From: Pontibacter ramchanderi | GTDB taxonomy: Bacteria > Bacteroidota > Bacteroidia > Cytophagales > Hymenobacteraceae | DNA length: 64,000 nucleotides | Assembly (NCBI RefSeq): GCF_002846395.1 | Contig: NZ_PJMU01000001.1 | Coordinates: 1,054,001 to 1,118,000, forward strand | Direction: 5' to 3' | In this document: one piece after another, positions 1 through 64,000 of the stretch | Numbering within the stretch: the first letter of the stretch is position 1 | Layout: each line of letters opens with the position of its first letter | The notes under the pieces: model-generated | Seen by the model: the letters and a program-made list of their open reading frames with translations, nothing else | Database searches by the model: none | Told to the model about the DNA's origin: nothing | Program-made: the position numbers and the translations under genes

Positions 1-451
1 TGTTGTCCACGATCTCGCGGATCAGGTCCACAGCCGGGTTGTTTTTGTTGCTGTAGTGCACCTTGCGCTTCTTGCCCACTACCATCACCTCGCTCAACTG
101 CCTGGCATCGGCCTCGAGGCGCACGTTCAGGGTCTGCTCCTCTCCCGGTTTGATGGTGTAGGTAGCCGTTCTGTAACCCAGGTACGAAAACTGTATTTTA
201 TCTTTTTGTTGATTGGTTCTGATTTGAAAGTTACCCTCGTAGTCGGTGCTGGTGCCGGTGCTGGTACCAGGTATAAAAACCGAAACACCGATCAGGGCTT
301 CTTTGGTTGTGGCATCCGTCACGGTTCCTTTTACAGCGGTAACCCCGATCTGCGCCATCACGCTGCCCGCGTTCAATCCGGAAAGTAAAAGAACCAGGAA
401 GCAAAGCGTAAACTTGATATATAGTGTATATATACCCTTAGCGGAATACAT
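1..451 (-). CDS. DUF5686 / carboxypeptidase-like regulatory domain outer-membrane protein (N-terminal part, cut by window edge)
   Basis: About 150 N-terminal codons are visible; the rest lies left of the window. The protein starts with a Sec signal peptide (hydrophobic stretch ending GSVMAQ), followed by a CarboxypepD_reg-like beta-sandwich (GVTAVKGTVTDATTKEALIG, then the typical FSYLGYRT) and the opening motif of DUF5686 (YSNKNNPAVDLIREIVDN). Such proteins are predicted outer-membrane beta-barrels with an N-terminal domain like that of TonB-dependent receptors; their function is not established. The chosen ATG overlaps the 3' end of the GtrA gene by 14 bases, as expected for the last visible member of this operon. 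A role in export or surface display of the lipid made by the operon is only an inference. Confidence 0.8.
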   Translation of the reverse strand, partial: MYSAKGIYTLYIKFTLCFLVLLLSGLNAGSVMAQIGVTAVKGTVTDATTKEALIGVSVFIPGTSTGTSTDYEGNFQIRTNQQKDKIQFSYLGYRTATYTIKPGEEQTLNVRLEADARQLSEVMVVGKKRKVHYSNKNNPAVDLIREIVDN

Positions 452-809
452 ATTTTTTTTGAATAATATAGTTATAAGAAAATCCGACGAACAGCGATAC
501 CAGCACCTTGGAGAAGATGTAGTTTACGCCGCCGTATTGCGTTACCACATACACCCCCGATGCATTGAGCGCCAGGCTGCCGTTCCAGACCATAAAGTAT
601 TTGAGAAACTGCGTGGGTATGGTTTTGTCGGATGCTTTAAAAACCCATGTTCTACCGAGCGAAAAATGCGTGATTCCGCCTGAAACTGTGCCGAGGATAG
701 TGCCCGTCACATACCAAAGGCCAGCCATCTCCACAGCCAGGATCGTCATCACAAAATCGACACCGGAGGCTGCCAGCGAGGCGGCCTGTGCCCTCAGGAA
801 GGTGAACAT
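438..809 (-). CDS. GtrA-family small membrane protein
   Basis: A 123-residue hydrophobic protein with about four predicted membrane segments (around residues 10-30, 35-55, 75-95, 98-118). The family signature region GGITHFSLGRTWVF and the C-terminal YNYIIQKKYVFR are typical of GtrA, a family linked to flipping or handling of polyprenyl-phosphate-linked or lipid-linked sugars. It lies 14 bases downstream of the PgpA-like gene and overlaps the DUF5686 gene, so it belongs to the ceramide/inositol-lipid operon. A function in moving a lipid intermediate across the inner membrane would fit but is inferred. The basic C-terminus is usual for the family and the length is normal. Confidence 0.85.
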   Translation of the reverse strand: MFTFLRAQAASLAASGVDFVMTILAVEMAGLWYVTGTILGTVSGGITHFSLGRTWVFKASDKTIPTQFLKYFMVWNGSLALNASGVYVVTQYGGVNYIFSKVLVSLFVGFSYNYIIQKKYVFR

Positions 810-823
810 CTAAAGAATGTTGA

Positions 824-1270
824 TTAGAAAAGTAGCTGTAAAATGATGTTCGCGTAAACGCCCGCCACTACGTCGTCCAGCATTACGCCTAGTCCTCCTC
901 TCACTTTTTCCAGTTTTCGAATATACAGCGGCTTCACAATGTCAAAGAAGCGAAACAGCACCAGCCCGACTAGCAGCGAACTGAGCGTGACAGGTATAAA
1001 CAGCATGGTAATCAGCATGCCGGCCACCTCGTCTATCACCACTTTTTTATCATCCTTGCCCCAGTGCGGCTCTAACTCGTTGGCGGACCAGATCCCCAGG
1101 ACCGTCAGCAGCACCGTTGCCAGGGGGAGCCAGGTCACCAACTGGTCCCCACCAGCCAGGTGCAGGGCATAGAGGCACAGGCAGGTCGCCACAGCTGCCA
1201 CTGTGCCGCCTCCTTTGCCCATGTAGCCAATGCCCAGGCTGGTGGAAACTAGTTTGTGTACTCTTATCAT
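824..1270 (-). CDS. Phosphatidylglycerophosphatase A family lipid phosphatase
   Basis: A 148-residue membrane protein of the PgpA family. Visible hallmarks are the N-terminal TSLGIGYMGKGGGT, the acidic IDEVAGM motif near residue 80, FRFFDIVKP near residue 106, and the C-terminal LDDVVAGVYAN; the conserved acidic residues bind metal and act on a lipid phosphate monoester. In E. coli the substrate is phosphatidylglycerophosphate. Here the gene is only 9 bases from inositol-3-phosphate synthase, and Bacteroides inositol-lipid clusters hold a PgpA-like enzyme that dephosphorylates phosphatidylinositol phosphate, so that substrate is likelier. No CDP-alcohol phosphatidyltransferase is visible in the window; it may lie past the left edge. 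Confidence 0.88.
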   Translation of the reverse strand: MIRVHKLVSTSLGIGYMGKGGGTVAAVATCLCLYALHLAGGDQLVTWLPLATVLLTVLGIWSANELEPHWGKDDKKVVIDEVAGMLITMLFIPVTLSSLLVGLVLFRFFDIVKPLYIRKLEKVRGGLGVMLDDVVAGVYANIILQLLF

Positions 1271-1279
1271 CTGATCAGA

Positions 1280-2614
1280 CTAGAGCGACTCCACCAGATC
1301 CTGGTAATAATCCAGGCCCAGGTGCGTGATCAGGTCTTCGCCCATGATATGGCGCAGGGTGTTCTGCAGCTTGATCAGCTGTTTGAAGATGTCGTGCTCC
1401 GGACGCAGGCCTTCAGCAGTCTGCGGCGACTTGTAGTAGAAAGACAGCCACTCCTGGATACCGCTCATACCGGCACGCTGTGCCAGGTCCGTGAACAGGG
1501 CTAGGTCCAGCACGATAGGCGCTGCCAGGATCGAGTCGCGGCACAGGAAGTTGATCTTGATCTGCATCTTGTAACCCAGCCAGCCGAAGATGTCGATGTT
1601 GTCCCAGCTCTCTTTGTTGTCGCCGTGAGGCGGGTAGTAGTTGATGCGCACCTTGTGGTAGAGGTCGCCGTACAGCTCCGGGTTGTCCTCCGGGTGCAGA
1701 ATGTCTTCGAGCACGCCCAGTTTCGATACTTCCTTTGTCTTGAAGTTATCCGGATCGTCGAGTACCAGACCGTCGCGGTTACCCAGGATGTTGGAAGAGA
1801 ACCAGCCGTTGATGCCCAGCGCTCTCGCCTGCAGACCAGGTGCCACGATCGTCTTCATCAGCGTCTGACCGGTTTTGAAATCCTTGCCGGAGATGGCCAC
1901 GCCATTCTCTTTTGCCAGCTCCACCAGCGCCGGAATATCTACTGTTAAGTTAGGAGCACCGTTGGCGTAAGGCACACCCATTTTCAATGCGGCGTAGGCA
2001 TAGATCATGCTTGGCGCAATGCGCGGGTCGTTGTTGCGCAGGCCTTCTTCAAAGGCAGCCACGGTCATGTGCACGTCGCTCACCTCAGTGTATACCTCGG
2101 TAGAGCCGCACCACACGATTACCAGGCGGTCGCAGTTGTTTACCTCTTTGAAGGTGCGCATGTCTTCCATCAGCGCCTCGGCCAGTTCAAACTTGGTAGC
2201 GGCCTCTTTCACGTTGGTGCCGTCGAGGTTACGGGCATAAGCTTTGTCAAACACGGCCTTCATCGGCTTGATGGCCTCCAGCTCCGGCCTGATGGAGTGC
2301 AGCAGCATCGGCTCCAGCACCTGGGCGTTCACAGCGGCTTCAAAAACGTTGTCTTCGTACACGTCCCAGCCACCGAAAACGATGTCGTTCAGGTTCGCCA
2401 GCGGCACAAAGTCTTTGATCAGCGGGTTGCGGTTGTCCGTGCGCTTGCCCAGGCGGATATTGCCCATCTGGGAAAGCGAGCCCACTGGCTTCGAGAAACC
2501 TTTCTTGATTGCCTCTACCCCTGCAATGAATGTGGTGGCAACTGCTCCCAGTCCCGGAAGCAGGATGCCCAGACGCCCTTCGGCCGGTTTTACTTGATAT
2601 TCCATCTTATTCAC
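1280..2614 (-). CDS. ino1: Inositol-3-phosphate synthase
   Basis: A 444-residue NAD-dependent enzyme that isomerises glucose 6-phosphate to myo-inositol 3-phosphate, in the cytoplasm. The N-terminal Rossmann loop LLPGLGAVATT (about residues 18-28) is visible, followed by GGWDVYEDNVFEAA, GNRDGLVLDDPDNFKTKE (region containing the substrate-binding Asn/Lys residues) and the C-terminal KINFLCRDSILAAPIVLDL. The length matches prokaryotic MIPS proteins of the longer type. It is the fourth gene of the operon, 30 bases after the epimerase and 9 bases before the PgpA-like phosphatase. Supplying inositol phosphate for a lipid head group explains why it sits with sphingolipid genes. The start MNKMEY leaves a second in-frame Met three codons later as an alternative. 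Confidence 0.93.
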   Translation of the reverse strand: MNKMEYQVKPAEGRLGILLPGLGAVATTFIAGVEAIKKGFSKPVGSLSQMGNIRLGKRTDNRNPLIKDFVPLANLNDIVFGGWDVYEDNVFEAAVNAQVLEPMLLHSIRPELEAIKPMKAVFDKAYARNLDGTNVKEAATKFELAEALMEDMRTFKEVNNCDRLVIVWCGSTEVYTEVSDVHMTVAAFEEGLRNNDPRIAPSMIYAYAALKMGVPYANGAPNLTVDIPALVELAKENGVAISGKDFKTGQTLMKTIVAPGLQARALGINGWFSSNILGNRDGLVLDDPDNFKTKEVSKLGVLEDILHPEDNPELYGDLYHKVRINYYPPHGDNKESWDNIDIFGWLGYKMQIKINFLCRDSILAAPIVLDLALFTDLAQRAGMSGIQEWLSFYYKSPQTAEGLRPEHDIFKQLIKLQNTLRHIMGEDLITHLGLDYYQDLVESL

Positions 2615-2644
2615 TTAAAGTCTAAAACTGTTTAAAATCAATAC

Positions 2645-3633
2645 TTATAGCCAATTGTTTTCTTTATACCATGTCAAGGTGTGCGCCAGTCCCTTCTCCA
2701 GGTCGTACTCGGGCACAAAGCCCAGGTCCTCCCGGATTTTGTCGATGCTGCAGTTCCAGTTTTCGGCGGCCAGCTCGTTGAGCTTTTCCTTGTTCAGGGC
2801 CGGCGTTTTGCTGCTGCTCGCGTAGGCTGCCTCCATCAGGCTAGCCATCACACGCACCACGCTCATCGGCAGGTGCACGCGGATGGACTTTTTGCCCAGG
2901 AGGCGCTTGCTGATGGTCGCCAGGGCGTAGCGGTCGTAGCGGTTGCCGTCTGACACGTTGTAGGCCACATGATCTATACCTGTGCCCAAAGCCTGCATCA
3001 CCGCCTTTGCCAGGTCCTTCACATACACAAAGCTCAGCCACTGCGGCTTATTGCTGATGTAGGGTTCCAGCCCCATGTTCAGGGTCTTGAGCACGATAAA
3101 AATGTCTTTCTCCCGCGGACCGTATACCGCCGTCGGGCGCAGCACTACCAGCGGCAGGTGCTCCATCTCCGCCAGGTACTGCTCGGCCAGGAGCTTGCTC
3201 TTGCCATAGGCCGTGACCGGCCGGGCCTTGCTCAACTCGTGAATCGGGGTTGCCTCGCTGTAGGGCACCGGCCCCAGCGCAGCCAGGCTGCTGATGAAGA
3301 CAAACTTCTTCAGCGGAATAGCGGCCTTTACTGCTGCCTCTGCCAGGTTCCGGGTATAGCCGGCGTTTACCCGCTTATACTCTTCTTCTGTCTTGGCTTT
3401 GGTGATGCCAGCCGCGTGGATGATGTAGTGGTACTGCTTCTCCTCCAGCTCCTTTACCAATGCCTGCGGATTGATAAAGTCAAGCGAGGTATAGCGGATA
3501 TCGAAAGGCTGCAGATGCGCCACATCGCTGGAAGGGCGCACGGCGGCGTATACCTCCATACCTGCCTGCAGGGCTGCCTCCACCAGGTGATGCCCCACAA
3601 AGCCGCTCGCTCCCGTGATCAGTACCCGCTCCT

Positions 3634-3637
<4 letters not shown>
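2645..3637 (-). CDS. NAD-dependent epimerase/dehydratase, candidate ceramide reductase (CerR-like)
   Basis: A 330-residue extended short-chain dehydrogenase. The N-terminal NAD(P)-binding glycine motif TGASGFVGHHL (residues 7-17) is followed by the catalytic pair YGKSK (near residue 144) and PTAVYGPREKD (near 168). Its start overlaps the acyltransferase stop by four bases, a sign of translational coupling. In Caulobacter an epimerase-like gene of this kind (cerR) works with spt and an acyltransferase to make dihydroceramide by reducing the 3-oxo group. Gene order here supports the same role, but the epimerase family is large and a sugar or sterol substrate cannot be excluded from sequence alone. 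Confidence 0.72.
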
Positions 3638-5974
<2,337 letters not shown>

Positions 5975-6036
5975 CTACAATACTTTAATTAACCTAAATT
6001 TATTTAACCGCCCTGAACTTACCTGTCCCCCTGGTT

Positions 6037-6045
6037 GGTCCAAAG
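6037..6045. promoter_or_regulatory. Possible TetR-type half site upstream of spt
   Basis: The spacer between spt and tetR contains TTGGTCCAA, an odd dyad (6035-6043), inside the nonamer GGTCCAAAG. The same nonamer occurs at 6801-6809 beside the dyad next to the TetR start. Shared sequence suggests that the TetR protein may also control the lipid operon. No clear TAnnTTTG box is visible here, so this is a weak inference. Confidence 0.35.
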
Positions 6046-6166
6046 CGCTGTATTCCAGCTCTAACAGTTCTGCTAGTTCATAAGTTATAGAACTATTTAT
6101 ACCTACGAATACTACCATTTATAATTGAAAAATCCTTACTTTTTCTGGATTATTTTGGAGTATTTA

Positions 6167-6775
6167 TTAACTATCGGGGCCGCCCTTTGTTTTGAGTCCC
6201 CGCATCAAGATATTGTTTATAATATCCATCCTACCTTCCAGGGCGGCGAATTTGTTCTCCACCAATAGGCCAACTTCCAGCCCCCGAAAAGCACAAACCA
6301 TGGCAAAGGCGATGGAGTCGATGTCGTCGGCTGCGTACTGCGCAAACTCTTTCCGCTCCAGGCCAAACCGCAGAATGCTTCTTACCAAACTGATTTCCCG
6401 CAGTTCGTAGCATCTGTGCAAATCTCTCAGGCGCGGTATATTCGCTTCGATATCGCCCTTGATCACATTGTAGAGGTTGGCCTTCTTCTTGAGGATGTTG
6501 AACCGGGTCAGGCACAGTGTCCTCATTTTGCCCTCGGCCGTCTCCTCTTTGCCTACCTCCTCCTGCAGTTTACGGAAAACCTCGTCCATCTCCCGCGTCA
6601 GAACGGCGTCGAAAATCTCGTCTTTGCTCTTGTAATAATAGTAAAGGGTACTTTTTCCTTTACCGGCAGCTTTGGCTATGTCCTCCATGGTGGTTTTGGA
6701 CCAGCCGAAGTGCCTGAACAGCTTTTGGGCCTCGTCGAGAATCTCCTTTCTTACAAGTTCATCCTTCTCATTCAT
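6167..6775 (-). CDS. TetR/AcrR family transcriptional regulator
   Basis: A 202-residue regulator with an N-terminal TetR DNA-binding domain: helix-turn-helix TTMEDIAKAAGKGKSTLYYY (about residues 28-47) followed by KSKDEIFDAVL. The C-terminal ligand-binding half shows no family-specific signature I recognise. It is on the same strand as the lipid operon and directly upstream of it, separated from spt by 192 bases, so it may be read separately or read through. A 21-bp inverted repeat sits between its own promoter-like box and start codon, which predicts autorepression. Its ligand is unknown; a fatty-acid or acyl-CoA ligand would suit the neighbouring sphingolipid genes but is a guess. Confidence 0.9.
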   Translation of the reverse strand: MNEKDELVRKEILDEAQKLFRHFGWSKTTMEDIAKAAGKGKSTLYYYYKSKDEIFDAVLTREMDEVFRKLQEEVGKEETAEGKMRTLCLTRFNILKKKANLYNVIKGDIEANIPRLRDLHRCYELREISLVRSILRFGLERKEFAQYAADDIDSIAFAMVCAFRGLEVGLLVENKFAALEGRMDIINNILMRGLKTKGGPDS

Positions 6776-6783
6776 ACCCGTTA

Positions 6784-6804
6784 GACCAAAATCGTTTTTC
6801 GGTC
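6784..6804. promoter_or_regulatory. TetR autoregulatory operator candidate
   Basis: A 21-bp imperfect dyad of form GACC-A-AAA-N5-TTT-C-GGTC lies just before the tetR start codon. Seven of the outer eight pairs match. It falls between the box CAAAGTTA (6805-6812; TAACTTTG on the minus strand, a Bacteroidota minus-7 element) and the start at 6775, overlapping the expected transcription start, the usual place for a TetR operator. Confidence 0.6.
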
Positions 6805-6812
6805 CAAAGTTA
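6805..6812 (-). promoter_or_regulatory. Minus-7 promoter box for tetR
   Basis: Read on the minus strand this is TAACTTTG, matching the Bacteroidota consensus TAnnTTTG, about 30 bases before the tetR start. No well-spaced TTTG minus-33 box is evident, so only the downstream half of the promoter is supported. Confidence 0.5.
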
Positions 6813-6902
6813 AGAGAAAGTTAAATAGCAATCTACGTTTTGAAAGCAATATTTTTTCAGGCGCACGAGTTGAATAACCCTATACTTATGCTCATAAAAC
6901 GA

Positions 6903-6934
6903 CAGACCGCTCCAGGTATACCCGAAACGGTCTG
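6903..6934 (-). terminator. Inverted repeat, probable terminator after the DUF983 gene
   Basis: CAGACCG (6903-6909) pairs perfectly with CGGTCTG (6928-6934). On the minus strand the right arm is followed by TCGTTTTATG, a short T-rich run, so it would end transcription coming from the DUF983 gene before tetR. The loop contains one CAGGTATA motif. The stem is only seven pairs, so strength is uncertain. Confidence 0.5.
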
Positions 6935-7044
6935 ATCAAACTAAACCTACAGAAAACAATTTCTATTCAAGACCGGGCCAGTACGGCGCACGGTATATTT
7001 CCCAGCCAGCCTGCCTTGGCAATGGCGATCAGGCTCTGTGGCTA

Positions 7045-7446
7045 CTAGGCGTGTAGCTTCCGCGGTATCTCCGCGCTGGGGCCCTCATACTGGATGAAGA
7101 TATTGATCCACAGCGCTCTGGACAGGCGAAAGATGACCGGCAGCAAGCCCACCACCGTAATCCCGACCAATCCCATCATCATCGGAATGGTCACCTCCAC
7201 CCCGAGCTGGTGCAGCACAAACAGGGCCACCAGAAAAATAGCCACATTAAAGGCAAAACTCACGTACATGGCGCCGTAGTAATAGCCCGGTTCCGGCTCA
7301 AAAACCTGCCCGCAACATGGGCAGTTCTTATACATATCCGCAAACCTGCGGCTGTACAAGGTTCCTTCCGGAAACATATTCCCCTCGCGGCAGCGCGGGC
7401 ATTTTGTTGTAGCAACACTGTATAAAAAGGATCTTTTCTCACGCAT
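7045..7446 (-). CDS. DUF983 family membrane protein
   Basis: A 133-residue protein with two CxxC pairs in its N-terminal half (CPRC near residue 18, CPCC near residue 42) that probably bind zinc, the family motif EPGYYYGAMYVS, and two membrane helices in the second half. DUF983 proteins are small and widespread in Proteobacteria and Bacteroidota; some lie near cytochrome oxidase genes, but no function is proven. Here it stands alone, divergent from the AraC gene, with 143 bases between the two starts. The box CAAAGTTA at 7472-7479 (TAACTTTG on the minus strand) fits a minus-7 promoter element about 30 bases upstream of this start. Confidence 0.88.
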   Translation of the reverse strand: MREKRSFLYSVATTKCPRCREGNMFPEGTLYSRRFADMYKNCPCCGQVFEPEPGYYYGAMYVSFAFNVAIFLVALFVLHQLGVEVTIPMMMGLVGITVVGLLPVIFRLSRALWINIFIQYEGPSAEIPRKLHA

Positions 7447-7471
7447 GGCCTTGTCAATTCTATCAACAGTA

Positions 7472-7479
7472 CAAAGTTA
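7472..7479 (-). promoter_or_regulatory. Minus-7 promoter box for the DUF983 gene
   Basis: TAACTTTG on the minus strand, 26 bases upstream of the DUF983 start, matches TAnnTTTG. A CAAA stretch (7507-7510) that could supply TTTG at minus 33 is spaced 27 bases away, longer than usual, so the call rests mainly on the minus-7 box. Confidence 0.45.
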
Positions 7480-7589
7480 GGTGATTTGGTCAGGGTTGAA
7501 TCGGCACAAAAACGACGAAATGCTGTACTTTTATGCCCGGCAGCCAGCCCCCAGTCCCAACCGAAACATAAAGACTGCATAAGCACGCC

Positions 7590-8468
7590 ATGGCAAAAGA
7601 ACACCTTCCCATTTACCAGATCCAGGATTTCGAGGCGAAGTCCCGCCAGGACCGGTATTTTTACGTCAGTTCCCTGTCGGACCACCTGCAGGAACACCTG
7701 TTCATCCGCAGGCCCCACAAACACGATTTCTACATCATTCTGTTCGTCACGCAGGGCAAAGGCACGCACACTATCGACTTCAAATCCTATGGTGTAGGGC
7801 CCGGCGCTGTTTTCTTTCTCACGCCAGGCCAGGTGCACAGTTGGGAACTCTCAAGCGATGCCGAGGGCCTGATCATCTTCTTCACGCAGGAGTTTTACAC
7901 GAAGGCCTATCCGCACAGGATGCTCTTCGATTTTCCGTTTTTCAATGCCCTGCTCTACAACCCGGTCTTGCAGATCAGCGACACCCAGCAAGACGCGCTC
8001 AGGCCCATCCTGCAGTTGCTGCAGCAGGAATACAGGCAAGCCGGCCAGATGCGGGACGTGGCCCTCAGTAGGTATCTGGATATCCTGCTGATCGAGCTGA
8101 CCCGGATTTTCAGGCCTGATGAGGCAATGAAGGGGAATTTTGGAAAAGACCTGGCGCTGCTGCAGCAACTGGAGCGGCTGATTGACCTGCACTACCGGGA
8201 ACACCAGCCGGTGGCCTTCTATGCTGAGCGCCTCCATGTAACGCCCAAGCACCTCAACGACGTTTGCCGGAATGCCTTGGGCAAAACAACGAAAGACCTG
8301 ATCCAGTACAGAACGCTGCTGGAAGCGCAGCGGCTGCTGGTGCATGCCGACCTGACGAGTTCACAGATCGCGGCGGAGCTTGGCTATTTTGACAACACTT
8401 ATTTCTTCCGCTTTTTCAAAAAACAGCTGGGTTGCACCCCTGAGCAGTTCAGGGCGGCAAATAAGTAG
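7590..8468 (+). CDS. AraC family transcriptional regulator with cupin sensor domain
   Basis: A 292-residue regulator. The N-terminal half (about residues 30-110) is an AraC-type cupin fold: HKHDFYIILFVTQGKGTHTID and the GPGAVFFLTPGQVHSW beta motif. The C-terminal half (about 190-290) has the two helix-turn-helix motifs of AraC: AERLHVTPKHLNDVCRNALG and TSSQIAAELGYFDNTYFFRFFK. It is convergent with the pirin gene, leaving only 19 bases between stops, and divergent from DUF983. The ligand and target are not evident. Directly after its stop are two copies of the TATACCT motif. Confidence 0.93.
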   Translation: MAKEHLPIYQIQDFEAKSRQDRYFYVSSLSDHLQEHLFIRRPHKHDFYIILFVTQGKGTHTIDFKSYGVGPGAVFFLTPGQVHSWELSSDAEGLIIFFTQEFYTKAYPHRMLFDFPFFNALLYNPVLQISDTQQDALRPILQLLQQEYRQAGQMRDVALSRYLDILLIELTRIFRPDEAMKGNFGKDLALLQQLERLIDLHYREHQPVAFYAERLHVTPKHLNDVCRNALGKTTKDLIQYRTLLEAQRLLVHADLTSSQIAAELGYFDNTYFFRFFKKQLGCTPEQFRAANK

Positions 8469-8472
8469 GTGC

Positions 8473-8489
8473 TATACCTGCTATACCTC
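8473..8489 (+). repeat. Two adjacent TATACCT motifs after the AraC stop
   Basis: TATACCTG at 8473-8480 and TATACCTC at 8482-8489 lie almost head to tail in the small gap between the AraC and pirin stop codons. They are part of the window-wide AGGTATA/TATACCT family and one of the few tandem pairs. Confidence 0.85.
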
Positions 8490-9402
8490 AGGACAGTGCC
8501 TGCGGTGAGGGTCCTCCGGCAGGTTTGGAGCGGTCAGCCGGAAGCGGCACGTACTCCAGGTTGTCGGTGGGTGGCAACAGGATGCGGCCTTCTTTCCAGT
8601 CGGCTTTCGCCTGCTCTATCCTGTCCTTGCGCGACGACACAAAATTCCACCAGATAAAGCGTTCGCCAAGGGCTTCCCCTCCAAGCAGCATCAGGGTTGT
8701 GGGCTCTTTTGCCAGTATAACCGGATCGGCGCCTTTTGTAAACACAAGCATCTGCCCGACAGTGTAGGTACTGTGCGCAATTTCGATGCTGCCTTTGGCA
8801 ACGTAGATTCCCCGTTCCGAATGCTCTTTTGGCAAACCGAAGCGAGCGCCTTTTTGCAATACCACATGCAGGTAAAACAGGGGCGAATGGGTCTTTACGT
8901 CGTTCCGGAGGCCGTAGGCATCTCCGGCGATCAGGCGCATCCATACGCCGGTTTCCGTAAAGATGGGGAGTTGCTCGGGTTTGTAATTCTCGAACGAGGG
9001 GGCGGCTTCCTCGTCCTTCTCCGGCAAGGCAACCCAGGTCTGTATCATTTCGAGTTCACCGCCTGCCAGGGTAGCGGGGTCTTCGAAGCGCTCCGAGTGG
9101 GCAATGCCACTGCCCGCCGTCATCCAGTTCACCTCCCCCGGCCGGATGACCTGCTCCACGCCCAGGCTGTCGCGGTGCGTAACCTGTCCGCCAAATAGAT
9201 AACTGACCGTCGAAAGGCCGATGTGCGGATGGGGCAGCACGTCCATGTCGTGGGTTAGCGGAGGTTGCAGGTTCACGGGTCCTGCGTGATCCATGAAAAT
9301 GAAAGGCCCCACCATGCGGCGTAAGCGGAATGGCAGGATGCGCCGCACGTCCATTCCGGGGGCAAGCGCAGCTTTACGGGCTTCAATGACGATATCCAGC
9401 AT
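8488..9402 (-). CDS. Pirin family protein
   Basis: A 304-residue bicupin. The first cupin holds the metal-binding set PHPHIGLSTVSYLFGG (residues about 56-71) with HRDSLG following, and the pirin-specific VNWMTAGSGIAHSERFE near residue 92. The C-terminal cupin (about 190-280) includes the pirin C-terminal domain. Members can act as quercetin dioxygenases or as redox-linked regulators; which applies here is not visible. It is a single gene with no operon partner, convergent with the AraC gene and about 70 bases upstream of the end of the next minus-strand kinase. Confidence 0.92.
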   Translation of the reverse strand: MLDIVIEARKAALAPGMDVRRILPFRLRRMVGPFIFMDHAGPVNLQPPLTHDMDVLPHPHIGLSTVSYLFGGQVTHRDSLGVEQVIRPGEVNWMTAGSGIAHSERFEDPATLAGGELEMIQTWVALPEKDEEAAPSFENYKPEQLPIFTETGVWMRLIAGDAYGLRNDVKTHSPLFYLHVVLQKGARFGLPKEHSERGIYVAKGSIEIAHSTYTVGQMLVFTKGADPVILAKEPTTLMLLGGEALGERFIWWNFVSSRKDRIEQAKADWKEGRILLPPTDNLEYVPLPADRSKPAGGPSPQALS

Positions 9403-9474
9403 CTTTTAGCTTTTATGTTATACCTGTACCTGTTACACTGACTTCAATACTGTTTGCTGCCATACCTGACGAAA

Positions 9475-11601
9475 TCACTCACTGAAGTATACGCTAAAGG
9501 TGGTGCCTGTGCCTACCTCGCTTTTGACCTGTATGCTGCCACCGGCATTCTCCACGATCCTTTTCACCATGTACAGGCCCACACCCGAACCTTCCACATG
9601 GTCGTGGAAGCGTTTGAACATGGTAAAGAGCTTGCCCTGCTGCGTTGCACTCAGGCCGAGGCCATTGTCCTGCACCTCCAGCACATGCTGCCCATCCTCC
9701 TGCCGGCAACTTACCTTTATATGCGGCTTTCGCTGCGGATGGCTGTATTTAATCCCGTTTGATAGCAGGTTGTACACAATGCTGCGAAGGTTTCGCTCCG
9801 AAAAAGCCTTGGTCGAGCAGTTGGCAATGTCGGTCTCCAGGTGGGCATCGTACTCCGTAATCACCTTCTCCAGGTCGAGCGCTACTTCCCTTACCACATC
9901 GGCCACTTGCACACGCTCCTGTTTGTTCAGGTCCTCTTTCTTCAGCCGCGAGATATCCGTGAGGCTGGCGATGGTCCTTTTGAGCCTGGACACCGAGCCC
10001 TGCATCATGTGGAGAATGCTCTTGACCTCCTGCCGGCTGAGGCTTTCCTCCGGCAGTTCGAGCAGGAGCTCGCTCATGAGCATCTCAATATTGGAGATCG
10101 GGGCCTTTAAGTCGTGGGAAGCGGTGTAAATGAAATTATCAAGGTCTTTGTTGATATAGATGAGCTGCTGGTTGGCAATGTCATACTCTTTGTTGGCTAG
10201 CTGCAGCTGCTGCTCGCTCGCTTCCACGGCCTTGCGCGCCTGCACCTGCTCAGTCACTTCCAGGGCAAACACCACCACGCCGTCTATCTGGTTTTGCTCG
10301 TTGTACCGGGCCTGCTGAATGTAGCGGAAATACCGGTCCTCCAGCTCGCCGCCCTGCCCCACAAACGGGATGCACCTTTCCTTTTCCTCGTGGGTGCGGC
10401 CGGTTCTATACACTTCCAGGAAGGTCTGGTACACCGGGTTGTTTTCTATCTCGGGCAGCACCTCCAGTATGGGCTTTCCAAACAGCTCACGCTCCGGAAA
10501 AAGGGCTGCGTAGGCCGGGTTCACCAACTCATACACCAGGTCGGGGCCGTTGAGGATGCAGATAGCCGCCGGTGCCATCATAAACAGACTTTCCAACCGT
10601 TTGCTTTGGCGCTCCGCCTCTGCCTGTGCCTGGGCCAGTTCATGGGTCCGCCGCCTGATCACTTCCTCCAGCCCGAGGTTCATGGTTTGCAACGAGGCCG
10701 CGCTCGACTCTACCTGCTGCCGGGCTATAACAAAATCCGTCACATCCAGCGCAAAGATCAGGATACCGTTCACGTTGCCCTCTGCATCCAGCAGGGCCTG
10801 GTATATAAAATTCCAGTAGATGTCCTCAGCCGGCTGGTCAGCGTAGCGGGCAACCGGTATCAGCACTTCCTTGCCCTCGTAGGTTTCGCCGGTTCTGTAT
10901 ACCTCATGAATGATGTCGTAGACGGCCTGGTTCCGGAGCTCGGGCAAGGCCTCGAACAAAGGCAGATTCAGCAACTCGCGACCCGGGAAAAGCTGCTGGT
11001 AGGACGAGTTGATGACCCGGTAGATGAAGGTCGGGCCCTCGAGCATGGCACAGGCCGCCGGCGCCTGATCGAAAAGGCGTTCCATGCGGAGGCGTTGCTG
11101 CTCGGCCTGCGCAAGTGCCACCTGTTCTTTCTCGCGGCTCTGTTGCAGCTGCGCCTTCGTTTTCAGGTCTTCCGAAATGTTCTTGGCTTCATATAGGATA
11201 CACACCAGCTGGCCCTGGCTGTTGTAAATGGGTGTGTTGGAAGCACTCCAGAAGCGCTCCATAAATTCGCCGGGACGATCCGGGTGCTGGATGTCGTACT
11301 GGATAAGCTCGATCGTCTCCCGTTCGCGGCGCGCGATGGCCCGCTCAATAGAAGCCCGCAGGGTTGCCGAGGGAGAGCTGCCCGGGGTATTCGGGTTGTC
11401 CGGGAACACGTCAGAAAGATGCTTCCCCATGATCTGCTCACGGGACACGAAGGCTTCGCGCAGGTAAGCTTCTGAGGCGCCGATCACAGTGAGGTCAGGC
11501 GAAATGAGCAAAATCAGGCCACTTTGCGCCTCCAGCAGCTGCTGGTAAGGAATACTTTGGTCAGAGTGACTCCCCTGAGCGGGAGCAGCGGTGTGTAGCA
11601 T
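9475..11601 (-). CDS. PAS-domain sensor histidine kinase (three PAS domains)
   Basis: A 708-residue soluble histidine kinase with no membrane segment. Three PAS domains span about 20-150, 170-295 and 335-460, the second and third sharing the pattern ALPELRNQAVYDIIHEVYRTG, and are joined by coiled coil. The dimerisation helix holds the phospho-acceptor His496 in YTASHDLKAPISNIE. The ATPase domain shows the N box NLLSNGIKYS, G1 DNGLGLS and G2 GSGVGLYMVKRIVENAGG. There is no response regulator beside it and no receiver domain inside. It is highly similar in its kinase core to the other three PAS kinases in this window, so this is a paralogous family. The signal is unknown. Confidence 0.93.
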   Translation of the reverse strand: MLHTAAPAQGSHSDQSIPYQQLLEAQSGLILLISPDLTVIGASEAYLREAFVSREQIMGKHLSDVFPDNPNTPGSSPSATLRASIERAIARRERETIELIQYDIQHPDRPGEFMERFWSASNTPIYNSQGQLVCILYEAKNISEDLKTKAQLQQSREKEQVALAQAEQQRLRMERLFDQAPAACAMLEGPTFIYRVINSSYQQLFPGRELLNLPLFEALPELRNQAVYDIIHEVYRTGETYEGKEVLIPVARYADQPAEDIYWNFIYQALLDAEGNVNGILIFALDVTDFVIARQQVESSAASLQTMNLGLEEVIRRRTHELAQAQAEAERQSKRLESLFMMAPAAICILNGPDLVYELVNPAYAALFPERELFGKPILEVLPEIENNPVYQTFLEVYRTGRTHEEKERCIPFVGQGGELEDRYFRYIQQARYNEQNQIDGVVVFALEVTEQVQARKAVEASEQQLQLANKEYDIANQQLIYINKDLDNFIYTASHDLKAPISNIEMLMSELLLELPEESLSRQEVKSILHMMQGSVSRLKRTIASLTDISRLKKEDLNKQERVQVADVVREVALDLEKVITEYDAHLETDIANCSTKAFSERNLRSIVYNLLSNGIKYSHPQRKPHIKVSCRQEDGQHVLEVQDNGLGLSATQQGKLFTMFKRFHDHVEGSGVGLYMVKRIVENAGGSIQVKSEVGTGTTFSVYFSE

Positions 11602-11759
11602 GCGGTATTTCTGATTTACACGACTAGCGCGTAGGTATACGATCTAACTAAATAGCGGCCAGTCTTTTGAAAAGACGCATTCTCCACAACCACTGGCCAG
11701 GCTATACCTGCATTGGTCTAGCTTTTGCCGGTTTGCAGGCGAATGCATTTTCCCGGAAA

Positions 11760-13706
11760 TCAATGTTTGGGCTGACGGAAACTTACCAGGAACCTGGAGC
11801 CTACCCCCTCTTCACTCTCTACGGAAATGTTGTCGCCGGTATTGTCGAGAATGCGCTTCACCAGGTATAGCCCGATCCCGGAGCCCTCCACATGGTCGTG
11901 CGCACGCTTGAACAGCGAGAAGATCTTCCCGATCTGACTCGGGGCGAGCCCCAGCCCATTGTCCTGCACGGCGAGTTCGTATACCCCTTCCGGCGTGATC
12001 GCTGTGCTGATGTGCACGATCGGCTTGCGATCAGGGTCTGCGTACTTGATGGCATTCGACACCAGGTTAAAGAGGATGCTCCGGAGGTTTTTGCGGGAGT
12101 AGCGGAGCGTTGTAAACTCCATGGTTGTGCACTGCACAACAGCGCCCGTGTGCTCTATGTAGGGTTTCAGGCTGATCTCAATGTCCTTCAGCATATCCTG
12201 TATCTGCACATCTTCCGGCGACTCCTGCTCGTGCTTGAGCTTGGTGACGTCCGACAAATCGGCGATCACGTTTTTGAGCGTGCCGATGGCGCTCCCCATG
12301 TACTCCAGGAGCACTTCGTGTTGAGATAGGTTTTCCCCCAGGTCTTCCCGGAGCGCCTGCAGCAGACCTTCCAGGTTGGTGATCGGCGCTTTCAGGTCGT
12401 GCGAGGCGGCATACACAAAATTATCGAGCTCGTTGTTGATCTTGATAAGCTCGCTGTTTTTGTGCATCAGCTCTTCGTTGCGGCGGCGCTCTGTCAGGTC
12501 GCGGGTAACTTTAGAGTAGCCCAGCAGCCGCTTGTTGCTGTTGTAGATCGGGGTGATCACCACGTTGGCCCAAAAGGCGGTGCCGTCTTTGCGAATGCGC
12601 CAGCCCTCGTCTTCAAAACGTCCTACCTCCTGTGCCTTGCGGAGCTCATACTGCGGAAACCCTTTCGCAATGGCCTCCCGGTTGTAGAAAGTGGAAAAGT
12701 GCCTGCCAATGATCTCTTTCGGTTTGTAGCCCTTGATGCGCTCGGCCCCTTCGTTCCAGCTCATCACAATGCCCTCCGGATTCAGCATCAGGATGGCGTA
12801 GTCTTTCACGCTGTCGATCAGCAGGCGGCTCTTCTCCTCGCTTTCGCGCAGCTCTTCGTTCATGCGGAAGAGCTGCTGCTCCATTTTCAGCTTGTCGGTA
12901 AGGTCGCGGGTGATCTTCGAAAAGCCGATCAGCTCTTTTTGGGCATTGTAGATGGCCGTAATCACGGTGTTGGCCCAGAAGGCGGAGCCGTCCTTGCGGT
13001 AGCGCCAGCCATTGTCCTCGAAGCGCCCATGCTCCTTTGCCTGCTGCAGTTCGTAGGCCGGGAAACCCTCCGCAATCAGCTCCTGGCTATAAAACCGGGC
13101 AAAATACTTCCCGATGATCTCGTCGGCCTCATAACCGTTCATGCGATGGGCCCCGTTGTTCCAGGTGGCCACGTTTCCGGCCGGGTCGAGCATGAAGATG
13201 GCATAGTCGGTCACGCCTTCAATCAGCAAACGAAAGCGCTCCTCGCTCTCTTTCAGCTCCTCAAAAGCACGGTACAGGTCGTCCTCGGCCTTCTTGCGCT
13301 CCGACAGATCGCGGGTGATCTTGGAGAAAGCGATCAGCTCCTTTTGCTCATTAAAGATAGGTGTGATCACGACGTTGGCCCAGAAAACGGAGCCGTCCTT
13401 CTTCACGCGCCAGCCCTCGTCTTCGTACTTGCCCCTGGCAACCGCCTCTTTCAGTTCCTTTAACGGATAGTTGTCGTCGATGTCCTTTTGGGTATAGAAA
13501 GTGGAGAAGTGCTTCCCAATGATCTCATCAGCGTCATAGCCCTTGATCTGTTTGGCGCCCGTGTTCCAGGTGATGATGTACCCTTCTGCGTTGAGCAGGA
13601 AAATGGCGTAGTCGGTGATGCTGTCAATAAGAATCCGGTACTGCTCCTGTCCGCGGGTGTTTATACCTGCTGCGGCAGCAGTCACTGATGTTAAGTTTAT
13701 GTCCAT
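11760..13706 (-). CDS. PAS-domain sensor histidine kinase (three tandem near-identical PAS domains)
   Basis: A 648-residue soluble kinase. Its N-terminal two thirds are three tandem PAS/PAC repeats (about 20-140, 150-270, 280-400), each with DYAIFLLNAEGYIITWN-type openings, EIIGKHFSTFY, and a PAC tail such as ITRDLSERKK, so they arose by internal duplication. Phospho-acceptor His436 lies in YAASHDLKAPITNLE; the ATPase shows NLVSNAIKYA, DNGLGLA and GSGIGLYLVKRILDN. The repeated PAS type is like the single PAS of the kinase at 34.6 kb. It sits 158 bases upstream of the other minus-strand kinase, possibly a separate unit. No cognate regulator is nearby. Confidence 0.93.
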   Translation of the reverse strand: MDINLTSVTAAAAGINTRGQEQYRILIDSITDYAIFLLNAEGYIITWNTGAKQIKGYDADEIIGKHFSTFYTQKDIDDNYPLKELKEAVARGKYEDEGWRVKKDGSVFWANVVITPIFNEQKELIAFSKITRDLSERKKAEDDLYRAFEELKESEERFRLLIEGVTDYAIFMLDPAGNVATWNNGAHRMNGYEADEIIGKYFARFYSQELIAEGFPAYELQQAKEHGRFEDNGWRYRKDGSAFWANTVITAIYNAQKELIGFSKITRDLTDKLKMEQQLFRMNEELRESEEKSRLLIDSVKDYAILMLNPEGIVMSWNEGAERIKGYKPKEIIGRHFSTFYNREAIAKGFPQYELRKAQEVGRFEDEGWRIRKDGTAFWANVVITPIYNSNKRLLGYSKVTRDLTERRRNEELMHKNSELIKINNELDNFVYAASHDLKAPITNLEGLLQALREDLGENLSQHEVLLEYMGSAIGTLKNVIADLSDVTKLKHEQESPEDVQIQDMLKDIEISLKPYIEHTGAVVQCTTMEFTTLRYSRKNLRSILFNLVSNAIKYADPDRKPIVHISTAITPEGVYELAVQDNGLGLAPSQIGKIFSLFKRAHDHVEGSGIGLYLVKRILDNTGDNISVESEEGVGSRFLVSFRQPKH

Positions 13707-13837
13707 TCAAAAAGCTGCTTAGGTAAGGTGAGTTAGGTATAGGTACGTTCAGCCTTTATGGTACGAATTTGCTGGTTTAGGCCAATATAAGAGAAAAGAT
13801 TGATACAAAGGAGATTTGGTTAGGAAAACAAACCGGG

Positions 13838-14392
13838 CTATACCTCCTGAGCCTGCAGTTCGGCGCCCACTTTGTCGGGCATGGCCGGTTGGTCGAGCCG
13901 CTTGATGACGCGGGCCGGGTTGCCGACGGCCACGCAGTTGTCAGGTATGTCCTTCACAACAACAGAACCCGCACCGATACGCACGTTGTTGCCGACGCGC
14001 ACCTCCCCGATGATGCACACATTGGCGCCCAGCTCCACGTTGTTGCCGATGATCGGGGAACCGGTGTAACTGCCATCTTCGCGGCGAATGTTGCCCAGGG
14101 TGGTCGAGTGCCTGAAAAAGCAGTTGTCGCCGATCACCGAGCAGCCATTTACGACCAGGGCCTGACCGTGGCCCAGGATGAAATTCTTGCCCACTTTGGT
14201 CCAGTGCGGCAGTTCGATGCCCATAAACCACTCTACCAGAATTTTATAGAACATCAGGTAGGGCAGCCAGATAATACGGAAAAAGGTGTTGATGGAAGCA
14301 GGACGGGCTATTCGGAACATCAGCATCACCAGGCGACCTTTCAGGTTTCCTTTGTTCGCCTTCCAATCCTGAAAAATGTAAGAGAGAAACAT
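13838..14392 (-). CDS. Hexapeptide-repeat acyltransferase (serine O-acetyltransferase-like)
   Basis: A 184-residue protein with an alpha-helical N-terminus (FLSYIFQDWKANKGNLKGR) and a C-terminal left-handed beta-helix built of hexapeptide repeats: VVNGCSVIGDNCFFRHSTTLG, then GNNVELGANVCIIGEVRVGNNVRIGAGSVVV. The block resembles CysE and also exopolysaccharide acetyltransferases of the WcaB kind; the short helical domain and YKILVEWFMGIELP segment favour the latter. The catalytic His in FFRHSTTLGN is present. The neighbours do not make cysteine or polysaccharide, so the substrate is open. A 58-codon ORF follows upstream on the same strand. Confidence 0.85.
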   Translation of the reverse strand: MFLSYIFQDWKANKGNLKGRLVMLMFRIARPASINTFFRIIWLPYLMFYKILVEWFMGIELPHWTKVGKNFILGHGQALVVNGCSVIGDNCFFRHSTTLGNIRREDGSYTGSPIIGNNVELGANVCIIGEVRVGNNVRIGAGSVVVKDIPDNCVAVGNPARVIKRLDQPAMPDKVGAELQAQEV

Positions 14393-14468
14393 AGGCTTGT
14401 TTACATGTATGATTCCGCATACGCTGTGTTGTGGTCTGGCGTTGCAGGATTATCCATCAAGCTGCTTT

Positions 14469-14645
14469 TTAGTCCTCTTTCTGTTTTATAACCCCGTAAA
14501 GCACAGGGCTGAAGAAGCGCAGATTTTCAAGGATACAGGCCATGTTGTAAAACTTCTCCGGGTCTATCTCGGGCTCCTCGGCCATGGTGGCCAGCAGCAC
14601 GTCCAGGGTATACGCAAACGTGGCGTCAAACTCTTCTTCTGTCAT
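14469..14645 (-). CDS. Small hypothetical protein, 58 residues
   Basis: An unbroken minus-strand ORF beginning MTEEEFDATFAYTLDVLLA and ending VIKQKED. It is acidic and predicted helical, without signal peptide or membrane segment. It lies 77 bases upstream of the acyltransferase gene on the same strand and could be in its transcript. I do not recognise a family. The composition (balanced Glu, Leu, Ala, conserved-looking aromatic residues FYNMACILENLRFFSPVLY) and the use of GC-ending codons look like a real gene, and no better ORF covers this space. Confidence 0.55.
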   Translation of the reverse strand: MTEEEFDATFAYTLDVLLATMAEEPEIDPEKFYNMACILENLRFFSPVLYGVIKQKED

Positions 14646-14809
14646 TATACACGCATTTAGATAAAAGCTATACCTGTAACAAACTTACAGGCAATTCATT
14701 TCAACTGGCGGTCCTTTTTAGCAAGGGACGGCGCATTTCCCAACAAGCGGCGCCTGGGGCCGTACCTTATGAAGGTAGTATTTCATTACTGTTAAAACAA
14801 CTTATACCT

Positions 14810-15922
14810 ATGACGATCAAACTGAAACCATTGAAAGACCAGGTAATTGTGATTACCGGGGCATCGAGCGGCATCGGGCTGGCAACGGCCTTTGCGGCCG
14901 CCGAAAAAGGCGCACGCCTGGTGCTGGCCGCACGCAACGAACAGGCATTGGAGGAAATAGCACAGGAAATTAACGAAAAAGGCGGGCAGGCCATTGCCGT
15001 GCGCGCTGATGTGGGACGGCAGCAGGATGTGCAGCGCATTGCCGATGCGGCTCTTTCCCATTTCGGGGGATTCGACACCTGGGTGAACGATGCCGGCGTA
15101 TCGATTTACGGCCGCCTGCTGGAGGTGAGCGACGAAGACAACCGCCGCCTGTTCGACACCAACTTCTGGGGACTTGTCTACGGCTCGCAGATGGCAGCCA
15201 TGCACCTGCGCAACCGCGGGGGCGCCATCATCAACATCGGCAGTGTGCTCTCCGACACCGCCATACCCATGCAGGGCATGTACAGCGCGACCAAACACGC
15301 TGTGAAAGGGTTCACGGACGCCCTGCGCATTGAGCTGGAAGAGGAAGGCGCGCCGGTGTCGGTTACCCTGATCAAACCAGCCGCGATCAACACCCCTTAC
15401 CCTGACCATGCCAAAAACTACACCGACCGCAAACTGACGCTACCGCCACCGGTATACGAGCCGGAGGAAGTGGCCAATGCGATCCTGTATGCCGCCACCC
15501 ACCAGAAGCGCGACATCATGGTAGGCGGAGGCGGCAAGCTCATGAGCCTGACAAACAAACTGGCCCCGGGCCTGATGGACCTCTCCAGCGAAAAACTGAT
15601 GACCGACCAGCAGCTGCTCGACGAGCCGGCACAGCACCGCGAAGGCGCACTGCACCAGCCGGGTGAGGGCGGCCGCATACATGGCCGTATTAAAGACACC
15701 ATGCCGACCAGCCTTTATACCCGTGCCGTGACCAACCCAATGGTGGCCGGTGCCGTGGTGGCGGCGGCTGGCGCGGCTGCCCTGGCTTTGATGGGCAAAA
15801 AGCGCGCGAACAAGAACGGCGGCAACTACCAGCAGCCTAACACCAGACCGGAGATGGTAGAAGTGGTCGAGATTGTAGAGGAAATTCACGTAACACCGCC
15901 CCCGCCGCAGCGACCAATCTAA
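14810..15922 (+). CDS. SDR family oxidoreductase with C-terminal extension
   Basis: A 370-residue classical short-chain dehydrogenase plus a tail. The cofactor motif TGASSGIGLATA (residues 17-28) and the catalytic YSATK (near residue 161) with the Ser in INIGSVLSDTAIP are present, so it is probably an active NADP-dependent reductase. After about residue 260 come an unusual extension, a hydrophobic helix NPMVAGAVVAAAGAAALAL (about 308-326) and a Pro/Glu-rich end (HVTPPPPQRPI). The extension may anchor the enzyme in the membrane. Such longer SDRs are common in soil bacteria, with substrates unknown. A strong terminator follows 53 bases after the stop. Confidence 0.9.
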   Translation: MTIKLKPLKDQVIVITGASSGIGLATAFAAAEKGARLVLAARNEQALEEIAQEINEKGGQAIAVRADVGRQQDVQRIADAALSHFGGFDTWVNDAGVSIYGRLLEVSDEDNRRLFDTNFWGLVYGSQMAAMHLRNRGGAIINIGSVLSDTAIPMQGMYSATKHAVKGFTDALRIELEEEGAPVSVTLIKPAAINTPYPDHAKNYTDRKLTLPPPVYEPEEVANAILYAATHQKRDIMVGGGGKLMSLTNKLAPGLMDLSSEKLMTDQQLLDEPAQHREGALHQPGEGGRIHGRIKDTMPTSLYTRAVTNPMVAGAVVAAAGAAALALMGKKRANKNGGNYQQPNTRPEMVEVVEIVEEIHVTPPPPQRPI

Positions 15923-15975
15923 ACGTTTATTCCCAGGTGTTCCTGTAAAAGAGCACACTTGGATAAAACAACCCC

Positions 15976-16015
15976 AAAAACAGGTGCAGAAGCCAGAACT
16001 TTTGCACCTGTTTTT
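15976..16015. terminator. Rho-independent terminator after the SDR gene
   Basis: AAAAACAGGTGCA (15976-15988) pairs perfectly with TGCACCTGTTTTT (16003-16015) around a 14-base loop. The U-tract on the plus strand continues as TTTTTGTTTT. The A-run on the other side means it could work in both directions. Confidence 0.88.
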
Positions 16016-16020
16016 GTTTT

Positions 16021-16415
16021 ATATATAACTGACCAAACGAGTGAATTTATTTATAATAAAAATAATTCAATTTTAAAAAATAACAAGGCTCCCAGTACCG
16101 TTGCCACCGCTACTCAACTTAAGCTCAAGAGTGTTGCTTTCGAGGCCATACAGAGAATTTTTCACTAACAGGTCATATCCTATACCTTATATTATAATTA
16201 TAATTCGCAAATCACTATATCAAAAAACTACCAATTCACGTTGAATTATATAATGGATCAGACTGTTAGCAAGACGGTGGAGGACCAACCAGCCTGGCTG
16301 GTATTGCATTCAGGTATAGCGGAATAGCAAGCTGCTGTGCCTCGGGTATAGCCACCTATTTTGCCTTTATATTGGTGAATTTTATGAGCAGCTTAGATTA
16401 TTATTTAATACCGCA
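16021..16415. other. Intergenic region without a supported gene
   Basis: About 395 AT-rich bases between the SDR terminator and the next gene. It holds a short symmetric AT stretch near 16185-16205 (ATTATAATTATAAT), three AGGTATA-related motifs, and presumably the promoter of the export protein gene, for which I see only TATTTTGC near 16357 as a possible box. ORFs present are short and lack family resemblance. Confidence 0.6.
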
Positions 16416-16889
16416 ATGTTCGAAACGCTTCTTTATACCTTTCTTTTGAGTATCTCCCCTTTCGGAGAAGCGCGGGCAGGCATACCTTACGCCATTTTAA
16501 ACAATGTGCACTTTATACTGGCCTTCCTGGTCGGCACGGTGGGCAACACGCTGGTGTTCCCCCTTTTCATGTGGCTGATCGATACCTTCAGCCAGAAGTT
16601 CTGGCCATTTAAAATGTATAAGAGAGGAGTTTTATTCCTGTCGAAACGGGCCAAGAAACTGGCGGGCAAGGACCTGCAGAAGCACGGGTTTTGGGGGCTG
16701 ATGGTGTTTGTGATGGTACCGCTTCCGGGCACGGGAGCCTACATGGGCACGATCGCGGCCAGCATCTTCAAGATTGAGCGCAAGCGGGCCTTCCTGGCCA
16801 TCAGCATTGGCGTCCTGATCTCGTCGATCTTCATGGCCCTGGCCACGCACTTTGGTCACCTGGGCGTCACGCAGCTTTCTTCTAATTGA
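16416..16889 (+). CDS. Small multi-drug export protein family membrane protein
   Basis: A 157-residue inner-membrane protein of the COG2426 family. The signature SPFGEARAGIPYAI at residues 14-27 and the second-half VMVPLPGTGAYMGTIAAS (about 105-122) are the two family blocks, and there are about four membrane helices. The family is annotated as small multi-drug exporters but experimental evidence is thin. It stands alone with its own strong terminator. Length and motifs are normal for the family. Confidence 0.9.
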   Translation: MFETLLYTFLLSISPFGEARAGIPYAILNNVHFILAFLVGTVGNTLVFPLFMWLIDTFSQKFWPFKMYKRGVLFLSKRAKKLAGKDLQKHGFWGLMVFVMVPLPGTGAYMGTIAASIFKIERKRAFLAISIGVLISSIFMALATHFGHLGVTQLSSN

Positions 16890-16913
16890 TTTTGATGCCG
16901 CGTTAGCACGCGC

Positions 16914-16960
16914 AAGCCCTGTTTGCCAGGCCAAAGCGCCCGCGGCAAACAGGGCTTTTT
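16914..16960 (+). terminator. Rho-independent terminator after the export protein gene
   Basis: AAGCCCTGTTTGCC (16914-16927) pairs with GGCAAACAGGGCTT (16944-16957), a perfect 14-bp stem, followed by a run of T. It lies 25 bases after the stop codon. Confidence 0.92.
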
Positions 16961-16996
16961 GCTGGTACAGGCTTCGGCTCTGAGCAAAAGAATGCG

Positions 16997-17004
16997 TAAT
17001 TTTG
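16997..17004 (+). promoter_or_regulatory. Minus-7 box for the MBL-fold gene, very close to the start codon
   Basis: TAATTTTG fits TAnnTTTG, and TTCG at 16973-16976 is spaced 20 bases upstream as a weak minus-33 element. The box ends four bases before the ATG at 17009, so the transcript would begin at or near the start codon (leaderless), or translation starts further in. Confidence 0.45.
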
Positions 17005-17008
17005 GCGC

Positions 17009-18130
17009 ATGACGCTCAAACGATTCACGTCCTACTTTTTGCTTTCGCTGCTGTTGATTTTAAGTGTGGCCGGATGCAGTTTTATGCACCTCTCGCCCCA
17101 GTTCGGGGGCGAGGCCAAAGGCGAGCGGCTGAAGCTGATGCAGGCCTCCCCCAACTACCAAGACGGTATTTTCCAGAACCCGGTGCCCACCAACATGGAC
17201 CTGGGCTTTGGCGGCATCGCCAAGATGATCAACTCGCGCCTCTTTGACAAAACAGAGAACCAAGCGCCCGACTGGGAGCTGCCCGTCCGGAAACTGGACC
17301 CGGCAACACTCATCGCGGCGCAGGATACGGCCACGGTCCTCACCTGGTTCGGTCACTCCACTTTTCTTATCGAGCTGGACGGCAAGCGCCTGCTCGTGGA
17401 CCCCATGCTGGGCGAGCGGGCTTCCCCACTCAGTTTCCTGGGCCCGAAACGCTTTACCGACGAGCTTCCCATTACTGTAGAAAACCTACCCTTTATGGAT
17501 GCGGTGCTCATCTCCCATGACCACTACGACCACCTCGACTATGGCTCCATCAAGCAACTGGCTGGCAAAACCGATCACTTTTACGTGGCCCTGGGCGTGG
17601 GTGCGCACTTGGAGCGCTGGGGTATACCTGCCGAAAAGATCACGGAGCTGGACTGGTGGGACGAGGCCGAGCTGGCCGGTATAAGATTCGTCGCAACGCC
17701 GGCCCGCCACTTTTCCGGACGCGGCATTTCTGACCGCATGAAAACCCTCTGGACCTCCTGGGTGATACAGGGGAAAAACGACAGGATCTTCTTCAGCGGC
17801 GACACAGGCTATTTCGACGGTTTTAAGGAGATCGGCGAGAAATACGGTCCATTTGATATTACACTGCTCGAGTGCGGGCAGTACAACGAGCTCTGGTCCA
17901 GCATCCACATGATGCCCGAGGAAACGGTACAGGCCCACCTCGACCTGAAAGGCAAACTGATGATGCCGATCCACTGGGGTGCCTTTGCCCTGGCCATGCA
18001 CAGCTGGACCGACCCGATCGAGCGCGTTACGAAAAAAGCAAGGGAGCTGAATGTGCCCCTCACAACACCCCGCATCGGCGAGCCGATCGTGCTGAAACGG
18101 TCATACCCGAAGTCGCAGTGGTGGCGGTAG
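17009..18130 (+). CDS. MBL-fold metallo-hydrolase lipoprotein (COG2220, UlaG/NAPE-PLD-like)
   Basis: A 373-residue envelope lipoprotein: hydrophobic leader with lipobox SVAGC (Cys23). The metallo-beta-lactamase fold starts near residue 112 with WFGHSTFLIELDGKRLLVDP; the metal motif HxHxDH is SHDHYDHLDY; further metal ligands are in ATPARHFSGRG, FFSGDTGYFDGF and PIHWGAFALAMH. The subgroup includes phospholipases of the NAPE-PLD type and lactonases, so a phosphodiesterase acting on lipids or an uncharacterised hydrolase is likely; the substrate is not visible. The protein is followed after 80 bases by an acyl-CoA ligase in the same direction, perhaps one operon. Confidence 0.9.
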   Translation: MTLKRFTSYFLLSLLLILSVAGCSFMHLSPQFGGEAKGERLKLMQASPNYQDGIFQNPVPTNMDLGFGGIAKMINSRLFDKTENQAPDWELPVRKLDPATLIAAQDTATVLTWFGHSTFLIELDGKRLLVDPMLGERASPLSFLGPKRFTDELPITVENLPFMDAVLISHDHYDHLDYGSIKQLAGKTDHFYVALGVGAHLERWGIPAEKITELDWWDEAELAGIRFVATPARHFSGRGISDRMKTLWTSWVIQGKNDRIFFSGDTGYFDGFKEIGEKYGPFDITLLECGQYNELWSSIHMMPEETVQAHLDLKGKLMMPIHWGAFALAMHSWTDPIERVTKKARELNVPLTTPRIGEPIVLKRSYPKSQWWR

Positions 18131-18210
18131 CGGCAGGTATAGCGCCCGATAGCAACACGGATGGCCGCGACACAGTAATGGTGTATAGGTATGATTTAAG
18201 GTAAGAATTC

Positions 18211-20028
18211 GTGAAGAACAACGAAGACACAGCACAGGCGGCAAAGCCCCGACGCCTGTTCGACTGCATAGACTGGCAACTGAAGCACTTCCCGCTGGAC
18301 GACATGCTGGCCGCCAAAGAAGACGGTGCGTGGCAGAGGTATAGCACCCGCGATGTGCAGGACAAGGTGAACCGCATCAGCGCTGCCCTGCTCGGCCTGG
18401 GCATCAGCAAAGGCGACGGCACCGCCGAAGGACGCGACAAGATCGCCATCATCAGCCCCAACTGCCCCGAGTGGATGCTGGTGGACATGGCCATCCAGCA
18501 GATCGGCGCCATCTCGGTGCCCATCTACCCGACCATCAGCAACAGCGAACTGGAATTTGTGCTGCAGGATGCCGCCGTGAAGGTGGCCTTTGTGGGCAAC
18601 GAGCCGCTCTACCGCAAAATACTGGGCATTCAGGACGCGCTCCCGGCCCTGGAGGCTGTCTATACCTTTAAGCAGGTCGAAGATGCCCCATACTGGAAAG
18701 AACTTTTAGCGGAACCTTCTCCCTATACCTTGCAACAAGTGCATGTGCTGCGCGATGCCGTGGACGAGCACGAACTGGCCACCATCCTCTATACCTCCGG
18801 CACCACCGGCACACCCAAAGGCGTGATGCTCTCGCACCACAACATCTTGAGCAACATGTTCGACAGCGCCCTGATCATACAGGAGATCGGTGTGTTCCGC
18901 AAAAAAGCAATCAGTTTTCTGCCCCTCAACCACGCTTTCGAGCGCATGGCCACTTATTGCTATTTCTACTGCGGGGTGTCGATCTACTATGCAGAGGGGA
19001 TGGAGACCATTGCGGCCAACCTGCGTGAGGTGAAGCCCACCATGTTCACCACGGTGCCGCGCCTGCTCGAAAAGGTATACGAGGGCATTGTGGCCAAAGG
19101 CTCCGAGCTAACCGGCAACAAAAAGAGGCTCTTCTTCTGGGCCCTGGAGCTGGCCGAGCGCTTCGAGATAAACAAACCTATGCCATTGGCTTACCGCCTG
19201 CAGCTGGCCCTGGCCGACCGACTGGTGTTCAGCAAGTGGCGCGAGGCGCTGGGTGGCGAGGTGAAAGCCATCATTACGGGTGCGGCGGCCTGCCAGGTGC
19301 GCCTGCTCCGCATCTTCACCGCCGCCGGCATCGTGATCCAGGAGGGCTATGGCCTGACCGAGGCCTCGCCCATTATCAGCGGCAACCGCTACCCGGAGCA
19401 TAACCGCATGTTCGGCACGGTGGGGCCGCTGCTCAAGAGCGTGGAGGTGAAGATCGCCGAGGACGGTGAGATCCTGTGCAAAGGCCCGAACGTGATGATG
19501 GGTTATTACCGCCGCCCGGACCTGACCGCGGAGGTGATCGATGCCGAAGGCTGGCTGCATACCGGCGACATCGGCACCATGGTGGACGACAAGTTCCTGA
19601 AGATAACGGACCGCAAAAAAGAACTCTTCAAAACCAGCGGCGGCAAGTACGTGGCCCCGCAGCCCATCGAAAACAAGATGGTGGAGAGCAGTTGGATCGA
19701 GCAGATCATGGTGGTGGGCGAAATGCAGAAGTTCGTGGGAGCGCTCATCGTACCGGCTTTCAACAAGCTGCGCGAGTGGTACGACCAGCAGGGCAAAACC
19801 TGGCCCGGTAACAAGGCCGTGCTCGAAGACCAGGAGGTATGGACCCTCATCAAACAGGCTGTGAACCAGTACAACCGGGAGTTCAACCCGGTGGAGCAGA
19901 TCAAAAAATTCGCGCTTATACCTGGGGAGTGGTCCATCGAGAACGGTGAGCTCACGCCTACCCTCAAACTCAAGCGCCGCGTCATCCTCGAGCGGTATAA
20001 AGACCTGGTAAGCTCCCTTTACGTGTAG
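18211..20028 (+). CDS. Long-chain fatty acid-CoA ligase (AMP-dependent synthetase)
   Basis: A 605-residue adenylating enzyme that activates long-chain fatty acids to acyl-CoA. The P-loop-like signature ILYTSGTTGTPKGVMLSHHN (about residues 193-212), GYGLTEASPIISGNR near residue 382, WLHTGDIGTM and DRKKELFKTSGGKYVAPQ near residue 470 are all present. The start is GTG: an in-frame stop lies three codons upstream and the next ATG is 31 codons in, past conserved sequence. It has seven TATACCT-type motifs in the coding strand, in more than one reading frame. The enzyme could feed beta-oxidation or the sphingolipid route, without positional evidence. Confidence 0.93.
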   Translation: MKNNEDTAQAAKPRRLFDCIDWQLKHFPLDDMLAAKEDGAWQRYSTRDVQDKVNRISAALLGLGISKGDGTAEGRDKIAIISPNCPEWMLVDMAIQQIGAISVPIYPTISNSELEFVLQDAAVKVAFVGNEPLYRKILGIQDALPALEAVYTFKQVEDAPYWKELLAEPSPYTLQQVHVLRDAVDEHELATILYTSGTTGTPKGVMLSHHNILSNMFDSALIIQEIGVFRKKAISFLPLNHAFERMATYCYFYCGVSIYYAEGMETIAANLREVKPTMFTTVPRLLEKVYEGIVAKGSELTGNKKRLFFWALELAERFEINKPMPLAYRLQLALADRLVFSKWREALGGEVKAIITGAAACQVRLLRIFTAAGIVIQEGYGLTEASPIISGNRYPEHNRMFGTVGPLLKSVEVKIAEDGEILCKGPNVMMGYYRRPDLTAEVIDAEGWLHTGDIGTMVDDKFLKITDRKKELFKTSGGKYVAPQPIENKMVESSWIEQIMVVGEMQKFVGALIVPAFNKLREWYDQQGKTWPGNKAVLEDQEVWTLIKQAVNQYNREFNPVEQIKKFALIPGEWSIENGELTPTLKLKRRVILERYKDLVSSLYV

Positions 20029-20057
20029 GGACCGCTATACCTGTAGAATAGGGAAAC

Positions 20058-20108
20058 GATGGTTCCGGGGGCCGCAGACTGCCTGCTGCCGGAACCATCT
20101 GCTTTTTT
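20058..20108 (+). terminator. Rho-independent terminator after the acyl-CoA ligase
   Basis: GATGGTTCCGG (20058-20068) pairs exactly with CCGGAACCATC (20089-20099), then TGCTTTTTT. It is 29 bases after the stop codon. Confidence 0.9.
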
Positions 20109-20125
20109 CGAAAGTATGTATAGGT

Positions 20126-20548
20126 ATGAATGACGCCGAAGAAACACTGGAAGGAGCCGACACCGTATTGCCAGCTCCCGAAACGCTTGTACCGACTACG
20201 CTGAACAAAGCCAACGTGCTGTTCATTGGCCCCGTGGAGAACGGTTACTTTAAGCCCGCACCCGACTTAAAGCACAGCCCGCCCCGCTGGGAGCCGGGCC
20301 TGTACAGCCTGGCTGCAGGCAAGTGGCCCTCACCCAATCTCACCGCCGACCTGCAGGACCTCACGCCCTACAACGGGCAGGCCATCCTGGTCATCGCCTC
20401 AGACTGGAACCAGGAGGTGATCAGCGAGGCGCGAATTTTTGGCGTGCTGGATAAGGTGGCCTGCGATGTGATCCAGAAGTTTGCCTACGAGCACATGCAG
20501 GACAAGGAGGAAGAAATAGCTTCCTACATCTCCGGCATCAGCAATTAA
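20126..20548 (+). CDS. Hypothetical protein, 140 residues
   Basis: I do not recognise the family. The sequence has an acidic, proline-rich N-terminus (residues 1-25), a central block with FIGPVENGYFKPAPDLKHSP and WEPGLYSLAAGKWPSP, and a helical C-terminus (EARIFGVLDKVACDVIQKFAYEHM). No signal peptide or membrane segment is evident. Codon use fits the neighbours, and the frame is open between a terminator and a convergent gene 23 bases away, which supports a true gene. A GTATAGGTATG stretch lies immediately before the start. Confidence 0.6.
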   Translation: MNDAEETLEGADTVLPAPETLVPTTLNKANVLFIGPVENGYFKPAPDLKHSPPRWEPGLYSLAAGKWPSPNLTADLQDLTPYNGQAILVIASDWNQEVISEARIFGVLDKVACDVIQKFAYEHMQDKEEEIASYISGISN

Positions 20549-20571
20549 AAACGACTTCAGGGGTTGGCAGC

Positions 20572-20862
20572 CTACAGCACCAGCAAAGTGTTGGTGCCGC
20601 CGTACTCGTTGGGGGTTTCGCCGTCGGCGTCGGGGTCGTTGCGCCATTCGGTGCCGTTAACCAGGTACTTAAACTCGTGCTGGGTATGGCGCGGAAGATT
20701 CTGCACACACTCAAACACACCGTCCTTTCTCTTTTTCATCTGGATCGGCGTTTCCCAGTCGTTGTTGAGGCCGCGTATTTCCACCCGCTCTGCATCCGTC
20801 AGGCTCATCGTGAACTTTACCTTGCACTGGTCTTTCGTCTTTAAGTAGGTTTTCTGGATCAT
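20572..20862 (-). CDS. Stand-alone glycogen-binding domain protein (CBM48 / isoamylase early-set type)
   Basis: A 96-residue protein made of one CBM48-like beta-sandwich: KVKFTMSLTDAERVEIRGLNNDW with the later KKRKDGVFECVQNLP and FKYLVNGTEWRNDPDADG, the pattern shared by AMPK-beta glycogen-binding domains and the N-terminal domains of branching enzymes. No catalytic domain follows. Free-standing copies are common in Bacteroidota and may target glycogen or act on a partner enzyme; the function is unproven. It is convergent with the hypothetical gene upstream. No glycogen metabolism genes are nearby. Confidence 0.85.
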   Translation of the reverse strand: MIQKTYLKTKDQCKVKFTMSLTDAERVEIRGLNNDWETPIQMKKRKDGVFECVQNLPRHTQHEFKYLVNGTEWRNDPDADGETPNEYGGTNTLLVL

Positions 20863-21513
20863 CCTTATCTGGTTAATATTATCTGCTCTCTATTGCTGCT
20901 GCATTGCGGCAGGATGTGGCGCGTCAGCGGTCCAAATGATGTGCTCACTCCCCTCTTCACAAGTACCCGATCCTTTGCCAAACCGCCAGCCGCACCAGCC
21001 CTAACATGTACTCCAATCAATCAAATTTGGTTAACCCTGCTTTTAACATGGTTTTTCCTACTCAATCGTTTTCCTAACGTTTAATAGAGTCTATACCTGA
21101 CCATGGTGCATAGACTGTGGGCTGAGCACAAAGCGTATGCTTTTACCTGCTGGCGGCGGTTAAAACAGAATGGCCGGCGACCGGTCCGTTTAGGTATAGC
21201 CGGAGGTTGCGCTGGAAGCGGGTGTCGGGCATGACACGCCAAACCAGCAGCTTTTCTTATACCTTCCACCCTCCCGTTGCAGGCACCCTACAAAGCACGC
21301 TACTGTCTGCTTACTTCCCTGATGGCTAGAAATTTATCGCACGCTTGCACCCCCTCATCACCCGCCCAGCATCCTGGCGCCACCAACAATAAGCTGAGAT
21401 AAAGTCTACACTTTTCGAATATTCTGTTTAATTTAAACAGCTCAAAACCTGTGGTTCATCCATAACAGCCTTTTAAACTAAACTTTACAAGCTTTTACCT
21501 CTGCCATTCTCTC
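20863..21513. other. 650-base gap without a supported gene
   Basis: The space between the CBM48 gene and the symporter start holds only short ORFs without resemblance to proteins. It contains three copies of the AGGTATA/TATACCT motif (near 21091, 21190 and 21256). The last 100 bases before the symporter are AT-rich (around 21415-21480) and probably hold its promoter, but I see no clean TTTG/TAnnTTTG pair. A small RNA cannot be excluded by eye. Confidence 0.5.
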
Positions 21514-22989
21514 ATGGAAAACATCATCAGCTCGGTGAACGACATCGTCTGGAGCAACGCACTTATCGTCCTTTGCCTGGGGGCAGGTGTGTACTTCTCC
21601 TTCGCTACCAAATTTCTGCAGATACGCTATCTCCGCGAAATGCTGCGCCTCCTTTTTCAGGGAGAGTCCTCCCACAAAGGCATCAGTTCTTTCCAGGCTT
21701 TTACCGTGGCCATTGCCGGACGGGTGGGCACGGGTAACATTGCCGGTGTCGCGACGGCGATTGCCATGGGCGGACCGGGCGCTGTGTTCTGGATGTGGAT
21801 GATCGCCTTCCTGGGCAGTTCGTCTGCCTTTATAGAGGCCACCCTGGGCCAGATCTACAAGCAGGTAAAAGACGGACAGTACCGGGGTGGCCCTGCTTAC
21901 TACATCGAAAAAGGCCTTGGCGTAAAATGGTACGCGGTGGTGTTTGCGGTCGCCACCATCATCAGCATGGCCCTGTTCCTGCCGGGCGTACAGAGCAACA
22001 GCATTGCCTCGGGTATGAGCACGGCCTTTCAGATACCGATGGCCTATACGGGCGGTGCGGTTACGCTGCTGCTCGCCCTGATCATTATAGGTGGTGTGAA
22101 GCGCATCGGTAACGTGGCGCAGATCGTGGTGCCGTTTATGGCGGGTGCTTATATCCTGATGTCGGTGGTGATCATCCTGATGAATATTTCGGAGGTGCCG
22201 GCCATTTTCAACCTCATCTTCAGCTCTGCCTTTGACCTGGAGCCCGCTTTTGCCGGCGTGTTTGGTATGGCCATTGCCTGGGGCGTGAAGCGCGGCATCT
22301 ACTCCAACGAAGCAGGCCAGGGCACGGCGCCGCATGCCGCCGCCGCTGCCGAAGTGAGCCACCCGGCCAAACAGGGACTGGTGCAGGCCTTCTCTGTTTA
22401 CATCGACACGCTTTTCGTTTGCTCGGCCACGGCTTTCATGATCCTGTTTACGGGGCAATACAATGTAGTGAACCCGGAAGGCGGCTTCCTGGTGGAGAAC
22501 CTGCCCGGTATACCTTACGGACCGGAGTATACGCAGCTCGCCGTGAATGAGCACTTCCCTACACTGGGCAGCGGTTTTATCGCCATTTCGCTGTTCTTCT
22601 TTGCCTTCACCACCATCATGGCTTACTACTACATCGCCGAAACCAACCTGAGCTACCTGAACACCAAAAACAGAAAGTGGATGCTGTGGGCGCTGCGAAT
22701 CCTGATACTGGCTGCCACTTTCTATGGCTCCGTGAAGACGGCGGAATCGGCCTGGACGCTGGGCGACATCGGCGTGGGCCTGATGGCCTGGCTGAACGTG
22801 ATCGCGATCTTCTTGCTCCGCAAACCTGCCTTACGTACCCTGCAGGATTACCTGGCTCAGCGCAAAGCCGGCCTCGACCCAACCTTCGACCCGGTGAAGC
22901 TCGGTATAAAGAACGCCGGCGACTGGAACAAAGCGATCGGTGTTGATCAAGAGGAAACCATGGATCAAAGAGAATTGAAAGCGGTTTAG
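21514..22989 (+). CDS. Sodium/alanine symporter family protein (AGCS)
   Basis: A 491-residue inner-membrane transporter with about ten to eleven helices, moving small neutral amino acids with sodium. Family blocks: SSFQAFTVAIAGRVGTGNIAGVATAIAMGGPGAVFWMW (a conserved loop; residues about 65-100), GGPAYYIEKGLG near 128, and SNEAGQGTAPHAAAAAEVSHPAKQG near 268, the signature with conserved Asn, Glu and Gly. It is 491 residues, normal for the family. It is monocistronic, ending in a strong terminator 20 bases after the stop. Confidence 0.95.
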   Translation: MENIISSVNDIVWSNALIVLCLGAGVYFSFATKFLQIRYLREMLRLLFQGESSHKGISSFQAFTVAIAGRVGTGNIAGVATAIAMGGPGAVFWMWMIAFLGSSSAFIEATLGQIYKQVKDGQYRGGPAYYIEKGLGVKWYAVVFAVATIISMALFLPGVQSNSIASGMSTAFQIPMAYTGGAVTLLLALIIIGGVKRIGNVAQIVVPFMAGAYILMSVVIILMNISEVPAIFNLIFSSAFDLEPAFAGVFGMAIAWGVKRGIYSNEAGQGTAPHAAAAAEVSHPAKQGLVQAFSVYIDTLFVCSATAFMILFTGQYNVVNPEGGFLVENLPGIPYGPEYTQLAVNEHFPTLGSGFIAISLFFFAFTTIMAYYYIAETNLSYLNTKNRKWMLWALRILILAATFYGSVKTAESAWTLGDIGVGLMAWLNVIAIFLLRKPALRTLQDYLAQRKAGLDPTFDPVKLGIKNAGDWNKAIGVDQEETMDQRELKAV

Positions 22990-23008
22990 CTTTGGAAATA
23001 AGAGTTAT

Positions 23009-23050
23009 AAAACTGAAAGAGACGCTGCTAAGGCGTCTCTTTCAGTTTTT
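23009..23050. terminator. Strong terminator after the symporter gene
   Basis: AAAACTGAAAGAGACGC (23009-23025) pairs with GCGTCTCTTTCAGTTTT around a 7-base loop, a 17-bp perfect stem flanked by A and T runs, so it can work in both directions. Confidence 0.95.
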
Positions 23051-23143
23051 AATGGCAATACTATTTTGTGCAGACTATCCTACTCTGTTCGAAGTCCGCT
23101 AAATGGGCGCTTCAAAGCTTCTCCATTAGGTTTCTGCCAATGA

Positions 23144-23167
23144 AACTGTCCCCTTGAGGGGGCAGTC
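23144..23167. repeat. Palindromic repeat copy 1 (truncated)
   Basis: ACTG, then CCCCTTGAGGGGG, then CAGT: the core of the TCCCCTTGAGGGGA repeat family with symmetric flanks but without the AGGGGTGT tail seen in other copies. It lies in AT-richer DNA between the symporter terminator and the DUF559 gene. Confidence 0.8.
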
Positions 23168-23214
23168 TCGCTTGCCTAAGAAACTTATTTTTTAAGATTT
23201 AGAATAATAGTGGG

Positions 23215-23245
23215 AACTATCCCCTTGAGGGGATTATAGGGGTGT
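23215..23245 (+). repeat. Palindromic repeat copy 2, upstream flank of the DUF559 gene
   Basis: Core ATCCCCTTGAGGGGAT followed by TATAGGGGTGT. It is oriented opposite to copy 3 beyond the gene; together they enclose the DUF559 gene as inverted repeats about 545 bases apart overall. Confidence 0.85.
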
Positions 23246-23344
23246 CTTTCAAACCTATAAAGCCAGCACTGTTGCTCTCCGCAGAACTTAAAAATACTGC
23301 CTTTTGTATGGGTTACAGAACTTTGAATATGGCAAATAGCAGGT

Positions 23345-23713
23345 ATGAAAAAGAACACCATTATACCTTACAAAGAGTATCTCAAAGCCAAAGCAAGAGA
23401 GCTGAGGAAAAACAGTACACTTGCTGAGATCCTTTTATGGCAGGAAATAAAGGAGCGAAAATTAATGGGTACCCAGTTTCACAGGCAAGTACCTATGCTA
23501 GATTATATTGTTGATTTCTATTGTCACGAGCTACAACTAGCAATCGAGATAGATGGAGACAGCCATGATTACAGTTTTGACTATGATACAAAGCGACAGT
23601 CGGAACTGGAACAGTATGGGGTAAGGTTCTTAAGATTCGATGATATTGAGATCAAGAAAAATATCCAAAATGTACTGCGAACATTAGAGCACTGGATTAC
23701 TGAGAACAAGTGA
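23345..23713 (+). CDS. DUF559 domain protein (Vsr/PD-(D/E)xK-like endonuclease)
   Basis: A 122-residue protein made of one DUF559 domain, related to very-short-patch repair and restriction-like nucleases. Visible features: ARELRKNSTLAEILLWQEIK (helical start), FHRQVPMLDYIVDFYC (conserved Asp), LAIEIDGDSHDYSFDYDTKR (catalytic-like E-x-D and His), and VRFLRFDDIEIKKN. Length is typical. DNA around it is clearly AT-richer than the neighbouring genes, and it lies between inverted copies of a palindromic repeat, which suggests the unit moved as a whole. No known role; a homing, repair or repeat-mobilising nuclease is possible. Confidence 0.88.
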   Translation: MKKNTIIPYKEYLKAKARELRKNSTLAEILLWQEIKERKLMGTQFHRQVPMLDYIVDFYCHELQLAIEIDGDSHDYSFDYDTKRQSELEQYGVRFLRFDDIEIKKNIQNVLRTLEHWITENK

Positions 23714-23731
23714 TATCGCCGGTGCACGATT

Positions 23732-23759
23732 ACACCCCTATAGTCCCCTCAAGGGGACA
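23732..23759 (-). repeat. Palindromic repeat copy 3, downstream flank of the DUF559 gene
   Basis: ACACCCCTATAGTCCCCTC plus AAGGGGACA, the reverse orientation of copies 2 and 4. It starts 19 bases after the DUF559 stop. Confidence 0.88.
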
Positions 23760-23846
23760 CTCTTTTCTTGCGGGTTCTAAGGCTATTCCAGGGAAACAAC
23801 TTCTATTTTGATACTAAAAGTATCCAACTAATAAATAGTAATAACG

Positions 23847-23878
23847 GAACTGTCCCCTTGAGGGGACTACAGGGGTGT
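23847..23878 (+). repeat. Palindromic repeat copy 4
   Basis: GAACTGTCCCCTTGAGGGGA then CTACAGGGGTGT, the most complete copy of the family; nearly identical to the copy at 28762. Confidence 0.9.
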
Positions 23879-23934
23879 AGAGGCGGTGATGGAAAGCAAC
23901 TAATCACCTATTTGCGATTTCCTCTCTAATGTAA

Positions 23935-23996
23935 ACACCCCTCTGAGAGCTACGCTCGCTACCTTCGAACTCGCATGCTCAGTAATCCTCAAGGGG
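23935..23996 (-). repeat. Palindromic repeat copy 5, long variant
   Basis: ACACCCCTCTGAGAG at the left and TCCTCAAGGGG at the right, with about 35 bases inserted where the centre would be. The insert contains CTGAG and CTCAG arms, so it can fold separately. It aligns to the long copy at 28913 in overall plan. Confidence 0.7.
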
Positions 23997-24076
23997 TGAA
24001 TCCCGTTGAACGAAACAACCCTGTCTTTAATAGGACTACAAGGGTGTAATCGTGCACAAACTATATCTCCCAACAA

Positions 24077-26533
24077 TCACAGAGCGGTCCGCTCCCACTC
24101 CACCTCCGGAAACACCACCTCCAGCTGCCGTTTGATCACGCGGTAATTCCCTTTCCAGAAACTGCCAAGATCCGATACCGCCGTGATCGGTTTCAACTCC
24201 GGGGTAAGCAGAGCCAGTTCCACGGTCATCTCGCCATCGTCTACTGTCGGGCTTTCCTCCCAGCTTAGCACGTCCTGCAGGCGTATCTCCAACCTCGGCT
24301 GTGCGCCATCGGGTTTATACTCCAGCTCTATAGTTGAACCATCCGGCAGCGCTAAAAAAGCAGGTGCCAACATATCCAGTCGTTCGCGCTGTGAATCATC
24401 CAGGTACTTCTTCTCCAGTATTGGCAAGAGTTCCAGTTCCATCAGCTCATCCGGGTGCTCGATGTCGAAGAGGTAGGGCTTCAGCCAATCCCAGTTGATC
24501 ATGAGCAGGGTGCTGGTGCTTACGTCGGGCCAGAACTCGGAGGGGCGCCATTTGCGGAGGCTCATCACGCGGTTTTGCCATTGCGTGAGCTCGTGGTTGA
24601 AGTCCAGCAGGTGCTCGCCTTCTGCTTTGATGGCCTCGGAGATGGCCGGTACGCGGTGCTTCTCGTCGGGTGGTGGCAGCGGCTTGCTTTGCAGCACGAT
24701 GCTGCCGATGCGGGTGTCCAGCGAGGCAGTGAGTTCGCCCTCGTTTACGTCCCAGTGGTATACCTCCTGCTGCTTCAACAGCGGAGCCAGGTCGCGTGGA
24801 TTGAGCGGCGAGGCCAGGAAAATGCGGCCCGGGTTGTCGCCCGAACCGGCATGCATATGCGCCACGGACAGCCAGGGCTCGTGCGCCAAATCGTCGCGGT
24901 GACCGGCGGAGGCGTACTGTCCGCTGGCCAGCTGGAACTGCGCGTTGTTGCCGGGACGGGCGTAGGCGATGCGCTCCGGGTAGCAATGCGCCAGCAGCAC
25001 ACCAGTTTCATACTCGTCGAAGGTACCGTTTTCGGGCGCTACCTCAAACAGCTGGCGATACGAGCGGGCAATCTTCTCGATCTTGGCAAAACGCTTGCCC
25101 TGCCCCTGTTCGGCTCTATACCTGCGCAGGGCTTCCACTCTTAAGTTAATGTCGATGCCGGCGTTGCGGTCCAGCGGATCGCGCTCTTCCAGAATGGCAG
25201 CAATGTCACTGGCCAGGGCTACCTGGTCGGTTTCTTCGGCTTTGAGCAGCATGTGCGCGATACGCGGGTGACAAGGCAACGCGTGCATTTTCCTGCCATG
25301 CTCCGTAATGCGGCCGTTCTCCAGCGCCTGCAGCTGGTGCAGCATCTCGGTGGCGTATTGCAGGGCGGCACGTGGCGGCGGGTTGAGCCAGGTCAGGCTG
25401 CGGATGTCCATAATACCCCACTGCGCCATATCGAGCACCAGGTTGGCCAGGTCGGCTTCCATGATCTCGGGGGTGCGGTGCGGGGACATGCGCTCCTGCG
25501 TGGTTTTGCTCCACATACGGTAGGCCGTGCCGGGACCCAAACGACCGGCACGACCGGCACGCTGGTCGGCGGCGTCTTTGGAGATACGCGCTGTTTCGAG
25601 GCGCGACAAACCCGACTTCGGATCGAAGCGGGAGGTTTTGCCGAAGCCCGTATCCACCACCACCGAAATGCCTTCTATGGTTAAGCTGGTCTCGGCAATG
25701 CTAGTCGCCAGCACCACCTTGCGCCTGCCCTGGCGGTCGGGCATGATGGCGGCGTACTGCTTGCCGAAGGGCAGCATACCGAACAGCGGGTGTATCTGCA
25801 CGCCGCGCAGCTGCTTGCGCAGGAGAATCTCTACTTTGCGTATGTCGTTTTCGCCGGGCAGAAACACGAGGATATCGCCTTCCTGCTCCTTGGCGGCCTG
25901 CTGCACCACTTTGGCAGTCATTTCGGGCAGCATGCGGTCGTCGGCGTCGCCGGTGTAAAAGGTCTCGATGGGGTATTGCCGCCCCATGCTCTGCGCCACC
26001 GGGGCCTTGAGCAGGCTTGTGAGCTGAGGCATGTCCAGGGTGGCCGACATCACCATGATGCGTAGGTCCGGGCGAAGCACTTGCTGCGCTTCCCGGCTCA
26101 GGGCCATGGCTACATCGGCATGGATGCTGCGCTCATGAAACTCGTCGAAGATCACGATGGCTATACCTGTCAGCGAGCGGTCGCTGTGGATCATGCGGGT
26201 GAGGATGCCTTCGGTCACGACTTCAATGCGGGTTTTGTCTGAAATGCGGTTCTCAAACCGGATACGGTAACCGACGGTCTGGCCTACCTCCTCGCCCAGC
26301 AGCTGCGCCAGGCGCTCGGCAATGGTTTTGGCCGCCAGGCGACGCGGCTCCAGCATGATGATCTTCTGATCTTTCAACCAGGGCTCGTCGAGTATCGCCA
26401 GCGGCAGCAAGGTGCTTTTACCTGCTCCCGGAGGGGCGTTTACGATCAGGGTATTCTGCGCCGAAAGGTGTTCTCTGACGGCAGGTATGATTTCCCGAAC
26501 GGGGAGGTCTATGGAGAAGGGGTTGAAAGGCAA
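24077..26533 (-). CDS. hrpB: ATP-dependent helicase HrpB
   Basis: An 818-residue DEAH-box helicase of the HrpB family. Motif I NAPPGAGKSTLLPLA (residues about 33-47), DEFHERS in place of DEAH (motif II), SATLDM (motif III), TSIAETSLTIEGI and QRAGRAGRLGPGTAYRMW (motif VI) are visible. The C-terminal HrpB domain follows, with VMSLRKWRPSEFWPDVS. HrpB proteins are predicted RNA helicases; the cellular role is unclear. Nothing upstream suggests an operon. A CAAAGTTA (TAACTTTG on the minus strand) lies at 26586-26593 as a promoter box. Confidence 0.95.
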   Translation of the reverse strand: MPFNPFSIDLPVREIIPAVREHLSAQNTLIVNAPPGAGKSTLLPLAILDEPWLKDQKIIMLEPRRLAAKTIAERLAQLLGEEVGQTVGYRIRFENRISDKTRIEVVTEGILTRMIHSDRSLTGIAIVIFDEFHERSIHADVAMALSREAQQVLRPDLRIMVMSATLDMPQLTSLLKAPVAQSMGRQYPIETFYTGDADDRMLPEMTAKVVQQAAKEQEGDILVFLPGENDIRKVEILLRKQLRGVQIHPLFGMLPFGKQYAAIMPDRQGRRKVVLATSIAETSLTIEGISVVVDTGFGKTSRFDPKSGLSRLETARISKDAADQRAGRAGRLGPGTAYRMWSKTTQERMSPHRTPEIMEADLANLVLDMAQWGIMDIRSLTWLNPPPRAALQYATEMLHQLQALENGRITEHGRKMHALPCHPRIAHMLLKAEETDQVALASDIAAILEERDPLDRNAGIDINLRVEALRRYRAEQGQGKRFAKIEKIARSYRQLFEVAPENGTFDEYETGVLLAHCYPERIAYARPGNNAQFQLASGQYASAGHRDDLAHEPWLSVAHMHAGSGDNPGRIFLASPLNPRDLAPLLKQQEVYHWDVNEGELTASLDTRIGSIVLQSKPLPPPDEKHRVPAISEAIKAEGEHLLDFNHELTQWQNRVMSLRKWRPSEFWPDVSTSTLLMINWDWLKPYLFDIEHPDELMELELLPILEKKYLDDSQRERLDMLAPAFLALPDGSTIELEYKPDGAQPRLEIRLQDVLSWEESPTVDDGEMTVELALLTPELKPITAVSDLGSFWKGNYRVIKRQLEVVFPEVEWERTAL

Positions 26534-26873
26534 TTTTTGTATTTTATAGTTGTACTTCAGACAGGTATACTTCGCTGCCAGCCAGCAAAGTTACACAAAG
26601 TTGGAGGGATATAAATCACTATTCAAAACGGTGTACGCATCCATAAAACGTAATTTGTCATAAACCCCGAAATCCGGCTTAGTGCATATACTAACCTAGC
26701 TTTTGGTTGTGCTTCCTGCCTGGAAATAATGATTCATCATTGAAATCTTTCCCTTAACATCAAACACTAATCAGTTCACCAGGTAATACCACTATTGATT
26801 CTACTTCTTCCGGATAATAGGTAAATTAGGTAAGGCAGTTTACATACTAATTTCAGAACAAAACCTTACAGCT
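26534..26873. other. Divergent intergenic region of HrpB and cytochrome c genes
   Basis: About 340 AT-rich bases with divergent starts at each end. On the minus strand TAACTTTG (26586-26593) is a probable minus-7 box for hrpB. No clear promoter for the cytochrome gene is visible; TAATTTCA near 26849 is the nearest approximation. No ORF with coding character is seen. Confidence 0.55.
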
Positions 26874-27482
26874 ATGAAAACTATACTGGTTATTACCTCC
26901 CTGGTTATCTTCTCGTTCATCATGTTTCTTTCACCGTTTTCGAAAGGGCGCCCTGATACAAAGCAGGCTAGCTTTGACACCATGCTGCAAGGAGATAAAG
27001 AACAGCTTAAACTGGGGGAGCACCTGGTCACGATTGCCGCCTGCCACGATTGTCATACGCCTAAAAAGATGACAGACAAAGGTATGGAAATGGACTTCTC
27101 AAAAGCTTTGTCCGGTCATCCGGCTACTTTGCCGCCTCCTGATATAAACCGCGAAGAGGTAGAAAAGAAAGGCCTGGTGGTAACACAGACGCTGACCGCC
27201 TGGGTGGGGCCCTGGGGAATTTCTTACGCTGCCAACTTAACTTCAGATGAGACCGGTATAGGTAACTGGACCGAAAAGCATTTTTTTACAGCTATCAGGC
27301 AGGGCAAGCACAAGGGACTGGAAACTTCGCGCATGCTGTTGCCACCAATGCCCTGGGACATGTACAAAAATATGACGGACGAGGAATTAAGGGCCGTTTT
27401 CGCCTACCTGAAATCTACAAAGCCAATTAAGAATGTGGTGCCAGCCCCTCAGCCTCCAGTAGCGGCTGCAGAAAGAAAGTAG
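26874..27482 (+). CDS. c-type cytochrome, exported
   Basis: A 202-residue protein with an N-terminal hydrophobic segment (residues 2-20) acting as signal or anchor, and one heme c site CHDCH (Cys57, Cys60, His61). The distal Met ligand is likely in RMLLPPMPWDMYKNM (around residue 160). The segment after it, TDEELRAVFAYLKSTKPIKN, is the conserved C-terminal helix of cytochrome c folds. Similar single-heme periplasmic proteins accompany dehydrogenases, but the neighbours here do not show the electron partner. The end is followed by a decayed esterase gene. Confidence 0.92.
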   Translation: MKTILVITSLVIFSFIMFLSPFSKGRPDTKQASFDTMLQGDKEQLKLGEHLVTIAACHDCHTPKKMTDKGMEMDFSKALSGHPATLPPPDINREEVEKKGLVVTQTLTAWVGPWGISYAANLTSDETGIGNWTEKHFFTAIRQGKHKGLETSRMLLPPMPWDMYKNMTDEELRAVFAYLKSTKPIKNVVPAPQPPVAAAERK

Positions 27483-27615
27483 CGTTCCTAAATTAACATC
27501 ACACACCACAGTAATCCCTCTCCTACCAGAGTATTTTTTCAGGCATCAAGCACCACTGCAAACCTAGCGGCAGCAAGGGGCTTTTAGTTGCGCCGCCACT
27601 TGCCTACCCATAAAC

Positions 27616-27919
27616 GTGTCTATCAGATATGCCTCGGCTCCTACTACTTATACTTACTGGCTGACGCACAACAAACTGCCTGCGCAGAAAGAAAGCAAGA
27701 AAGTGCTCAGTGTGCGAATAAGAAGGACCACACCTCCGTCACGGTTCAGGATTAAGCAACAATGGCATTACGGTCTCGCTTATCACGGTCGAAAACGGAG
27801 GCCATACCTGGCCAGGCAGCGCTCCCTTCAACATCGGCTACCCCCTGGGCAATACCAGCACCGACATCGATATAAATGAGGTTATGTGGCGCTTTTTCGA
27901 CAAGAACCGGCAGCGATAA
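27616..27919 (+). pseudogene. Decayed C-terminal fragment of a PHB-depolymerase/LpqC-like esterase
   Basis: No intact ORF exists, but three frames together read like one protein end. Frame of the ATG at 27616 gives YWLTHNKLPAQKESKKV; a shift gives NKKDHTSVTVQD; another shift gives NNGITVSLITVENGGHTWPG and then NTSTDIDINEVMWRFFDKNRQR to the stop at 27917-27919. ENGGHTWPG carrying the catalytic His and the DINxxExxWxFF tail are typical of the LpqC/PHB-depolymerase family. The catalytic Ser region is missing. At least two frameshifts are needed, so it is a pseudogene. Confidence 0.75.
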
Positions 27920-27935
27920 GGTATAGGCAGGTATA
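27919..27935 (+). repeat. Two adjacent AGGTATA motifs at the pseudogene stop
   Basis: AGGTATA at 27919-27925 and CAGGTATA at 27928-27935, spaced two bases apart, directly on the pseudogene stop codon. Tandem arrangement like that at 8473. Confidence 0.85.
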
Positions 27936-27984
27936 GCAGGTCAACTGCAAGAAGGCAGGTGCGTTGCTATACCTTGAAAACCAG

Positions 27985-28013
27985 AAGGGGCTACCGCCAG
28001 CAGGCAGCCCCTT
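27985..28013 (-). terminator. Terminator after the YceI gene
   Basis: AAGGGGCT (27985-27992) pairs with AGCCCCTT (28006-28013). On the minus strand the arm is followed by CTGGTTTTC, weak in T, 33 bases after the stop of the YceI gene. Confidence 0.6.
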
Positions 28014-28045
28014 CCCTAAAACACTTTTCCTTCACTTTACCGAAG

Positions 28046-28651
28046 CTATTTCCTGTTTGCCGTCAGGTCGAAGTGTATGTCCACCTCCGGCAGGATGTGG
28101 TGGTCGCCCAGCGCTGGATCAGTCGCGTAGGTCATGCCCCATTTGGTTCTGTCCAGCTTAAAGCTTGCCTCCAACTCCAGCTTGCTTCCCTGCAGGTTAA
28201 TGTTGGCCGGAAACGCGATCGGGTGGGTCTGTCCGAGCATGGTAAAGTCGCCGGTCACGGTATAGTTGGCCCCCTCCGAGACCCTGGCAAGCGGCTGCAC
28301 CTTCGTGATGCGGAAGGAGGCCGTCGGGTGCAGCGCCAGGTTGAAGAAGTCGGGGCTCTTGAGGTGATCGAGCAGCACGGGCTTCACCTCGTCAGGCAGG
28401 TCGAAGTTCGCTATCGTCGCTATTGGAACAGTGAAGGTGCCGGACGTTACCTGGCCATCCACCACCTGGATGTCCTGGCTTTGCACCCGGAAGGAGCCGT
28501 CGTGGTACAGCGCCGGGCTGTAGCCTTTCCATATTACTTTCGAGTTACTTTCTTCCAGGGCAAAGGTGCTTTTGCTCAGCTCCTCGTCTTCGCAGCTGGT
28601 CAGGGAAAGGGCACTAAAAAGAACACACGCAGCTAACATTACTTTTTTCAT
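28046..28651 (-). CDS. YceI-family lipoprotein
   Basis: A 201-residue envelope lipoprotein: leader with lipobox SLTSC (Cys20), then a YceI-like lipocalin-type beta-barrel. Family blocks are SKVIWKG, VPIATIANFDLPDEVKPVLLDHLKSPDFFN, PTASFRITK, and a GDFTMLGQTHPIAFPANI segment. YceI proteins bind long isoprenoid or lipid ligands in the periplasm. The gene seems monocistronic. The region upstream contains the second cluster of palindromic repeats. Confidence 0.9.
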   Translation of the reverse strand: MKKVMLAACVLFSALSLTSCEDEELSKSTFALEESNSKVIWKGYSPALYHDGSFRVQSQDIQVVDGQVTSGTFTVPIATIANFDLPDEVKPVLLDHLKSPDFFNLALHPTASFRITKVQPLARVSEGANYTVTGDFTMLGQTHPIAFPANINLQGSKLELEASFKLDRTKWGMTYATDPALGDHHILPEVDIHFDLTANRK

Positions 28652-28761
28652 GGTTTTATTTTGTTTGAGGTTTGAAATGATTTGGTTTTAATGATTGGGA
28701 ATAGGCGATGATGCGGGTTTTTGGTTTTGCCACCTTTCACCTTTTGGGAATCGGTTTTGGG

Positions 28762-28793
28762 AAACTGTCCCCTTGAGGGGACCATAGGGGTGT
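28762..28793 (+). repeat. Palindromic repeat copy 6
   Basis: AAACTGTCCCCTTGAGGGGA then CCATAGGGGTGT. Same orientation and nearly the same sequence as copies 2 and 4; about 5 kb away from the DUF559 gene. Confidence 0.9.
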
Positions 28794-28842
28794 AAGGCTA
28801 CGGAGCAGGAGTCGGCAAATGACGGTGAAACAGCAGGTGTAA

Positions 28843-28871
28843 ACACCCCTATAATCCCCTCAAGGGGATAG
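28843..28871 (-). repeat. Palindromic repeat copy 7
   Basis: ACACCCCTATAATCCCCTC then AAGGGGATAG, reverse orientation, forming an inverted pair with copy 6 about 50 bases away. No gene lies between them. Confidence 0.88.
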
Positions 28872-28912
28872 TTTTGTTAAATGCCGGTTGGGGAAATCCT
28901 CACAGATGTAAA

Positions 28913-28975
28913 ACACCCCTCTTGACCTGCGGTCGCAAGTTTCGACTCTCGTCTCACTTGTCCTCAAGGGGATAG
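28913..28975 (-). repeat. Palindromic repeat copy 8, long variant
   Basis: ACACCCCTCTTGACC at the left and TCCTCAAGGGGATAG at the right with an insert of about 35 bases (a CTGCGGTCGCAAG-type stem in it). It matches the plan of the long copy at 23935. Confidence 0.75.
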
Positions 28976-29028
28976 TCCTCTTCTTGAGTCTGCAGGCTCG
29001 CCAGCTATTCCTTGCTGACGGCCCACCT

Positions 29029-29448
29029 CTACACCGCCCTATTGCCAGGTATAGCTTTTCTGTTCACCAGCGCCAGGCCCAAAGCAAGCACAAAAAACAC
29101 TGACTCTATCAGCAGCCACTGGTTTCCGAAATCGCCCAGGGCGCCTTCCGCGAAAATGGTGATGGTGCGCGACAAGGCGTAGAAGCCCCAGAGCAGGCAC
29201 AGAAACAGCAGGCCGCTTTGGGTGTCGCGCCACATCAGGTAGATCAGGCTCAGGAAGAGCGTCATGCCAACGCCACCATACACCCCACGAATGGAGCTGA
29301 AGGCATCGGTATTGTTGAGCTGCACCTGTACCAGGTCCATCACGGCCTGCGGGTTGGCAAAGGCCATCAGGCTAACAGACAGGAGGCTGAGCGCCGAGAG
29401 GAGAATGAAGCCTTTGGAGGCTAGGGTTACGGTTCTTTGCGTCTTCAT
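29029..29448 (-). CDS. DUF4345 family membrane protein
   Basis: A 139-residue protein with four membrane segments (about residues 12-30, 55-73, 78-98, 108-130) and the family block SIRGVYGGVGMTLFLSLIYLM. DUF4345 proteins are uncharacterised and widespread in Bacteroidota. It lies 75 bases downstream of a Crp/Fnr-type gene on the same strand, so the regulator may control it. The stop is followed by the left side of the repeat cluster at 28975. Confidence 0.85.
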   Translation of the reverse strand: MKTQRTVTLASKGFILLSALSLLSVSLMAFANPQAVMDLVQVQLNNTDAFSSIRGVYGGVGMTLFLSLIYLMWRDTQSGLLFLCLLWGFYALSRTITIFAEGALGDFGNQWLLIESVFFVLALGLALVNRKAIPGNRAV

Positions 29449-29523
29449 AACATGCTTTTGTTTAAGTTGATGTTACAAAGGTGGCGTGCCCCGGAAAGAC
29501 TATTCTTGGTAAATACCAAGATT

Positions 29524-30108
29524 TCAGATGCGCACTTTGTTGAGCAGTTTGCTGAAGTTGGTCGGGTCGATGCCCAGGTAATTAGCCAGGTACTTATGCG
29601 GCACCAATTGCAGGATGTGGGGACTGCGCTGCAGCAGTTTCCGGAAGCGCTCCTCAGAGGTATAACACTGCAGCTCAACAAGCCGCGCCAGCAAACCCGA
29701 CAGGCTGTGGCTCAACCCTTCCCGGATCATGGATTCGATGGCCGGCCTGGTCTGCATGAGCCGTTGCAGCTCCGGGTATGGCGCTCTCAGGAAAACGGAG
29801 GGCGTCAGGGTTTCATAATAGTAACGGGAAGGCTGCTGCAGCATAAAGGAGTCGAGCACGCCGCCAAAGGACGGGGAATAGGTGAACACCAGCGTCGCTT
29901 CCCGGTCCTGGTCGTCGAAGTAATACACGCGCTGCACCCCATCGGCCACAAAGTACAGGTAATGCTCCACCTCGCCTACCATGGTCAGGGGTTCCTTCCG
30001 TTTGGCCACATGGCGGCTCCAGACAGCCGCAAACGCCTCCCAGTCCTCCTCTGGCAAAGGGCGGATGCCGGTCACGAGTTGCTGTAGCTGCTGCAGTTCT
30101 TGGTCCAT
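29524..30108 (-). CDS. Crp/Fnr family transcriptional regulator
   Basis: A 194-residue regulator. The N-terminal cyclic-nucleotide-type beta-roll spans about residues 25-120 (EHYLYFVADGVQRVYYFDDQ). The C-terminal helix-turn-helix is HKYLANYLGIDPTNFSKLLNKVR (residues about 172-194). Unlike canonical Crp, the DNA-binding domain is reduced and no cAMP-specific RxS motif is evident, which is common in this Bacteroidota subgroup. Fnr-type cysteines are also absent. It is 75 bases upstream of the DUF4345 gene on the same strand, its likely target. Confidence 0.9.
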   Translation of the reverse strand: MDQELQQLQQLVTGIRPLPEEDWEAFAAVWSRHVAKRKEPLTMVGEVEHYLYFVADGVQRVYYFDDQDREATLVFTYSPSFGGVLDSFMLQQPSRYYYETLTPSVFLRAPYPELQRLMQTRPAIESMIREGLSHSLSGLLARLVELQCYTSEERFRKLLQRSPHILQLVPHKYLANYLGIDPTNFSKLLNKVRI

Positions 30109-30240
30109 ACCTGTGGATGTTGGGCTTGCTTATACCTGCAATTTAGTTTGAATTGCGAGCTCTGCAAATGCTATTTTGAGCACCATGGCCAGCAACCCTG
30201 GCGCAGGTATGCGATCCGGTCTTTTGCTTACCTATGTCGC

Positions 30241-30308
30241 TATACCTGAACGAGCCGCTATACCTGATTTATCGCTATCTTGGCAGGAAATCACACATGC
30301 TATACCTG
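30241..30308 (+). repeat. Three TATACCTG motifs before and inside the TruA start
   Basis: TATACCTG occurs at 30241-30248, 30259-30266 and 30301-30308 within 68 bases. The first two are upstream of my chosen start; the third is inside the reading frame of truA. Confidence 0.9.
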
Positions 30309-31127
30309 AGCGGCAACTTGCGTTACTTCTTTCATATCGGCTACGACGGCACCCGTTTCCATGGCTGGCAACGACACCCCTACGGCATCGGCGTGCAGCA
30401 GGTGCTGGAAACGGCTTTGCAGAAGATTCTGAAACAGCCCGTCGCGATCGTGGGTTGCGGCCGGACAGATGCCGGGGTGCATGCGAGCCAGTTCTTCTTT
30501 CACCTGGATGTGGCCCGGCCATGGGAATTCGACATGCTGTTCCGGCTGAACAAAGTGTTGCCGCCCGATATTGCCGTGTTCGATATCCTGCCGATGGAGG
30601 GCCTTCCCCATGCCCGTTTCGACGCCAGCCAGAGGAGCTACGACTATCTGCTCCATACCTACAAAGATCCGTTTCTGCATGGGGCAAGCGCCTTGTACCT
30701 GCTACCGGTCCTGAACCTGGATGCCATGCAGGCGGCCGCAGCCCTGCTCCCGCTTTACCAGGATTACCGGAACCTTTGCCTCACCCCGGCCGAGCACGAC
30801 AGCACCCTTTGCCATATTACAGCGGCCGGTTGGTCCGTAAACCCGCAGGGCGACAGGCTGCGTTTTCATATCTCGGCCAACAGGTTCCTGAGCCGCATGA
30901 TCCGCATTCTGGTAGGCCAGCTGCTGCAGGTGGGAACCGGCGCGCTCAGCCTGCCTGAGTTCGAAAGTTACCTGGCGCTGGAGCGAGCCCCCAAGCACCT
31001 GAGCCCGGCCTACCCGCAGGGGCTATACCTGTCCAAGGTAAGCTACCCTTTCCTCAACCTGCCGCCCCGCCCTGCTTTCCTTCCCATCGGCCATCCGGAA
31101 AAAGCGGTTGGCTGGCAGAGTTTCTGA
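30297..31127 (+). CDS. truA: tRNA pseudouridine synthase A
   Basis: A 276-residue pseudouridine synthase that modifies positions 38-40 of tRNA anticodon stem-loops. Family motifs: FHIGYDGTRFHGWQRHP (residues about 12-28) and the catalytic-aspartate motif GCGRTDAGVHA near residue 54; the second half holds LVGQLLQVGTGALS. I chose the ATG at 30297, where AGGAAA precedes it, over 30234, which would add 21 residues of repeat-derived sequence outside the family alignment. It is convergent with DUF3616, with two bases between stops. Confidence 0.92.
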   Translation: MLYLSGNLRYFFHIGYDGTRFHGWQRHPYGIGVQQVLETALQKILKQPVAIVGCGRTDAGVHASQFFFHLDVARPWEFDMLFRLNKVLPPDIAVFDILPMEGLPHARFDASQRSYDYLLHTYKDPFLHGASALYLLPVLNLDAMQAAAALLPLYQDYRNLCLTPAEHDSTLCHITAAGWSVNPQGDRLRFHISANRFLSRMIRILVGQLLQVGTGALSLPEFESYLALERAPKHLSPAYPQGLYLSKVSYPFLNLPPRPAFLPIGHPEKAVGWQSF

Positions 31128-31129
31128 CC

Positions 31130-32218
31130 CTACTCCACTACCCGCAATACATCCGCCAGCACATCGTTTTCGCCCACAGTGCGTTCTTCGGTCGGACTGT
31201 CGAACACCACCAGCATCTGTTTATCGTCGAGCAGGGTGAGCCCTTCGGCTTTGTCTTTGCCGGAATTTTCGCCAGAGCCGTGCGGCACTTCGTTTAGTCG
31301 CTCCAGTTCGTTGTTGTGCACTACCTGCTCGTTGTCTCCGTTCACGGCGTTGCGCCAGCGGTAAATGGCAATCACGCCGTCCAGGTCCATGGTGGGGCCG
31401 GCCAGCAGGTACATGTCCTTGCCAGAAATGCGCAGCTCCCGAATGCCTTTGCCCCGAAGGTTCAGAAAGTGCTTCCGGTAAGGTTTCTTTTTGGAGAGCT
31501 GTTTCAGGCGCAGGATGCCCGCCTCGTCTTCCTCCGGCTCTACTTCCAGCACCATGGCCCAGCCGCGCAGCACCGGACCGCGCAGCCCAATGAAGATGCG
31601 GCTGCCGTGTACGGCCAGTCCTTCAATGTCGAAGCCGTTGTCTTTGCCGGGGATGTTCATGAAGGGCGCGATGTGCTCGTCCTGCTCCATCAGCTCGGTT
31701 AACAGATTGCTGGATTTGTCGCCCCGCAACTGCCCCGCCCGCAGCATGTTGCCGGGCTTGTCCGGATCTTCCACTTCTTTGTGCAAGGTATATGCCCCTG
31801 TTTTCGGGTCCTGCAGCATAGGGATGCGGGCCAGGATGTAGCGGTTCGGGTCGCTCTTGATCTTCGACAGGCGCTTGATCTGTTCCGGAATGGAATCGTG
31901 CCGCTTCGGTTTCTTCCGCTTCAGGCTGTGGGAACCCACCAGCCAGAGGTAATGATCGGCCATGCCCATGCCTTCAATGTCGATCTCGCTCCTGTCCTGC
32001 GCCGGCAGGTCCAGGTAGTCGTAGATGTCAAAGGACCGGTGCTCGCCGAAAGTGCCGTCAGACAGGCGGGTGAGGCGCTCGATGGTGGTCCGTTCATCGC
32101 AGCTCAGCCACAGGTTATCGCCTAGCAGCAGGGCCGTCGAAAGTCCGTCACGCACATGCTTTCCTTCAGTATTCAGGCTCAGGTCGGGTGAAAAGCTCAG
32201 TTTGATTTGTTCAGTCAT
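31130..32218 (-). CDS. DUF3616 family protein
   Basis: A 362-residue protein recognised by DNLWLSCDERTTIERL, DIEGMGMADHYLWLVGSHSLKRKK (about 80-103), and the paired GFDIEGLAVHGSRIFIGLRGPVLRG (about 200-224), in which repeated DIEGxA motifs suggest a beta-propeller-like fold. The family is of unknown function; a periplasmic or cytosolic phytase-like role has been guessed for relatives but I see no proof. No signal peptide is visible. It is a stand-alone gene. Confidence 0.85.
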   Translation of the reverse strand: MTEQIKLSFSPDLSLNTEGKHVRDGLSTALLLGDNLWLSCDERTTIERLTRLSDGTFGEHRSFDIYDYLDLPAQDRSEIDIEGMGMADHYLWLVGSHSLKRKKPKRHDSIPEQIKRLSKIKSDPNRYILARIPMLQDPKTGAYTLHKEVEDPDKPGNMLRAGQLRGDKSSNLLTELMEQDEHIAPFMNIPGKDNGFDIEGLAVHGSRIFIGLRGPVLRGWAMVLEVEPEEDEAGILRLKQLSKKKPYRKHFLNLRGKGIRELRISGKDMYLLAGPTMDLDGVIAIYRWRNAVNGDNEQVVHNNELERLNEVPHGSGENSGKDKAEGLTLLDDKQMLVVFDSPTEERTVGENDVLADVLRVVE

Positions 32219-32315
32219 GCGGTAAGTTTAAGTTCAGGTTCTACCTGTACTGGTTAACATACGCATGGCGGCAGTCAGCGGCACAAGGAAATGCGAAGTA
32301 CCTGCCGGAAACTAT

Positions 32316-32353
32316 AAAAGCGGGGCTTCAGGTCCATGACCAGCCCCGCTTTT
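32316..32353. terminator. Terminator after the SRPBCC gene
   Basis: AAAAGCGGGGCT (32316-32327) pairs perfectly with AGCCCCGCTTTT (32342-32353). On the minus strand the U-tract follows, 42 bases past the SRPBCC stop. Confidence 0.9.
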
Positions 32354-32394
32354 GCAGCATATTATTCACAATGATCGTCTTTAGCTCATTAACT

Positions 32395-32904
32395 TTAGGC
32401 TTCCTGTTTCTGGGCAGCCAGTAAGGCATCCAGTCCCTCCATAGCCGCTGTCAGGCCTTCTTTGAAGCCCATTTGGATGGTGGTTTCGAGCTGAGCCAGG
32501 TCATCGAACGTGATCAGGTTTTCAACCAGCGTTACCTCGTCCTGGGGCGTAAAGTTTACCTCCCACTTCGACTGCGGCATTGCGGGGTCTATCACTCCCG
32601 CTGCATCGGCAAAGCCATCCATGGCCGTAAAGCGTTTTTTCGGTTCGATGGTCTTGTAATTGGCCAGTGCCCAATGCTCTTCGCCTTCCGGACCAACCAT
32701 GGCGTAGTGCCAGTGGCCGCCTTCTCTGAAGTCCATTGTTTTGGTGCGGGCTTTCCAGGGTTTGGGCGCCCACCACTGGTCCAGTAGCTCGCTTTTGGTG
32801 TAAGCATCCCACACCAGCGGGAGTTCTGCGGCAAACTCTCTTTTAACGGTGATTGTTTTGTTTTCCTTGTTCACGGAAAACTCGAATTCCAGTTGTTTTT
32901 TCAT
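32395..32904 (-). CDS. SRPBCC / AHSA1-type ligand-binding protein
   Basis: A 169-residue START-like helix-grip protein: [48 protein letters not shown] is typical of AHSA1-type SRPBCC domains, ending [20 protein letters not shown]. The gene overlaps the ArsR stop by four bases (ATGA), the common arsR-SRPBCC arrangement in which the regulator controls a small ligand-binding partner. The ligand is not known. A strong terminator closes the two-gene unit. Confidence 0.92.
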
Positions 32905-33221
32905 GGCTTATTTGTTTTTAGGTTTGATAATACATGGTCGAGTTCGCTGAAACGGTCTTCCCAGATCTTCCTGAACTGTTCCAGCCACTTGTCTATTTCC
33001 TTCATCTTCGAAACTTCCAGCTGATAGTAAATCTCACGCCCCTGCTGCTCCTGTTTCACCAGCTGGCACTCTGTCAGGATCTGCAGGTGCTTGGAGACAG
33101 CCTGCCTGCTGGTGTCAAAATGTTCGGCAATAGCATTTGGCGTCATGGCCTGCAGGGCAATCAACCCAATAATGGCTCTTCGGGTAGGGTCTGCTATCGC
33201 CTGGAAAACGTCTCTTCTCAT
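32901..33221 (-). CDS. ArsR-family winged-helix repressor
   Basis: A 106-residue repressor: [40 protein letters not shown] holds the HTH, followed by the wing [16 protein letters not shown]. It lacks the CxC metal site of ArsR/CadC, so it responds to something other than metal. It is cotranscribed with the SRPBCC gene through a 4-base overlap. Two tandem 16-bp dyads (33239-33254 and 33265-33280) lie immediately upstream, predicting autorepression. Confidence 0.93.
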
Positions 33222-33238
33222 TTCTTAATTCTCAATAT

Positions 33239-33254
33239 GCAACCGTTTGATTGC
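33239..33254. promoter_or_regulatory. ArsR operator candidate, proximal dyad
   Basis: GCAACCGTTTGATTGC, a 16-bp dyad of form GCAAC-N6-[AG]TTGC 18 bases upstream of the arsR start. It matches the second copy at 33265 in length and arms. Confidence 0.65.
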
Positions 33255-33264
33255 TAATATACGC

Positions 33265-33280
33265 GCAACTATTCGGTTGC
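33265..33280. promoter_or_regulatory. ArsR operator candidate, distal dyad
   Basis: GCAACTATTCGGTTGC, a perfect GCAAC/GTTGC pair with six bases between. It starts exactly 26 bases from the proximal dyad, close to the position of the minus-7 region (AATAATTTGTGC on the minus strand). Confidence 0.68.
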
Positions 33281-33505
33281 ACAAATTATTTTTAAATTAT
33301 TTTTTATAATATCCTGAAAAAGTTACTGTTGTGTGGCACATTATGCCCGTAGAGCTATACCTGCAGCAAGCACCGCAGTAGAAAAAACAAGGCTATACAA
33401 GCGCTCTTCAGCCCATGATACTCACGGCGCCTGAAGGTCAAAGGAAACGATACATTGCGTATATTTAGCGTACATACACCTTTGACTCACCTTAAAACCA
33501 AAACC

Positions 33506-34522
33506 ATGCAACCACTCCTCTCCTTTCGCCAGCTTTCTCCTCTCCAAAATGCCGGCAGCGCTGCCCCTTCCGTGGCCGACTACCACAACTACACCGGCAC
33601 AGAAAACGAGCTGAGCGGCGGTGCCCGTCGCATCACGATCAACACCCCAAAAGGCGATTTTTTTGTCTGGACGAAGCGGGTAGGCAATAACCCCACCATC
33701 AAGCTGCTGTTGCTGCATGGCGGACCGGGCGGTACGCACGAGGCTTTTGAGTGCTTCCAAAGTTACCTGCCCAGGGCAGGCATCGAGTTTTACTTCTACG
33801 ACCAGCTGGGCTCCCACTACAGCGACAAGCCCGACGACACCAGCCTCTGGGAAATAGACCGCTTTGTGGAAGAGGTGGAACAGGTGCGCCAGGCCTTACA
33901 ACTAGACAAGAGCAACTTTTACCTGCTGGGGCATTCCTGGGGTGGCATCTTAGCCATGGAATACGCACTCAAGTACCAGCAACACCTCAAAGGCCTGATC
34001 ATCTCGAACATGATGTCGAGTGTGCTGGCCTATAACCGCTATGCCGACGAGGTACTGGGTCCGCAGATGCCGGCCGAGGTACTCGCTGAGATAAAGCAGA
34101 TTGAAGCTGAGAACGACTTTGAGAACCCGCGCTACATGGAACTGCTGCTGCCGCATTTTTATACCCAGCACGCCCTGCGCATACCGCTGGAGCAGTGGCC
34201 GGACCCGGCACTGCGCATGCTCGACCACATGAACCAGCAGGTATACGTGCAGATGCAGGGGCCAAGTGAGTTCGGCATCAGAGGCAACGCTTCGCTGCTT
34301 AACTGGGACCGCTCTCAGGATCTGGCAGGTATAAGCGTACCTACCCTCACCATCGGCGGTCAGCACGACACCATGGACCCCAAGCATATGGAGTGGATGG
34401 CCAAACAGTTCCCGGATGGCCGCTACCTGCACTGCCCCGAAGGCAGCCACATGGCCTTTTATGATGACCAGAAAACTTACTTTGAGGGGTTGGTGAATTT
34501 TATGAAGGACGTGGATCGGTAG
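33506..34522 (+). CDS. Proline iminopeptidase-type alpha/beta hydrolase
   Basis: A 338-residue cytoplasmic hydrolase of the prolyl aminopeptidase type. The oxyanion HGGPGG (HGGPGGTHEAF) is near residue 78, the nucleophile elbow GHSWGGILAMEYAL near 144 with Ser146, and GGQHDTMDP and PEGSHMAFYD carry the acid and the catalytic His near 317. The TTG at 33455 would add 17 residues, but the ATG at 33506 fits the family start better. It is monocistronic; no matching neighbour defines the substrate, though relatives cleave N-terminal proline or similar amides. Confidence 0.9.
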   Translation: MQPLLSFRQLSPLQNAGSAAPSVADYHNYTGTENELSGGARRITINTPKGDFFVWTKRVGNNPTIKLLLLHGGPGGTHEAFECFQSYLPRAGIEFYFYDQLGSHYSDKPDDTSLWEIDRFVEEVEQVRQALQLDKSNFYLLGHSWGGILAMEYALKYQQHLKGLIISNMMSSVLAYNRYADEVLGPQMPAEVLAEIKQIEAENDFENPRYMELLLPHFYTQHALRIPLEQWPDPALRMLDHMNQQVYVQMQGPSEFGIRGNASLLNWDRSQDLAGISVPTLTIGGQHDTMDPKHMEWMAKQFPDGRYLHCPEGSHMAFYDDQKTYFEGLVNFMKDVDR

Positions 34523-34583
34523 CCTTGCCATAACCTGTGCTATAGGAAAAGAGTAAATAGCTTAGAACTTTCGCTTTTTACTT

Positions 34584-35717
34584 ATGAATCCACTGCATGA
34601 TCCGGAAAGGATCAACTCCTATTTTATCCAGCAGATAAAAGACTATGCCATTTTCGCGATGGACACCGGGGGTATTATTGCTACCTGGAACCAGGGCGTA
34701 GAGCAACTGAAGGGGTATAAGGAAGAAGAATTTGTTGGCGAGTTTTATGGCATGCTCTTCCCGGAGGAGTACCAGCAGGCGGGCAAACCTGAGTTAGAAA
34801 TGAAATCTGCCCTGGAAAATGGCGTATACGAAGCGAAAGACTGGCGCAGGCGAAAAGACGGTTCTTTGTTCTGGGCCACCGTTAAACTAACCCCTATTTT
34901 TGCCGATGGCAAACACATTGGATTCACGAAGATAACCGGCGACCTAACCGAGCAGAAAGCGCTGCAGGATAAACTCGCCGAACGCCAGCAAAGCGCCCTC
35001 GAGCACAAGAATACCGAGCTGCAGCGCATCAATCTCGACCTGGACACCTTCGTGTACACGGCCTCCCATGACCTGCGGTCTCCGATCATGAATATTGAGG
35101 GACTGATGGAGATACTGAAAAAGGAACTGGTAGCGGTTAACGCGCTGAACAACGAGATTGAGGAGATCGTGCAGCATGTGGTGGATTCCGTTAATCGGTT
35201 TAAACGAACGATTGCCGACCTGACCGAGATCAGCAGGATGCAGAAAGGGTTCAGCGAAAGTGCTTCGGAAGAAGTGATCAACATCAAGGAAGTGTACGAC
35301 GAGATCATGGCGGACCTGAATAGACCCCCCAAGCTGAAAGACTGCTTTATCCATACCGACCTGCAGGTATACCAGCTGAAGTTTTCGCGCAAGAACTTCA
35401 GGAGCATCTTATACAACCTGATCAGCAATGCCATCAAGTTTCAGTCGCCGGACCGTGACTGCCTCATCACCTTAAGCACTCGCCTGGAGGGTTCGTCTGT
35501 GCTGGTGAGCATCAAAGACAATGGCCTGGGTGTCAACAGTCGTCAGCAACAGCAGCTGTTCACCATGTTCAAGCGGTTTCACGACCACGTGGAAGGCACC
35601 GGCATCGGGCTCTACATGGTCAAGCGCATTGTGGAGAATGCCGGCGGCAAAATAGAAGTGGAAAGCGAAGAGGATATCGGCACTGAGTTCAGGCTCTATT
35701 TTCCGGCAGCGGTATAA
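34584..35717 (+). CDS. PAS-domain sensor histidine kinase (single PAS)
   Basis: A 377-residue soluble kinase. One PAS domain (about 10-125) begins DYAIFAMDTGGIIATWNQGVEQLKGY and ends in the PAC pattern ITGDLTEQKA, like each of the repeated PAS units of the kinase at 12 kb. Phospho-acceptor His162 lies in YTASHDLRSPIMNIE; the ATPase domain has NLISNAIKFQ, DNGLGVN and GTGIGLYMVKRIVENAGG. No receiver domain or nearby response regulator is seen. It sits 61 bases after the hydrolase gene on the same strand. It is convergent with a small membrane gene. Confidence 0.92.
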   Translation: MNPLHDPERINSYFIQQIKDYAIFAMDTGGIIATWNQGVEQLKGYKEEEFVGEFYGMLFPEEYQQAGKPELEMKSALENGVYEAKDWRRRKDGSLFWATVKLTPIFADGKHIGFTKITGDLTEQKALQDKLAERQQSALEHKNTELQRINLDLDTFVYTASHDLRSPIMNIEGLMEILKKELVAVNALNNEIEEIVQHVVDSVNRFKRTIADLTEISRMQKGFSESASEEVINIKEVYDEIMADLNRPPKLKDCFIHTDLQVYQLKFSRKNFRSILYNLISNAIKFQSPDRDCLITLSTRLEGSSVLVSIKDNGLGVNSRQQQQLFTMFKRFHDHVEGTGIGLYMVKRIVENAGGKIEVESEEDIGTEFRLYFPAAV

Positions 35718-35732
35718 GGCTCTGGGTATAAG

Positions 35733-36206
35733 CTAATAAGCCAGCAAGCGTCCGCAGGCAATTACCAGCACCCACACCACAATGGAGCAAAGCGCCACCG
35801 CTTTCGCAGCCCGGGGCGTGTTGCCTTGTTGCCATTCCGGCGCTGCAGCAAAGATGTACCGGTGAAATACCCCAGCATTTATTCCGCCCACTACCAGCCC
35901 GATGATCTTGATATGAAAAAAGGAATCAGCAGACAGGGCCACCGCATTAGTACTGAACAGCAGTATACCGGAAGGTATGATCAGGTATAGCCCTCTTCTG
36001 GACCAGGGCAGTAAATGACGGGCCAGCTCTGGCACAGACAGGTTTTTGGAGAAGCCCAGCAGGCGCAGATCGAACAGGAGAGCGCCGCCAACCAGCAACA
36101 CAATCCCCAGGATGTGCACGATCTCCAGGGCCGGGTATAGCCAGGTGGATTGCCGGATAGCGCTGGCCAGCGCGGATTCTTCCAGTCCCCGTAGCATTCC
36201 CGCCAA
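35733..36206 (-). CDS. Four-helix membrane protein, DUF6644-like
   Basis: A 157-residue inner-membrane protein with four predicted helices (about 25-45, 68-88, 95-112, 133-152). The N-terminal SALASAIRQSTWLYPALEIVHILG and LLFDLRLLGFSKNL are the family-like block I associate with DUF6644. It is 14 bases downstream of a DUF6152-like gene, and these two small families often occur together. No function is known; the conserved His in EIVHILG and others could bind heme, which is speculation. Confidence 0.72.
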   Translation of the reverse strand: MAGMLRGLEESALASAIRQSTWLYPALEIVHILGIVLLVGGALLFDLRLLGFSKNLSVPELARHLLPWSRRGLYLIIPSGILLFSTNAVALSADSFFHIKIIGLVVGGINAGVFHRYIFAAAPEWQQGNTPRAAKAVALCSIVVWVLVIACGRLLAY

Positions 36207-36220
36207 GGTATAGGACGCCG

Positions 36221-36574
36221 CTAGCGAAGTTCGATCTTCTTATCTCCTACATAAATCCGCTCAGCCCGCATTTCATCCTTCACCTCTTTATGCGGATAGC
36301 CCACCACCCGCACCGAGTCGCCGGCCTGCAGCATGCCCTTGCTCAGGCCACGGGAGTTCATTCGGCTAGGCGGTGCCAGCACCACCGTCCAGATCTTGTC
36401 CTCGTGCTGTAGCTTTAACATCCCATGCGGGTTTTCATACGTGATTTCCTCCACCAGGCCGGTATAGTCCAGCGTTTTGGTCTGGTCGTAGTTTGCCCAG
36501 CCATGGTGCAGCGTGGAGAGCGCCACAGAGAAGGGCAGTAATAGAATCAGAAGTAGTTTGGCAGGCAGCATCAT
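36221..36574 (-). CDS. DUF6152-like exported small protein
   Basis: A 117-residue protein with an N-terminal signal peptide (residues about 5-20, ending near STLHHGW) and a small beta-rich domain: VEEITYENPHGMLKLQHEDKIWTVVLAPPSRM, GDSVRVVGYPHKEVKDEM. The pattern HGW, NPH and the OB-like ending are typical of DUF6152. It is first of a two-gene unit with the DUF6644-like gene (14-base gap). The HH pair near residue 22 and NPH could bind a metal, as an inference. Confidence 0.72.
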   Translation of the reverse strand: MMLPAKLLLILLLPFSVALSTLHHGWANYDQTKTLDYTGLVEEITYENPHGMLKLQHEDKIWTVVLAPPSRMNSRGLSKGMLQAGDSVRVVGYPHKEVKDEMRAERIYVGDKKIELR

Positions 36575-36737
36575 AGGTATAAATTTAATAGTGATACCTA
36601 GTTAAAAACGGAGAAAACCGGAAAAGGTGCAGGTATGGGCTGGGGCTTATAACACCTCTGATCTTACCCTGTGGCACCTTCTGTAAAATACATCGGATTA
36701 ACACAGTGATAATGGATTAAACTGCGTACCTTAGGAT

Positions 36738-36914
36738 ATGTTAGAAAACACATTCCCCATCGGATCTGAAGTGTTCGCAAAAGTGAATCCGGATCTAAAG
36801 TTAACGATCAGACAATACCTGAAGCGCATTTACTACTGCACCGTCAATGGTAATCCTTCGCAGCGGGACCTGGTATACTTCGAGCGTGAGCTGATGCCCA
36901 TACCGGTAAAATAA
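36738..36914 (+). CDS. Conserved small protein, 58 residues
   Basis: An ORF MLENTFPIGSEVFAKVNP to LMPIPVK, too short for most gene finders. The patterns KVNPDLKLTIRQYLKRIYYC and DLVYFERELM resemble a small protein that I recall from many Bacteroidota genomes, though I cannot verify it here. No signal or membrane segment. It is followed within 5 bases by a strong terminator, and the codon use fits, so it is probably real. Function is unknown. Confidence 0.7.
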   Translation: MLENTFPIGSEVFAKVNPDLKLTIRQYLKRIYYCTVNGNPSQRDLVYFERELMPIPVK

Positions 36915-36918
36915 AAAT

Positions 36919-36947
36919 AAAGCCCCTGCTTTCGGCAGGGGCTTTTT
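36919..36947 (+). terminator. Terminator after the 58-residue gene
   Basis: GCCCCTGC pairs with GCAGGGGC around a four-base loop TTTC, flanked by AAA on the left and TTTTT on the right. Bidirectional arrangement could also serve the minus-strand lipoprotein gene that ends at 36975. Confidence 0.92.
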
Positions 36948-36974
36948 AATTTACTGGCTTTATGGATGCTGCTG

Positions 36975-37592
36975 TTACTTGATGCTGTAAGTCATAAGTG
37001 GAATGTTTCCAAACTCACCGATGTCTGTCAGAATCAGCCCCACGCCTTTGGCCCAGAAGTAGTTCGTCTCGATGCCCGAATCTATTTCCATCCCCATGAA
37101 GGTAATAGAAGTCTTGGCCTGCACATGGATCACATTTTTATAAGTCTTCCCTTCCACCGTTTTGGTCATGCCTTTGGCAATGATGGTAAACGTCATCTTG
37201 GTATCGATGCCATTCATCACATTGGTCTGGTACCAGGGCTTGCCTTCGGGCGTCTCTTCTTTCAGGAACATTAAGGCTATGTTCCCGATAGTCGGGTCCA
37301 TTCCAACGCCGGTATACACACCTTTCTCTTTCAACAGGTAAGACTTCCTGAGTTCATTTCCGTCCTTTGTTTCAAACTCTGAATAGGTTTTTCCGTCGAT
37401 GACCTTGGTATTGCCCGTGGCGGTCAGGGTGTAAGGATTAGTGCCTCCATAACTCCAGGTAGAGCCCTTTGTGCTAGGAAAATAATCAAGCTCGGCTTCT
37501 GTTGCAGGTGAAGCATCATCGTCTTTATTGCCGCACGAAACCAGGATACCCAACAGCAGGCACCACATCATCACAAATCTAAGTTTGTTCAT
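36975..37592 (-). CDS. Hypothetical lipoprotein, 205 residues
   Basis: A secreted lipoprotein: leader with LGILVSC lipobox (Cys20), a Gly/Asn/Asp-rich spacer (GNKDDDASPATE), then a beta-rich domain beginning LDYFPSTKGSTWSYGGTNPY, a common opening in Bacteroidota surface lipoproteins. I recognise no enzymatic motif. It is monocistronic, between two terminators. Its role could be ligand binding at the cell surface, which is a guess from the beta-rich, lipoprotein make-up. Confidence 0.75.
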   Translation of the reverse strand: MNKLRFVMMWCLLLGILVSCGNKDDDASPATEAELDYFPSTKGSTWSYGGTNPYTLTATGNTKVIDGKTYSEFETKDGNELRKSYLLKEKGVYTGVGMDPTIGNIALMFLKEETPEGKPWYQTNVMNGIDTKMTFTIIAKGMTKTVEGKTYKNVIHVQAKTSITFMGMEIDSGIETNYFWAKGVGLILTDIGEFGNIPLMTYSIK

Positions 37593-37707
37593 AGGTATAT
37601 AGTTATTTTACTATGCAAGATAGGGAAATAAAATTGCTGTGGAAATGGAATGTTATTTAGTTTCTGTTCCCACAACAGGCAAACACTCTCCCACAATCGC
37701 CACCAAA

Positions 37708-37739
37708 AAAAGGTCCGGACTTTACAGCCCGGACCTTTT
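37708..37739. terminator. Bidirectional terminator between lipoprotein and penicillin acylase genes
   Basis: AAAAGGTCCGG (37708-37718) pairs exactly with CCGGACCTTTT (37729-37739). Read on the minus strand it closes the penicillin acylase gene 24 bases past its stop. Confidence 0.92.
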
Positions 37740-37762
37740 CAATTCACATCATTTTATACCTG

Positions 37763-39970
37763 CTATTTGCTCTGCTTCTGCCCCGGCTTATACCTTGCCT
37801 TGGCTCGCTTCTCCACATCTTCGCGGTAGTAGGCCACATCCTTAAACTTAACATCAGCGTAGCGCTGGGCCTGGTCGTTGAAATGCGGTGACTTGGGATC
37901 GCCGCTTTGTCCGCCGGCCAGGATGGTCTTGGCTTTCAATTTGTCGCCGAACTCCACCACGGCCACAAAGCTGTTGCCGGAAGTACCGTACAGGCGCTTG
38001 GTGTCGTAACGGTTAGCGCCGTAAGAGGCCAGTGCGCCCCAGTTGCCCGACGCCATACCCACAGGTATACTCGGTGCCGCATCATTGAACGGCTGCTTGA
38101 TGTCGCCGGTCAGACGCTGGAAGCGGTTGATCTCCCCCCAGGGCGTATTCCACTTGCCGAAGTCCTGCTCCAGTTCAGCGATGGTCTTGCTGAAAATCTC
38201 CAGTCGCTCGGCTGCAGGGGCTGTGTTGGCGTAATAGTCGAAGCGCTCCATGATATGACCTTTCGGTGCAGAGCCATCGCGCAGCAAGTTGGTGGCATAG
38301 AAGTGTGCCAGCGACATCGCTACTGATTCCTTCGACACGGCATAATCCCAATTGCGCATCACCTCTATGGCTGCTTTCAGTTTCGGGTCGATTGGCTTTT
38401 GCGCATCATAGGCTTTCACGAGTCCCGGGATCAATACCTCGAAGCCGGGCAGGTAAGGGTCATAGGCCAGTTCAATCAGTTTGTCGAGCGTCAGGTTCTC
38501 AGCTTTCTCCAGCAGGCGAATGGCATGTACGCCCCGGAAGTTTTCTGGTGAGGGGGCCATGTACACGGGGTAGTCTTCTTTTTTGGGACTGTATTCGGCG
38601 GCAGCCGTAAAGGGCGTGGAGTTGCAGTTCTGGATCCAGCCGTTTGGAGGGTTCACAAGGCGGATGGTCTCGTCTAAGGTATGCAGGCCGTTCCAGTCGG
38701 TTTTGGGGTTACTGCCGTCCACGGGCTTGGAGTAGTCGAACGAGGTATCGCGCTTCGGGAAAAAATTACCATGGTAGTAGGCGATGTTACCGTTGGCGTC
38801 GGCGTACACAGTGGCGTTGGAGGAGTTGGTGCGCATCTCCATCATCTCGTTGAACTCTTTCAGGTTGCTTTTCTTGGTGCGGGTATAGGACTGGATCAGC
38901 GCTTCCACCGGCTTCCACATCAGGGCCGTGGCCACCCATTTGTCGCCGTTTTGGTGCGTGATCGGTCCGTGGTGGGTACGGTAGGTCGTAAAGGTCTTCT
39001 TTTTCAGCGCATCGCCGTCTTTGTAAGCCAGGGTCACTTCCTGCGTTTCCACAGGCCGCAGCTCTTCGCCATACCGGTAAAACAGCTTGCCATCCTCCTT
39101 CACAATGGTTTCCTCAAACTCATCGATCACGTCGGCATAGGCGGAGGTGTGCATCCAGCCGGTCTTTTCGTTGAAACCCTGGTAAATGAAGAACTGCCCC
39201 CAGGTCACGGCGCCGTAGGCGTTCAGTCCCTCTTCGCTTACGGCATGCACCTCGCCCCTGAAAAAGAACGAGGTATGCGGATTGATCAGCAGCATGGCAT
39301 TGCCGGAGGCTGTGCGCTTGCCCGAAATGGCAAAGCCGTTAGAGCCCTTTGGTTCCTCAAGCAGGCCAGGTTGCTGCATGCCGTGTCCTTGCTTATGGAA
39401 GCCCATCGACCGGTCTTGCTCATAAAATGCCTTGATGCCTTTGGTGGAAACGCTTTCGATGTCGCCCCCAATCGAGCCCTCGCTGAAGTACATCGGCATC
39501 CAGGGCTCGAAGCGGGTGAGTAGCTTCGGCTTTACCTCCGGGTGGGTATGCAGGTAATAGTTGATGCCATCGGCAAAGGCCTGGCACAGCTGCTTCAGCC
39601 ACGCCGGACTACGCTCATACTCCGCCTTGGCTTCCGCCTCGGTCATGTACAGTCTGGCCCGCAGGTCGCTGTAGAGTTGCTCCTCCCCTTCCACCTCGGC
39701 CAGGCGACCTGTAGCCCACAGGTAGTTGCGCTCCACGCGGTTGAAATCGTCTTCGCACTGGGCGTAGAGCAAGCCAAAAACTGCGTCAGCATCTGTTTTG
39801 CCGTAGATGTGCGGTACGCCAAAATCATCGCGCAGGAGGGTGACACGCGCTGCCTGCTCTTTCCAGCGAGCCACTTCACTGGCAGAATCCGTTTTGCTGT
39901 TACCAGCGCAGGAGGATAAGTAGATGAACAAAAACAGCAGGAGCAACTGCGGCCTGAAAAAGTATTTCAT
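37763..39970 (-). CDS. Penicillin acylase family Ntn-hydrolase, lipoprotein
   Basis: A 735-residue exported enzyme with lipobox LSSC (Cys21). The alpha-part has DDFGVPHIYGKTDADAVFGLLYAQCEDDF; the nucleophile is the first residue after autocleavage, Ser210 in KGSNGFAIS, followed by HTSFFF, the oxyanion and beta-part. The family cleaves amide bonds, including penicillins and acyl-homoserine lactones; which substrate is used here cannot be told. Full length, with the Ser, Asn and His motifs expected in place. It is monocistronic with its own terminator. Confidence 0.94.
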   Translation of the reverse strand: MKYFFRPQLLLLFLFIYLSSCAGNSKTDSASEVARWKEQAARVTLLRDDFGVPHIYGKTDADAVFGLLYAQCEDDFNRVERNYLWATGRLAEVEGEEQLYSDLRARLYMTEAEAKAEYERSPAWLKQLCQAFADGINYYLHTHPEVKPKLLTRFEPWMPMYFSEGSIGGDIESVSTKGIKAFYEQDRSMGFHKQGHGMQQPGLLEEPKGSNGFAISGKRTASGNAMLLINPHTSFFFRGEVHAVSEEGLNAYGAVTWGQFFIYQGFNEKTGWMHTSAYADVIDEFEETIVKEDGKLFYRYGEELRPVETQEVTLAYKDGDALKKKTFTTYRTHHGPITHQNGDKWVATALMWKPVEALIQSYTRTKKSNLKEFNEMMEMRTNSSNATVYADANGNIAYYHGNFFPKRDTSFDYSKPVDGSNPKTDWNGLHTLDETIRLVNPPNGWIQNCNSTPFTAAAEYSPKKEDYPVYMAPSPENFRGVHAIRLLEKAENLTLDKLIELAYDPYLPGFEVLIPGLVKAYDAQKPIDPKLKAAIEVMRNWDYAVSKESVAMSLAHFYATNLLRDGSAPKGHIMERFDYYANTAPAAERLEIFSKTIAELEQDFGKWNTPWGEINRFQRLTGDIKQPFNDAAPSIPVGMASGNWGALASYGANRYDTKRLYGTSGNSFVAVVEFGDKLKAKTILAGGQSGDPKSPHFNDQAQRYADVKFKDVAYYREDVEKRAKARYKPGQKQSK

Positions 39971-40214
39971 GGTTTTAAGGTAGAAAAGCTGAAAATCGAT
40001 CTTCCAATTTAAGCATTATTCTGAAAACCGCAGGATATTAACCCTACCTGGCCTTTCGAAGCAGTTGGCAGGCTACTGTTGGCGTTTGGCAAGCTTATAC
40101 CCGGGTATGGTTGCAAACATAAGCGGCGCAGACCGTACATATATACTTCCTGAAAAAAGAGCTCTGGCCTGAATGCAAGAGCATGGCACGAAACGAATAC
40201 AAATAAGACAAGCT

Positions 40215-41165
40215 ATGGCAAAACAAATGAAAGCAGCAGTATACGAAGGGTTTGGTGGCGCTGAGAAAATACAAATTACAACAGTGAATGTGCCCGAAGT
40301 GAAAGAGGGCGAGGTGCTGGTCCGTATCAGAGCGGCCGGGGTCAACCCGGTGGACGCGGCTGTCCGGGAAGGCTACCTCAAGGATTACCTGCCATACCAG
40401 TTTCCGATCATTCCGGGTTGGGATATGGCAGGCGTGGTAGAGGAAACGGGTTTCAGCGCTCGGCGGTTTGAGCTAGGGGACGAGGTATACGCCTATGCCC
40501 GCCGCCCGGTGGTGCAGCACGGTACCTTTGCTGAGTACATCGTCATACCCGAAAGCTACCTGGCCAAAAAACCGCAAAACCTGTCTTTTGAAGAAGCAGC
40601 AGGCATTCCGTTGGTCGGGCTTACGGCCTACCAGTCTTTGTTCGACGCCGGCAAACTGCAGGAAAACCAGACTGTGCTGATACTGGGCGGATCCGGGGGT
40701 GTGGGGAGCCTGGGGATACAACTGGCCAAAGCCCGAGGCGCCACGGTGATCGGGGTGGCGAGCGAAAAAAACCAGGATTTCATGAAAGAGCTTGGTGCTG
40801 ACTTCACGGTAGACTATAAAAGCCAGGATATAGGCGCAGCAGCCAAAGCGATTGCTCCGGACGGCGTGGACCTGATCTTTGACTGTGCCGGCGGCGATAC
40901 CCTGCAGCAGAGCCTGGCGGCCCTGAGGCCAGGTGGCAAGCTGGTCTCTATCCTGCACCATGGCGAGGGTCTTGCCCCTTCCATCGACTTTAAATACGTG
41001 TTTGTGGAGCCAAATGCCAGCCAACTGGACAGGCTGCGGGAGTACGCCGAGTCAGGCCAACTGCAGGTGCACGTGAGCAAGACCTATAGCCTGGCGGAAA
41101 CGGCCGAGGCCCTGAGCCAGATCCAGTCGCAGCACACGCGCGGCAAAACCGTGATCGTACCCTGA
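40215..41165 (+). CDS. NADP-dependent quinone-oxidoreductase-like MDR dehydrogenase
   Basis: A 316-residue zinc-free medium-chain dehydrogenase. GroES-like N-terminal half (about 15-115) has EVLVRIRAAGVNPVDAAVREG and GWDMAGVVEETG; the nucleotide-binding half holds LILGGSGGVGSLGIQLAKARGA (about 145-166). No zinc-binding Cys set is present, so it is of the quinone oxidoreductase type using NADPH. I chose the ATG at 40215; an upstream ATG at 40173 would add 14 residues without similarity. It is convergent with the 90-residue gene 25 bases away. Confidence 0.9.
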   Translation: MAKQMKAAVYEGFGGAEKIQITTVNVPEVKEGEVLVRIRAAGVNPVDAAVREGYLKDYLPYQFPIIPGWDMAGVVEETGFSARRFELGDEVYAYARRPVVQHGTFAEYIVIPESYLAKKPQNLSFEEAAGIPLVGLTAYQSLFDAGKLQENQTVLILGGSGGVGSLGIQLAKARGATVIGVASEKNQDFMKELGADFTVDYKSQDIGAAAKAIAPDGVDLIFDCAGGDTLQQSLAALRPGGKLVSILHHGEGLAPSIDFKYVFVEPNASQLDRLREYAESGQLQVHVSKTYSLAETAEALSQIQSQHTRGKTVIVP

Positions 41166-41190
41166 GACACCCCTTTTCGCTTGGGCTGTG

Positions 41191-41463
41191 TCAGCGGATA
41201 TCGCACTGAAAGAAACTCTCGTCATACCCTGGCGCGGGCTTATCGTCGATCCGCACAAGGCGGTCGAGTCGGATCTCCTCGCCGGTGGTCAGCACCAGGT
41301 ATTCTGCCCCATCCCGGTGCATAAGTTCCTTCAGGGTAGCGTGCAGAGTCAGGAACTCGCCGATATCGGAGTAGAACTGCAGCCGGACGGCGGCTCGTTT
41401 GGATACCAGCGAAGTCAGCAGCGCATGGTAAGCCTGGTCGATAGGTTGATAAGAGGAGGCCAT
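41191..41463 (-). CDS. Small Rof/Rho-antiterminator-like protein
   Basis: A 90-residue protein. The start YQPIDQAYHALLTSLVSKR and the end GAEYLVLTTGEEIRLDRLVRID resemble the Rof family of small Rho-binding proteins, which has a Sm-like beta-barrel (YxPIxCxxYDxLE, then EFLxLxxGxEIRLD). The characteristic cysteine after PI is here absent, so I keep the assignment tentative. A role as RNA or Rho ligand is a family-based inference. It is a single gene upstream of a strong terminator-like inverted repeat. Confidence 0.55.
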   Translation of the reverse strand: MASSYQPIDQAYHALLTSLVSKRAAVRLQFYSDIGEFLTLHATLKELMHRDGAEYLVLTTGEEIRLDRLVRIDDKPAPGYDESFFQCDIR

Positions 41464-41496
41464 TGGGAGAATAATTTAACAGCAGACAAGGTATAA

Positions 41497-41534
41497 AAAA
41501 ACGCCCGGGGCAGGTATAGGCTCCGGGCGTTTTT
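41497..41534. terminator. Bidirectional terminator near 41.5 kb
   Basis: AAAAACGCCCGG (41497-41508) pairs exactly with CCGGGCGTTTTT (41523-41534); the loop contains a CAGGTATA motif. Read leftward on the minus strand it ends the 41538 gene, four bases past its stop. Confidence 0.93.
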
Positions 41535-41537
41535 GCC

Positions 41538-42155
41538 TTAAGAAGGAATGCTGCGCCGCCAGTTGCTCCATTGCTGGAGTTGGGTCGGGTTCAGCACGGT
41601 TTCAATGTTTTGCAGCAGGGTATGGCGCCGCTCGTGCAGCACCCGCAGGTGGGTTTGTTTCTGCTCATGCTCGTGGAGCTCTGCCGTCAGACGGTCCTGC
41701 AAACCAAGCAGCTTTTCGTCTAGCTGCGCTTTTGTGATCCGGTCTTCTTCATAGGCTTTCAGGTAGGCGTCGCGCTCGGCGTTGGCCCGCATCAGTATTT
41801 GCTGATGGATGATGCTGATGCTGCCCCGCACGGTAACAGTCGCCTGCTGGTGATCGAGCGCATAGTCCCGGATCGTGGCAGCCTGGTTGGTCTGCAGCCC
41901 CAGCATGGGCAGAATGTAGGAAAGCGTATGCCGGTCTTGTTTAGAAGTGGCAACCGTCTGGATGTTGAAGGCCTTGTCGTTACAGCCGTCGCGCAGCTGC
42001 GGTTTTGCCAGCGCTTCCAGATCCTCCAGTAAAAACTCAGATGATGAGAACGTGAGGTCAACCGACGGATCAGTACCGCTTTTGTCTTCGCAGGCAGACA
42101 AGCTCAGGAAGAAAACGAAGGCCAGCAGCCCCCGGATAAGTAAACTTACTCTCAT
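41538..42155 (-). CDS. Hypothetical coiled-coil lipoprotein (CpxP/Spy-like)
   Basis: A 205-residue lipoprotein starting at MRVSLLIRG; lipobox LSLSAC (Cys22). The upstream in-frame ATG at 42194 would add 13 residues before the signal peptide and was rejected. The mature part is helical and rich in Gln, Leu, Glu and Arg (about 120-205), with LNPTQLQQWSNWRR near the end, which resembles the LTxxQ motifs of Spy/CpxP-type periplasmic chaperones. No direct proof; several heptad-like stretches make it likely to be a coiled coil. Confidence 0.7.
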   Translation of the reverse strand: MRVSLLIRGLLAFVFFLSLSACEDKSGTDPSVDLTFSSSEFLLEDLEALAKPQLRDGCNDKAFNIQTVATSKQDRHTLSYILPMLGLQTNQAATIRDYALDHQQATVTVRGSISIIHQQILMRANAERDAYLKAYEEDRITKAQLDEKLLGLQDRLTAELHEHEQKQTHLRVLHERRHTLLQNIETVLNPTQLQQWSNWRRSIPS

Positions 42156-42260
42156 AGCTTTTATATTAATAATCAATACCTTATGTATACGCAACAGGCA
42201 TTAAGAAGAAGATCGCTTCGCTCGGGAAGCGGGTAGGTTCACCATATTTCGCAGCCCTGC

Positions 42261-42461
42261 TCAGAACCCCTCCCTGAACTCCCGCAGGTGCGCATAGCAA
42301 ACCGGACTGCTGTAATCACCCGCTTCGCTTTCTCCTGATTGGCTGCGCAGCCCATTTGCAAGGCCTGCGTGGTAGCGCCGCACTAGTTGCCCGGGCTGCT
42401 GCAGGCGCAGGCAGGGGCTTGTCAGGCGCCGGTTCGGTTGTTTGTCTTGCCTTTGTATCAT
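42261..42461 (-). CDS. Possible small hypothetical protein, 66 residues
   Basis: The ORF runs MIQRQDKQPNRRLTSPCLRL to YAHLREFREGF. It starts 12 bases after the S41 peptidase stop on the same strand, so it could be the last gene of that unit. The end SPVCYAHLREFREGF looks like conserved sequence to me, but I cannot assign a family. No signal peptide. Coding character is weaker than in neighbours, so I keep the call low. Confidence 0.4.
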   Translation of the reverse strand: MIQRQDKQPNRRLTSPCLRLQQPGQLVRRYHAGLANGLRSQSGESEAGDYSSPVCYAHLREFREGF

Positions 42462-42473
42462 CAGCAGATGGGG

Positions 42474-43928
42474 TTATTTGTGAGCAGAGGACTCACGGTG
42501 GGGTTTGATGAGCTTTTCCAGGGTATAGCGCAGGATTTCGTCGTCTTCGTCGAGCAGGTGGTCGCGTACAAGGTGGTCCGGTATAAGTCCTGCTAGTTTC
42601 TCGTCGCCGTTCGGGCGCACAATGTAGCCCTTGGGCACCTTGAGCTCTACGCTCGTGCGGGGCAACAAAAAACTGAACTGCGCGGCATAGAGGGTAGGCG
42701 TGTCGCCGGTCTCTTCTCCCACGATCTCCCCAAAACCATAGTCCTGGATCAGGGCGCCGCTCACAGCCGCCATGGAGTAAGACTGCCGGTTGACGAGCAC
42801 GTATACCTTGCCCTTGAAGCGCCGCTCATCCGGCACGGGCGGCTGCAGGGTCTGGGCATAAGCGAAGGTTTCACCATCGGGGTGCTCCAGAATCTGGCGG
42901 GTATAGTCGTCGGGTATCGCGTTGGGGTATTGCTTGCGTGTCTGAGCCTTGAGCACCTCACTGGTCCTGACGGTGAAATCCGAAAACCAGCGGAAAGGCC
43001 TGTCGGCAAAATAGGCGATGAGGTAGTCGCTGAAGGTGTTGTGCCCGCCGGCATTATTGCGCAGGTCCAGAATCAGGTAGCGGGCCTGGCGGATGTTGAA
43101 GTCGGCGAAGGCACTGTCCACGAAAGTTTTGAATCTCGCCTCTCCGTCTGGCTCCGCTGAGCTGAAAGGACCGGGATGCAGGTAAGCTACGTCATCGCTA
43201 TACCTGAACGTGCGCTCGTTGTTGAGGATCTCCCCGCCCCGACTGGCCTCGTAGCCCATCACCGTGATCGGCTGCAGCGTATAGGTTCCGTGCTTCCCAT
43301 TGGCATGCCTTACTTTCACCTGAAAGGACTCCTGCTGCCCGAAAACGGCCCAATAGTAACGGGGAAAAGACCAGAATTCGAGCTTAGCATCTTTAAAATA
43401 CGGGCGTTCTGCCGACAGGTAAGGGTAGATGCCGGCCAATACTTTGCGGATGGGTTTGCCATTGATTTGCAGCAATTGGTCGCCTGCCCGGATGCCGGAA
43501 TCGGGAACATAGCTTTTTCGTACGAAGGTCCTCCCCTCTTCAAAAGCCAGCTCGAGCGGAAAGACCGTTCCGTCCTGGGTGGCATAGGCGATATAGGAGG
43601 CGGCCGGAAAATCGACCTCGCAGTGCCCCACGTTCCCGATCGCCAGGAGCCGTTGCATCAGCAGGGTTGTTTCGAGCATGCTCAGCGAATCCTTCCGGAT
43701 CGACTGCACCAGGTCGGTGTAGGCCGCATCGTAGTCGCGCTTGCTCACATAGGCGTAGAGGTTGTAGTGTGCTTTCTGGAGGGTCTCGTAGGCATAGGCC
43801 ATGTCGGCCTTTACATCGGCTGCGGCAAATTTGATGGGTTTGTGCTGCGCAGGAGCACTGAAGGACACCGTCACCAACAGACATAACAGCAGCAGCTGCA
43901 CGGGTATTCGGCACACATGTTTTTTCAT
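42474..43928 (-). CDS. S41 family serine peptidase (C-terminal processing-like)
   Basis: A 484-residue exported peptidase: signal peptide at MKKHVCRIPVQLLLLCLLV, with an upstream in-frame ATG at 43961 rejected because it would put 11 residues before the leader. A PDZ-like segment (DSGIRAGDQLLQINGKPI, around residue 165-182) precedes the S41 core: RYLILDLRNNAGGHNTFS, then KVYVLVNRQSYSMAAVSGAL with the nucleophile Ser, then GEETGDTPTLY. The catalytic Lys is expected near this last block. S41 members in Bacteroidota process or degrade periplasmic proteins. It overlaps the start region of the membrane gene 33 bases upstream, perhaps one unit. Confidence 0.9.
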   Translation of the reverse strand: MKKHVCRIPVQLLLLCLLVTVSFSAPAQHKPIKFAAADVKADMAYAYETLQKAHYNLYAYVSKRDYDAAYTDLVQSIRKDSLSMLETTLLMQRLLAIGNVGHCEVDFPAASYIAYATQDGTVFPLELAFEEGRTFVRKSYVPDSGIRAGDQLLQINGKPIRKVLAGIYPYLSAERPYFKDAKLEFWSFPRYYWAVFGQQESFQVKVRHANGKHGTYTLQPITVMGYEASRGGEILNNERTFRYSDDVAYLHPGPFSSAEPDGEARFKTFVDSAFADFNIRQARYLILDLRNNAGGHNTFSDYLIAYFADRPFRWFSDFTVRTSEVLKAQTRKQYPNAIPDDYTRQILEHPDGETFAYAQTLQPPVPDERRFKGKVYVLVNRQSYSMAAVSGALIQDYGFGEIVGEETGDTPTLYAAQFSFLLPRTSVELKVPKGYIVRPNGDEKLAGLIPDHLVRDHLLDEDDEILRYTLEKLIKPHRESSAHK

Positions 43929-43960
43929 GCTTTGTTTTCCTTTGGTGTTCGGCCTCCACA

Positions 43961-44335
43961 TTAAGACAGCGCCAATCGGTACACTAAGATAAGCACACTG
44001 ACGAGAACGATGGTGCTGTAGATCACTTTATTATACCTGGCCAGCCAGTTAGGCAGAAAAATATCGAAGTTATCACGGGTCGAATCTGAGTAACGCCGGG
44101 CCACAACCGTAATCGGGCACATCTTGTTGAACACAAGCAGCACAAGCCCTTCCAGCACAATCAGGCCCAGGCAGATCCATACCCACTTGTCTATCCGCCC
44201 GACGATGACGGCGTAGAGCAGGTAAAAGATCACGACATTGAAAAATACCCACACCAGCGTATGCACCGTTTTGATGAACAGCAGCTTGCGCTTTCTCGTC
44301 TCCAACTCCTCTTGCCGAATGTGCTCCATTCTCAA
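43961..44335 (-). CDS. Membrane protein of unknown function, 124 residues
   Basis: Three predicted helices (about 20-45, 50-68, 100-120) and a conserved-looking block NKMCPITVVARRYSDSTRDNFDIFLPNWLARYNKVIY with a central Cys-Pro. I do not know the family name; it resembles small DUF2784-like membrane proteins. It is upstream of the S41 peptidase on the same strand, 32 bases apart, suggesting a shared transcript. No function can be inferred. Confidence 0.7.
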   Translation of the reverse strand: MRMEHIRQEELETRKRKLLFIKTVHTLVWVFFNVVIFYLLYAVIVGRIDKWVWICLGLIVLEGLVLLVFNKMCPITVVARRYSDSTRDNFDIFLPNWLARYNKVIYSTIVLVSVLILVYRLALS

Positions 44336-44628
44336 GTCCCTCCTCTTCTTTTACGTATATCACACACCCTCAGCGGGATGTTGCACAGCTATTGCCATCC
44401 CTTCCTTTCGGATTTGCGTATAGTTTTCTAACTTTCATTCCAGGCGTCAACGTCTTCGCACATGAGCACTTCCTTACTGCAACTCTACCTGTAATCCGGC
44501 GCTTCGGTAGCGCCATAGCCGGGCAGCCATTGTGCGTCGGCTGTTCTCTTATGCCCTATACCTTCGCTCCCATTCCACATCAGGTATAGGCAGCTTTACA
44601 TTTCTTTTTACCGAGATAATTTAACAAC

Positions 44629-44826
44629 ATGAAGGAAGTACAAAACCCGACACATACAGTGGAGGAACTGGTTGCATTGGCTGGTCAGCATGGACTATGG
44701 CCCCGCATGCTGGAGCACGTGCAGCAACAGCAAGGTGCCTATGGCGTGAACATCGGCCTGTTTGTGCTGGAGTCGGGCACGGATGATTACCTGCCAATGG
44801 CCAGAGAAGCGCTCGGTTTGAGCTGA
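44629..44826 (+). CDS. Hypothetical small protein, 65 residues
   Basis: An ORF MKEVQNPTHTVEELVALAGQ to MAREALGLS with a predicted helical, soluble composition. No known domain. The upstream spacer has TACATTTC near 44595, similar to TAnnTTTG. It is convergent with the DinB gene, 46 bases from its stop. The codon use resembles its neighbours, but evidence is limited to the open frame and a reasonable promoter region. Confidence 0.5.
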   Translation: MKEVQNPTHTVEELVALAGQHGLWPRMLEHVQQQQGAYGVNIGLFVLESGTDDYLPMAREALGLS

Positions 44827-44872
44827 GCAGACAAGGATAGTCTGCCACAGGAAACGGCCGCTCTACCTGACC

Positions 44873-45349
44873 CTAGAAGGAGGCGCCCAGCAAACGCCGG
44901 AGCACCACAACCTGCTCCAGGTGGTAGGCATTGTGCTCGGCCACCAGCATGGCTTCGCGCAGCAGTGTCTGCCCATCGCCGTGCGGAATGGGTGTGAACA
45001 GGTCCTGCTTTGGATCCTGCACCAACTGTACCATCTCTTCCAGGTCTCGCCTGATCTGTTGTAGGGTATGGTCCAGTGCTTTCTGATCAGCGGGCGCTTC
45101 CTCGGGGGGCCAGTAGTCGTCGGGCCATGCGGGTTCCTGGTAGTCGGGGTTGCGGCAAAAGTCCAGGATGTCATACTGCGTGAAGCGCAGGTGCTCGAGC
45201 AGTTGCCAAATGGTATAGGGCAGCTGCTCGAGCACCTGCCCGGCCTCGTCCGCCTGCAAACCTTGCAGCAGTTCCGAAGCCGGCCGGTAGGCCTGCCCCA
45301 TCCGCATCAGTTTTACCAGGTGTTCGCGCAATTCTTTGTCTGCTTTCAT
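44873..45349 (-). CDS. DinB family protein
   Basis: A 158-residue four-helix-bundle protein of the DinB/YfiT type. The metal-binding set is partly visible: HLRFTQYDILDF near residue 50 and MLVAEHNAYHLEQVVVLRRLLG near residue 132, giving three histidines. Members act as metal-dependent transferases or stress proteins such as bacillithiol-dependent enzymes. The ATG at 45349 gives the usual family start; the ATG at 45406 would add 19 residues of unrelated sequence. It is monocistronic. Confidence 0.9.
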   Translation of the reverse strand: MKADKELREHLVKLMRMGQAYRPASELLQGLQADEAGQVLEQLPYTIWQLLEHLRFTQYDILDFCRNPDYQEPAWPDDYWPPEEAPADQKALDHTLQQIRRDLEEMVQLVQDPKQDLFTPIPHGDGQTLLREAMLVAEHNAYHLEQVVVLRRLLGASF

Positions 45350-45420
45350 ATCCTCGCTTTTATACCTGCATACTCCCTGCACTGCGAAAAGGTGAACCTC
45401 CATCATAAAAATTATAAAGT

Positions 45421-45454
45421 AAAGCAGCCGCTGCCCTTGGGCAGCGGCTGCTTT
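45421..45454. terminator. Terminator after the disordered R/D/S/Y-rich gene
   Basis: AAAGCAGCCGCTGCCC (45421-45436) pairs perfectly with GGGCAGCGGCTGCTTT (45439-45454), a 16-bp stem with a 2-base loop, followed on the minus strand by TACTTTATAATTTTT. It lies 26 bases past the stop of the gene at 45480. Confidence 0.93.
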
Positions 45455-45479
45455 ACCTGCTTTCTATGAGTTGCTCACA

Positions 45480-46187
45480 TTAGTAGCGGTCGTCGCGGTT
45501 GCGGTTGTAGCCGCCGCGCTGTGACCCATAGCCGCCGTAGTTGCCCGACGAGATGCCGTAGCTGCGGTCGCGGTCAAAGTCGGTGCCGTAGTCATCCTCA
45601 AAGCTGCTGGTAATGCCCGCATTCGGGATACCTCTGCTGGAGTGGATGTCCTCGGTTGGGCGCATGCGGCCATAGTCTGAAATGCCGTAGCCTTCGCGCA
45701 TGCGGTCCTGGTTCATGCGGTTGCTGCGCCCCTGGTCCATCCGGCTGCTGCGGTCCTGGCTGCTGAAGCGGTCGCGGCTGCGCATGTCGCGGTCGTAGTC
45801 ATCTGAGCGCTGGCTATACCTGTCGGAGGTGCTGTAGCGGTCGGAGTCAGACCAGTTGGAGCGGCGGCTGTCGCCCCAGTTGCTGCTGCTGTCGCGGTCG
45901 CTCTGGCGCATGTTGTAGCTGTTGTCGCCATAGCCGCTTCCTCTTCTTGCGCGCATGCGCTCGTAGTCGTCGTCCCGGTTGCCCTCGTGGTAGCTGTGGC
46001 GTATGTTGCTGCGGTCGTAGCGGTCGTGCTTTGCTTCGGGGTGATGGCTGCGGTACCCCTGCTCAAACTCGTTGGTTAGGTTGCGGGCACTGTGGTAGTG
46101 CTCATCGTTACGGCTGTAGCCGGCGCCTCCGCTGTAGTCGCGGTCGTAGTTATCATGATCGTAGCGATCTCTGTCTCGTCTGTTCAT
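45480..46187 (-). CDS. Low-complexity, intrinsically disordered R/D/S/Y/G-rich protein
   Basis: A 235-residue protein composed mainly of Arg, Asp, Ser, Tyr, Gly, Asn and Met with almost no hydrophobic core. Repeated DRDRYDHDNYDRD-like and SDRDSSSNWGDS-like tracts fill most of the chain. The block HYHSARNLTNEFEQGYRSHHPEAKHD (about 30-55) and EGYGISDYGRMRP (about 168-180) look like small conserved modules. No signal or membrane segment. Such arginine/tyrosine-rich chains can phase-separate or bind nucleic acid; the actual role is unknown. It lies 74 bases downstream of a small lipoprotein gene on the same strand. Confidence 0.75.
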   Translation of the reverse strand: MNRRDRDRYDHDNYDRDYSGGAGYSRNDEHYHSARNLTNEFEQGYRSHHPEAKHDRYDRSNIRHSYHEGNRDDDYERMRARRGSGYGDNSYNMRQSDRDSSSNWGDSRRSNWSDSDRYSTSDRYSQRSDDYDRDMRSRDRFSSQDRSSRMDQGRSNRMNQDRMREGYGISDYGRMRPTEDIHSSRGIPNAGITSSFEDDYGTDFDRDRSYGISSGNYGGYGSQRGGYNRNRDDRY

Positions 46188-46261
46188 AGTTTCTAATCAG
46201 GTTTAAAATGATACTTCCTTTTTAAACGAGCGCAACGGCTAACGGTTTTGCCGGCAAGGGC

Positions 46262-46753
46262 TCAGGTCTCTTTGATGCGTGAGGCCAGCACCCGGAACAG
46301 AATGTAGAGGAAGGCGAAAACAGCCATGGCGATCAGGGTCCAGAATTTCTGCTCGTTCTTGTCCTGCCAGTAGTCACGCTCGCCGGTTACCGAGTCGAGT
46401 CGCTTGCGGATGGCCTGGTTGGCCAGCTGTTCGACCTGCAACTCGCGGCTGAGCGAGTCCAGGGCGAGTGTGTCGCGCAGGTATACCGTGCGAATCTGCA
46501 CGCTGGGCTGGGCAGGCGCGTAAGGTAGAGGCCGACTTGCCGGATGACGGGTGGAATAGATATCTTTTTCGACGCTGGTTTCAGGCTGCAGTGCCGACCT
46601 GGCGGGCGGGAGCGCAGGACTGGCATAAACGGCGGGAGCGTACAGTTTCGGCAGTTTGCTGCCGGCGCCAGGTATAGCCTCCTCATCAGTGCCTGCCCGA
46701 CGCTGGGTGGCGCAGGCGCTGAGTAGCAGCAACAAAACGAGGGTCCATCTCAT
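46262..46753 (-). CDS. Hypothetical lipoprotein with C-terminal membrane helix
   Basis: A 163-residue protein: lipobox LLLLLSAC (Cys14), a Pro/Ala-rich central part (residues 15-85), a short coiled coil (LSRELQVEQLANQAIRKRLDSV) and a hydrophobic C-terminal helix (FWTLIAMAVFAFLYILFRVL). I recognise no family. The lipid anchor with a C-terminal helix suggests a protein bridging the envelope. It is on the same strand as the disordered protein gene and upstream of it; joint expression is possible. Confidence 0.65.
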   Translation of the reverse strand: MRWTLVLLLLLSACATQRRAGTDEEAIPGAGSKLPKLYAPAVYASPALPPARSALQPETSVEKDIYSTRHPASRPLPYAPAQPSVQIRTVYLRDTLALDSLSRELQVEQLANQAIRKRLDSVTGERDYWQDKNEQKFWTLIAMAVFAFLYILFRVLASRIKET

Positions 46754-46941
46754 GCAAAAGGGGGCGTCTGGTTAGATAAGCTATACCTGTCGCCTATACG
46801 CAGGCGGCCGCCCGGTGGGTGCGAAAAGCGGTGGCGTCTGTTGTTATTTTTCAAAAGGCGCACATTAATCAAAATAAGACATCTTTTTGATTTTTCTTTA
46901 TTTATAAAGAACTTTAAAAAAATCCGCCCCAACCCTCTCCC

Positions 46942-49503
46942 ATGTCGACATCCCCATCTCTTTCTGCCGAAGTACTACGTGCATTCGAGGCTATACCTGA
47001 CCTATACCTGATCCTGTCCACTGACTTCCATATTCTGGGCGCCAGCAGGGCTTATCTCCAGATGACCCAGTTGAAGCAGGACGAGATCAAAGGACGCTAC
47101 TTGTTTGATGTGTTCCCCGACAACCCGGAGTTTGAGGCCGCGGATGGTTCCCATAACCTGCGCAATTCGCTGGAGTACGTTGTCCGGAATAAACAGCCCC
47201 ACCAGATGGCGTTGCAGCGTTACGACATGCAGCTGCCCCCACTTACTGGCAAGTTCCTGGAAAAATACTGGCTGCCTTCCAACACGCCGGTACTCGACGA
47301 ACAAGGCAACATCAGCTACATCCTGCATAAAGTAATGGATGTGACAGAGCAGGTACTGGCCCAGGAGCAGTTACAGCAAAGTGCGCAGGAGGTGAAGGAC
47401 CTCCTGGTCGAGCAAAATATCACGAAAGCAGACCTGATCGCTGCGCGGGCCGAGGCAGAGCTGGAGCGCCGCAAGCTGCACAACACCTTCATGCAGGCAC
47501 CTGCCATGATCTGCATACTCGAAGGCCCGGAGCATATCTTCCGGTTTGCCAACCCCACTTACCAGCAGCTGGTTGGCAACCGGCCTATACTGGACAAGCC
47601 TATTCTGGAGGCCATGCCGGAGCTGGAGGGGCAGGCTGTGATCGGATTGCTGAATAAGGTTTACCACACCGGCGAAAGCGCCTTCGCACACGAAATGCTG
47701 GTACGCCTGGACCATACAAACTCGGGCAAACTGGGCAATAACTACTATAATTTCACCTACCAGGCTATCCGTAACATCCAGGGCCGGATCGAAGGCATCA
47801 TGGTGTTCGCCTTTGAAGTAACCGCCCAAGTAGAGGCCCGCCGCGAGATGGAGGCGACCAACGTGGAGTTGTACCATGCACAGGAGGCGCTTTTGCACCT
47901 GAACGAGGAACTGGAAAGGCGCATTGCCGCCCGCACCGAGGAATTGCAATTGTCCAAAGCCGCCATTGAAGCGCAGCGCAACCAGTTGCAAACCATCTTC
48001 ATGAATTCACCCACTCCGTTTCTGGTGGTGGATGGACCCGAGTTCACGTTTCAAATGATCAACCCGGCCTTCAAGAAGGTATTCCCGGGCAAGAACATGC
48101 TCGGCAAAACCCTGCTCGAAGTGTTCCCGGAGCTACAGTCCACCCCCATTCCGGCTATTCTGCAGGCCGTATACCGCACGGGCGAAAACTTCGAAGCCGT
48201 GGAATTCCCTCTCATGCTTTCGCGCTCCGAGGGGGCCGAGCCAGAGCAGATCTACTTATCTTTTACTTACCAGGCCCGGCGCGATGATCAGGGCGTGATA
48301 GACGGTGTGCTGGTGTTTGCCCACGATGTAACGGAGCAGGTGAAGGCCCGGCAAGCGGTGGAGCAAAGCGCCGAACGGCTGCGCCTGATCACGGATGCAC
48401 TGCCTGTACTGATCGGCTACCTGGACAAAGAGGAGAAATACCGTTTCACGAACAAGGCCTACGAAGCGTGGTTCCCGGGAAAGGCAAGCGACTTGCTGGG
48501 GAGAGCTGTGCGGGATATCGTGGGAGAAAAGGCCTACAGTGGTGTGAAGCAGTACATCGACCGGGCTCTGGCCGGCGAGCGCCTCGACTTTGAGAGCCGC
48601 ATGCCCTACCGCGAGGACTTCGTGAAATACATCCAAACCAGCTACGTGCCCGACATCCGGGATGGCGAGGTGGCCGGGTTCTATACCTTGGTGCAAGACG
48701 TCACGGAACAAACCATCGCCCGCCTGAAGCTGGAAGAGAGCGGACACGAAGCCCGTGCCCTCAGTACCAAACTGGCCGAGACCAACCAGCAGCTCTCCGG
48801 AACGAACGCGCAGCTGACCCGCACCAACATCGACCTGGACAACTTCATCTATGCCGCCTCACACGACCTCAAGGCTCCGATCTACAACATCGAGCGACTG
48901 CTGGTTATCCTGATCGAATCCATCCCGAACGACGCTCAGGCCTCCCATGATCTCAAGCAGGTCATCGAGATGATCCACAGTTCCATCAGCCGGTTCAAGC
49001 GCACTATCGATCACCTGACGGATGTGACCAAACTGCAGAAGGAAAACAACCAGGAGGCCTCAGAGGTGAATCTTTCCGAACTGATCCATGACATCAGGCT
49101 TGACCTGAGCGACCAGATCGAGCGTATGGATGCCCACATTGAAGTGGATGTCGAAAAATGTGAATCGATCCGCTTCTCTGAAAAGAACATGCGCTCAGTG
49201 CTTTACAACCTGCTCTCAAACGCCCTTAAATACAGAGATCCGGAACGCAGGCCAGCCATCCGGATCAGTTGTGAGCCATCCGGTAACTATACCTTGCTGA
49301 AAGTGCAGGACAATGGGCTGGGCATGAAACCAAGTGGGGTGGCTAAAATATTCTCGATGTTCACCCGATTGCACGATCATGTGGAGGGCTCTGGCATTGG
49401 CCTGTACATGGTCAAAAAGATTGTGGAGAATGCTGAGGGGCGCATTGAAGTGGACAGTGAGATTGGTCAGGGCACAACCTTTAGCGTGTACTTCAAACGA
49501 TAG
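46942..49503 (+). CDS. PAS-domain sensor histidine kinase (four PAS domains)
   Basis: An 853-residue soluble kinase, the largest of four related ones here. PAS domains lie at about 10-145, 170-310, 350-480 and 490-605; the first begins LYLILSTDFHILGASRAYLQ, like the first PAS of the kinase at 9.5 kb. His641 is in YAASHDLKAPIYNIERLL; the ATPase has NLLSNALKYR, DNGLGMKPS and GSGIGLYMVKKIVENAEG. There is no receiver domain or neighbouring regulator. Its first codons contain two TATACCTG motifs (46992 and 47003) in different reading frames. A 24-bp perfect terminator stem follows the stop by 13 bases. Confidence 0.93.
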   Translation: MSTSPSLSAEVLRAFEAIPDLYLILSTDFHILGASRAYLQMTQLKQDEIKGRYLFDVFPDNPEFEAADGSHNLRNSLEYVVRNKQPHQMALQRYDMQLPPLTGKFLEKYWLPSNTPVLDEQGNISYILHKVMDVTEQVLAQEQLQQSAQEVKDLLVEQNITKADLIAARAEAELERRKLHNTFMQAPAMICILEGPEHIFRFANPTYQQLVGNRPILDKPILEAMPELEGQAVIGLLNKVYHTGESAFAHEMLVRLDHTNSGKLGNNYYNFTYQAIRNIQGRIEGIMVFAFEVTAQVEARREMEATNVELYHAQEALLHLNEELERRIAARTEELQLSKAAIEAQRNQLQTIFMNSPTPFLVVDGPEFTFQMINPAFKKVFPGKNMLGKTLLEVFPELQSTPIPAILQAVYRTGENFEAVEFPLMLSRSEGAEPEQIYLSFTYQARRDDQGVIDGVLVFAHDVTEQVKARQAVEQSAERLRLITDALPVLIGYLDKEEKYRFTNKAYEAWFPGKASDLLGRAVRDIVGEKAYSGVKQYIDRALAGERLDFESRMPYREDFVKYIQTSYVPDIRDGEVAGFYTLVQDVTEQTIARLKLEESGHEARALSTKLAETNQQLSGTNAQLTRTNIDLDNFIYAASHDLKAPIYNIERLLVILIESIPNDAQASHDLKQVIEMIHSSISRFKRTIDHLTDVTKLQKENNQEASEVNLSELIHDIRLDLSDQIERMDAHIEVDVEKCESIRFSEKNMRSVLYNLLSNALKYRDPERRPAIRISCEPSGNYTLLKVQDNGLGMKPSGVAKIFSMFTRLHDHVEGSGIGLYMVKKIVENAEGRIEVDSEIGQGTTFSVYFKR
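46992..47010 (+). repeat. Two TATACCTG motifs in different frames in one gene
   Basis: TATACCTG at 46992-46999 is read as part of Ala-Ile-Pro-Asp, and 47003-47010 as Leu-Tyr-Leu, so the protein sequence differs while the DNA word is kept. This argues for selection on DNA rather than on protein. Confidence 0.9.
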
Positions 49504-49516
49504 TCTTTCAGGTTTG

Positions 49517-49582
49517 CAGGTATAGCAAACAGAAAGGCCGCAGCAAGTTGTCCCGCTACGGCCTTTCTGTTTGCTATACCTG
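49517..49582. terminator. Bidirectional terminator built from two CAGGTATA motifs
   Basis: CAGGTATAGCAAACAGAAAG plus GCCG at 49517-49540 is exactly complementary to 49559-49582, a perfect 24-bp stem around an 18-base loop. Both ends carry the window-wide CAGGTATA/TATACCTG word in inverted orientation, between convergent genes, resembling the way DNA uptake signals of Neisseria form terminators. Confidence 0.93.
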
Positions 49583-49584
49583 GC

Positions 49585-51036
49585 TTACTCCTGCCAGCCG
49601 CCGCCCAGGGCGCGGTAGAGCCCCACCGTGGACTGTAGAATATTTTTGCGGGTGTTGGTCAGGTGCAGCTCTGCCTCGAGCACGCTGCGCTGGGCCGTGA
49701 TGATCTCGAGGTAGCTGGCGTAACCAGCGGCGTAGAGGTCATTGGCTGTTCCTACAGCTTCCTGCAGCACCTCCACTTCCTCCTGTTTCAGCTCAGCCGC
49801 CTGCCTGAAGTTCTCGATGCCGCGCAGATTGGTCATCACCTCCTGCACCCCCGTCAGCACAGCGCTTTGGTAAGCCGCGAAAGCCTGTAGTCTGCTCGCG
49901 TCGGCACGGCGGAAGTCCGCCCGGATGTTGCTGCGGTTGAGCAGCGGTGCCGACAAGCCGCCCAGCACGCCGTAGGCCAGCGAGGCAGGTTTGAAGAGCA
50001 GCGAGGCGTCAAAGGCGTTGTAGCCCACGTAAGGATTGAGCGTGAGGGCAGGCAGGAAAGCGGCACGGGCCGCGGCCACATCGGCCTTCGTGGCCTGCAG
50101 CTCCAGTTCCGCCTGCTGAATGTCTGGCCTGCGGCGCAGCAGGTCGCTTGGCACACCGGTCTGCACCTGCTCCGGCAGCTCCTGCTCTACCAGCGCCGCA
50201 CCCCGAGCGATCGGCTGCGGGTGGCGACCCAACAGACGGTTCAGCTGGTTCTCCGTCTCGGTGATTTCCTGCCTCTTCTCCGCTTTCAGGGCCTTTGTGT
50301 TCAGCAGCTGAGCGGCAAACTGCTTCACGGCCAACTCCGTCGCCCTGCCCCCTTCTTTCTGGATGCGCACCAGCTCCAGGGCTCTTTGCTGCAGCGCGAT
50401 GTTGCGATCCAGAATGGTCAGTTCATTGTCGAGTGAGAGCAACTGGTAGTAGAGGCTGGCGACATCGGCCACCAGCGAGGTTGTCACCAGCTGCTTCCCT
50501 TTTTCAGAGGCCAGCAAGCGCGTAATGGCCGCTTTTCTGGACTGTCGCAGCTTGCCCCAAAGGTCCAGCTCCCAGGAACTGCGCAGGCCCACGAAATACT
50601 CCGGCACGTGCGGCTGGTTTACCTTTTGGTCTTCCGAAATATTCGGCGACAGGTTGGTGTCGAAGTTACCCACGCCGGTCATGGTATACTTGCCGAAGCG
50701 GTCAACCCCGGCGGCTCCGACTGCCGATACCTGCGGCAGCAGGGCGCCCCGTGTCTGCAGCACCCCGGCTCTTGCGAGCTCGATCCGCTGCGCCGCTGCC
50801 AGCATGTCCGGGTTGTTGTGCAGCGCCGTGTCGATCAGGCTGACCAGGTGCTCGTCTTTAAAGAAATCACGCCAGCGCATGTCGCCTAAACTGGCGGAGT
50901 CGGCGGTGTGGCCGAAGGAGGCAGGCAAAGGCGCTGCAGTTGGTAGCGGCGTAGGCTCAATCGCCTTACAGGCACCCAGCAGTAACAGCAGTGCCAGGCA
51001 GGGTATGGTTTTTAAAAATCTTCTATGTAAATGCAT
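49585..51036 (-). CDS. RND efflux outer-membrane factor (NodT/TolC family lipoprotein)
   Basis: A 483-residue outer-membrane factor with lipobox LLLLGAC (Cys23) after the ATG at 51036 (the upstream ATG at 51063 would precede the leader by 9 residues). OEP repeats are recognisable: WRDFFKDEHLVSLIDTALHNNPDMLAAAQRIELARA and later VPSDLLRRRPDIQQAELELQATKADVAAARAAFLP, typical of the NodT lipoprotein group. It is the third gene of the RND operon, 35 bases after the pump gene. It exports drugs or other hydrophobic compounds with the AcrB-type pump. Confidence 0.93.
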   Translation of the reverse strand: MHLHRRFLKTIPCLALLLLLGACKAIEPTPLPTAAPLPASFGHTADSASLGDMRWRDFFKDEHLVSLIDTALHNNPDMLAAAQRIELARAGVLQTRGALLPQVSAVGAAGVDRFGKYTMTGVGNFDTNLSPNISEDQKVNQPHVPEYFVGLRSSWELDLWGKLRQSRKAAITRLLASEKGKQLVTTSLVADVASLYYQLLSLDNELTILDRNIALQQRALELVRIQKEGGRATELAVKQFAAQLLNTKALKAEKRQEITETENQLNRLLGRHPQPIARGAALVEQELPEQVQTGVPSDLLRRRPDIQQAELELQATKADVAAARAAFLPALTLNPYVGYNAFDASLLFKPASLAYGVLGGLSAPLLNRSNIRADFRRADASRLQAFAAYQSAVLTGVQEVMTNLRGIENFRQAAELKQEEVEVLQEAVGTANDLYAAGYASYLEIITAQRSVLEAELHLTNTRKNILQSTVGLYRALGGGWQE

Positions 51037-51071
51037 GGTTGCAGAATCAATTTGATAAAACATCCGAAGGC

Positions 51072-54000
51072 TTAGGCCATGGCCACGTCTTCTTCCTTCT
51101 TTTTCTTTTTGCCCTTCCCGATAGAGGCGAACAGTACATACAGCCCCGGAATGATGAGCACGCCGAAGATCGTACCGATGAGCATGCCACCTGCCGCCGC
51201 CGTACCGATGGAGCGGTTACCCATGGCACCTGCCCCGGTAGCGATTGTCAGTGGAATCAAACCGGCCACGAAAGCAAACGAAGTCATCAGGATCGGACGG
51301 AAACGCGACACGGCACCATCCACGGCGGCCTGCAGCACCGTGCGTCCCTCCTTTTGCCGCTGGATGGCGAATTCCACAATAAGGATGGCGTTTTTACCCA
51401 GCAAACCGATAAGCATCACGAGCGCTACCTGCGCGTAGATGTTGTTCTGGAGGCCCAGCAGTTGCAGCGACAGGAAAGCTCCGAATATACCGGTCGGCAG
51501 CGACAGGATTACCGGCAGCGGCAGCAGGAAGCTCTCGTACTGACCTGCCAGCAGCAGGTATACAAAAAGCAGGCAGACGATGAAGATAAACACGGTCTGG
51601 TTGCCCGAAAGGATCTCCTCACGCGTCATACCAGACCACTCGTAGGTATAGCCCCTCGGCAGGTTCTCCTCTGCCACACGCTCAATGGCCTTGATGGCGT
51701 CGCCGCTGCTATACCCTGGCGCGGCGCTTCCGTTGATCATGGCCGAGGTATACATGTTGTAACGGGTAAGCTGCTCCGGTCCGTACACGCGCTCCAGCGA
51801 CACGAAAGCTGAGAACGGCACCATCTCGCCCCACTCGTTTTTCACGTACATTTTCAGCACATCCTCGGGCTTGCTGCGGTAGTCCGGCGAGGCCTGCACC
51901 ATCACTTTGTACATCTGCCCGAAGCGGATGAAGTTGGAAGCATAGTAACTGCCCATCAGCGTCTGCAGGGTGCCCATGGCATTGTCCACGGTCACGCCGT
52001 TCTTGGCCGCCAGGTCCTGGTCCACGTGGATGAGGTACTGCGGGAAGCTGGCGTCGAAGTTGGTAAAGGCAGCGCTTACCTCCGGCGCCTGCTGCATGGC
52101 CTGCACAAACTGGTTCGTTACTTCGGCAGTTTCTGTGAGCGTAGCGGTTTTATCGCGGGCCAGCAGGCGCAGCTCAAAGCCGCTCGAGTTACCGAAGCCC
52201 GGCACGGTCGGCGGCGGGAAGTACTCGATGCTGGCGTCTTTCAGGTAGGCTGTTTTCTCGGTGAGTTGGGCGATGATGTCGTCCACCGACTCGGTGCGGT
52301 CGTCCCAGGACTTGAGGTTGATCATGCCCATGCCGTAAGAGGCACCGGCTGCATCCGTCAGCAAGCTGAAGCCCGCCAGGGTCGACACGTTCTCCACCGC
52401 CTCAATTTCCTCAGCGGCTTTCTGCACCTGGCCCAGCACATACTCGGTACGCTCCACGGTAGCGCCTGCCGGCGTGGTTACGTTCACGTAAATCATGCCC
52501 TGATCCTCGGTTGGGATAAAGCCCGTTGGCAGGATGCGCGTGATGCCCCAGGTGCCGAGCACGAACAGCAGCAGGATGCCCAGCGTAACGGAACGGCGGC
52601 CGGCCACGCGCAGGATCAGGCTCTTATAGCCATTCTCCACCTTGCCGTAGCCTGTGTTAAACTTGTTGAAGAAGCGCTGCAGCAGGCTTTTCTTCTCGTG
52701 CTGGTCGTGCGTTGGCTTCAGCATGATGGCACAAAGGGCCGGTGTGAGCGTGAGGGCGTTGATACCGGAGATCACGATCGAGATAGCCAGCGTGAGCGAG
52801 AACTGGCGGTAGAAAATACCCACGGGACCCGTCATCATCGCCACCGGCACAAACACCGCCGACATCACCAGCGTGATCGCCACGATCGCTCCGCTGATCT
52901 CGCCCATCGCTTCAAGCGTAGCTTCACGGGCATTCATCTTTTTCTCGTGCATCTTGCTGTGCACGGCCTCGACGACCACAATCGCGTTGTCGACGACAAT
53001 ACCAATGGCCAGCACCAGCGCAAACAGCGTGAGCAGGTTGATCGAGAAATCGAACATGTCCATGAAGAAGAAGGTACCTACCAGCGATACCGGCACCGCC
53101 AGGATAGGTATAAGTGTAGAGCGCCAGTCCTGCAGGAAGATGAACACCACGATCGACACGAGAAGGAAGGCCTCGAGCAGGGTAATCAGTACCGCCGACA
53201 TGGAAGCGTCGAGGAAGCGGGACACGTCGTAAGCCAGGGTGTACTTCATGCTCGGCGGGAAGGAAGTCTCCTCCAGCTCGGCCATTTTCAGCTTTACGTT
53301 CTCGATCACTTCTTTGGCATTGGAGCCCGGGCGCTGCTTGATCATGATGGAAGCGGACGGACGGCCGTCGGTCTTCGATACCATGCCGTAGTCCACGGCG
53401 CCGAACTCTATCTCGGCCACGTCTTTGAGGCGCAGCACCGAGCCTGACCCGTCTTCCTTAGCACGGATGGCGATGTTCTCGTATTGTTCCGGCTCAAAAA
53501 GTTTACCGGTATAGCGGAGCACGTACTGCAACATATGCGCATTTCCGCCTGAGCTTTCACCTGTTTTACCCGGTGCCGCCTCCACGTTCTGGGCGCGGAT
53601 GGCGTTGATCACCTCGTCGGGCGATACGTTGTAAGCCATCAGGCGGTCGGGCTTGAGCCACACCCGCATGGAGTAATCGCGGTTACCCATGATCTCGCAG
53701 AAGCCCACCCCGTCGATACGCTTGAGCTCCTGCAGGATGTTGATGTCGGCGAAGTTGTACACGAATTCCTCGTCGGCATTCGGGTCGTCGCTCATCAGGT
53801 TGAGGTATAGCAGCATACTGTTTACCTCTTTCTCGGTGGTCACACCAGCCTTGATCACCTCTTCCGGCAATTCGTCGAGCACGGTGGTCACGCGGTTCTG
53901 CACGTTCACAGCGGCCAGGTCGGGGTCAGTGCCCACTTCAAAGAAGATCTGGATCAGCGTCACGCCGTTGTTACTCGACACGGAAGTCATGTAGGTCATA

Positions 54001-54221
54001 CCCGGCACTCCGTTGATGGCGCGCTCGAGCGGCGTGGCCACGGCTTTGGTACTCACTTCGGCATTGGCACCGGTATACTTGGCAGTAACCGTAACGGAGG
54101 GCGGCACAATATCGGGGAATTGTGTAATGGGCAGGTTCAGGATCGACAGAACCCCCAACAGGACTATAATCAGGGAAATGACCAGTGAGAGCACCGGCCT
54201 TTGTATAAATATCTTTAACAT
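51072..54221 (-). CDS. RND efflux pump, AcrB/HAE1 family
   Basis: A 1049-residue inner-membrane pump with 12 helices. The N-terminal FIQRPVLSLVISLIIVLLG and PDIVPPSVTVTAKYTGANAE are typical of HAE1. The proton-relay Asp pair lies in the TM4 block LAIGIVVDNAIVVVEAV, and the second-half GRRSVTLGILLLFVLG and QVALVMLIGLLGKNAILIVEFA are present. The length is normal. Like other tripartite pumps it exports toxic hydrophobic compounds; specificity is not visible. It follows the adaptor gene by 196 bases. Five AGGTATA motifs on the plus strand lie within it. Confidence 0.96.
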   Translation of the reverse strand: MLKIFIQRPVLSLVISLIIVLLGVLSILNLPITQFPDIVPPSVTVTAKYTGANAEVSTKAVATPLERAINGVPGMTYMTSVSSNNGVTLIQIFFEVGTDPDLAAVNVQNRVTTVLDELPEEVIKAGVTTEKEVNSMLLYLNLMSDDPNADEEFVYNFADINILQELKRIDGVGFCEIMGNRDYSMRVWLKPDRLMAYNVSPDEVINAIRAQNVEAAPGKTGESSGGNAHMLQYVLRYTGKLFEPEQYENIAIRAKEDGSGSVLRLKDVAEIEFGAVDYGMVSKTDGRPSASIMIKQRPGSNAKEVIENVKLKMAELEETSFPPSMKYTLAYDVSRFLDASMSAVLITLLEAFLLVSIVVFIFLQDWRSTLIPILAVPVSLVGTFFFMDMFDFSINLLTLFALVLAIGIVVDNAIVVVEAVHSKMHEKKMNAREATLEAMGEISGAIVAITLVMSAVFVPVAMMTGPVGIFYRQFSLTLAISIVISGINALTLTPALCAIMLKPTHDQHEKKSLLQRFFNKFNTGYGKVENGYKSLILRVAGRRSVTLGILLLFVLGTWGITRILPTGFIPTEDQGMIYVNVTTPAGATVERTEYVLGQVQKAAEEIEAVENVSTLAGFSLLTDAAGASYGMGMINLKSWDDRTESVDDIIAQLTEKTAYLKDASIEYFPPPTVPGFGNSSGFELRLLARDKTATLTETAEVTNQFVQAMQQAPEVSAAFTNFDASFPQYLIHVDQDLAAKNGVTVDNAMGTLQTLMGSYYASNFIRFGQMYKVMVQASPDYRSKPEDVLKMYVKNEWGEMVPFSAFVSLERVYGPEQLTRYNMYTSAMINGSAAPGYSSGDAIKAIERVAEENLPRGYTYEWSGMTREEILSGNQTVFIFIVCLLFVYLLLAGQYESFLLPLPVILSLPTGIFGAFLSLQLLGLQNNIYAQVALVMLIGLLGKNAILIVEFAIQRQKEGRTVLQAAVDGAVSRFRPILMTSFAFVAGLIPLTIATGAGAMGNRSIGTAAAGGMLIGTIFGVLIIPGLYVLFASIGKGKKKKKEEDVAMA

Positions 54222-54417
54222 GATGATTTTCTATATACTTAGAGACTAAGTTATGAGACTGTCGCCAACACACACGCGGGCAGCCTGCCAGGTATAGCCA
54301 ACAGGTAAAGCGCAGGGTGCCGCAGGCACGACTGGGCGTAGGTTCTCAGGCCAGAGCGACACGCGCCCGGCCAAAGCTTCCTGCACAGAATGCACGTCTG
54401 GAATAATCAGGGGAAAC

Positions 54418-55563
54418 CTATCTTGGCGTAGCGGCCAGCAGGCTGTCCATCGGGATCAGTTCCGGCTTGATCATGGTGCCTTCGCGCAGCGTCTGAGCGC
54501 CTTCGTACACCACCTGCTCGCCCGGCTCCAGGCCAGACTCCACGATGTAGAAGTGGGTGAAGCGTGCTTTCGGCTCAAAACTTCTGGTCTGCACCTTGTT
54601 GTCCTTCCCGACCACGTAGACGAAGTTCTTGTCCTGAATCTCGAAGGCGGCTTTCTGCGGCACCAGCAGGGCACTATCCACCTCGTTGAAGAGGCGTACT
54701 TTGCCGGTCGCGTGGTGCTTCAGGATCTTGGACGGGTTAGGGAACGTGGCCCGGAAGGCGATAGAACCAGTGTTAGGAGCAAACACGCCTTCCATGGTCT
54801 CGATCTTACCCTCGTGTGGGTAGGTGCTGCCATCGGCCAGTATCAGTTGCACGGCATTGTCATTGGCATCGTCGCCTTTCTCACGGGCTCTGATGTAGCT
54901 CAGGTATTCTTTTTCCGATACCTCAAAGTAGGCGTAAACCGACTGCAGGTCGGAAAGCGAAGTAAGCAGGTCGCCTTCCGACACGATGCTGCCCACCTTA
55001 AGCGGGATGCGGTCTACTATACCTGAGAATGGTGCCCGGATACTGGTATAGGCAAGCAGGTTCTTGGCATGATCATGGGTGGAGCGGGCTTCTTCTACCC
55101 TGGCGTTGGCGGCCTTGTGTTTGGCTTTGGCCAGCGCTAGTTCAGAAGCCGAGATGACGTTTTTCTCTACGAGCAGGCGCACGCGGCCCACCTCTACTTC
55201 AGCAGCCATCGCTTCGGCCACGGCATTGTTAAGGTTCGCTTTTGCTTTGGCCAGTTCAGCTTCGCGCTCTTTGGAGTTAAGTTTGAAAAGCACCTGCCCT
55301 TCTTTCACTTCCTGCCCCTCGTCGACATAGATTTTGTCGATAAAGCCGTTGATACGGGCCCTCACCTCGATGTGGCGCACAGCCTGAATATCAGACACAT
55401 AATCGAGGTGCAGCGTGGTGTCTTTGGTGATCAATTCTGTGACAGGCAGGGCTGTCTCGGTTTTGGAGTTGTCTATTTCGCCGCCCTGCGCCGTGCAGCC
55501 GGCTACAAGGGCACTAATGGTAAGCGTTATTAGTATATAGGATTTCTTCGTTAGCAATTCCAT
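54418..55563 (-). CDS. RND efflux periplasmic adaptor (MFP)
   Basis: A 381-residue membrane-fusion protein with a lipobox LVAGC (Cys23), starting at the ATG at 55563; the longer frame to 55674 adds 37 residues with no similarity. The lipoyl/barrel-sandwich part shows VEVRARINGFIDKIYVDEGQEVKEGQVLFKL-type sequence (residues about 66-96), a helical hairpin (about 100-160), then the beta-barrel with TSIRAPFSGIVDRIPLKVGSIVSEGD. It is the first gene of an MFP, RND, OMF operon; 196 bases separate it from the pump gene. Confidence 0.94.
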   Translation of the reverse strand: MELLTKKSYILITLTISALVAGCTAQGGEIDNSKTETALPVTELITKDTTLHLDYVSDIQAVRHIEVRARINGFIDKIYVDEGQEVKEGQVLFKLNSKEREAELAKAKANLNNAVAEAMAAEVEVGRVRLLVEKNVISASELALAKAKHKAANARVEEARSTHDHAKNLLAYTSIRAPFSGIVDRIPLKVGSIVSEGDLLTSLSDLQSVYAYFEVSEKEYLSYIRAREKGDDANDNAVQLILADGSTYPHEGKIETMEGVFAPNTGSIAFRATFPNPSKILKHHATGKVRLFNEVDSALLVPQKAAFEIQDKNFVYVVGKDNKVQTRSFEPKARFTHFYIVESGLEPGEQVVYEGAQTLREGTMIKPELIPMDSLLAATPR

Positions 55564-55698
55564 CACAAAGTTGCAATTGTAAGGTTTAAGACACAATAGA
55601 TTATTGAGGCTGCCCATACCGGAAAGAAAAAATCTCCGGTCAGAAGCCTGATCGATAGGGTGGATGCGGAACATCCGGGGCCTTATGCTGCGAAGAAA

Positions 55699-56115
55699 TT
55701 AAAAGGGTTTGAACCGGAAAAGATACCCATGGTACTCCGAAAGCAGAAAATTGAGCGGCTGGTAATCGCCACAGGTATAGGTAATGGAGTAGCCGGCTTG
55801 CAGCAGCAAACTTTCTGGCTTCTGCGGTAACGGTTTAAGTATGGATTTGTAAAGGGCAATTGCTCCCTTGTGGCTGGGCTTGGAAGTGTCGGTTCTCGGG
55901 AAGTCCTCAATCAGGTCGAGGTACTCCTGCAGCATCAGGTCAATCGGTGAGTCGTCCTCGGCTATACCTTCGCCACTACTGGGCCCCTCGAGCAACTCCT
56001 CGAGCTGGATCATGGATTTACCAGCTACGTGGAAGGTGCTGAAATAGAGCGCCACATGTAGAATGAAGCACGAAAGCACAAACCAGTTAAACCACCTCTT
56101 CATAATGGATGCCAT
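55699..56115 (-). CDS. Hypothetical exported protein, 138 residues
   Basis: A protein with an N-terminal hydrophobic stretch (residues about 9-25, FVLSCFILHVALYFS) as signal or anchor, an acidic middle (GPSSGEGIAEDDSPIDLMLQEYLDLIEDFP) and a C-terminal region with SLLLQAGYSITYTCGDYQPLNFLLSEYHGYLF. I do not recognise a family. It lies 135 bases upstream of the MFP gene on the same strand; whether it belongs to the efflux operon is not clear. The 3' end runs close to the MFP start region. Confidence 0.6.
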   Translation of the reverse strand: MASIMKRWFNWFVLSCFILHVALYFSTFHVAGKSMIQLEELLEGPSSGEGIAEDDSPIDLMLQEYLDLIEDFPRTDTSKPSHKGAIALYKSILKPLPQKPESLLLQAGYSITYTCGDYQPLNFLLSEYHGYLFRFKPF

Positions 56116-56244
56116 GTTGCCTTAAACTGAACAACGCGCGAAATTACTTAAATCTAAATAACTGTACCAACATCAATTCCATAATTCAAGGTTTAAGTCA
56201 AGAGATCCCTCTTTTTTACATAGTCCAACTGATGGGGCCTTCCT

Positions 56245-56278
56245 ATTGGCTCACTCAGCCAATTAAGTCGTACCTTTA
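56245..56278 (+). promoter_or_regulatory. Promoter with embedded dyad for the VLRF1-like gene
   Basis: TTGG (56246-56249) and TACCTTTA (56271-56278) give a roughly 21-base spacing, near the TTTG/TAnnTTTG consensus. In the spacer ATTGGCT (56245-56251), CACTC and AGCCAAT (56257-56263) form a perfect dyad that overlaps the minus-33 box, a good position for a repressor. Confidence 0.55.
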
Positions 56279-56367
56279 GCTGTTTGTACAGCCTGAACAT
56301 GAACACGTGCCCTACTGAAAAGTCTAGCTCCTGTATGTTGAGGTTTGCTCTGCTCTAACCCCTTGCC

Positions 56368-57186
56368 ATGAATCAAATTTTACACCGAGAGAAGGCTGCT
56401 GCACTGCTGCATTTCCTGGAGGCATCACCTGTCCGGACTACGTACGATCTGGACAAGCACCGCCTCACGCTGCTGGGCGAGGCTGCGGAGGAAATGGTCC
56501 ACTTCAGGTTGCCAATTACAGTACCCTACTCCCAAACAGGTATAGCCGAAAGCAAGCCGGTGCAGTATGTGATGCTGCTGATACAGGCGGGACACTGTGC
56601 CCTGGGTTATTTTGAGGACGGCCGCTGCCTCAACCACAAGGTGTTCCGTGCCTACATGGTGCGCCAAAAGCAGGGCAAAAGCCAGATCAAGTACCTCAAG
56701 ACCAAAGGCAAGTCGCGGGCAGGCTCCCGTGTACGGTTAGGCGAGACGGCCGAGTTTTTCGACAACATCAACAGCCGCCTGCAGGATTATTTTCAGGAGC
56801 ACCGCATCGACCGCGTCGCCATCAGCTGTTCTAAAACCTTGCAGCCCTACCTCTACACCGCCGCTGTCCCTACGCCCTTCGACAAACGCGACCCCAGGCT
56901 GTTCAAAATCCCGAAGCACATCCACACCCCCATTTACGAAGTGCTGCTCGATGCCAACCGCTTCCTGCAACGCGGCGAACTGATCGCCCTGACCGAAGCG
57001 GGTTTTGCGGCTATACCTGCGTTGCAGGATTTTCTGCAACACCATGCAGGGGACAGTGCTGAAGAAGTATCGGAACAGGACGAGTTGGCCGACGAGGTAT
57101 ACCTGACCGACGATTGGGAGGAGGACACGCTGGATACCGGAGATGACCTGGACGAGGAAGACGACGACATAGTGGACTGGGACTGA
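56368..57186 (+). CDS. Vms1/ANKZF1-like (VLRF1) peptidyl-tRNA release-factor candidate
   Basis: A 272-residue soluble protein. Its centre has the pattern RQKQGKSQ (Gln102 and Gln106) followed by GKSRAGSRVR and ETAEFFDNINSRLQDYF, which matches the eRF1-like VLRF1 domain of Vms1/ANKZF1, where a conserved Gln in the KQGGSQ-like loop cleaves stalled peptidyl-tRNA. Bacterial VLRF1 homologues are known in Bacteroidota. The C-terminus (about 235-272) is very acidic. Together this suggests ribosome rescue, but the acidic tail and length are unusual and a direct homology search is needed. It is a single gene. Confidence 0.62.
   Translation: MNQILHREKAAALLHFLEASPVRTTYDLDKHRLTLLGEAAEEMVHFRLPITVPYSQTGIAESKPVQYVMLLIQAGHCALGYFEDGRCLNHKVFRAYMVRQKQGKSQIKYLKTKGKSRAGSRVRLGETAEFFDNINSRLQDYFQEHRIDRVAISCSKTLQPYLYTAAVPTPFDKRDPRLFKIPKHIHTPIYEVLLDANRFLQRGELIALTEAGFAAIPALQDFLQHHAGDSAEEVSEQDELADEVYLTDDWEEDTLDTGDDLDEEDDDIVDWD
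57095..57104. repeat. Full palindrome AGGTATACCT
   Basis: Here the AGGTATA word meets its complement to make the 10-base perfect palindrome, inside the VLRF1-like coding sequence. Confidence 0.9.
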
Positions 57187-57200
57187 GTCACTGAAAAAGA

Positions 57201-57232
57201 GAAAGGCAGCCACCCCATGGTAGCTGCCTTTC
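57201..57232. terminator. Terminator after the VLRF1-like gene
   Basis: GAAAGGCAGC (57201-57210) pairs with GCTGCCTTTC (57223-57232), followed by TTTT, 14 bases after the stop. It also lies next to the minus-strand gene ending at 57258. Confidence 0.88.
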
Positions 57233-57257
57233 TTTTGGCTATGGTCTAATCCTTCAG

Positions 57258-57746
57258 CTAATCCTTTTTACGCGTGAGCAGCACCACGGCAGCCGTCGTC
57301 ACCAGCGCCAGGATGCCTACTTTCTGGATCAGGCCGCTGCGGTTATGCTCCCAGTCTGCTTTCCAGCCCTTTTCGGCAAAGATGTTCGGCACCGTGCCCT
57401 TGGCAAAGTCGTCGATCACGCCTTCCACCACGTTCACGCGGTCGGCCATCAGCAAAGGCAGCCAGTGCAGGTAGCTGTTCTCGCTGTGCTTAAAGGCAAA
57501 GCGGCGGATCATGCCACTGAGCCCGCTCGGAGGCGCGGATGTGCCAAACACAGCTGATACATTGGGCCGCTCGTTTGAGTGCAGCACCTCGATGTCGATG
57601 TCTTGCTGCGGCGGACGTTCCCAACTGTAGCCTTCCTGCTCCGCGTCGGTGCGGTGCTTCATGGGGTAGGTGGGGTCATTTTTCGGATCGGCATCGATGC
57701 CCCAGCCCTTTATATGCGAATAGTCTTTTGGTGTCTTGTTTTCCAT
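57258..57746 (-). CDS. Hypothetical membrane-anchored protein, 162 residues
   Basis: Starts MENKTPKDYSHIKGWGID; the upstream ATG at 57800 adds 18 residues without similarity. The N-terminal block IDADPKNDPTYPMKHRTDAEQEGYSWERPPQQ looks like a conserved signature of hypothetical proteins beside zinc-dependent alcohol dehydrogenases. A C-terminal hydrophobic helix (about 138-156) ends in LLTRKKD. It lies 14 bases downstream of the alcohol dehydrogenase stop and is probably cotranscribed. Function unknown. Confidence 0.72.
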   Translation of the reverse strand: MENKTPKDYSHIKGWGIDADPKNDPTYPMKHRTDAEQEGYSWERPPQQDIDIEVLHSNERPNVSAVFGTSAPPSGLSGMIRRFAFKHSENSYLHWLPLLMADRVNVVEGVIDDFAKGTVPNIFAEKGWKADWEHNRSGLIQKVGILALVTTAAVVLLTRKKD

Positions 57747-57760
57747 GGTCTTTCTCCTTT

Positions 57761-58912
57761 CTATCTGGCTGATGGCGGAATAAGGACAGGCTTGATGCAA
57801 TTGTCCAGTTTCTCTGAAAAAATATGGTAAGCGTCGGCCACATCCTCCAGCGGCACACGGTGCGTGATCAGGGCCTTCGGATTCAGGATGCCGTTCTGCA
57901 CATGGTCGATCAAACGTGGCAGCAGGCGCTTCACCGAGGCCTGGTTGGCCCGAATGGTGAGGCCTTTGTTTACCACATTGCCAAGCGGGAAAAGGTTATC
58001 GGTTGGGCCGTAAATGCCGACAATCGACACGATGCCGCCTTTCTTCACGGAGTTGACCGCCCAGTGCGCCGCCGTGGCAGAACCAGCCTGCAGCAGCAGC
58101 TTGCGTCCTGTGATGGTCTGCATCAGGTTGCCGGTTGCCTCTGCCCCTACCGCATCGATCACTACGTCGGCCCCCATCCAATCGGTGGTCTTTTTCACGA
58201 ACACCACGGGATCGTCCATTTCTTCGTAGTTGTAGGCCTCGCAGTTGGCGTAGTTGCGCACAAACTCCAGGCGGTACTCTACCTTGTCGATCACGATCAC
58301 GCGTCCCGCCCCAAAAAGCCAGGAGCAACGTGCAGCCATGATGCCAATGGGACCTGCTCCGAAAATCACCACGGTATCGCCTTTTTGAATACCACCCATT
58401 TCGGCAGCCTGGTAGCCTGTCGGTACCACGTCGGTCAGCAGCACGGCATCGTCAGGGTCCATACCCTCTGGTATCACGGTCGGCCCCACATCGGCATAGG
58501 GTACGCGCACATACTCAGCCTGCCCGCCATCGTAGCCTCCGGCCGTGTGCGAGTAGCCGAAGATACCGCCCACGGCCGTAGCCTGTGAGTTGGACTCGTG
58601 GCAATTGCCAAACAGGCCCTGCTTACAGAAATGGCACTTGCCGCAGGCGATATTGAAAGGTACGATCACCATATCGCCTACTTTCAGTTTCTGCACATCA
58701 GCACCGATCTCGGTTACTTCACCGATGAATTCGTGGCCAAAGGTCATGCCCACGCGGGTGTCGGGCACGTTGCCGTTGTAGAGGTGGAGATCAGAGCCGC
58801 AGATGCAGGAGCGTGTAACACGCACGATGGCATCCTGAGGATGCAGTATTTTGGGCTCTGGTTTTTCGTCAATACGGACCCGCTGCGGTCCGCGATAGTT
58901 CATTGCCAGCAT
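57761..58912 (-). CDS. Zinc-dependent alcohol dehydrogenase (formaldehyde-dehydrogenase-like)
   Basis: A 383-residue MDR enzyme. Catalytic zinc ligands: Cys near residue 37 in CICGSDLHLY, His near 60 in GHEFIGEV, and the structural zinc Cys cluster ACGKCHFCKQGLFGNC (about residues 89-104). The cofactor motif GAGPIGIMAARC lies near 185. The family includes glutathione-dependent and glutathione-independent formaldehyde dehydrogenases and other long-chain ADHs. Its partner gene follows 14 bases downstream, suggesting an aldehyde or lipid-related reaction. The substrate cannot be told. Confidence 0.92.
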   Translation of the reverse strand: MLAMNYRGPQRVRIDEKPEPKILHPQDAIVRVTRSCICGSDLHLYNGNVPDTRVGMTFGHEFIGEVTEIGADVQKLKVGDMVIVPFNIACGKCHFCKQGLFGNCHESNSQATAVGGIFGYSHTAGGYDGGQAEYVRVPYADVGPTVIPEGMDPDDAVLLTDVVPTGYQAAEMGGIQKGDTVVIFGAGPIGIMAARCSWLFGAGRVIVIDKVEYRLEFVRNYANCEAYNYEEMDDPVVFVKKTTDWMGADVVIDAVGAEATGNLMQTITGRKLLLQAGSATAAHWAVNSVKKGGIVSIVGIYGPTDNLFPLGNVVNKGLTIRANQASVKRLLPRLIDHVQNGILNPKALITHRVPLEDVADAYHIFSEKLDNCIKPVLIPPSAR

Positions 58913-59226
58913 AAGTTTGTTTTTCAGTTTGTTTTAGATAGCGCTTCATCATCCGCCTCTTCGCGGCATCCAATGCAAGTCTAGATACATACTCTTCTAT
59001 ACCTTTATAGTTGCGATTATTGTATTTTTTAAAGATATACCTATATACCTATGCCTGCATACCTACCCGTCTGATTGCCACTTTCAGCAAATAGGCTGAA
59101 TTAGCACCACTTGCCTTCGTTTGCCAAAGCTATCGAGTACCGTAAAGTGAAAATCTGCGTACATGGAACCACTTTGAGCAACACAAAACAGCTAGACCAG
59201 CGCAACAGGGAGAGCAGCACAGCACG
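58913..59226. other. Divergent intergenic region
   Basis: 314 bases between the ADH start on the minus strand and uvrA on the plus strand. It contains two near-adjacent TATACCT motifs (59036-59042 and 59044-59050) and AT-rich DNA (59000-59040). No clear operators or promoters are visible; a LexA-type box for uvrA was not found. Confidence 0.5.
59036..59050 (+). repeat. Two adjacent TATACCT motifs
   Basis: TATACCT at 59036-59042 and 59044-59050, one base apart, in the intergenic region before uvrA. The third tandem pair of this motif seen in the window. Confidence 0.88.
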
Positions 59227-61764
59227 ATGAAAACAAACAAAGACGACCAGACCACCACAAACCAATTTACAGGATTTGTGAACGTACGCGGCGCACGCGA
59301 GCACAACCTCAAAAACATCAACCTAACCATCCCGCGGGATGCGCTGGTGGTGTTCACGGGCGTGTCGGGTTCAGGCAAGTCGAGCCTGGCCTTTGGGACG
59401 TTATATGCCGAAGCGCAGCGGCGCTACCTGGAGTCGGTGTCGCCTTATGCCCGCCGCCTGTTTCACCAGATGGCCGTGCCCGAGGTAGACGCCATTGAAG
59501 GACTGCCACCCGCCGTGGCCCTGCAGCAGCAGCGCGGCACCCCTACCACCCGCTCGTCGGTGGGCAGCGTCACCACGCTCTCGAACCTGCTGCGCATGCT
59601 CTATTCCCGTGCTGGCGACTATCCGGCGGGCCAGTCCATCATTTACGCCGAAGCTTTTTCGCCTAACACCGCCGAGGGGGCCTGCCCTACCTGTCACGGA
59701 CTTGGGAAGATCTATGAGGTAACCGAAAAGTCGATGGTGCCGGACGACTCGCTCACTATACGGGAGCGGGCCATCGCCGCTTGGCCTACCGCCTGGGGCG
59801 GCCAGAACCAGCGCGACATCCTCGTGTCGATGGGCTATGATGTGGACATACCCTGGCGCGACTTGCCACAAAAAGACCGCGATTGGATTCTATTCACAGA
59901 GGAGCAACCCGTGGTGCCCGTATACCCAGGCTATACCCCCGAGGAGACCCGCCGCGCCGTGAAGCGTAAAGAAGAGCCCAACTACATGGGTACCTTTAGC
60001 AGCGCCCGCCGCCATGTATTCCATACCTTTGCCAATACCAACAGTCCGCTCATGAAGCGGCGCGTGATGCAGTACATGCTCAGCACCGATTGCCCCACCT
60101 GCCAGGGCAAGCGCCTGCGGCCCGAATCGCTGTCCGTGAAGTTTGCGGGCTACGACATTACCGAACTGTCACGGCTGCCGCTGAAAAGGGTGCAGGCCGT
60201 GTTGAAGCCCTTTGCGCAGGGCACCGAGCCCGGCCATGCCCGCACCGAGGCCGAGCACCCCGAGCAGGCCATCGTGGCCAGGCGCATCGGCGAGGACTTG
60301 TGCGCCCGCATCGAGGTGCTGCTCGACCTGGGCTTGGGCTATTTGTCCTTGGAGCGAAGCACGCCTACCCTCTCGCCAGGCGAGCTGCAGCGCCTGCGTC
60401 TGGCCACCCAGCTTTACTCGCACCTTTTCGGCGTGGTGTACGTGCTCGACGAGCCATCTGCCGGTCTGCACCCTGCCGACAAAGTAGCCCTGCTCCGTGC
60501 CCTCGACGGACTGAAAAAAGCAGGCAATTCGCTCTTTATCGTGGAGCACGACCTGGCCGTGATCCGTCACGCCGACTGGGTGGTGGACGTAGGACCTGCC
60601 GCCGGCGAAAAAGGAGGCGAAATCCTGTACAGCGGCCCTATGGAAGGGTTGCGCCAGGTAGCGGCTTCCCGTACAGGCGCTTACCTGTTTGGGGAGCAGT
60701 GGGGTGTCAACAACGATCCCCGCGAGCCCACGGCCTGGCTCAGGCTGCGGGATGTATCGCGCAACAACCTACAGAGCTTTGCGGCCGATTTTCCGCTAGG
60801 CGTGTTCACCTCCGTGACGGGTGTATCGGGTTCGGGCAAGTCGAGTCTGGTGAGCCAGGTGCTGGTGGAGTTGGTAGCCATGCACCTGGGGCACGAACTG
60901 CCCGTGGAGGAAGAGGAAGGCGATGCGCTGGAGCGGGACACACCGCAAACCACAGGTGGGTACATCGCAGAGGGCATGCAGCACATCAAGCGCCTGGTGC
61001 GCGTCGACCAAAAGCCCATTGGCAGAACCCCTCGCTCCAATATGGCCACGTACACAGGTTTGTTTGATCATGTGCGCAAGCTTTTCGCAGCCACCCCGCT
61101 GGCCCGAAAGCGGCGCTACGATGCGGGGCGCTTCTCGTTTAATGTGGCGAAAGGACGCTGCGAAAACTGCCAGGGCGAGGGCTTTGTGATGGTGGAGCTG
61201 CTATTTTTGCCGAGCGTGTACGCTCCCTGCCCTGTATGCCACGGTGCCCGTTACAATGCCAAAACGCTGGAGGTAAGCTACCGCGATAAGAACATAGCCG
61301 AAGTACTCGACATGACCGTGGATACTGCCTGGGAGTTTTTTGACGAGGAGCCTGCCGTGCACCGTGCTCTCACCATGCTGCGCGAAGTGGGACTGGGTTA
61401 CCTTAGGCTGGGCCAACCTGCCACCGAACTATCGGGCGGTGAGGCACAGCGCATTAAACTGGCCACCGAACTGCAGCGCTCGCAGCGCGGCAATACCCTT
61501 TACGTACTTGACGAACCTACCACAGGTCTGCACCCCGCCGACGTAGACAAACTCATGACCCAACTCCACCATTTGGTCGACGCGGGCAACACCGTGATCG
61601 TGGTAGAGCACGACATGCGCGTGGTAGCAGCCAGCGACTGGGTGATCGACATTGGCCCGGGTGCTGGTGAAGAGGGCGGACAGATTGTTGCGGAAGGACC
61701 TCCATCTCTTATCACCCAATCAAAGGCAAGCAAGACGGCGCCTTTTCTGAGAGCGCTACTCTAA
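59227..61764 (+). CDS. UvrA2-like excinuclease ATPase lacking the UvrB-binding domain
   Basis: An 845-residue protein with two ABC ATPase modules: Walker [14 protein letters not shown] (about 45-57) and a second [13 protein letters not shown] (about 540), signatures [13 protein letters not shown] and [13 protein letters not shown], and the zinc modules CPTCHGLG (Cys153, Cys156), CPTCQGKR and CENCQGEGF...CPVC. In UvrA the UvrB-binding domain separates SRAGD-type sequence from the zinc site; here only about 20 residues separate them, so that domain is absent and total length is about 100 residues short. This is the UvrA2/DrrC-type arrangement tied to damage tolerance or drug resistance. Its true role here is unknown. 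Confidence 0.93.
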
Positions 61765-61797
61765 GTTTATTCGTTAGTGGGGCTGGGTGTGAGTTGG

Positions 61798-61824
61798 CAG
61801 GTATAGCGTAGTTGAACAGGTATA
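61798..61824 (+). repeat. Two CAGGTATA motifs after the UvrA2 stop
   Basis: CAGGTATA at 61798-61805 and 61817-61824 in the short gap between the convergent UvrA2 and DUF5020 stops. Confidence 0.88.
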
Positions 61825-61845
61825 GCAGTGCCCCAGGTATTGCCG

Positions 61846-62604
61846 CTACAACGAAAACAGAACATTGGCCTGCAGGATCGACTCGTTCAGCCCGGGTATA
61901 CCGACCACATTGTGCCAGTAGCGCCACTCCGAACCCACGTATACCTTGCCGGGTTTATCCCAGAAGTTACCCAGGTCCACGTGCAATTGCGGCTGGGTGA
62001 GGTATTGGGTGGTGCCGGGCCCGCGATCGCCGATGAAATCCATGAAGCCACGGAAGCGGAAGCGGAGCCGCTCCGAAACAGGTAGAGGCACATCCCAACT
62101 CGGGGTGATCTGGTAAGTACCACTGTATCCGCCGCCCTGCTGTTTGTAATAGTAAGTCTCGAGTTGCAGCAAGCCTTGCCCGGGCAGGCGGAACTTAAAC
62201 GCTGGTCCGGCAGTGTACACAAAAAAATCCTCTTCCCCGCCAAACAGCACGTTGATACCACCCCCAACGAGCACATCACTGATCGGCCCCAGGCTTACTT
62301 CGCTCCCGGTTGCACGGCTCAGGCTAAGCTTCGGGTACCACTCCAGGTATAGGTTCGGGGCAGCCAGACTGGCATCGTTGTAAAGGTCTGCAAAACCAAA
62401 CTGCTCAAAAGCGCCCAGGTCACCAAAATGCTCTACCGTGATGGTGGCCAGCTGTCCGGATTGGTTAAGGGCACGCCCATACAGCAACTGCACATTGGAG
62501 CCTCCCTTGTAATTAACCTGTGCCACTGCCTGGCCCGCAAACAGCATTGTGACACAAAAAAAGCACACAATGCTGCAGAACCTGATGCTGTAAAATTTTG
62601 CCAT
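61846..62604 (-). CDS. DUF5020 family outer-membrane channel (Tsx-like)
   Basis: A 252-residue protein starting at MAKFYSIRF; signal peptide to about residue 25 (CVTMLFAGQAVAQ), then alternating hydrophobic beta strands to the C-terminal ESILQANVLFSL with a final aromatic-rich end, expected for a barrel. Blocks like FADLYNDASLAAPNLYLEWYPKLS and the GPAFKFRLPGQGLLQLETYYYK region fit the Tsx-related DUF5020 family, with Tsx as the nucleoside channel in E. coli. The upstream ATG at 62649 would precede the leader. A CAAAGATA (TATCTTTG on minus) at 62647-62654 is a probable promoter box. Confidence 0.8.
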   Translation of the reverse strand: MAKFYSIRFCSIVCFFCVTMLFAGQAVAQVNYKGGSNVQLLYGRALNQSGQLATITVEHFGDLGAFEQFGFADLYNDASLAAPNLYLEWYPKLSLSRATGSEVSLGPISDVLVGGGINVLFGGEEDFFVYTAGPAFKFRLPGQGLLQLETYYYKQQGGGYSGTYQITPSWDVPLPVSERLRFRFRGFMDFIGDRGPGTTQYLTQPQLHVDLGNFWDKPGKVYVGSEWRYWHNVVGIPGLNESILQANVLFSL

Positions 62605-62646
62605 ACCTTTACCGGGTGTTTTGAATTGTGGGATTCTACGAAAGCA

Positions 62647-62654
62647 CAAAGATA
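62647..62654 (-). promoter_or_regulatory. Minus-7 box for the DUF5020 gene
   Basis: TATCTTTG on the minus strand matches TAnnTTTG, about 43 bases before the chosen start. No convincing minus-33 element is seen. Confidence 0.5.
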
Positions 62655-62757
62655 GTATTTAAAGGATGAACACCGGTAAATGAAATAATTGGACATATAA
62701 ATCATACCGCCTTATTCAAACAACACCATAAGTACTTCATAAATTGATATTTACATG

Positions 62758-62790
62758 CTTGCATTCATACGAATAAAATGTGTAAATTTG
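62758..62790 (+). promoter_or_regulatory. Promoter of the GAF-protein gene
   Basis: CTTG (62758-62761), 21 bases, then TAAATTTG (62783-62790): a near-perfect fit to the Bacteroidota TTTG/TAnnTTTG promoter, 28 bases upstream of the ATG at 62819. Confidence 0.75.
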
Positions 62791-62818
62791 TAGAGAATCA
62801 TCTTTTTACTTTTGTGCG

Positions 62819-63346
62819 ATGGAATACAGATTCGTACATCATTGGAATTACGCACTCCGCGAGGACGAGCATCGCATACTGGAATCTGCCATCTCGCTTA
62901 CCTCACAGCCGCGCAGCAAGGCTTTTTTGCAGCAGGCGGCTGAATTTATTGCGACGCACGGACATATTCAGTACCTGGTGATTGGCAAGCTGAGTGACGA
63001 TGGCCGGCATGTTATAACGAATGTATTTCTGAAAAACGGCAAAGCTTTACCCAGCATCACTTACCCCCTGGAGTTTACCCCCTGCGATTCTGTTCTTACC
63101 CAGCGCTTCTGTTACTATCCTAATAATGTGCAGGACCACTTCCCCCTTGACCTCGAGCTGCAGGAGTTGAACATTGAGAGCTATTTAGGCAGTATTTTCG
63201 TGGACGAAGAGGGCGACCCGGTTGGGTTGATCGCTTTGATGAGCGACAAGCCACTTGAAAACGCCGCCTTTGTAGAACATCTGGTGCTGGTGCTGAGTCC
63301 TGCCATTGAAGAAGAACTGATCCAGGAACGTAACCTCCCTGCATAA
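62819..63346 (+). CDS. Stand-alone GAF domain protein
   Basis: A 175-residue protein made of a single GAF domain. HIQYLVIGKLSDDGRHVITNVFLKNG, PLEFTPCDSVLTQRFCYYPNNVQDHFP and the ESYLGSIFVDEEGDPVGLIALMSDKPLEN stretch (about 130-158) match GAF folds of sensor kinases and phytochromes. No kinase, HD or GGDEF domain follows, and no cysteine that would bind a bilin is evident. The protein could be a free sensor or a partner for the PAS kinases. Good promoter upstream and strong terminator downstream show a monocistronic gene. Confidence 0.8.
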   Translation: MEYRFVHHWNYALREDEHRILESAISLTSQPRSKAFLQQAAEFIATHGHIQYLVIGKLSDDGRHVITNVFLKNGKALPSITYPLEFTPCDSVLTQRFCYYPNNVQDHFPLDLELQELNIESYLGSIFVDEEGDPVGLIALMSDKPLENAAFVEHLVLVLSPAIEEELIQERNLPA

Positions 63347-63362
63347 GCAATCCGCATCATAG

Positions 63363-63412
63363 AAAAACCTCTACCGGCTGAGCACCTTTGTGCTGCAGCG
63401 ATAGAGGTTTTT
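63363..63412. terminator. Terminator after the GAF gene
   Basis: AAAAACCTCTA (63363-63373) pairs exactly with TAGAGGTTTTT (63402-63412), with extra T following. It lies 16 bases after the GAF stop and is oriented for both strands. Confidence 0.92.
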
Positions 63413-63441
63413 TTCTTTAGGAACAGGTATGGCAACCGCCC

Positions 63442-64000
63442 TTAGATAGCCGGATCGTTCGGTGTGTTTGGGTTATTGCGCCGCTCCTGATCCGGGTATG
63501 GGTAGAAATTGCGGTTACGCTCACCCAGGTTATCAGGTGGGCCCGGACGACCGAAACGGCGACTATCTTCCCACTTCTGCCCGCTCAGGTATAGCTCAGC
63601 GGAGCGCTGCTTGTATACCTCCAGTAACAAAGCCTCCCTTGTCACAGGTCCGCTATAAGCAGGCAAACCGGCATGTACGCCAAATGGGTCGCCCGAAGTT
63701 TGTGTCCGTACCTGGTTTATCAGCGCCAGCGCCTCCTCCAAAGAGCCATTGCTTCGGAGCAGCGCTTCCGCTTTGATCAGTTTCATCTCGTCTGGCAGGT
63801 ATACCGGTATGCTCGAGGTCTGGGTATTGAAAAAGCCTGCCAATGTCTTTACCCGGTCCCCTAACACATCGGCACTCGGGTCAGTCATGTAAAAACCGTA
63901 TCGCCCATCACCCGCTTCAAACAAGGCATCGGGCAAGCCAAATTTATCGCGCGGCCTGAAATAGGCCAGGATGAATATCGTGTTATAGATCGGATTCGGG
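63442..64000 (-). CDS. RagB/SusD family nutrient-uptake lipoprotein (C-terminal part, cut by window edge)
   Basis: The open frame runs from beyond position 64000 to the stop at 63442; at least 185 codons are visible. It encodes the C-terminal half of SusD: MKLIKAEALLRSNGSLEEALALINQVRTQ (TPR-like helices), EVYKQRSAELYLSGQKWEDSRRFGRP and the end FYPYPDQERRNNPNTPND. SusD binds glycans or other polymers at the surface beside its SusC channel, presumably located just right of the window. The TTG at 63936 is not the start, since the frame continues upstream with similarity. Confidence 0.9.
   Translation of the reverse strand, partial: PNPIYNTIFILAYFRPRDKFGLPDALFEAGDGRYGFYMTDPSADVLGDRVKTLAGFFNTQTSSIPVYLPDEMKLIKAEALLRSNGSLEEALALINQVRTQTSGDPFGVHAGLPAYSGPVTREALLLEVYKQRSAELYLSGQKWEDSRRFGRPGPPDNLGERNRNFYPYPDQERRNNPNTPNDPAI

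Follow-up and report, generated by a model that had tools for sequence, protein, structure and literature searches.

Architecture of the DUF559 locus

The window considered here, that is the whole analysed stretch of 64,000 nucleotides from a Pontibacter-like genome of 4.43 Mb (G000), contains an AT-richer stretch with a symporter gene (21514-22989) on one side and hrpB, the gene for an HrpB-type helicase (24077-26533), on the other. The two neighbours were named from reading their translations, which suggest a symporter of the sodium/alanine type and a helicase of the HrpB type, respectively. The GC content across the unit is 0.39-0.44, compared to 0.55-0.65 on both sides, in agreement with the AT-richer composition stated in the original prediction. 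The nearest DUF559 genes in public named genomes are, together with their orthologous neighbours, those of Pontibacter.

The unit contains a gene for a DUF559 nuclease of 122 amino acids with a predicted Vsr / I-Bth0305I fold (23345..23713, plus strand), which is enclosed by inverted copies of a palindrome with an attached tail, AACTRTCCCCTTGAGGGGAYTAYAGGGGTGT. The left palindrome (REP-L, 23213..23245, plus strand) consists of the hairpin TCCCCTTGAGGGGA, followed by the tail TTATAGGGGTGT directed toward the gene, while the right one (REP-R, 23722..23759, minus strand) is inverted relative to REP-L and carries the extended tail GGGGTGTAATCGTGCAC. The copies at 23213-23245 (plus) and 23732-23757 (minus) are 96% complementary over 26 nt, which bears out the opposite orientation of the palindromes and tails around the gene described in the original prediction. 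The perfect 16-bp inverted repeat that had been placed at 23722-23737 and 24042-24057 is present at exactly these coordinates, within a longer pair at 23712-23746 and 24033-24067. REP-R is followed by a segment of 97 bp reaching to the third palindrome (23757..23853, without strand assignment), which is inverted here relative to the relatives. The third palindrome itself (REP3, 23846..23878, plus strand) is the first half of a REPIN-like pair, and an expanded-hairpin palindrome (approximately 23938..24008, minus strand) represents the second half; REPIN is the term for the inverted-pair arrangement of known REPs. The REPIN-like pair at the place of 23938-24008 is present in the allele of G305 and absent from that of G335 and from L272 (P. 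amylolyticus). A remnant of the palindrome, TAATAGGACTACAAGGGTGTAATCGTGCAC (24026..24057, plus strand), matches the only palindrome that G311 and G304 have at their empty sites. There is also a decayed solitary copy, GAAACTGTCCCCTTGAGGGGGCAGT... (23142..23174, plus strand), which is 64% identical to the reference copy and missing from the orthologous loci compared. The expanded form results from a long extra hairpin, CCCCTTGAGGACAAGTGAGAACGAGAGTTCGAA...GAGCGAAGCTCTCAGAGGGGTGT, which is inserted in some palindrome copies (23938-24008 in the window; L022, L030, and L420-L424). A further REPIN-like pair of the same palindrome is located in intergenic DNA at 28769-28867 of the window, with 87 bp from start to start.

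The motif CCCCTTGAGGGG occurs six times in the window with at most one mismatch, compared to a chance mean of 0.46, and 0 of 100 shuffles reached six occurrences, so the repeat is not a product of chance. Genome-wide, 26 exact copies of TCCCCTTGAGGGGA were counted (27 when one mismatch is allowed), compared to 1 for a backward-read control; most genome copies of the window palindrome are arranged as inverted pairs with their tails face to face. A search of the unit against Rfam returned only weak matches to microRNA precursors, with scores below the gathering score, which were regarded as hairpin artefacts.

The assignment of the encoded protein to DUF559 is confirmed by its match to PF04480 (108.8 bits, cut-off 20.6). 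As judged from an AlphaFold2 model (pLDDT 89.8), the enzyme has the fold of the homing endonuclease I-Bth0305I and of Vsr, the best solved structural relatives being NGO0050 (Z 15.7), I-Bth0305I (Z 12.1), and Vsr (Z 9.5), and a sequence profile match to I-Bth0305I (3r3p) is obtained at E 4.7e-5. The residues E28, D57, E68, H74, and D81 are among the invariant positions in 40 relatives and may include EDxHD catalytic residues as in the active site of 3r3p. The dN/dS values of 0.05-0.10, calculated only for pairs with estimable dS, indicate purifying selection on DUF559, and PADLOC returned restriction and homing nucleases as weak hits. DUF559 is present in 170 of the 296 Bacteroidota genomes sampled.

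Coupling of palindromes and DUF559 enzymes

Each of the four DUF559 loci in G000 is flanked by inverted palindromes, and these are of four different kinds, namely CCCCTTGAGGGG+AGGGGTGT at the window locus, CCCCCTTTGAAGGGGG+CAGGGGGATGA at L001, CCCCTCCTTGGATAAGGAGGGG+AGGGGTGG at L003, and the decayed CCCCCTCCT...AGGAGGGGG at L004. A sample of 199 distinct standalone DUF559 genes with their flanks, mostly from Bacteroidota (drawn from the phylum, the genus, and a named genome set), was compared to 327 random ORFs, which were taken from 20 stretches of genomes of this kind. A C/G-run palindrome with a G-run tail is found within 250 bp of 78% of the 199 genes versus 0.9% of the random ORFs, and on both sides of 43% versus 0%. 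Moreover, the two flanks match as inverted repeats (score of at least 30) for 66% of the DUF559 genes, as compared to 6.5% for mixed DUF559 flanks and 1.5% for random ORFs. These matching flanks of single genes indicate that each DUF559 gene tends to bear its own palindrome on both sides.

The similarity of the palindromes also correlates with the identity of the DUF559 proteins (Mantel r 0.51, pairs with homologous, that is orthologous, outer flanks removed; the maximum of 1000 permutations was 0.09). The five groups of Pontibacter DUF559 that were read (1a, 1b, 2a, 2b, and 2c) have one palindrome of their own each. Outside Pontibacter, the window palindrome is located beside 20 of 27 enzymes with at least 61% identity to the window enzyme, but only beside 3 of 29 less similar ones (below 61%), and it is found at none of the six Pontibacter enzymes with 61% identity or less. 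The hosts of the more similar non-Pontibacter enzymes are Winogradskyella, Flavobacterium, Maribacter, and others, which belong to a different class (Flavobacteriia). This comparison separates enzyme and host and is the most stringent form of the test. The palindrome type goes with the enzyme clade and not with the host, and gene and repeats do not vary independently, which the original prediction had named as a refuting outcome. Even among closer relatives, the silent sites of DUF559 have diverged strongly (dS of at least 0.5 within Pontibacter), and a short palindrome free of selection would not be expected to stay almost unchanged across such a distance.

The abundance of the window palindrome was counted in 41 Pontibacter genomes, defining the cognate clade 2c by at least 66% identity. 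The median is 22 copies in the 21 genomes containing clade 2c and 1 copy in the 20 genomes without it (Mann-Whitney p 4e-4, with the genomes being related and thus non-independent), and the repeats are therefore not equally common in genomes lacking the enzyme; equal abundance there had been named as a refutation of the link. Among the 12 genomes without any relative of at least 50% identity, nine contain 0 copies and the others 5, 8, and 8, while the four Pontibacter genomes without any DUF559 contain 5, 0, 0, and 0 copies. Two genomes are exceptions. G297 contains clade 2c and no exact palindrome copies, and G308 contains 74 copies with the cognate clade missing, although its close relative G334 has the clade. 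The copies in G308 imply that the palindromes persist, or could spread, without the clade, and both exceptions count against a nuclease-driven element. Taken together, the original view of the DUF559 nuclease as the partner of the palindromes is largely supported.

Probable mobility of the units and competing explanations

The empty-site comparison in relatives that had been proposed revealed that G000, G305, and G335 carry a unit between the symporter gene and hrpB, whereas G311 and G304 contain one palindrome in its place; a tree of hrpB does not distinguish gain from loss of the unit at this locus. In G300, a genome without any DUF559, the orthologous gap (L200) harbors two copies of a further palindrome, GGACAGGTCGCGACCTGTCC. 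In other genomes, a GIY-YIG gene or a DUF559 gene of another clade is found at the 3' end of hrpB, and the region around hrpB is too rearranged for empty-site comparison in the close-species pairs G301/G327, G310/G330, and G315/G307. The close species G334 and G308, which are collinear at about 90% identity, differ from each other in the DUF559 unit that occupies one intergenic site, and REPIN-like insertions are present in G308 at places that are empty in G334. Two copies of the unit in G306, located 5.6 kb apart, are 96.3% identical over 598 bp and have both ends at palindromes. Each of them (L451 and L275) comprises a clade-2c DUF559 unit inside what remains of a DUF559 unit of clade 1b. 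Since the clade-1b remnants are common to both copies on one side, nested units are involved, and because the shared segment includes this remnant of another DUF559 unit, the exact end of the G306 unit on that side is not fixed. Two further copies in G327 are 90.7% identical over 483 bp. The proposed mobile nature of the unit is thus supported by occupied and empty sites, by nested units, and by recent copies that have their ends at palindromes.

The segment of 97 bp from REP-R to REP3 is inverted relative to three relatives, showing identities of 0.72-0.81 as reverse complement and of 0.59-0.62 in direct orientation (the identical spacers of L195 and L273 were counted as one). For 21 of 22 REP-REP pairs, the distance between the two starts falls into one of two narrow classes, 57-59 or 80-84 bp, while the sequences of the spacers differ. 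The two classes differ by about two helical turns, as would be expected if one protein complex held both ends. Some REPIN-like pairs are located inside palindromes of other classes, with outer inverted ends CAGKGCYGTTAAG...CTTAACRGYCCTG (L009, L018, L020, L024, and L421), and about 12 bp are repeated on both sides of such nested pairs in five usable cases, possibly representing a target duplication.

We consider it fairly probable (about 60%) that the unit is an element resembling a REPtron, accompanied by non-autonomous pairs similar to REPINs and with a Vsr/EDxHD-type nuclease in the role of the HUH transposase. Its autonomous part would be REP(+)-DUF559-REP(-), and the non-autonomous part would consist of REP(+), a short spacer, and REP(-), with a near-fixed length and scattered between genes. 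DUF559, as a single-domain PD-(D/E)XK nuclease of the Vsr/EDxHD type, would recognise the palindrome of its own clade together with the G-run tail, probably in the form of a hairpin that is extruded or single-stranded, and it would probably keep two ends together. The enzyme would then nick or cut at the palindrome, and repair, with the homology provided by a further palindrome copy, would copy either the gene-bearing unit or a short pair into a palindrome. Pairing between inverted palindromes may lead to inversions, and segments between palindromes may also be deleted. The original prediction had treated the link between nuclease and palindromes as inferential. The architecture of the unit, the coupling of enzyme and palindrome, the link to copy number, the constrained spacing of the pairs, the polymorphic and duplicated units, the inversion, and the fold are results of the analysis, while recognition and cleavage of the palindrome by the nuclease itself, the copying by break repair, and the driving of the movement are presumed activities.

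A different explanation, which appears unlikely, would regard the unit as a passenger, with the palindromes serving as terminal repeats that are moved by some other enzyme of the host or of a mobile element, for example a RAYT or DDE transposase, and the nuclease having a different role such as repair or self-defence. RAYT-like Y1 genes were indeed detected in 34 of the 41 Pontibacter genomes, and the repeats of about 12 bp around the REPIN-like pairs within other palindromes (5 cases) resemble the target duplications of transposons. However, no match to Y1_Tnp (PF01797) was detected in this genome, and no Y1 gene in G306 and G335, which contain 44 and 17 palindrome copies, respectively. The palindrome copy number does not correlate with the Y1 transposase count in the 41 Pontibacter genomes (rho 0.05), and other palindromes (GGCACGAGCTGCAAGCTCGCGCCAGC, GCAAGTCTTCAGACTTGC, CGGACATCC...) are found near the Pontibacter Y1 genes at most of the five loci read (L244-L248). 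RAYT/Y1 enzymes were rejected as drivers on these grounds. Travelling as a passenger would also not by itself account for the abundance of distant short REP-REP pairs in genomes with the cognate enzyme.

We assign a very low probability to an explanation without any active movement, by which the palindromes would be ordinary intergenic hairpins such as terminators or mRNA stabilisers, and homologous recombination would shuffle, duplicate, invert, and delete the intervening segments, DUF559 included. The palindromes are intergenic and some are terminator-like, and recombination between repeats would be expected to yield the inversion as well as empty sites that retain one palindrome; that homologous recombination alone could yield the inversion, the duplications, and the empty sites also counts against the nuclease-driven element. 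Yet this explanation does not account for the presence of palindromes near 78% of the standalone DUF559 genes versus 0.9% of random ORFs, for palindrome types tracking the enzyme across classes, or for the two narrow classes of pair spacing. It seems similarly improbable that DUF559 acts in repair or defence as a nuclease of the Vsr kind, with the palindromes as its regulatory or protective sites, serving for example in expression control. This assumption does not fit with the dispersed REP-REP pairs distant from DUF559 genes, nor with the neighbours of the window unit, presumably a symporter and an HrpB-type helicase and not a methyltransferase. It draws on the weak PADLOC matches to restriction and homing nucleases and on VsrA of Caulobacter, a DUF559 protein that represents a Vsr-like nuclease and causes DNA damage responses in vivo (PMC12907096).

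Small GIY-YIG genes and relation to known systems

A comparable arrangement was observed for Pontibacter genes coding for GIY-YIG proteins of about 100 amino acids. Of 24 such genes, 67% contain GTCAT/ATGAC motifs on either side, compared to 7% of random ORFs and 9% of DUF559 loci. These motifs are often part of longer inverted palindromes, and one GIY-YIG cassette of G334 is lacking in the close species G308. Flanking palindromes of the GTCATCC/GTCATCTCGA type are found at the small GIY-YIG genes L249 (G000:C1:261639) and L352-L381. CGTC-tagged repeats, which are known also in Bacteroidetes, have been described as lacking a dedicated transposase (PMC3733652), and the GIY-YIG class could be a partner of REPs without known transposase, which, given the small sample, is a lead. 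We tentatively propose, as an idea which may well turn out to be wrong, that at least two unrelated small nucleases of Bacteroidota, DUF559 and the GIY-YIG proteins of about 100 amino acids, each spread their own dispersed palindrome family by cutting and break-repair copying, in a kind of homing with an intergenic palindrome as the site. If true, palindrome-spreading systems would not be restricted to HUH transposases. A DUF559-driven system would break the rule that ties dispersed bacterial palindromes to these enzymes and would account for a large group of the repeats found between genes in Bacteroidota. A tiny nuclease and a short site would make a natural pairing, and the standalone proteins of DUF559, a domain of unknown function, would gain a testable role. 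An open-access library that lacks most subscription journals yielded no paper linking DUF559, Vsr, or GIY-YIG to such palindromes, and an earlier description elsewhere is possible.

A view on known systems shows partial similarities to several of them. The short non-autonomous inverted-repeat elements in intergenic DNA are reminiscent of MITEs and IS-derived miniature elements, but differ from MITEs in that no DDE transposase was identified as partner and the ends are hairpins with tails. Vsr and Caulobacter VsrA share the fold (Z 9.5) and, in the case of VsrA, the DUF559 domain, but the flanking palindromes, the multicopy unit-like distribution, and the lack of a methyltransferase adjoining the window unit set the DUF559 units apart. 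Note that the pair described for VsrA is itself unlinked (PMC12907096), and the distance to a methyltransferase therefore does not settle the linkage to Vsr. With the EDxHD homing endonuclease I-Bth0305I and the related fractured-gene nucleases, the unit has in common the fold and profile of the catalytic domain (Z 12.1; E 4.7e-5) and the occurrence of empty sites with a single target-like palindrome, which may stem from either gain or loss of the unit. It differs from them by the lack of an intron or intein, and its sites are intergenic palindromes rather than a conserved gene. Phage EDxHD homing enzymes usually carry extra DNA-binding modules (PMC3943268), whereas DUF559 consists of a single domain of about 120 amino acids without such modules, which counts against the reading favored here.

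The closest parallels are seen with the REPtron / RAYT (TnpA-REP) systems, whose clade-specific palindrome families are dispersed in intergenic regions, often as inverted pairs that are presumed to be non-autonomous copies (PMC6006769, PMC3733652). As in these systems, one small enzyme gene is located between copies of a dispersed short palindrome, each DUF559 clade has its own palindrome family, and the palindromes form inverted doublets (REPINs). The partner enzyme, however, is a Vsr-fold PD-(D/E)XK nuclease (PF04480) instead of an HUH-Y1 transposase, and the DUF559 unit is placed outside the RAYT family because this defining enzyme was looked for and not found. Further differences are that the GT[AG]G foot is not conserved, the feet being GTAG, TATA, TATG, and AAAG (reverse strand), that the DUF559 palindromes carry a G-run tail, GGGG(A)TGR, and that the unit appears to be duplicated within genomes, whereas REPtrons are reported as not transposing as a unit. 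The DUF559 unit is thus best read as working like a REPtron and partly like a homing element.
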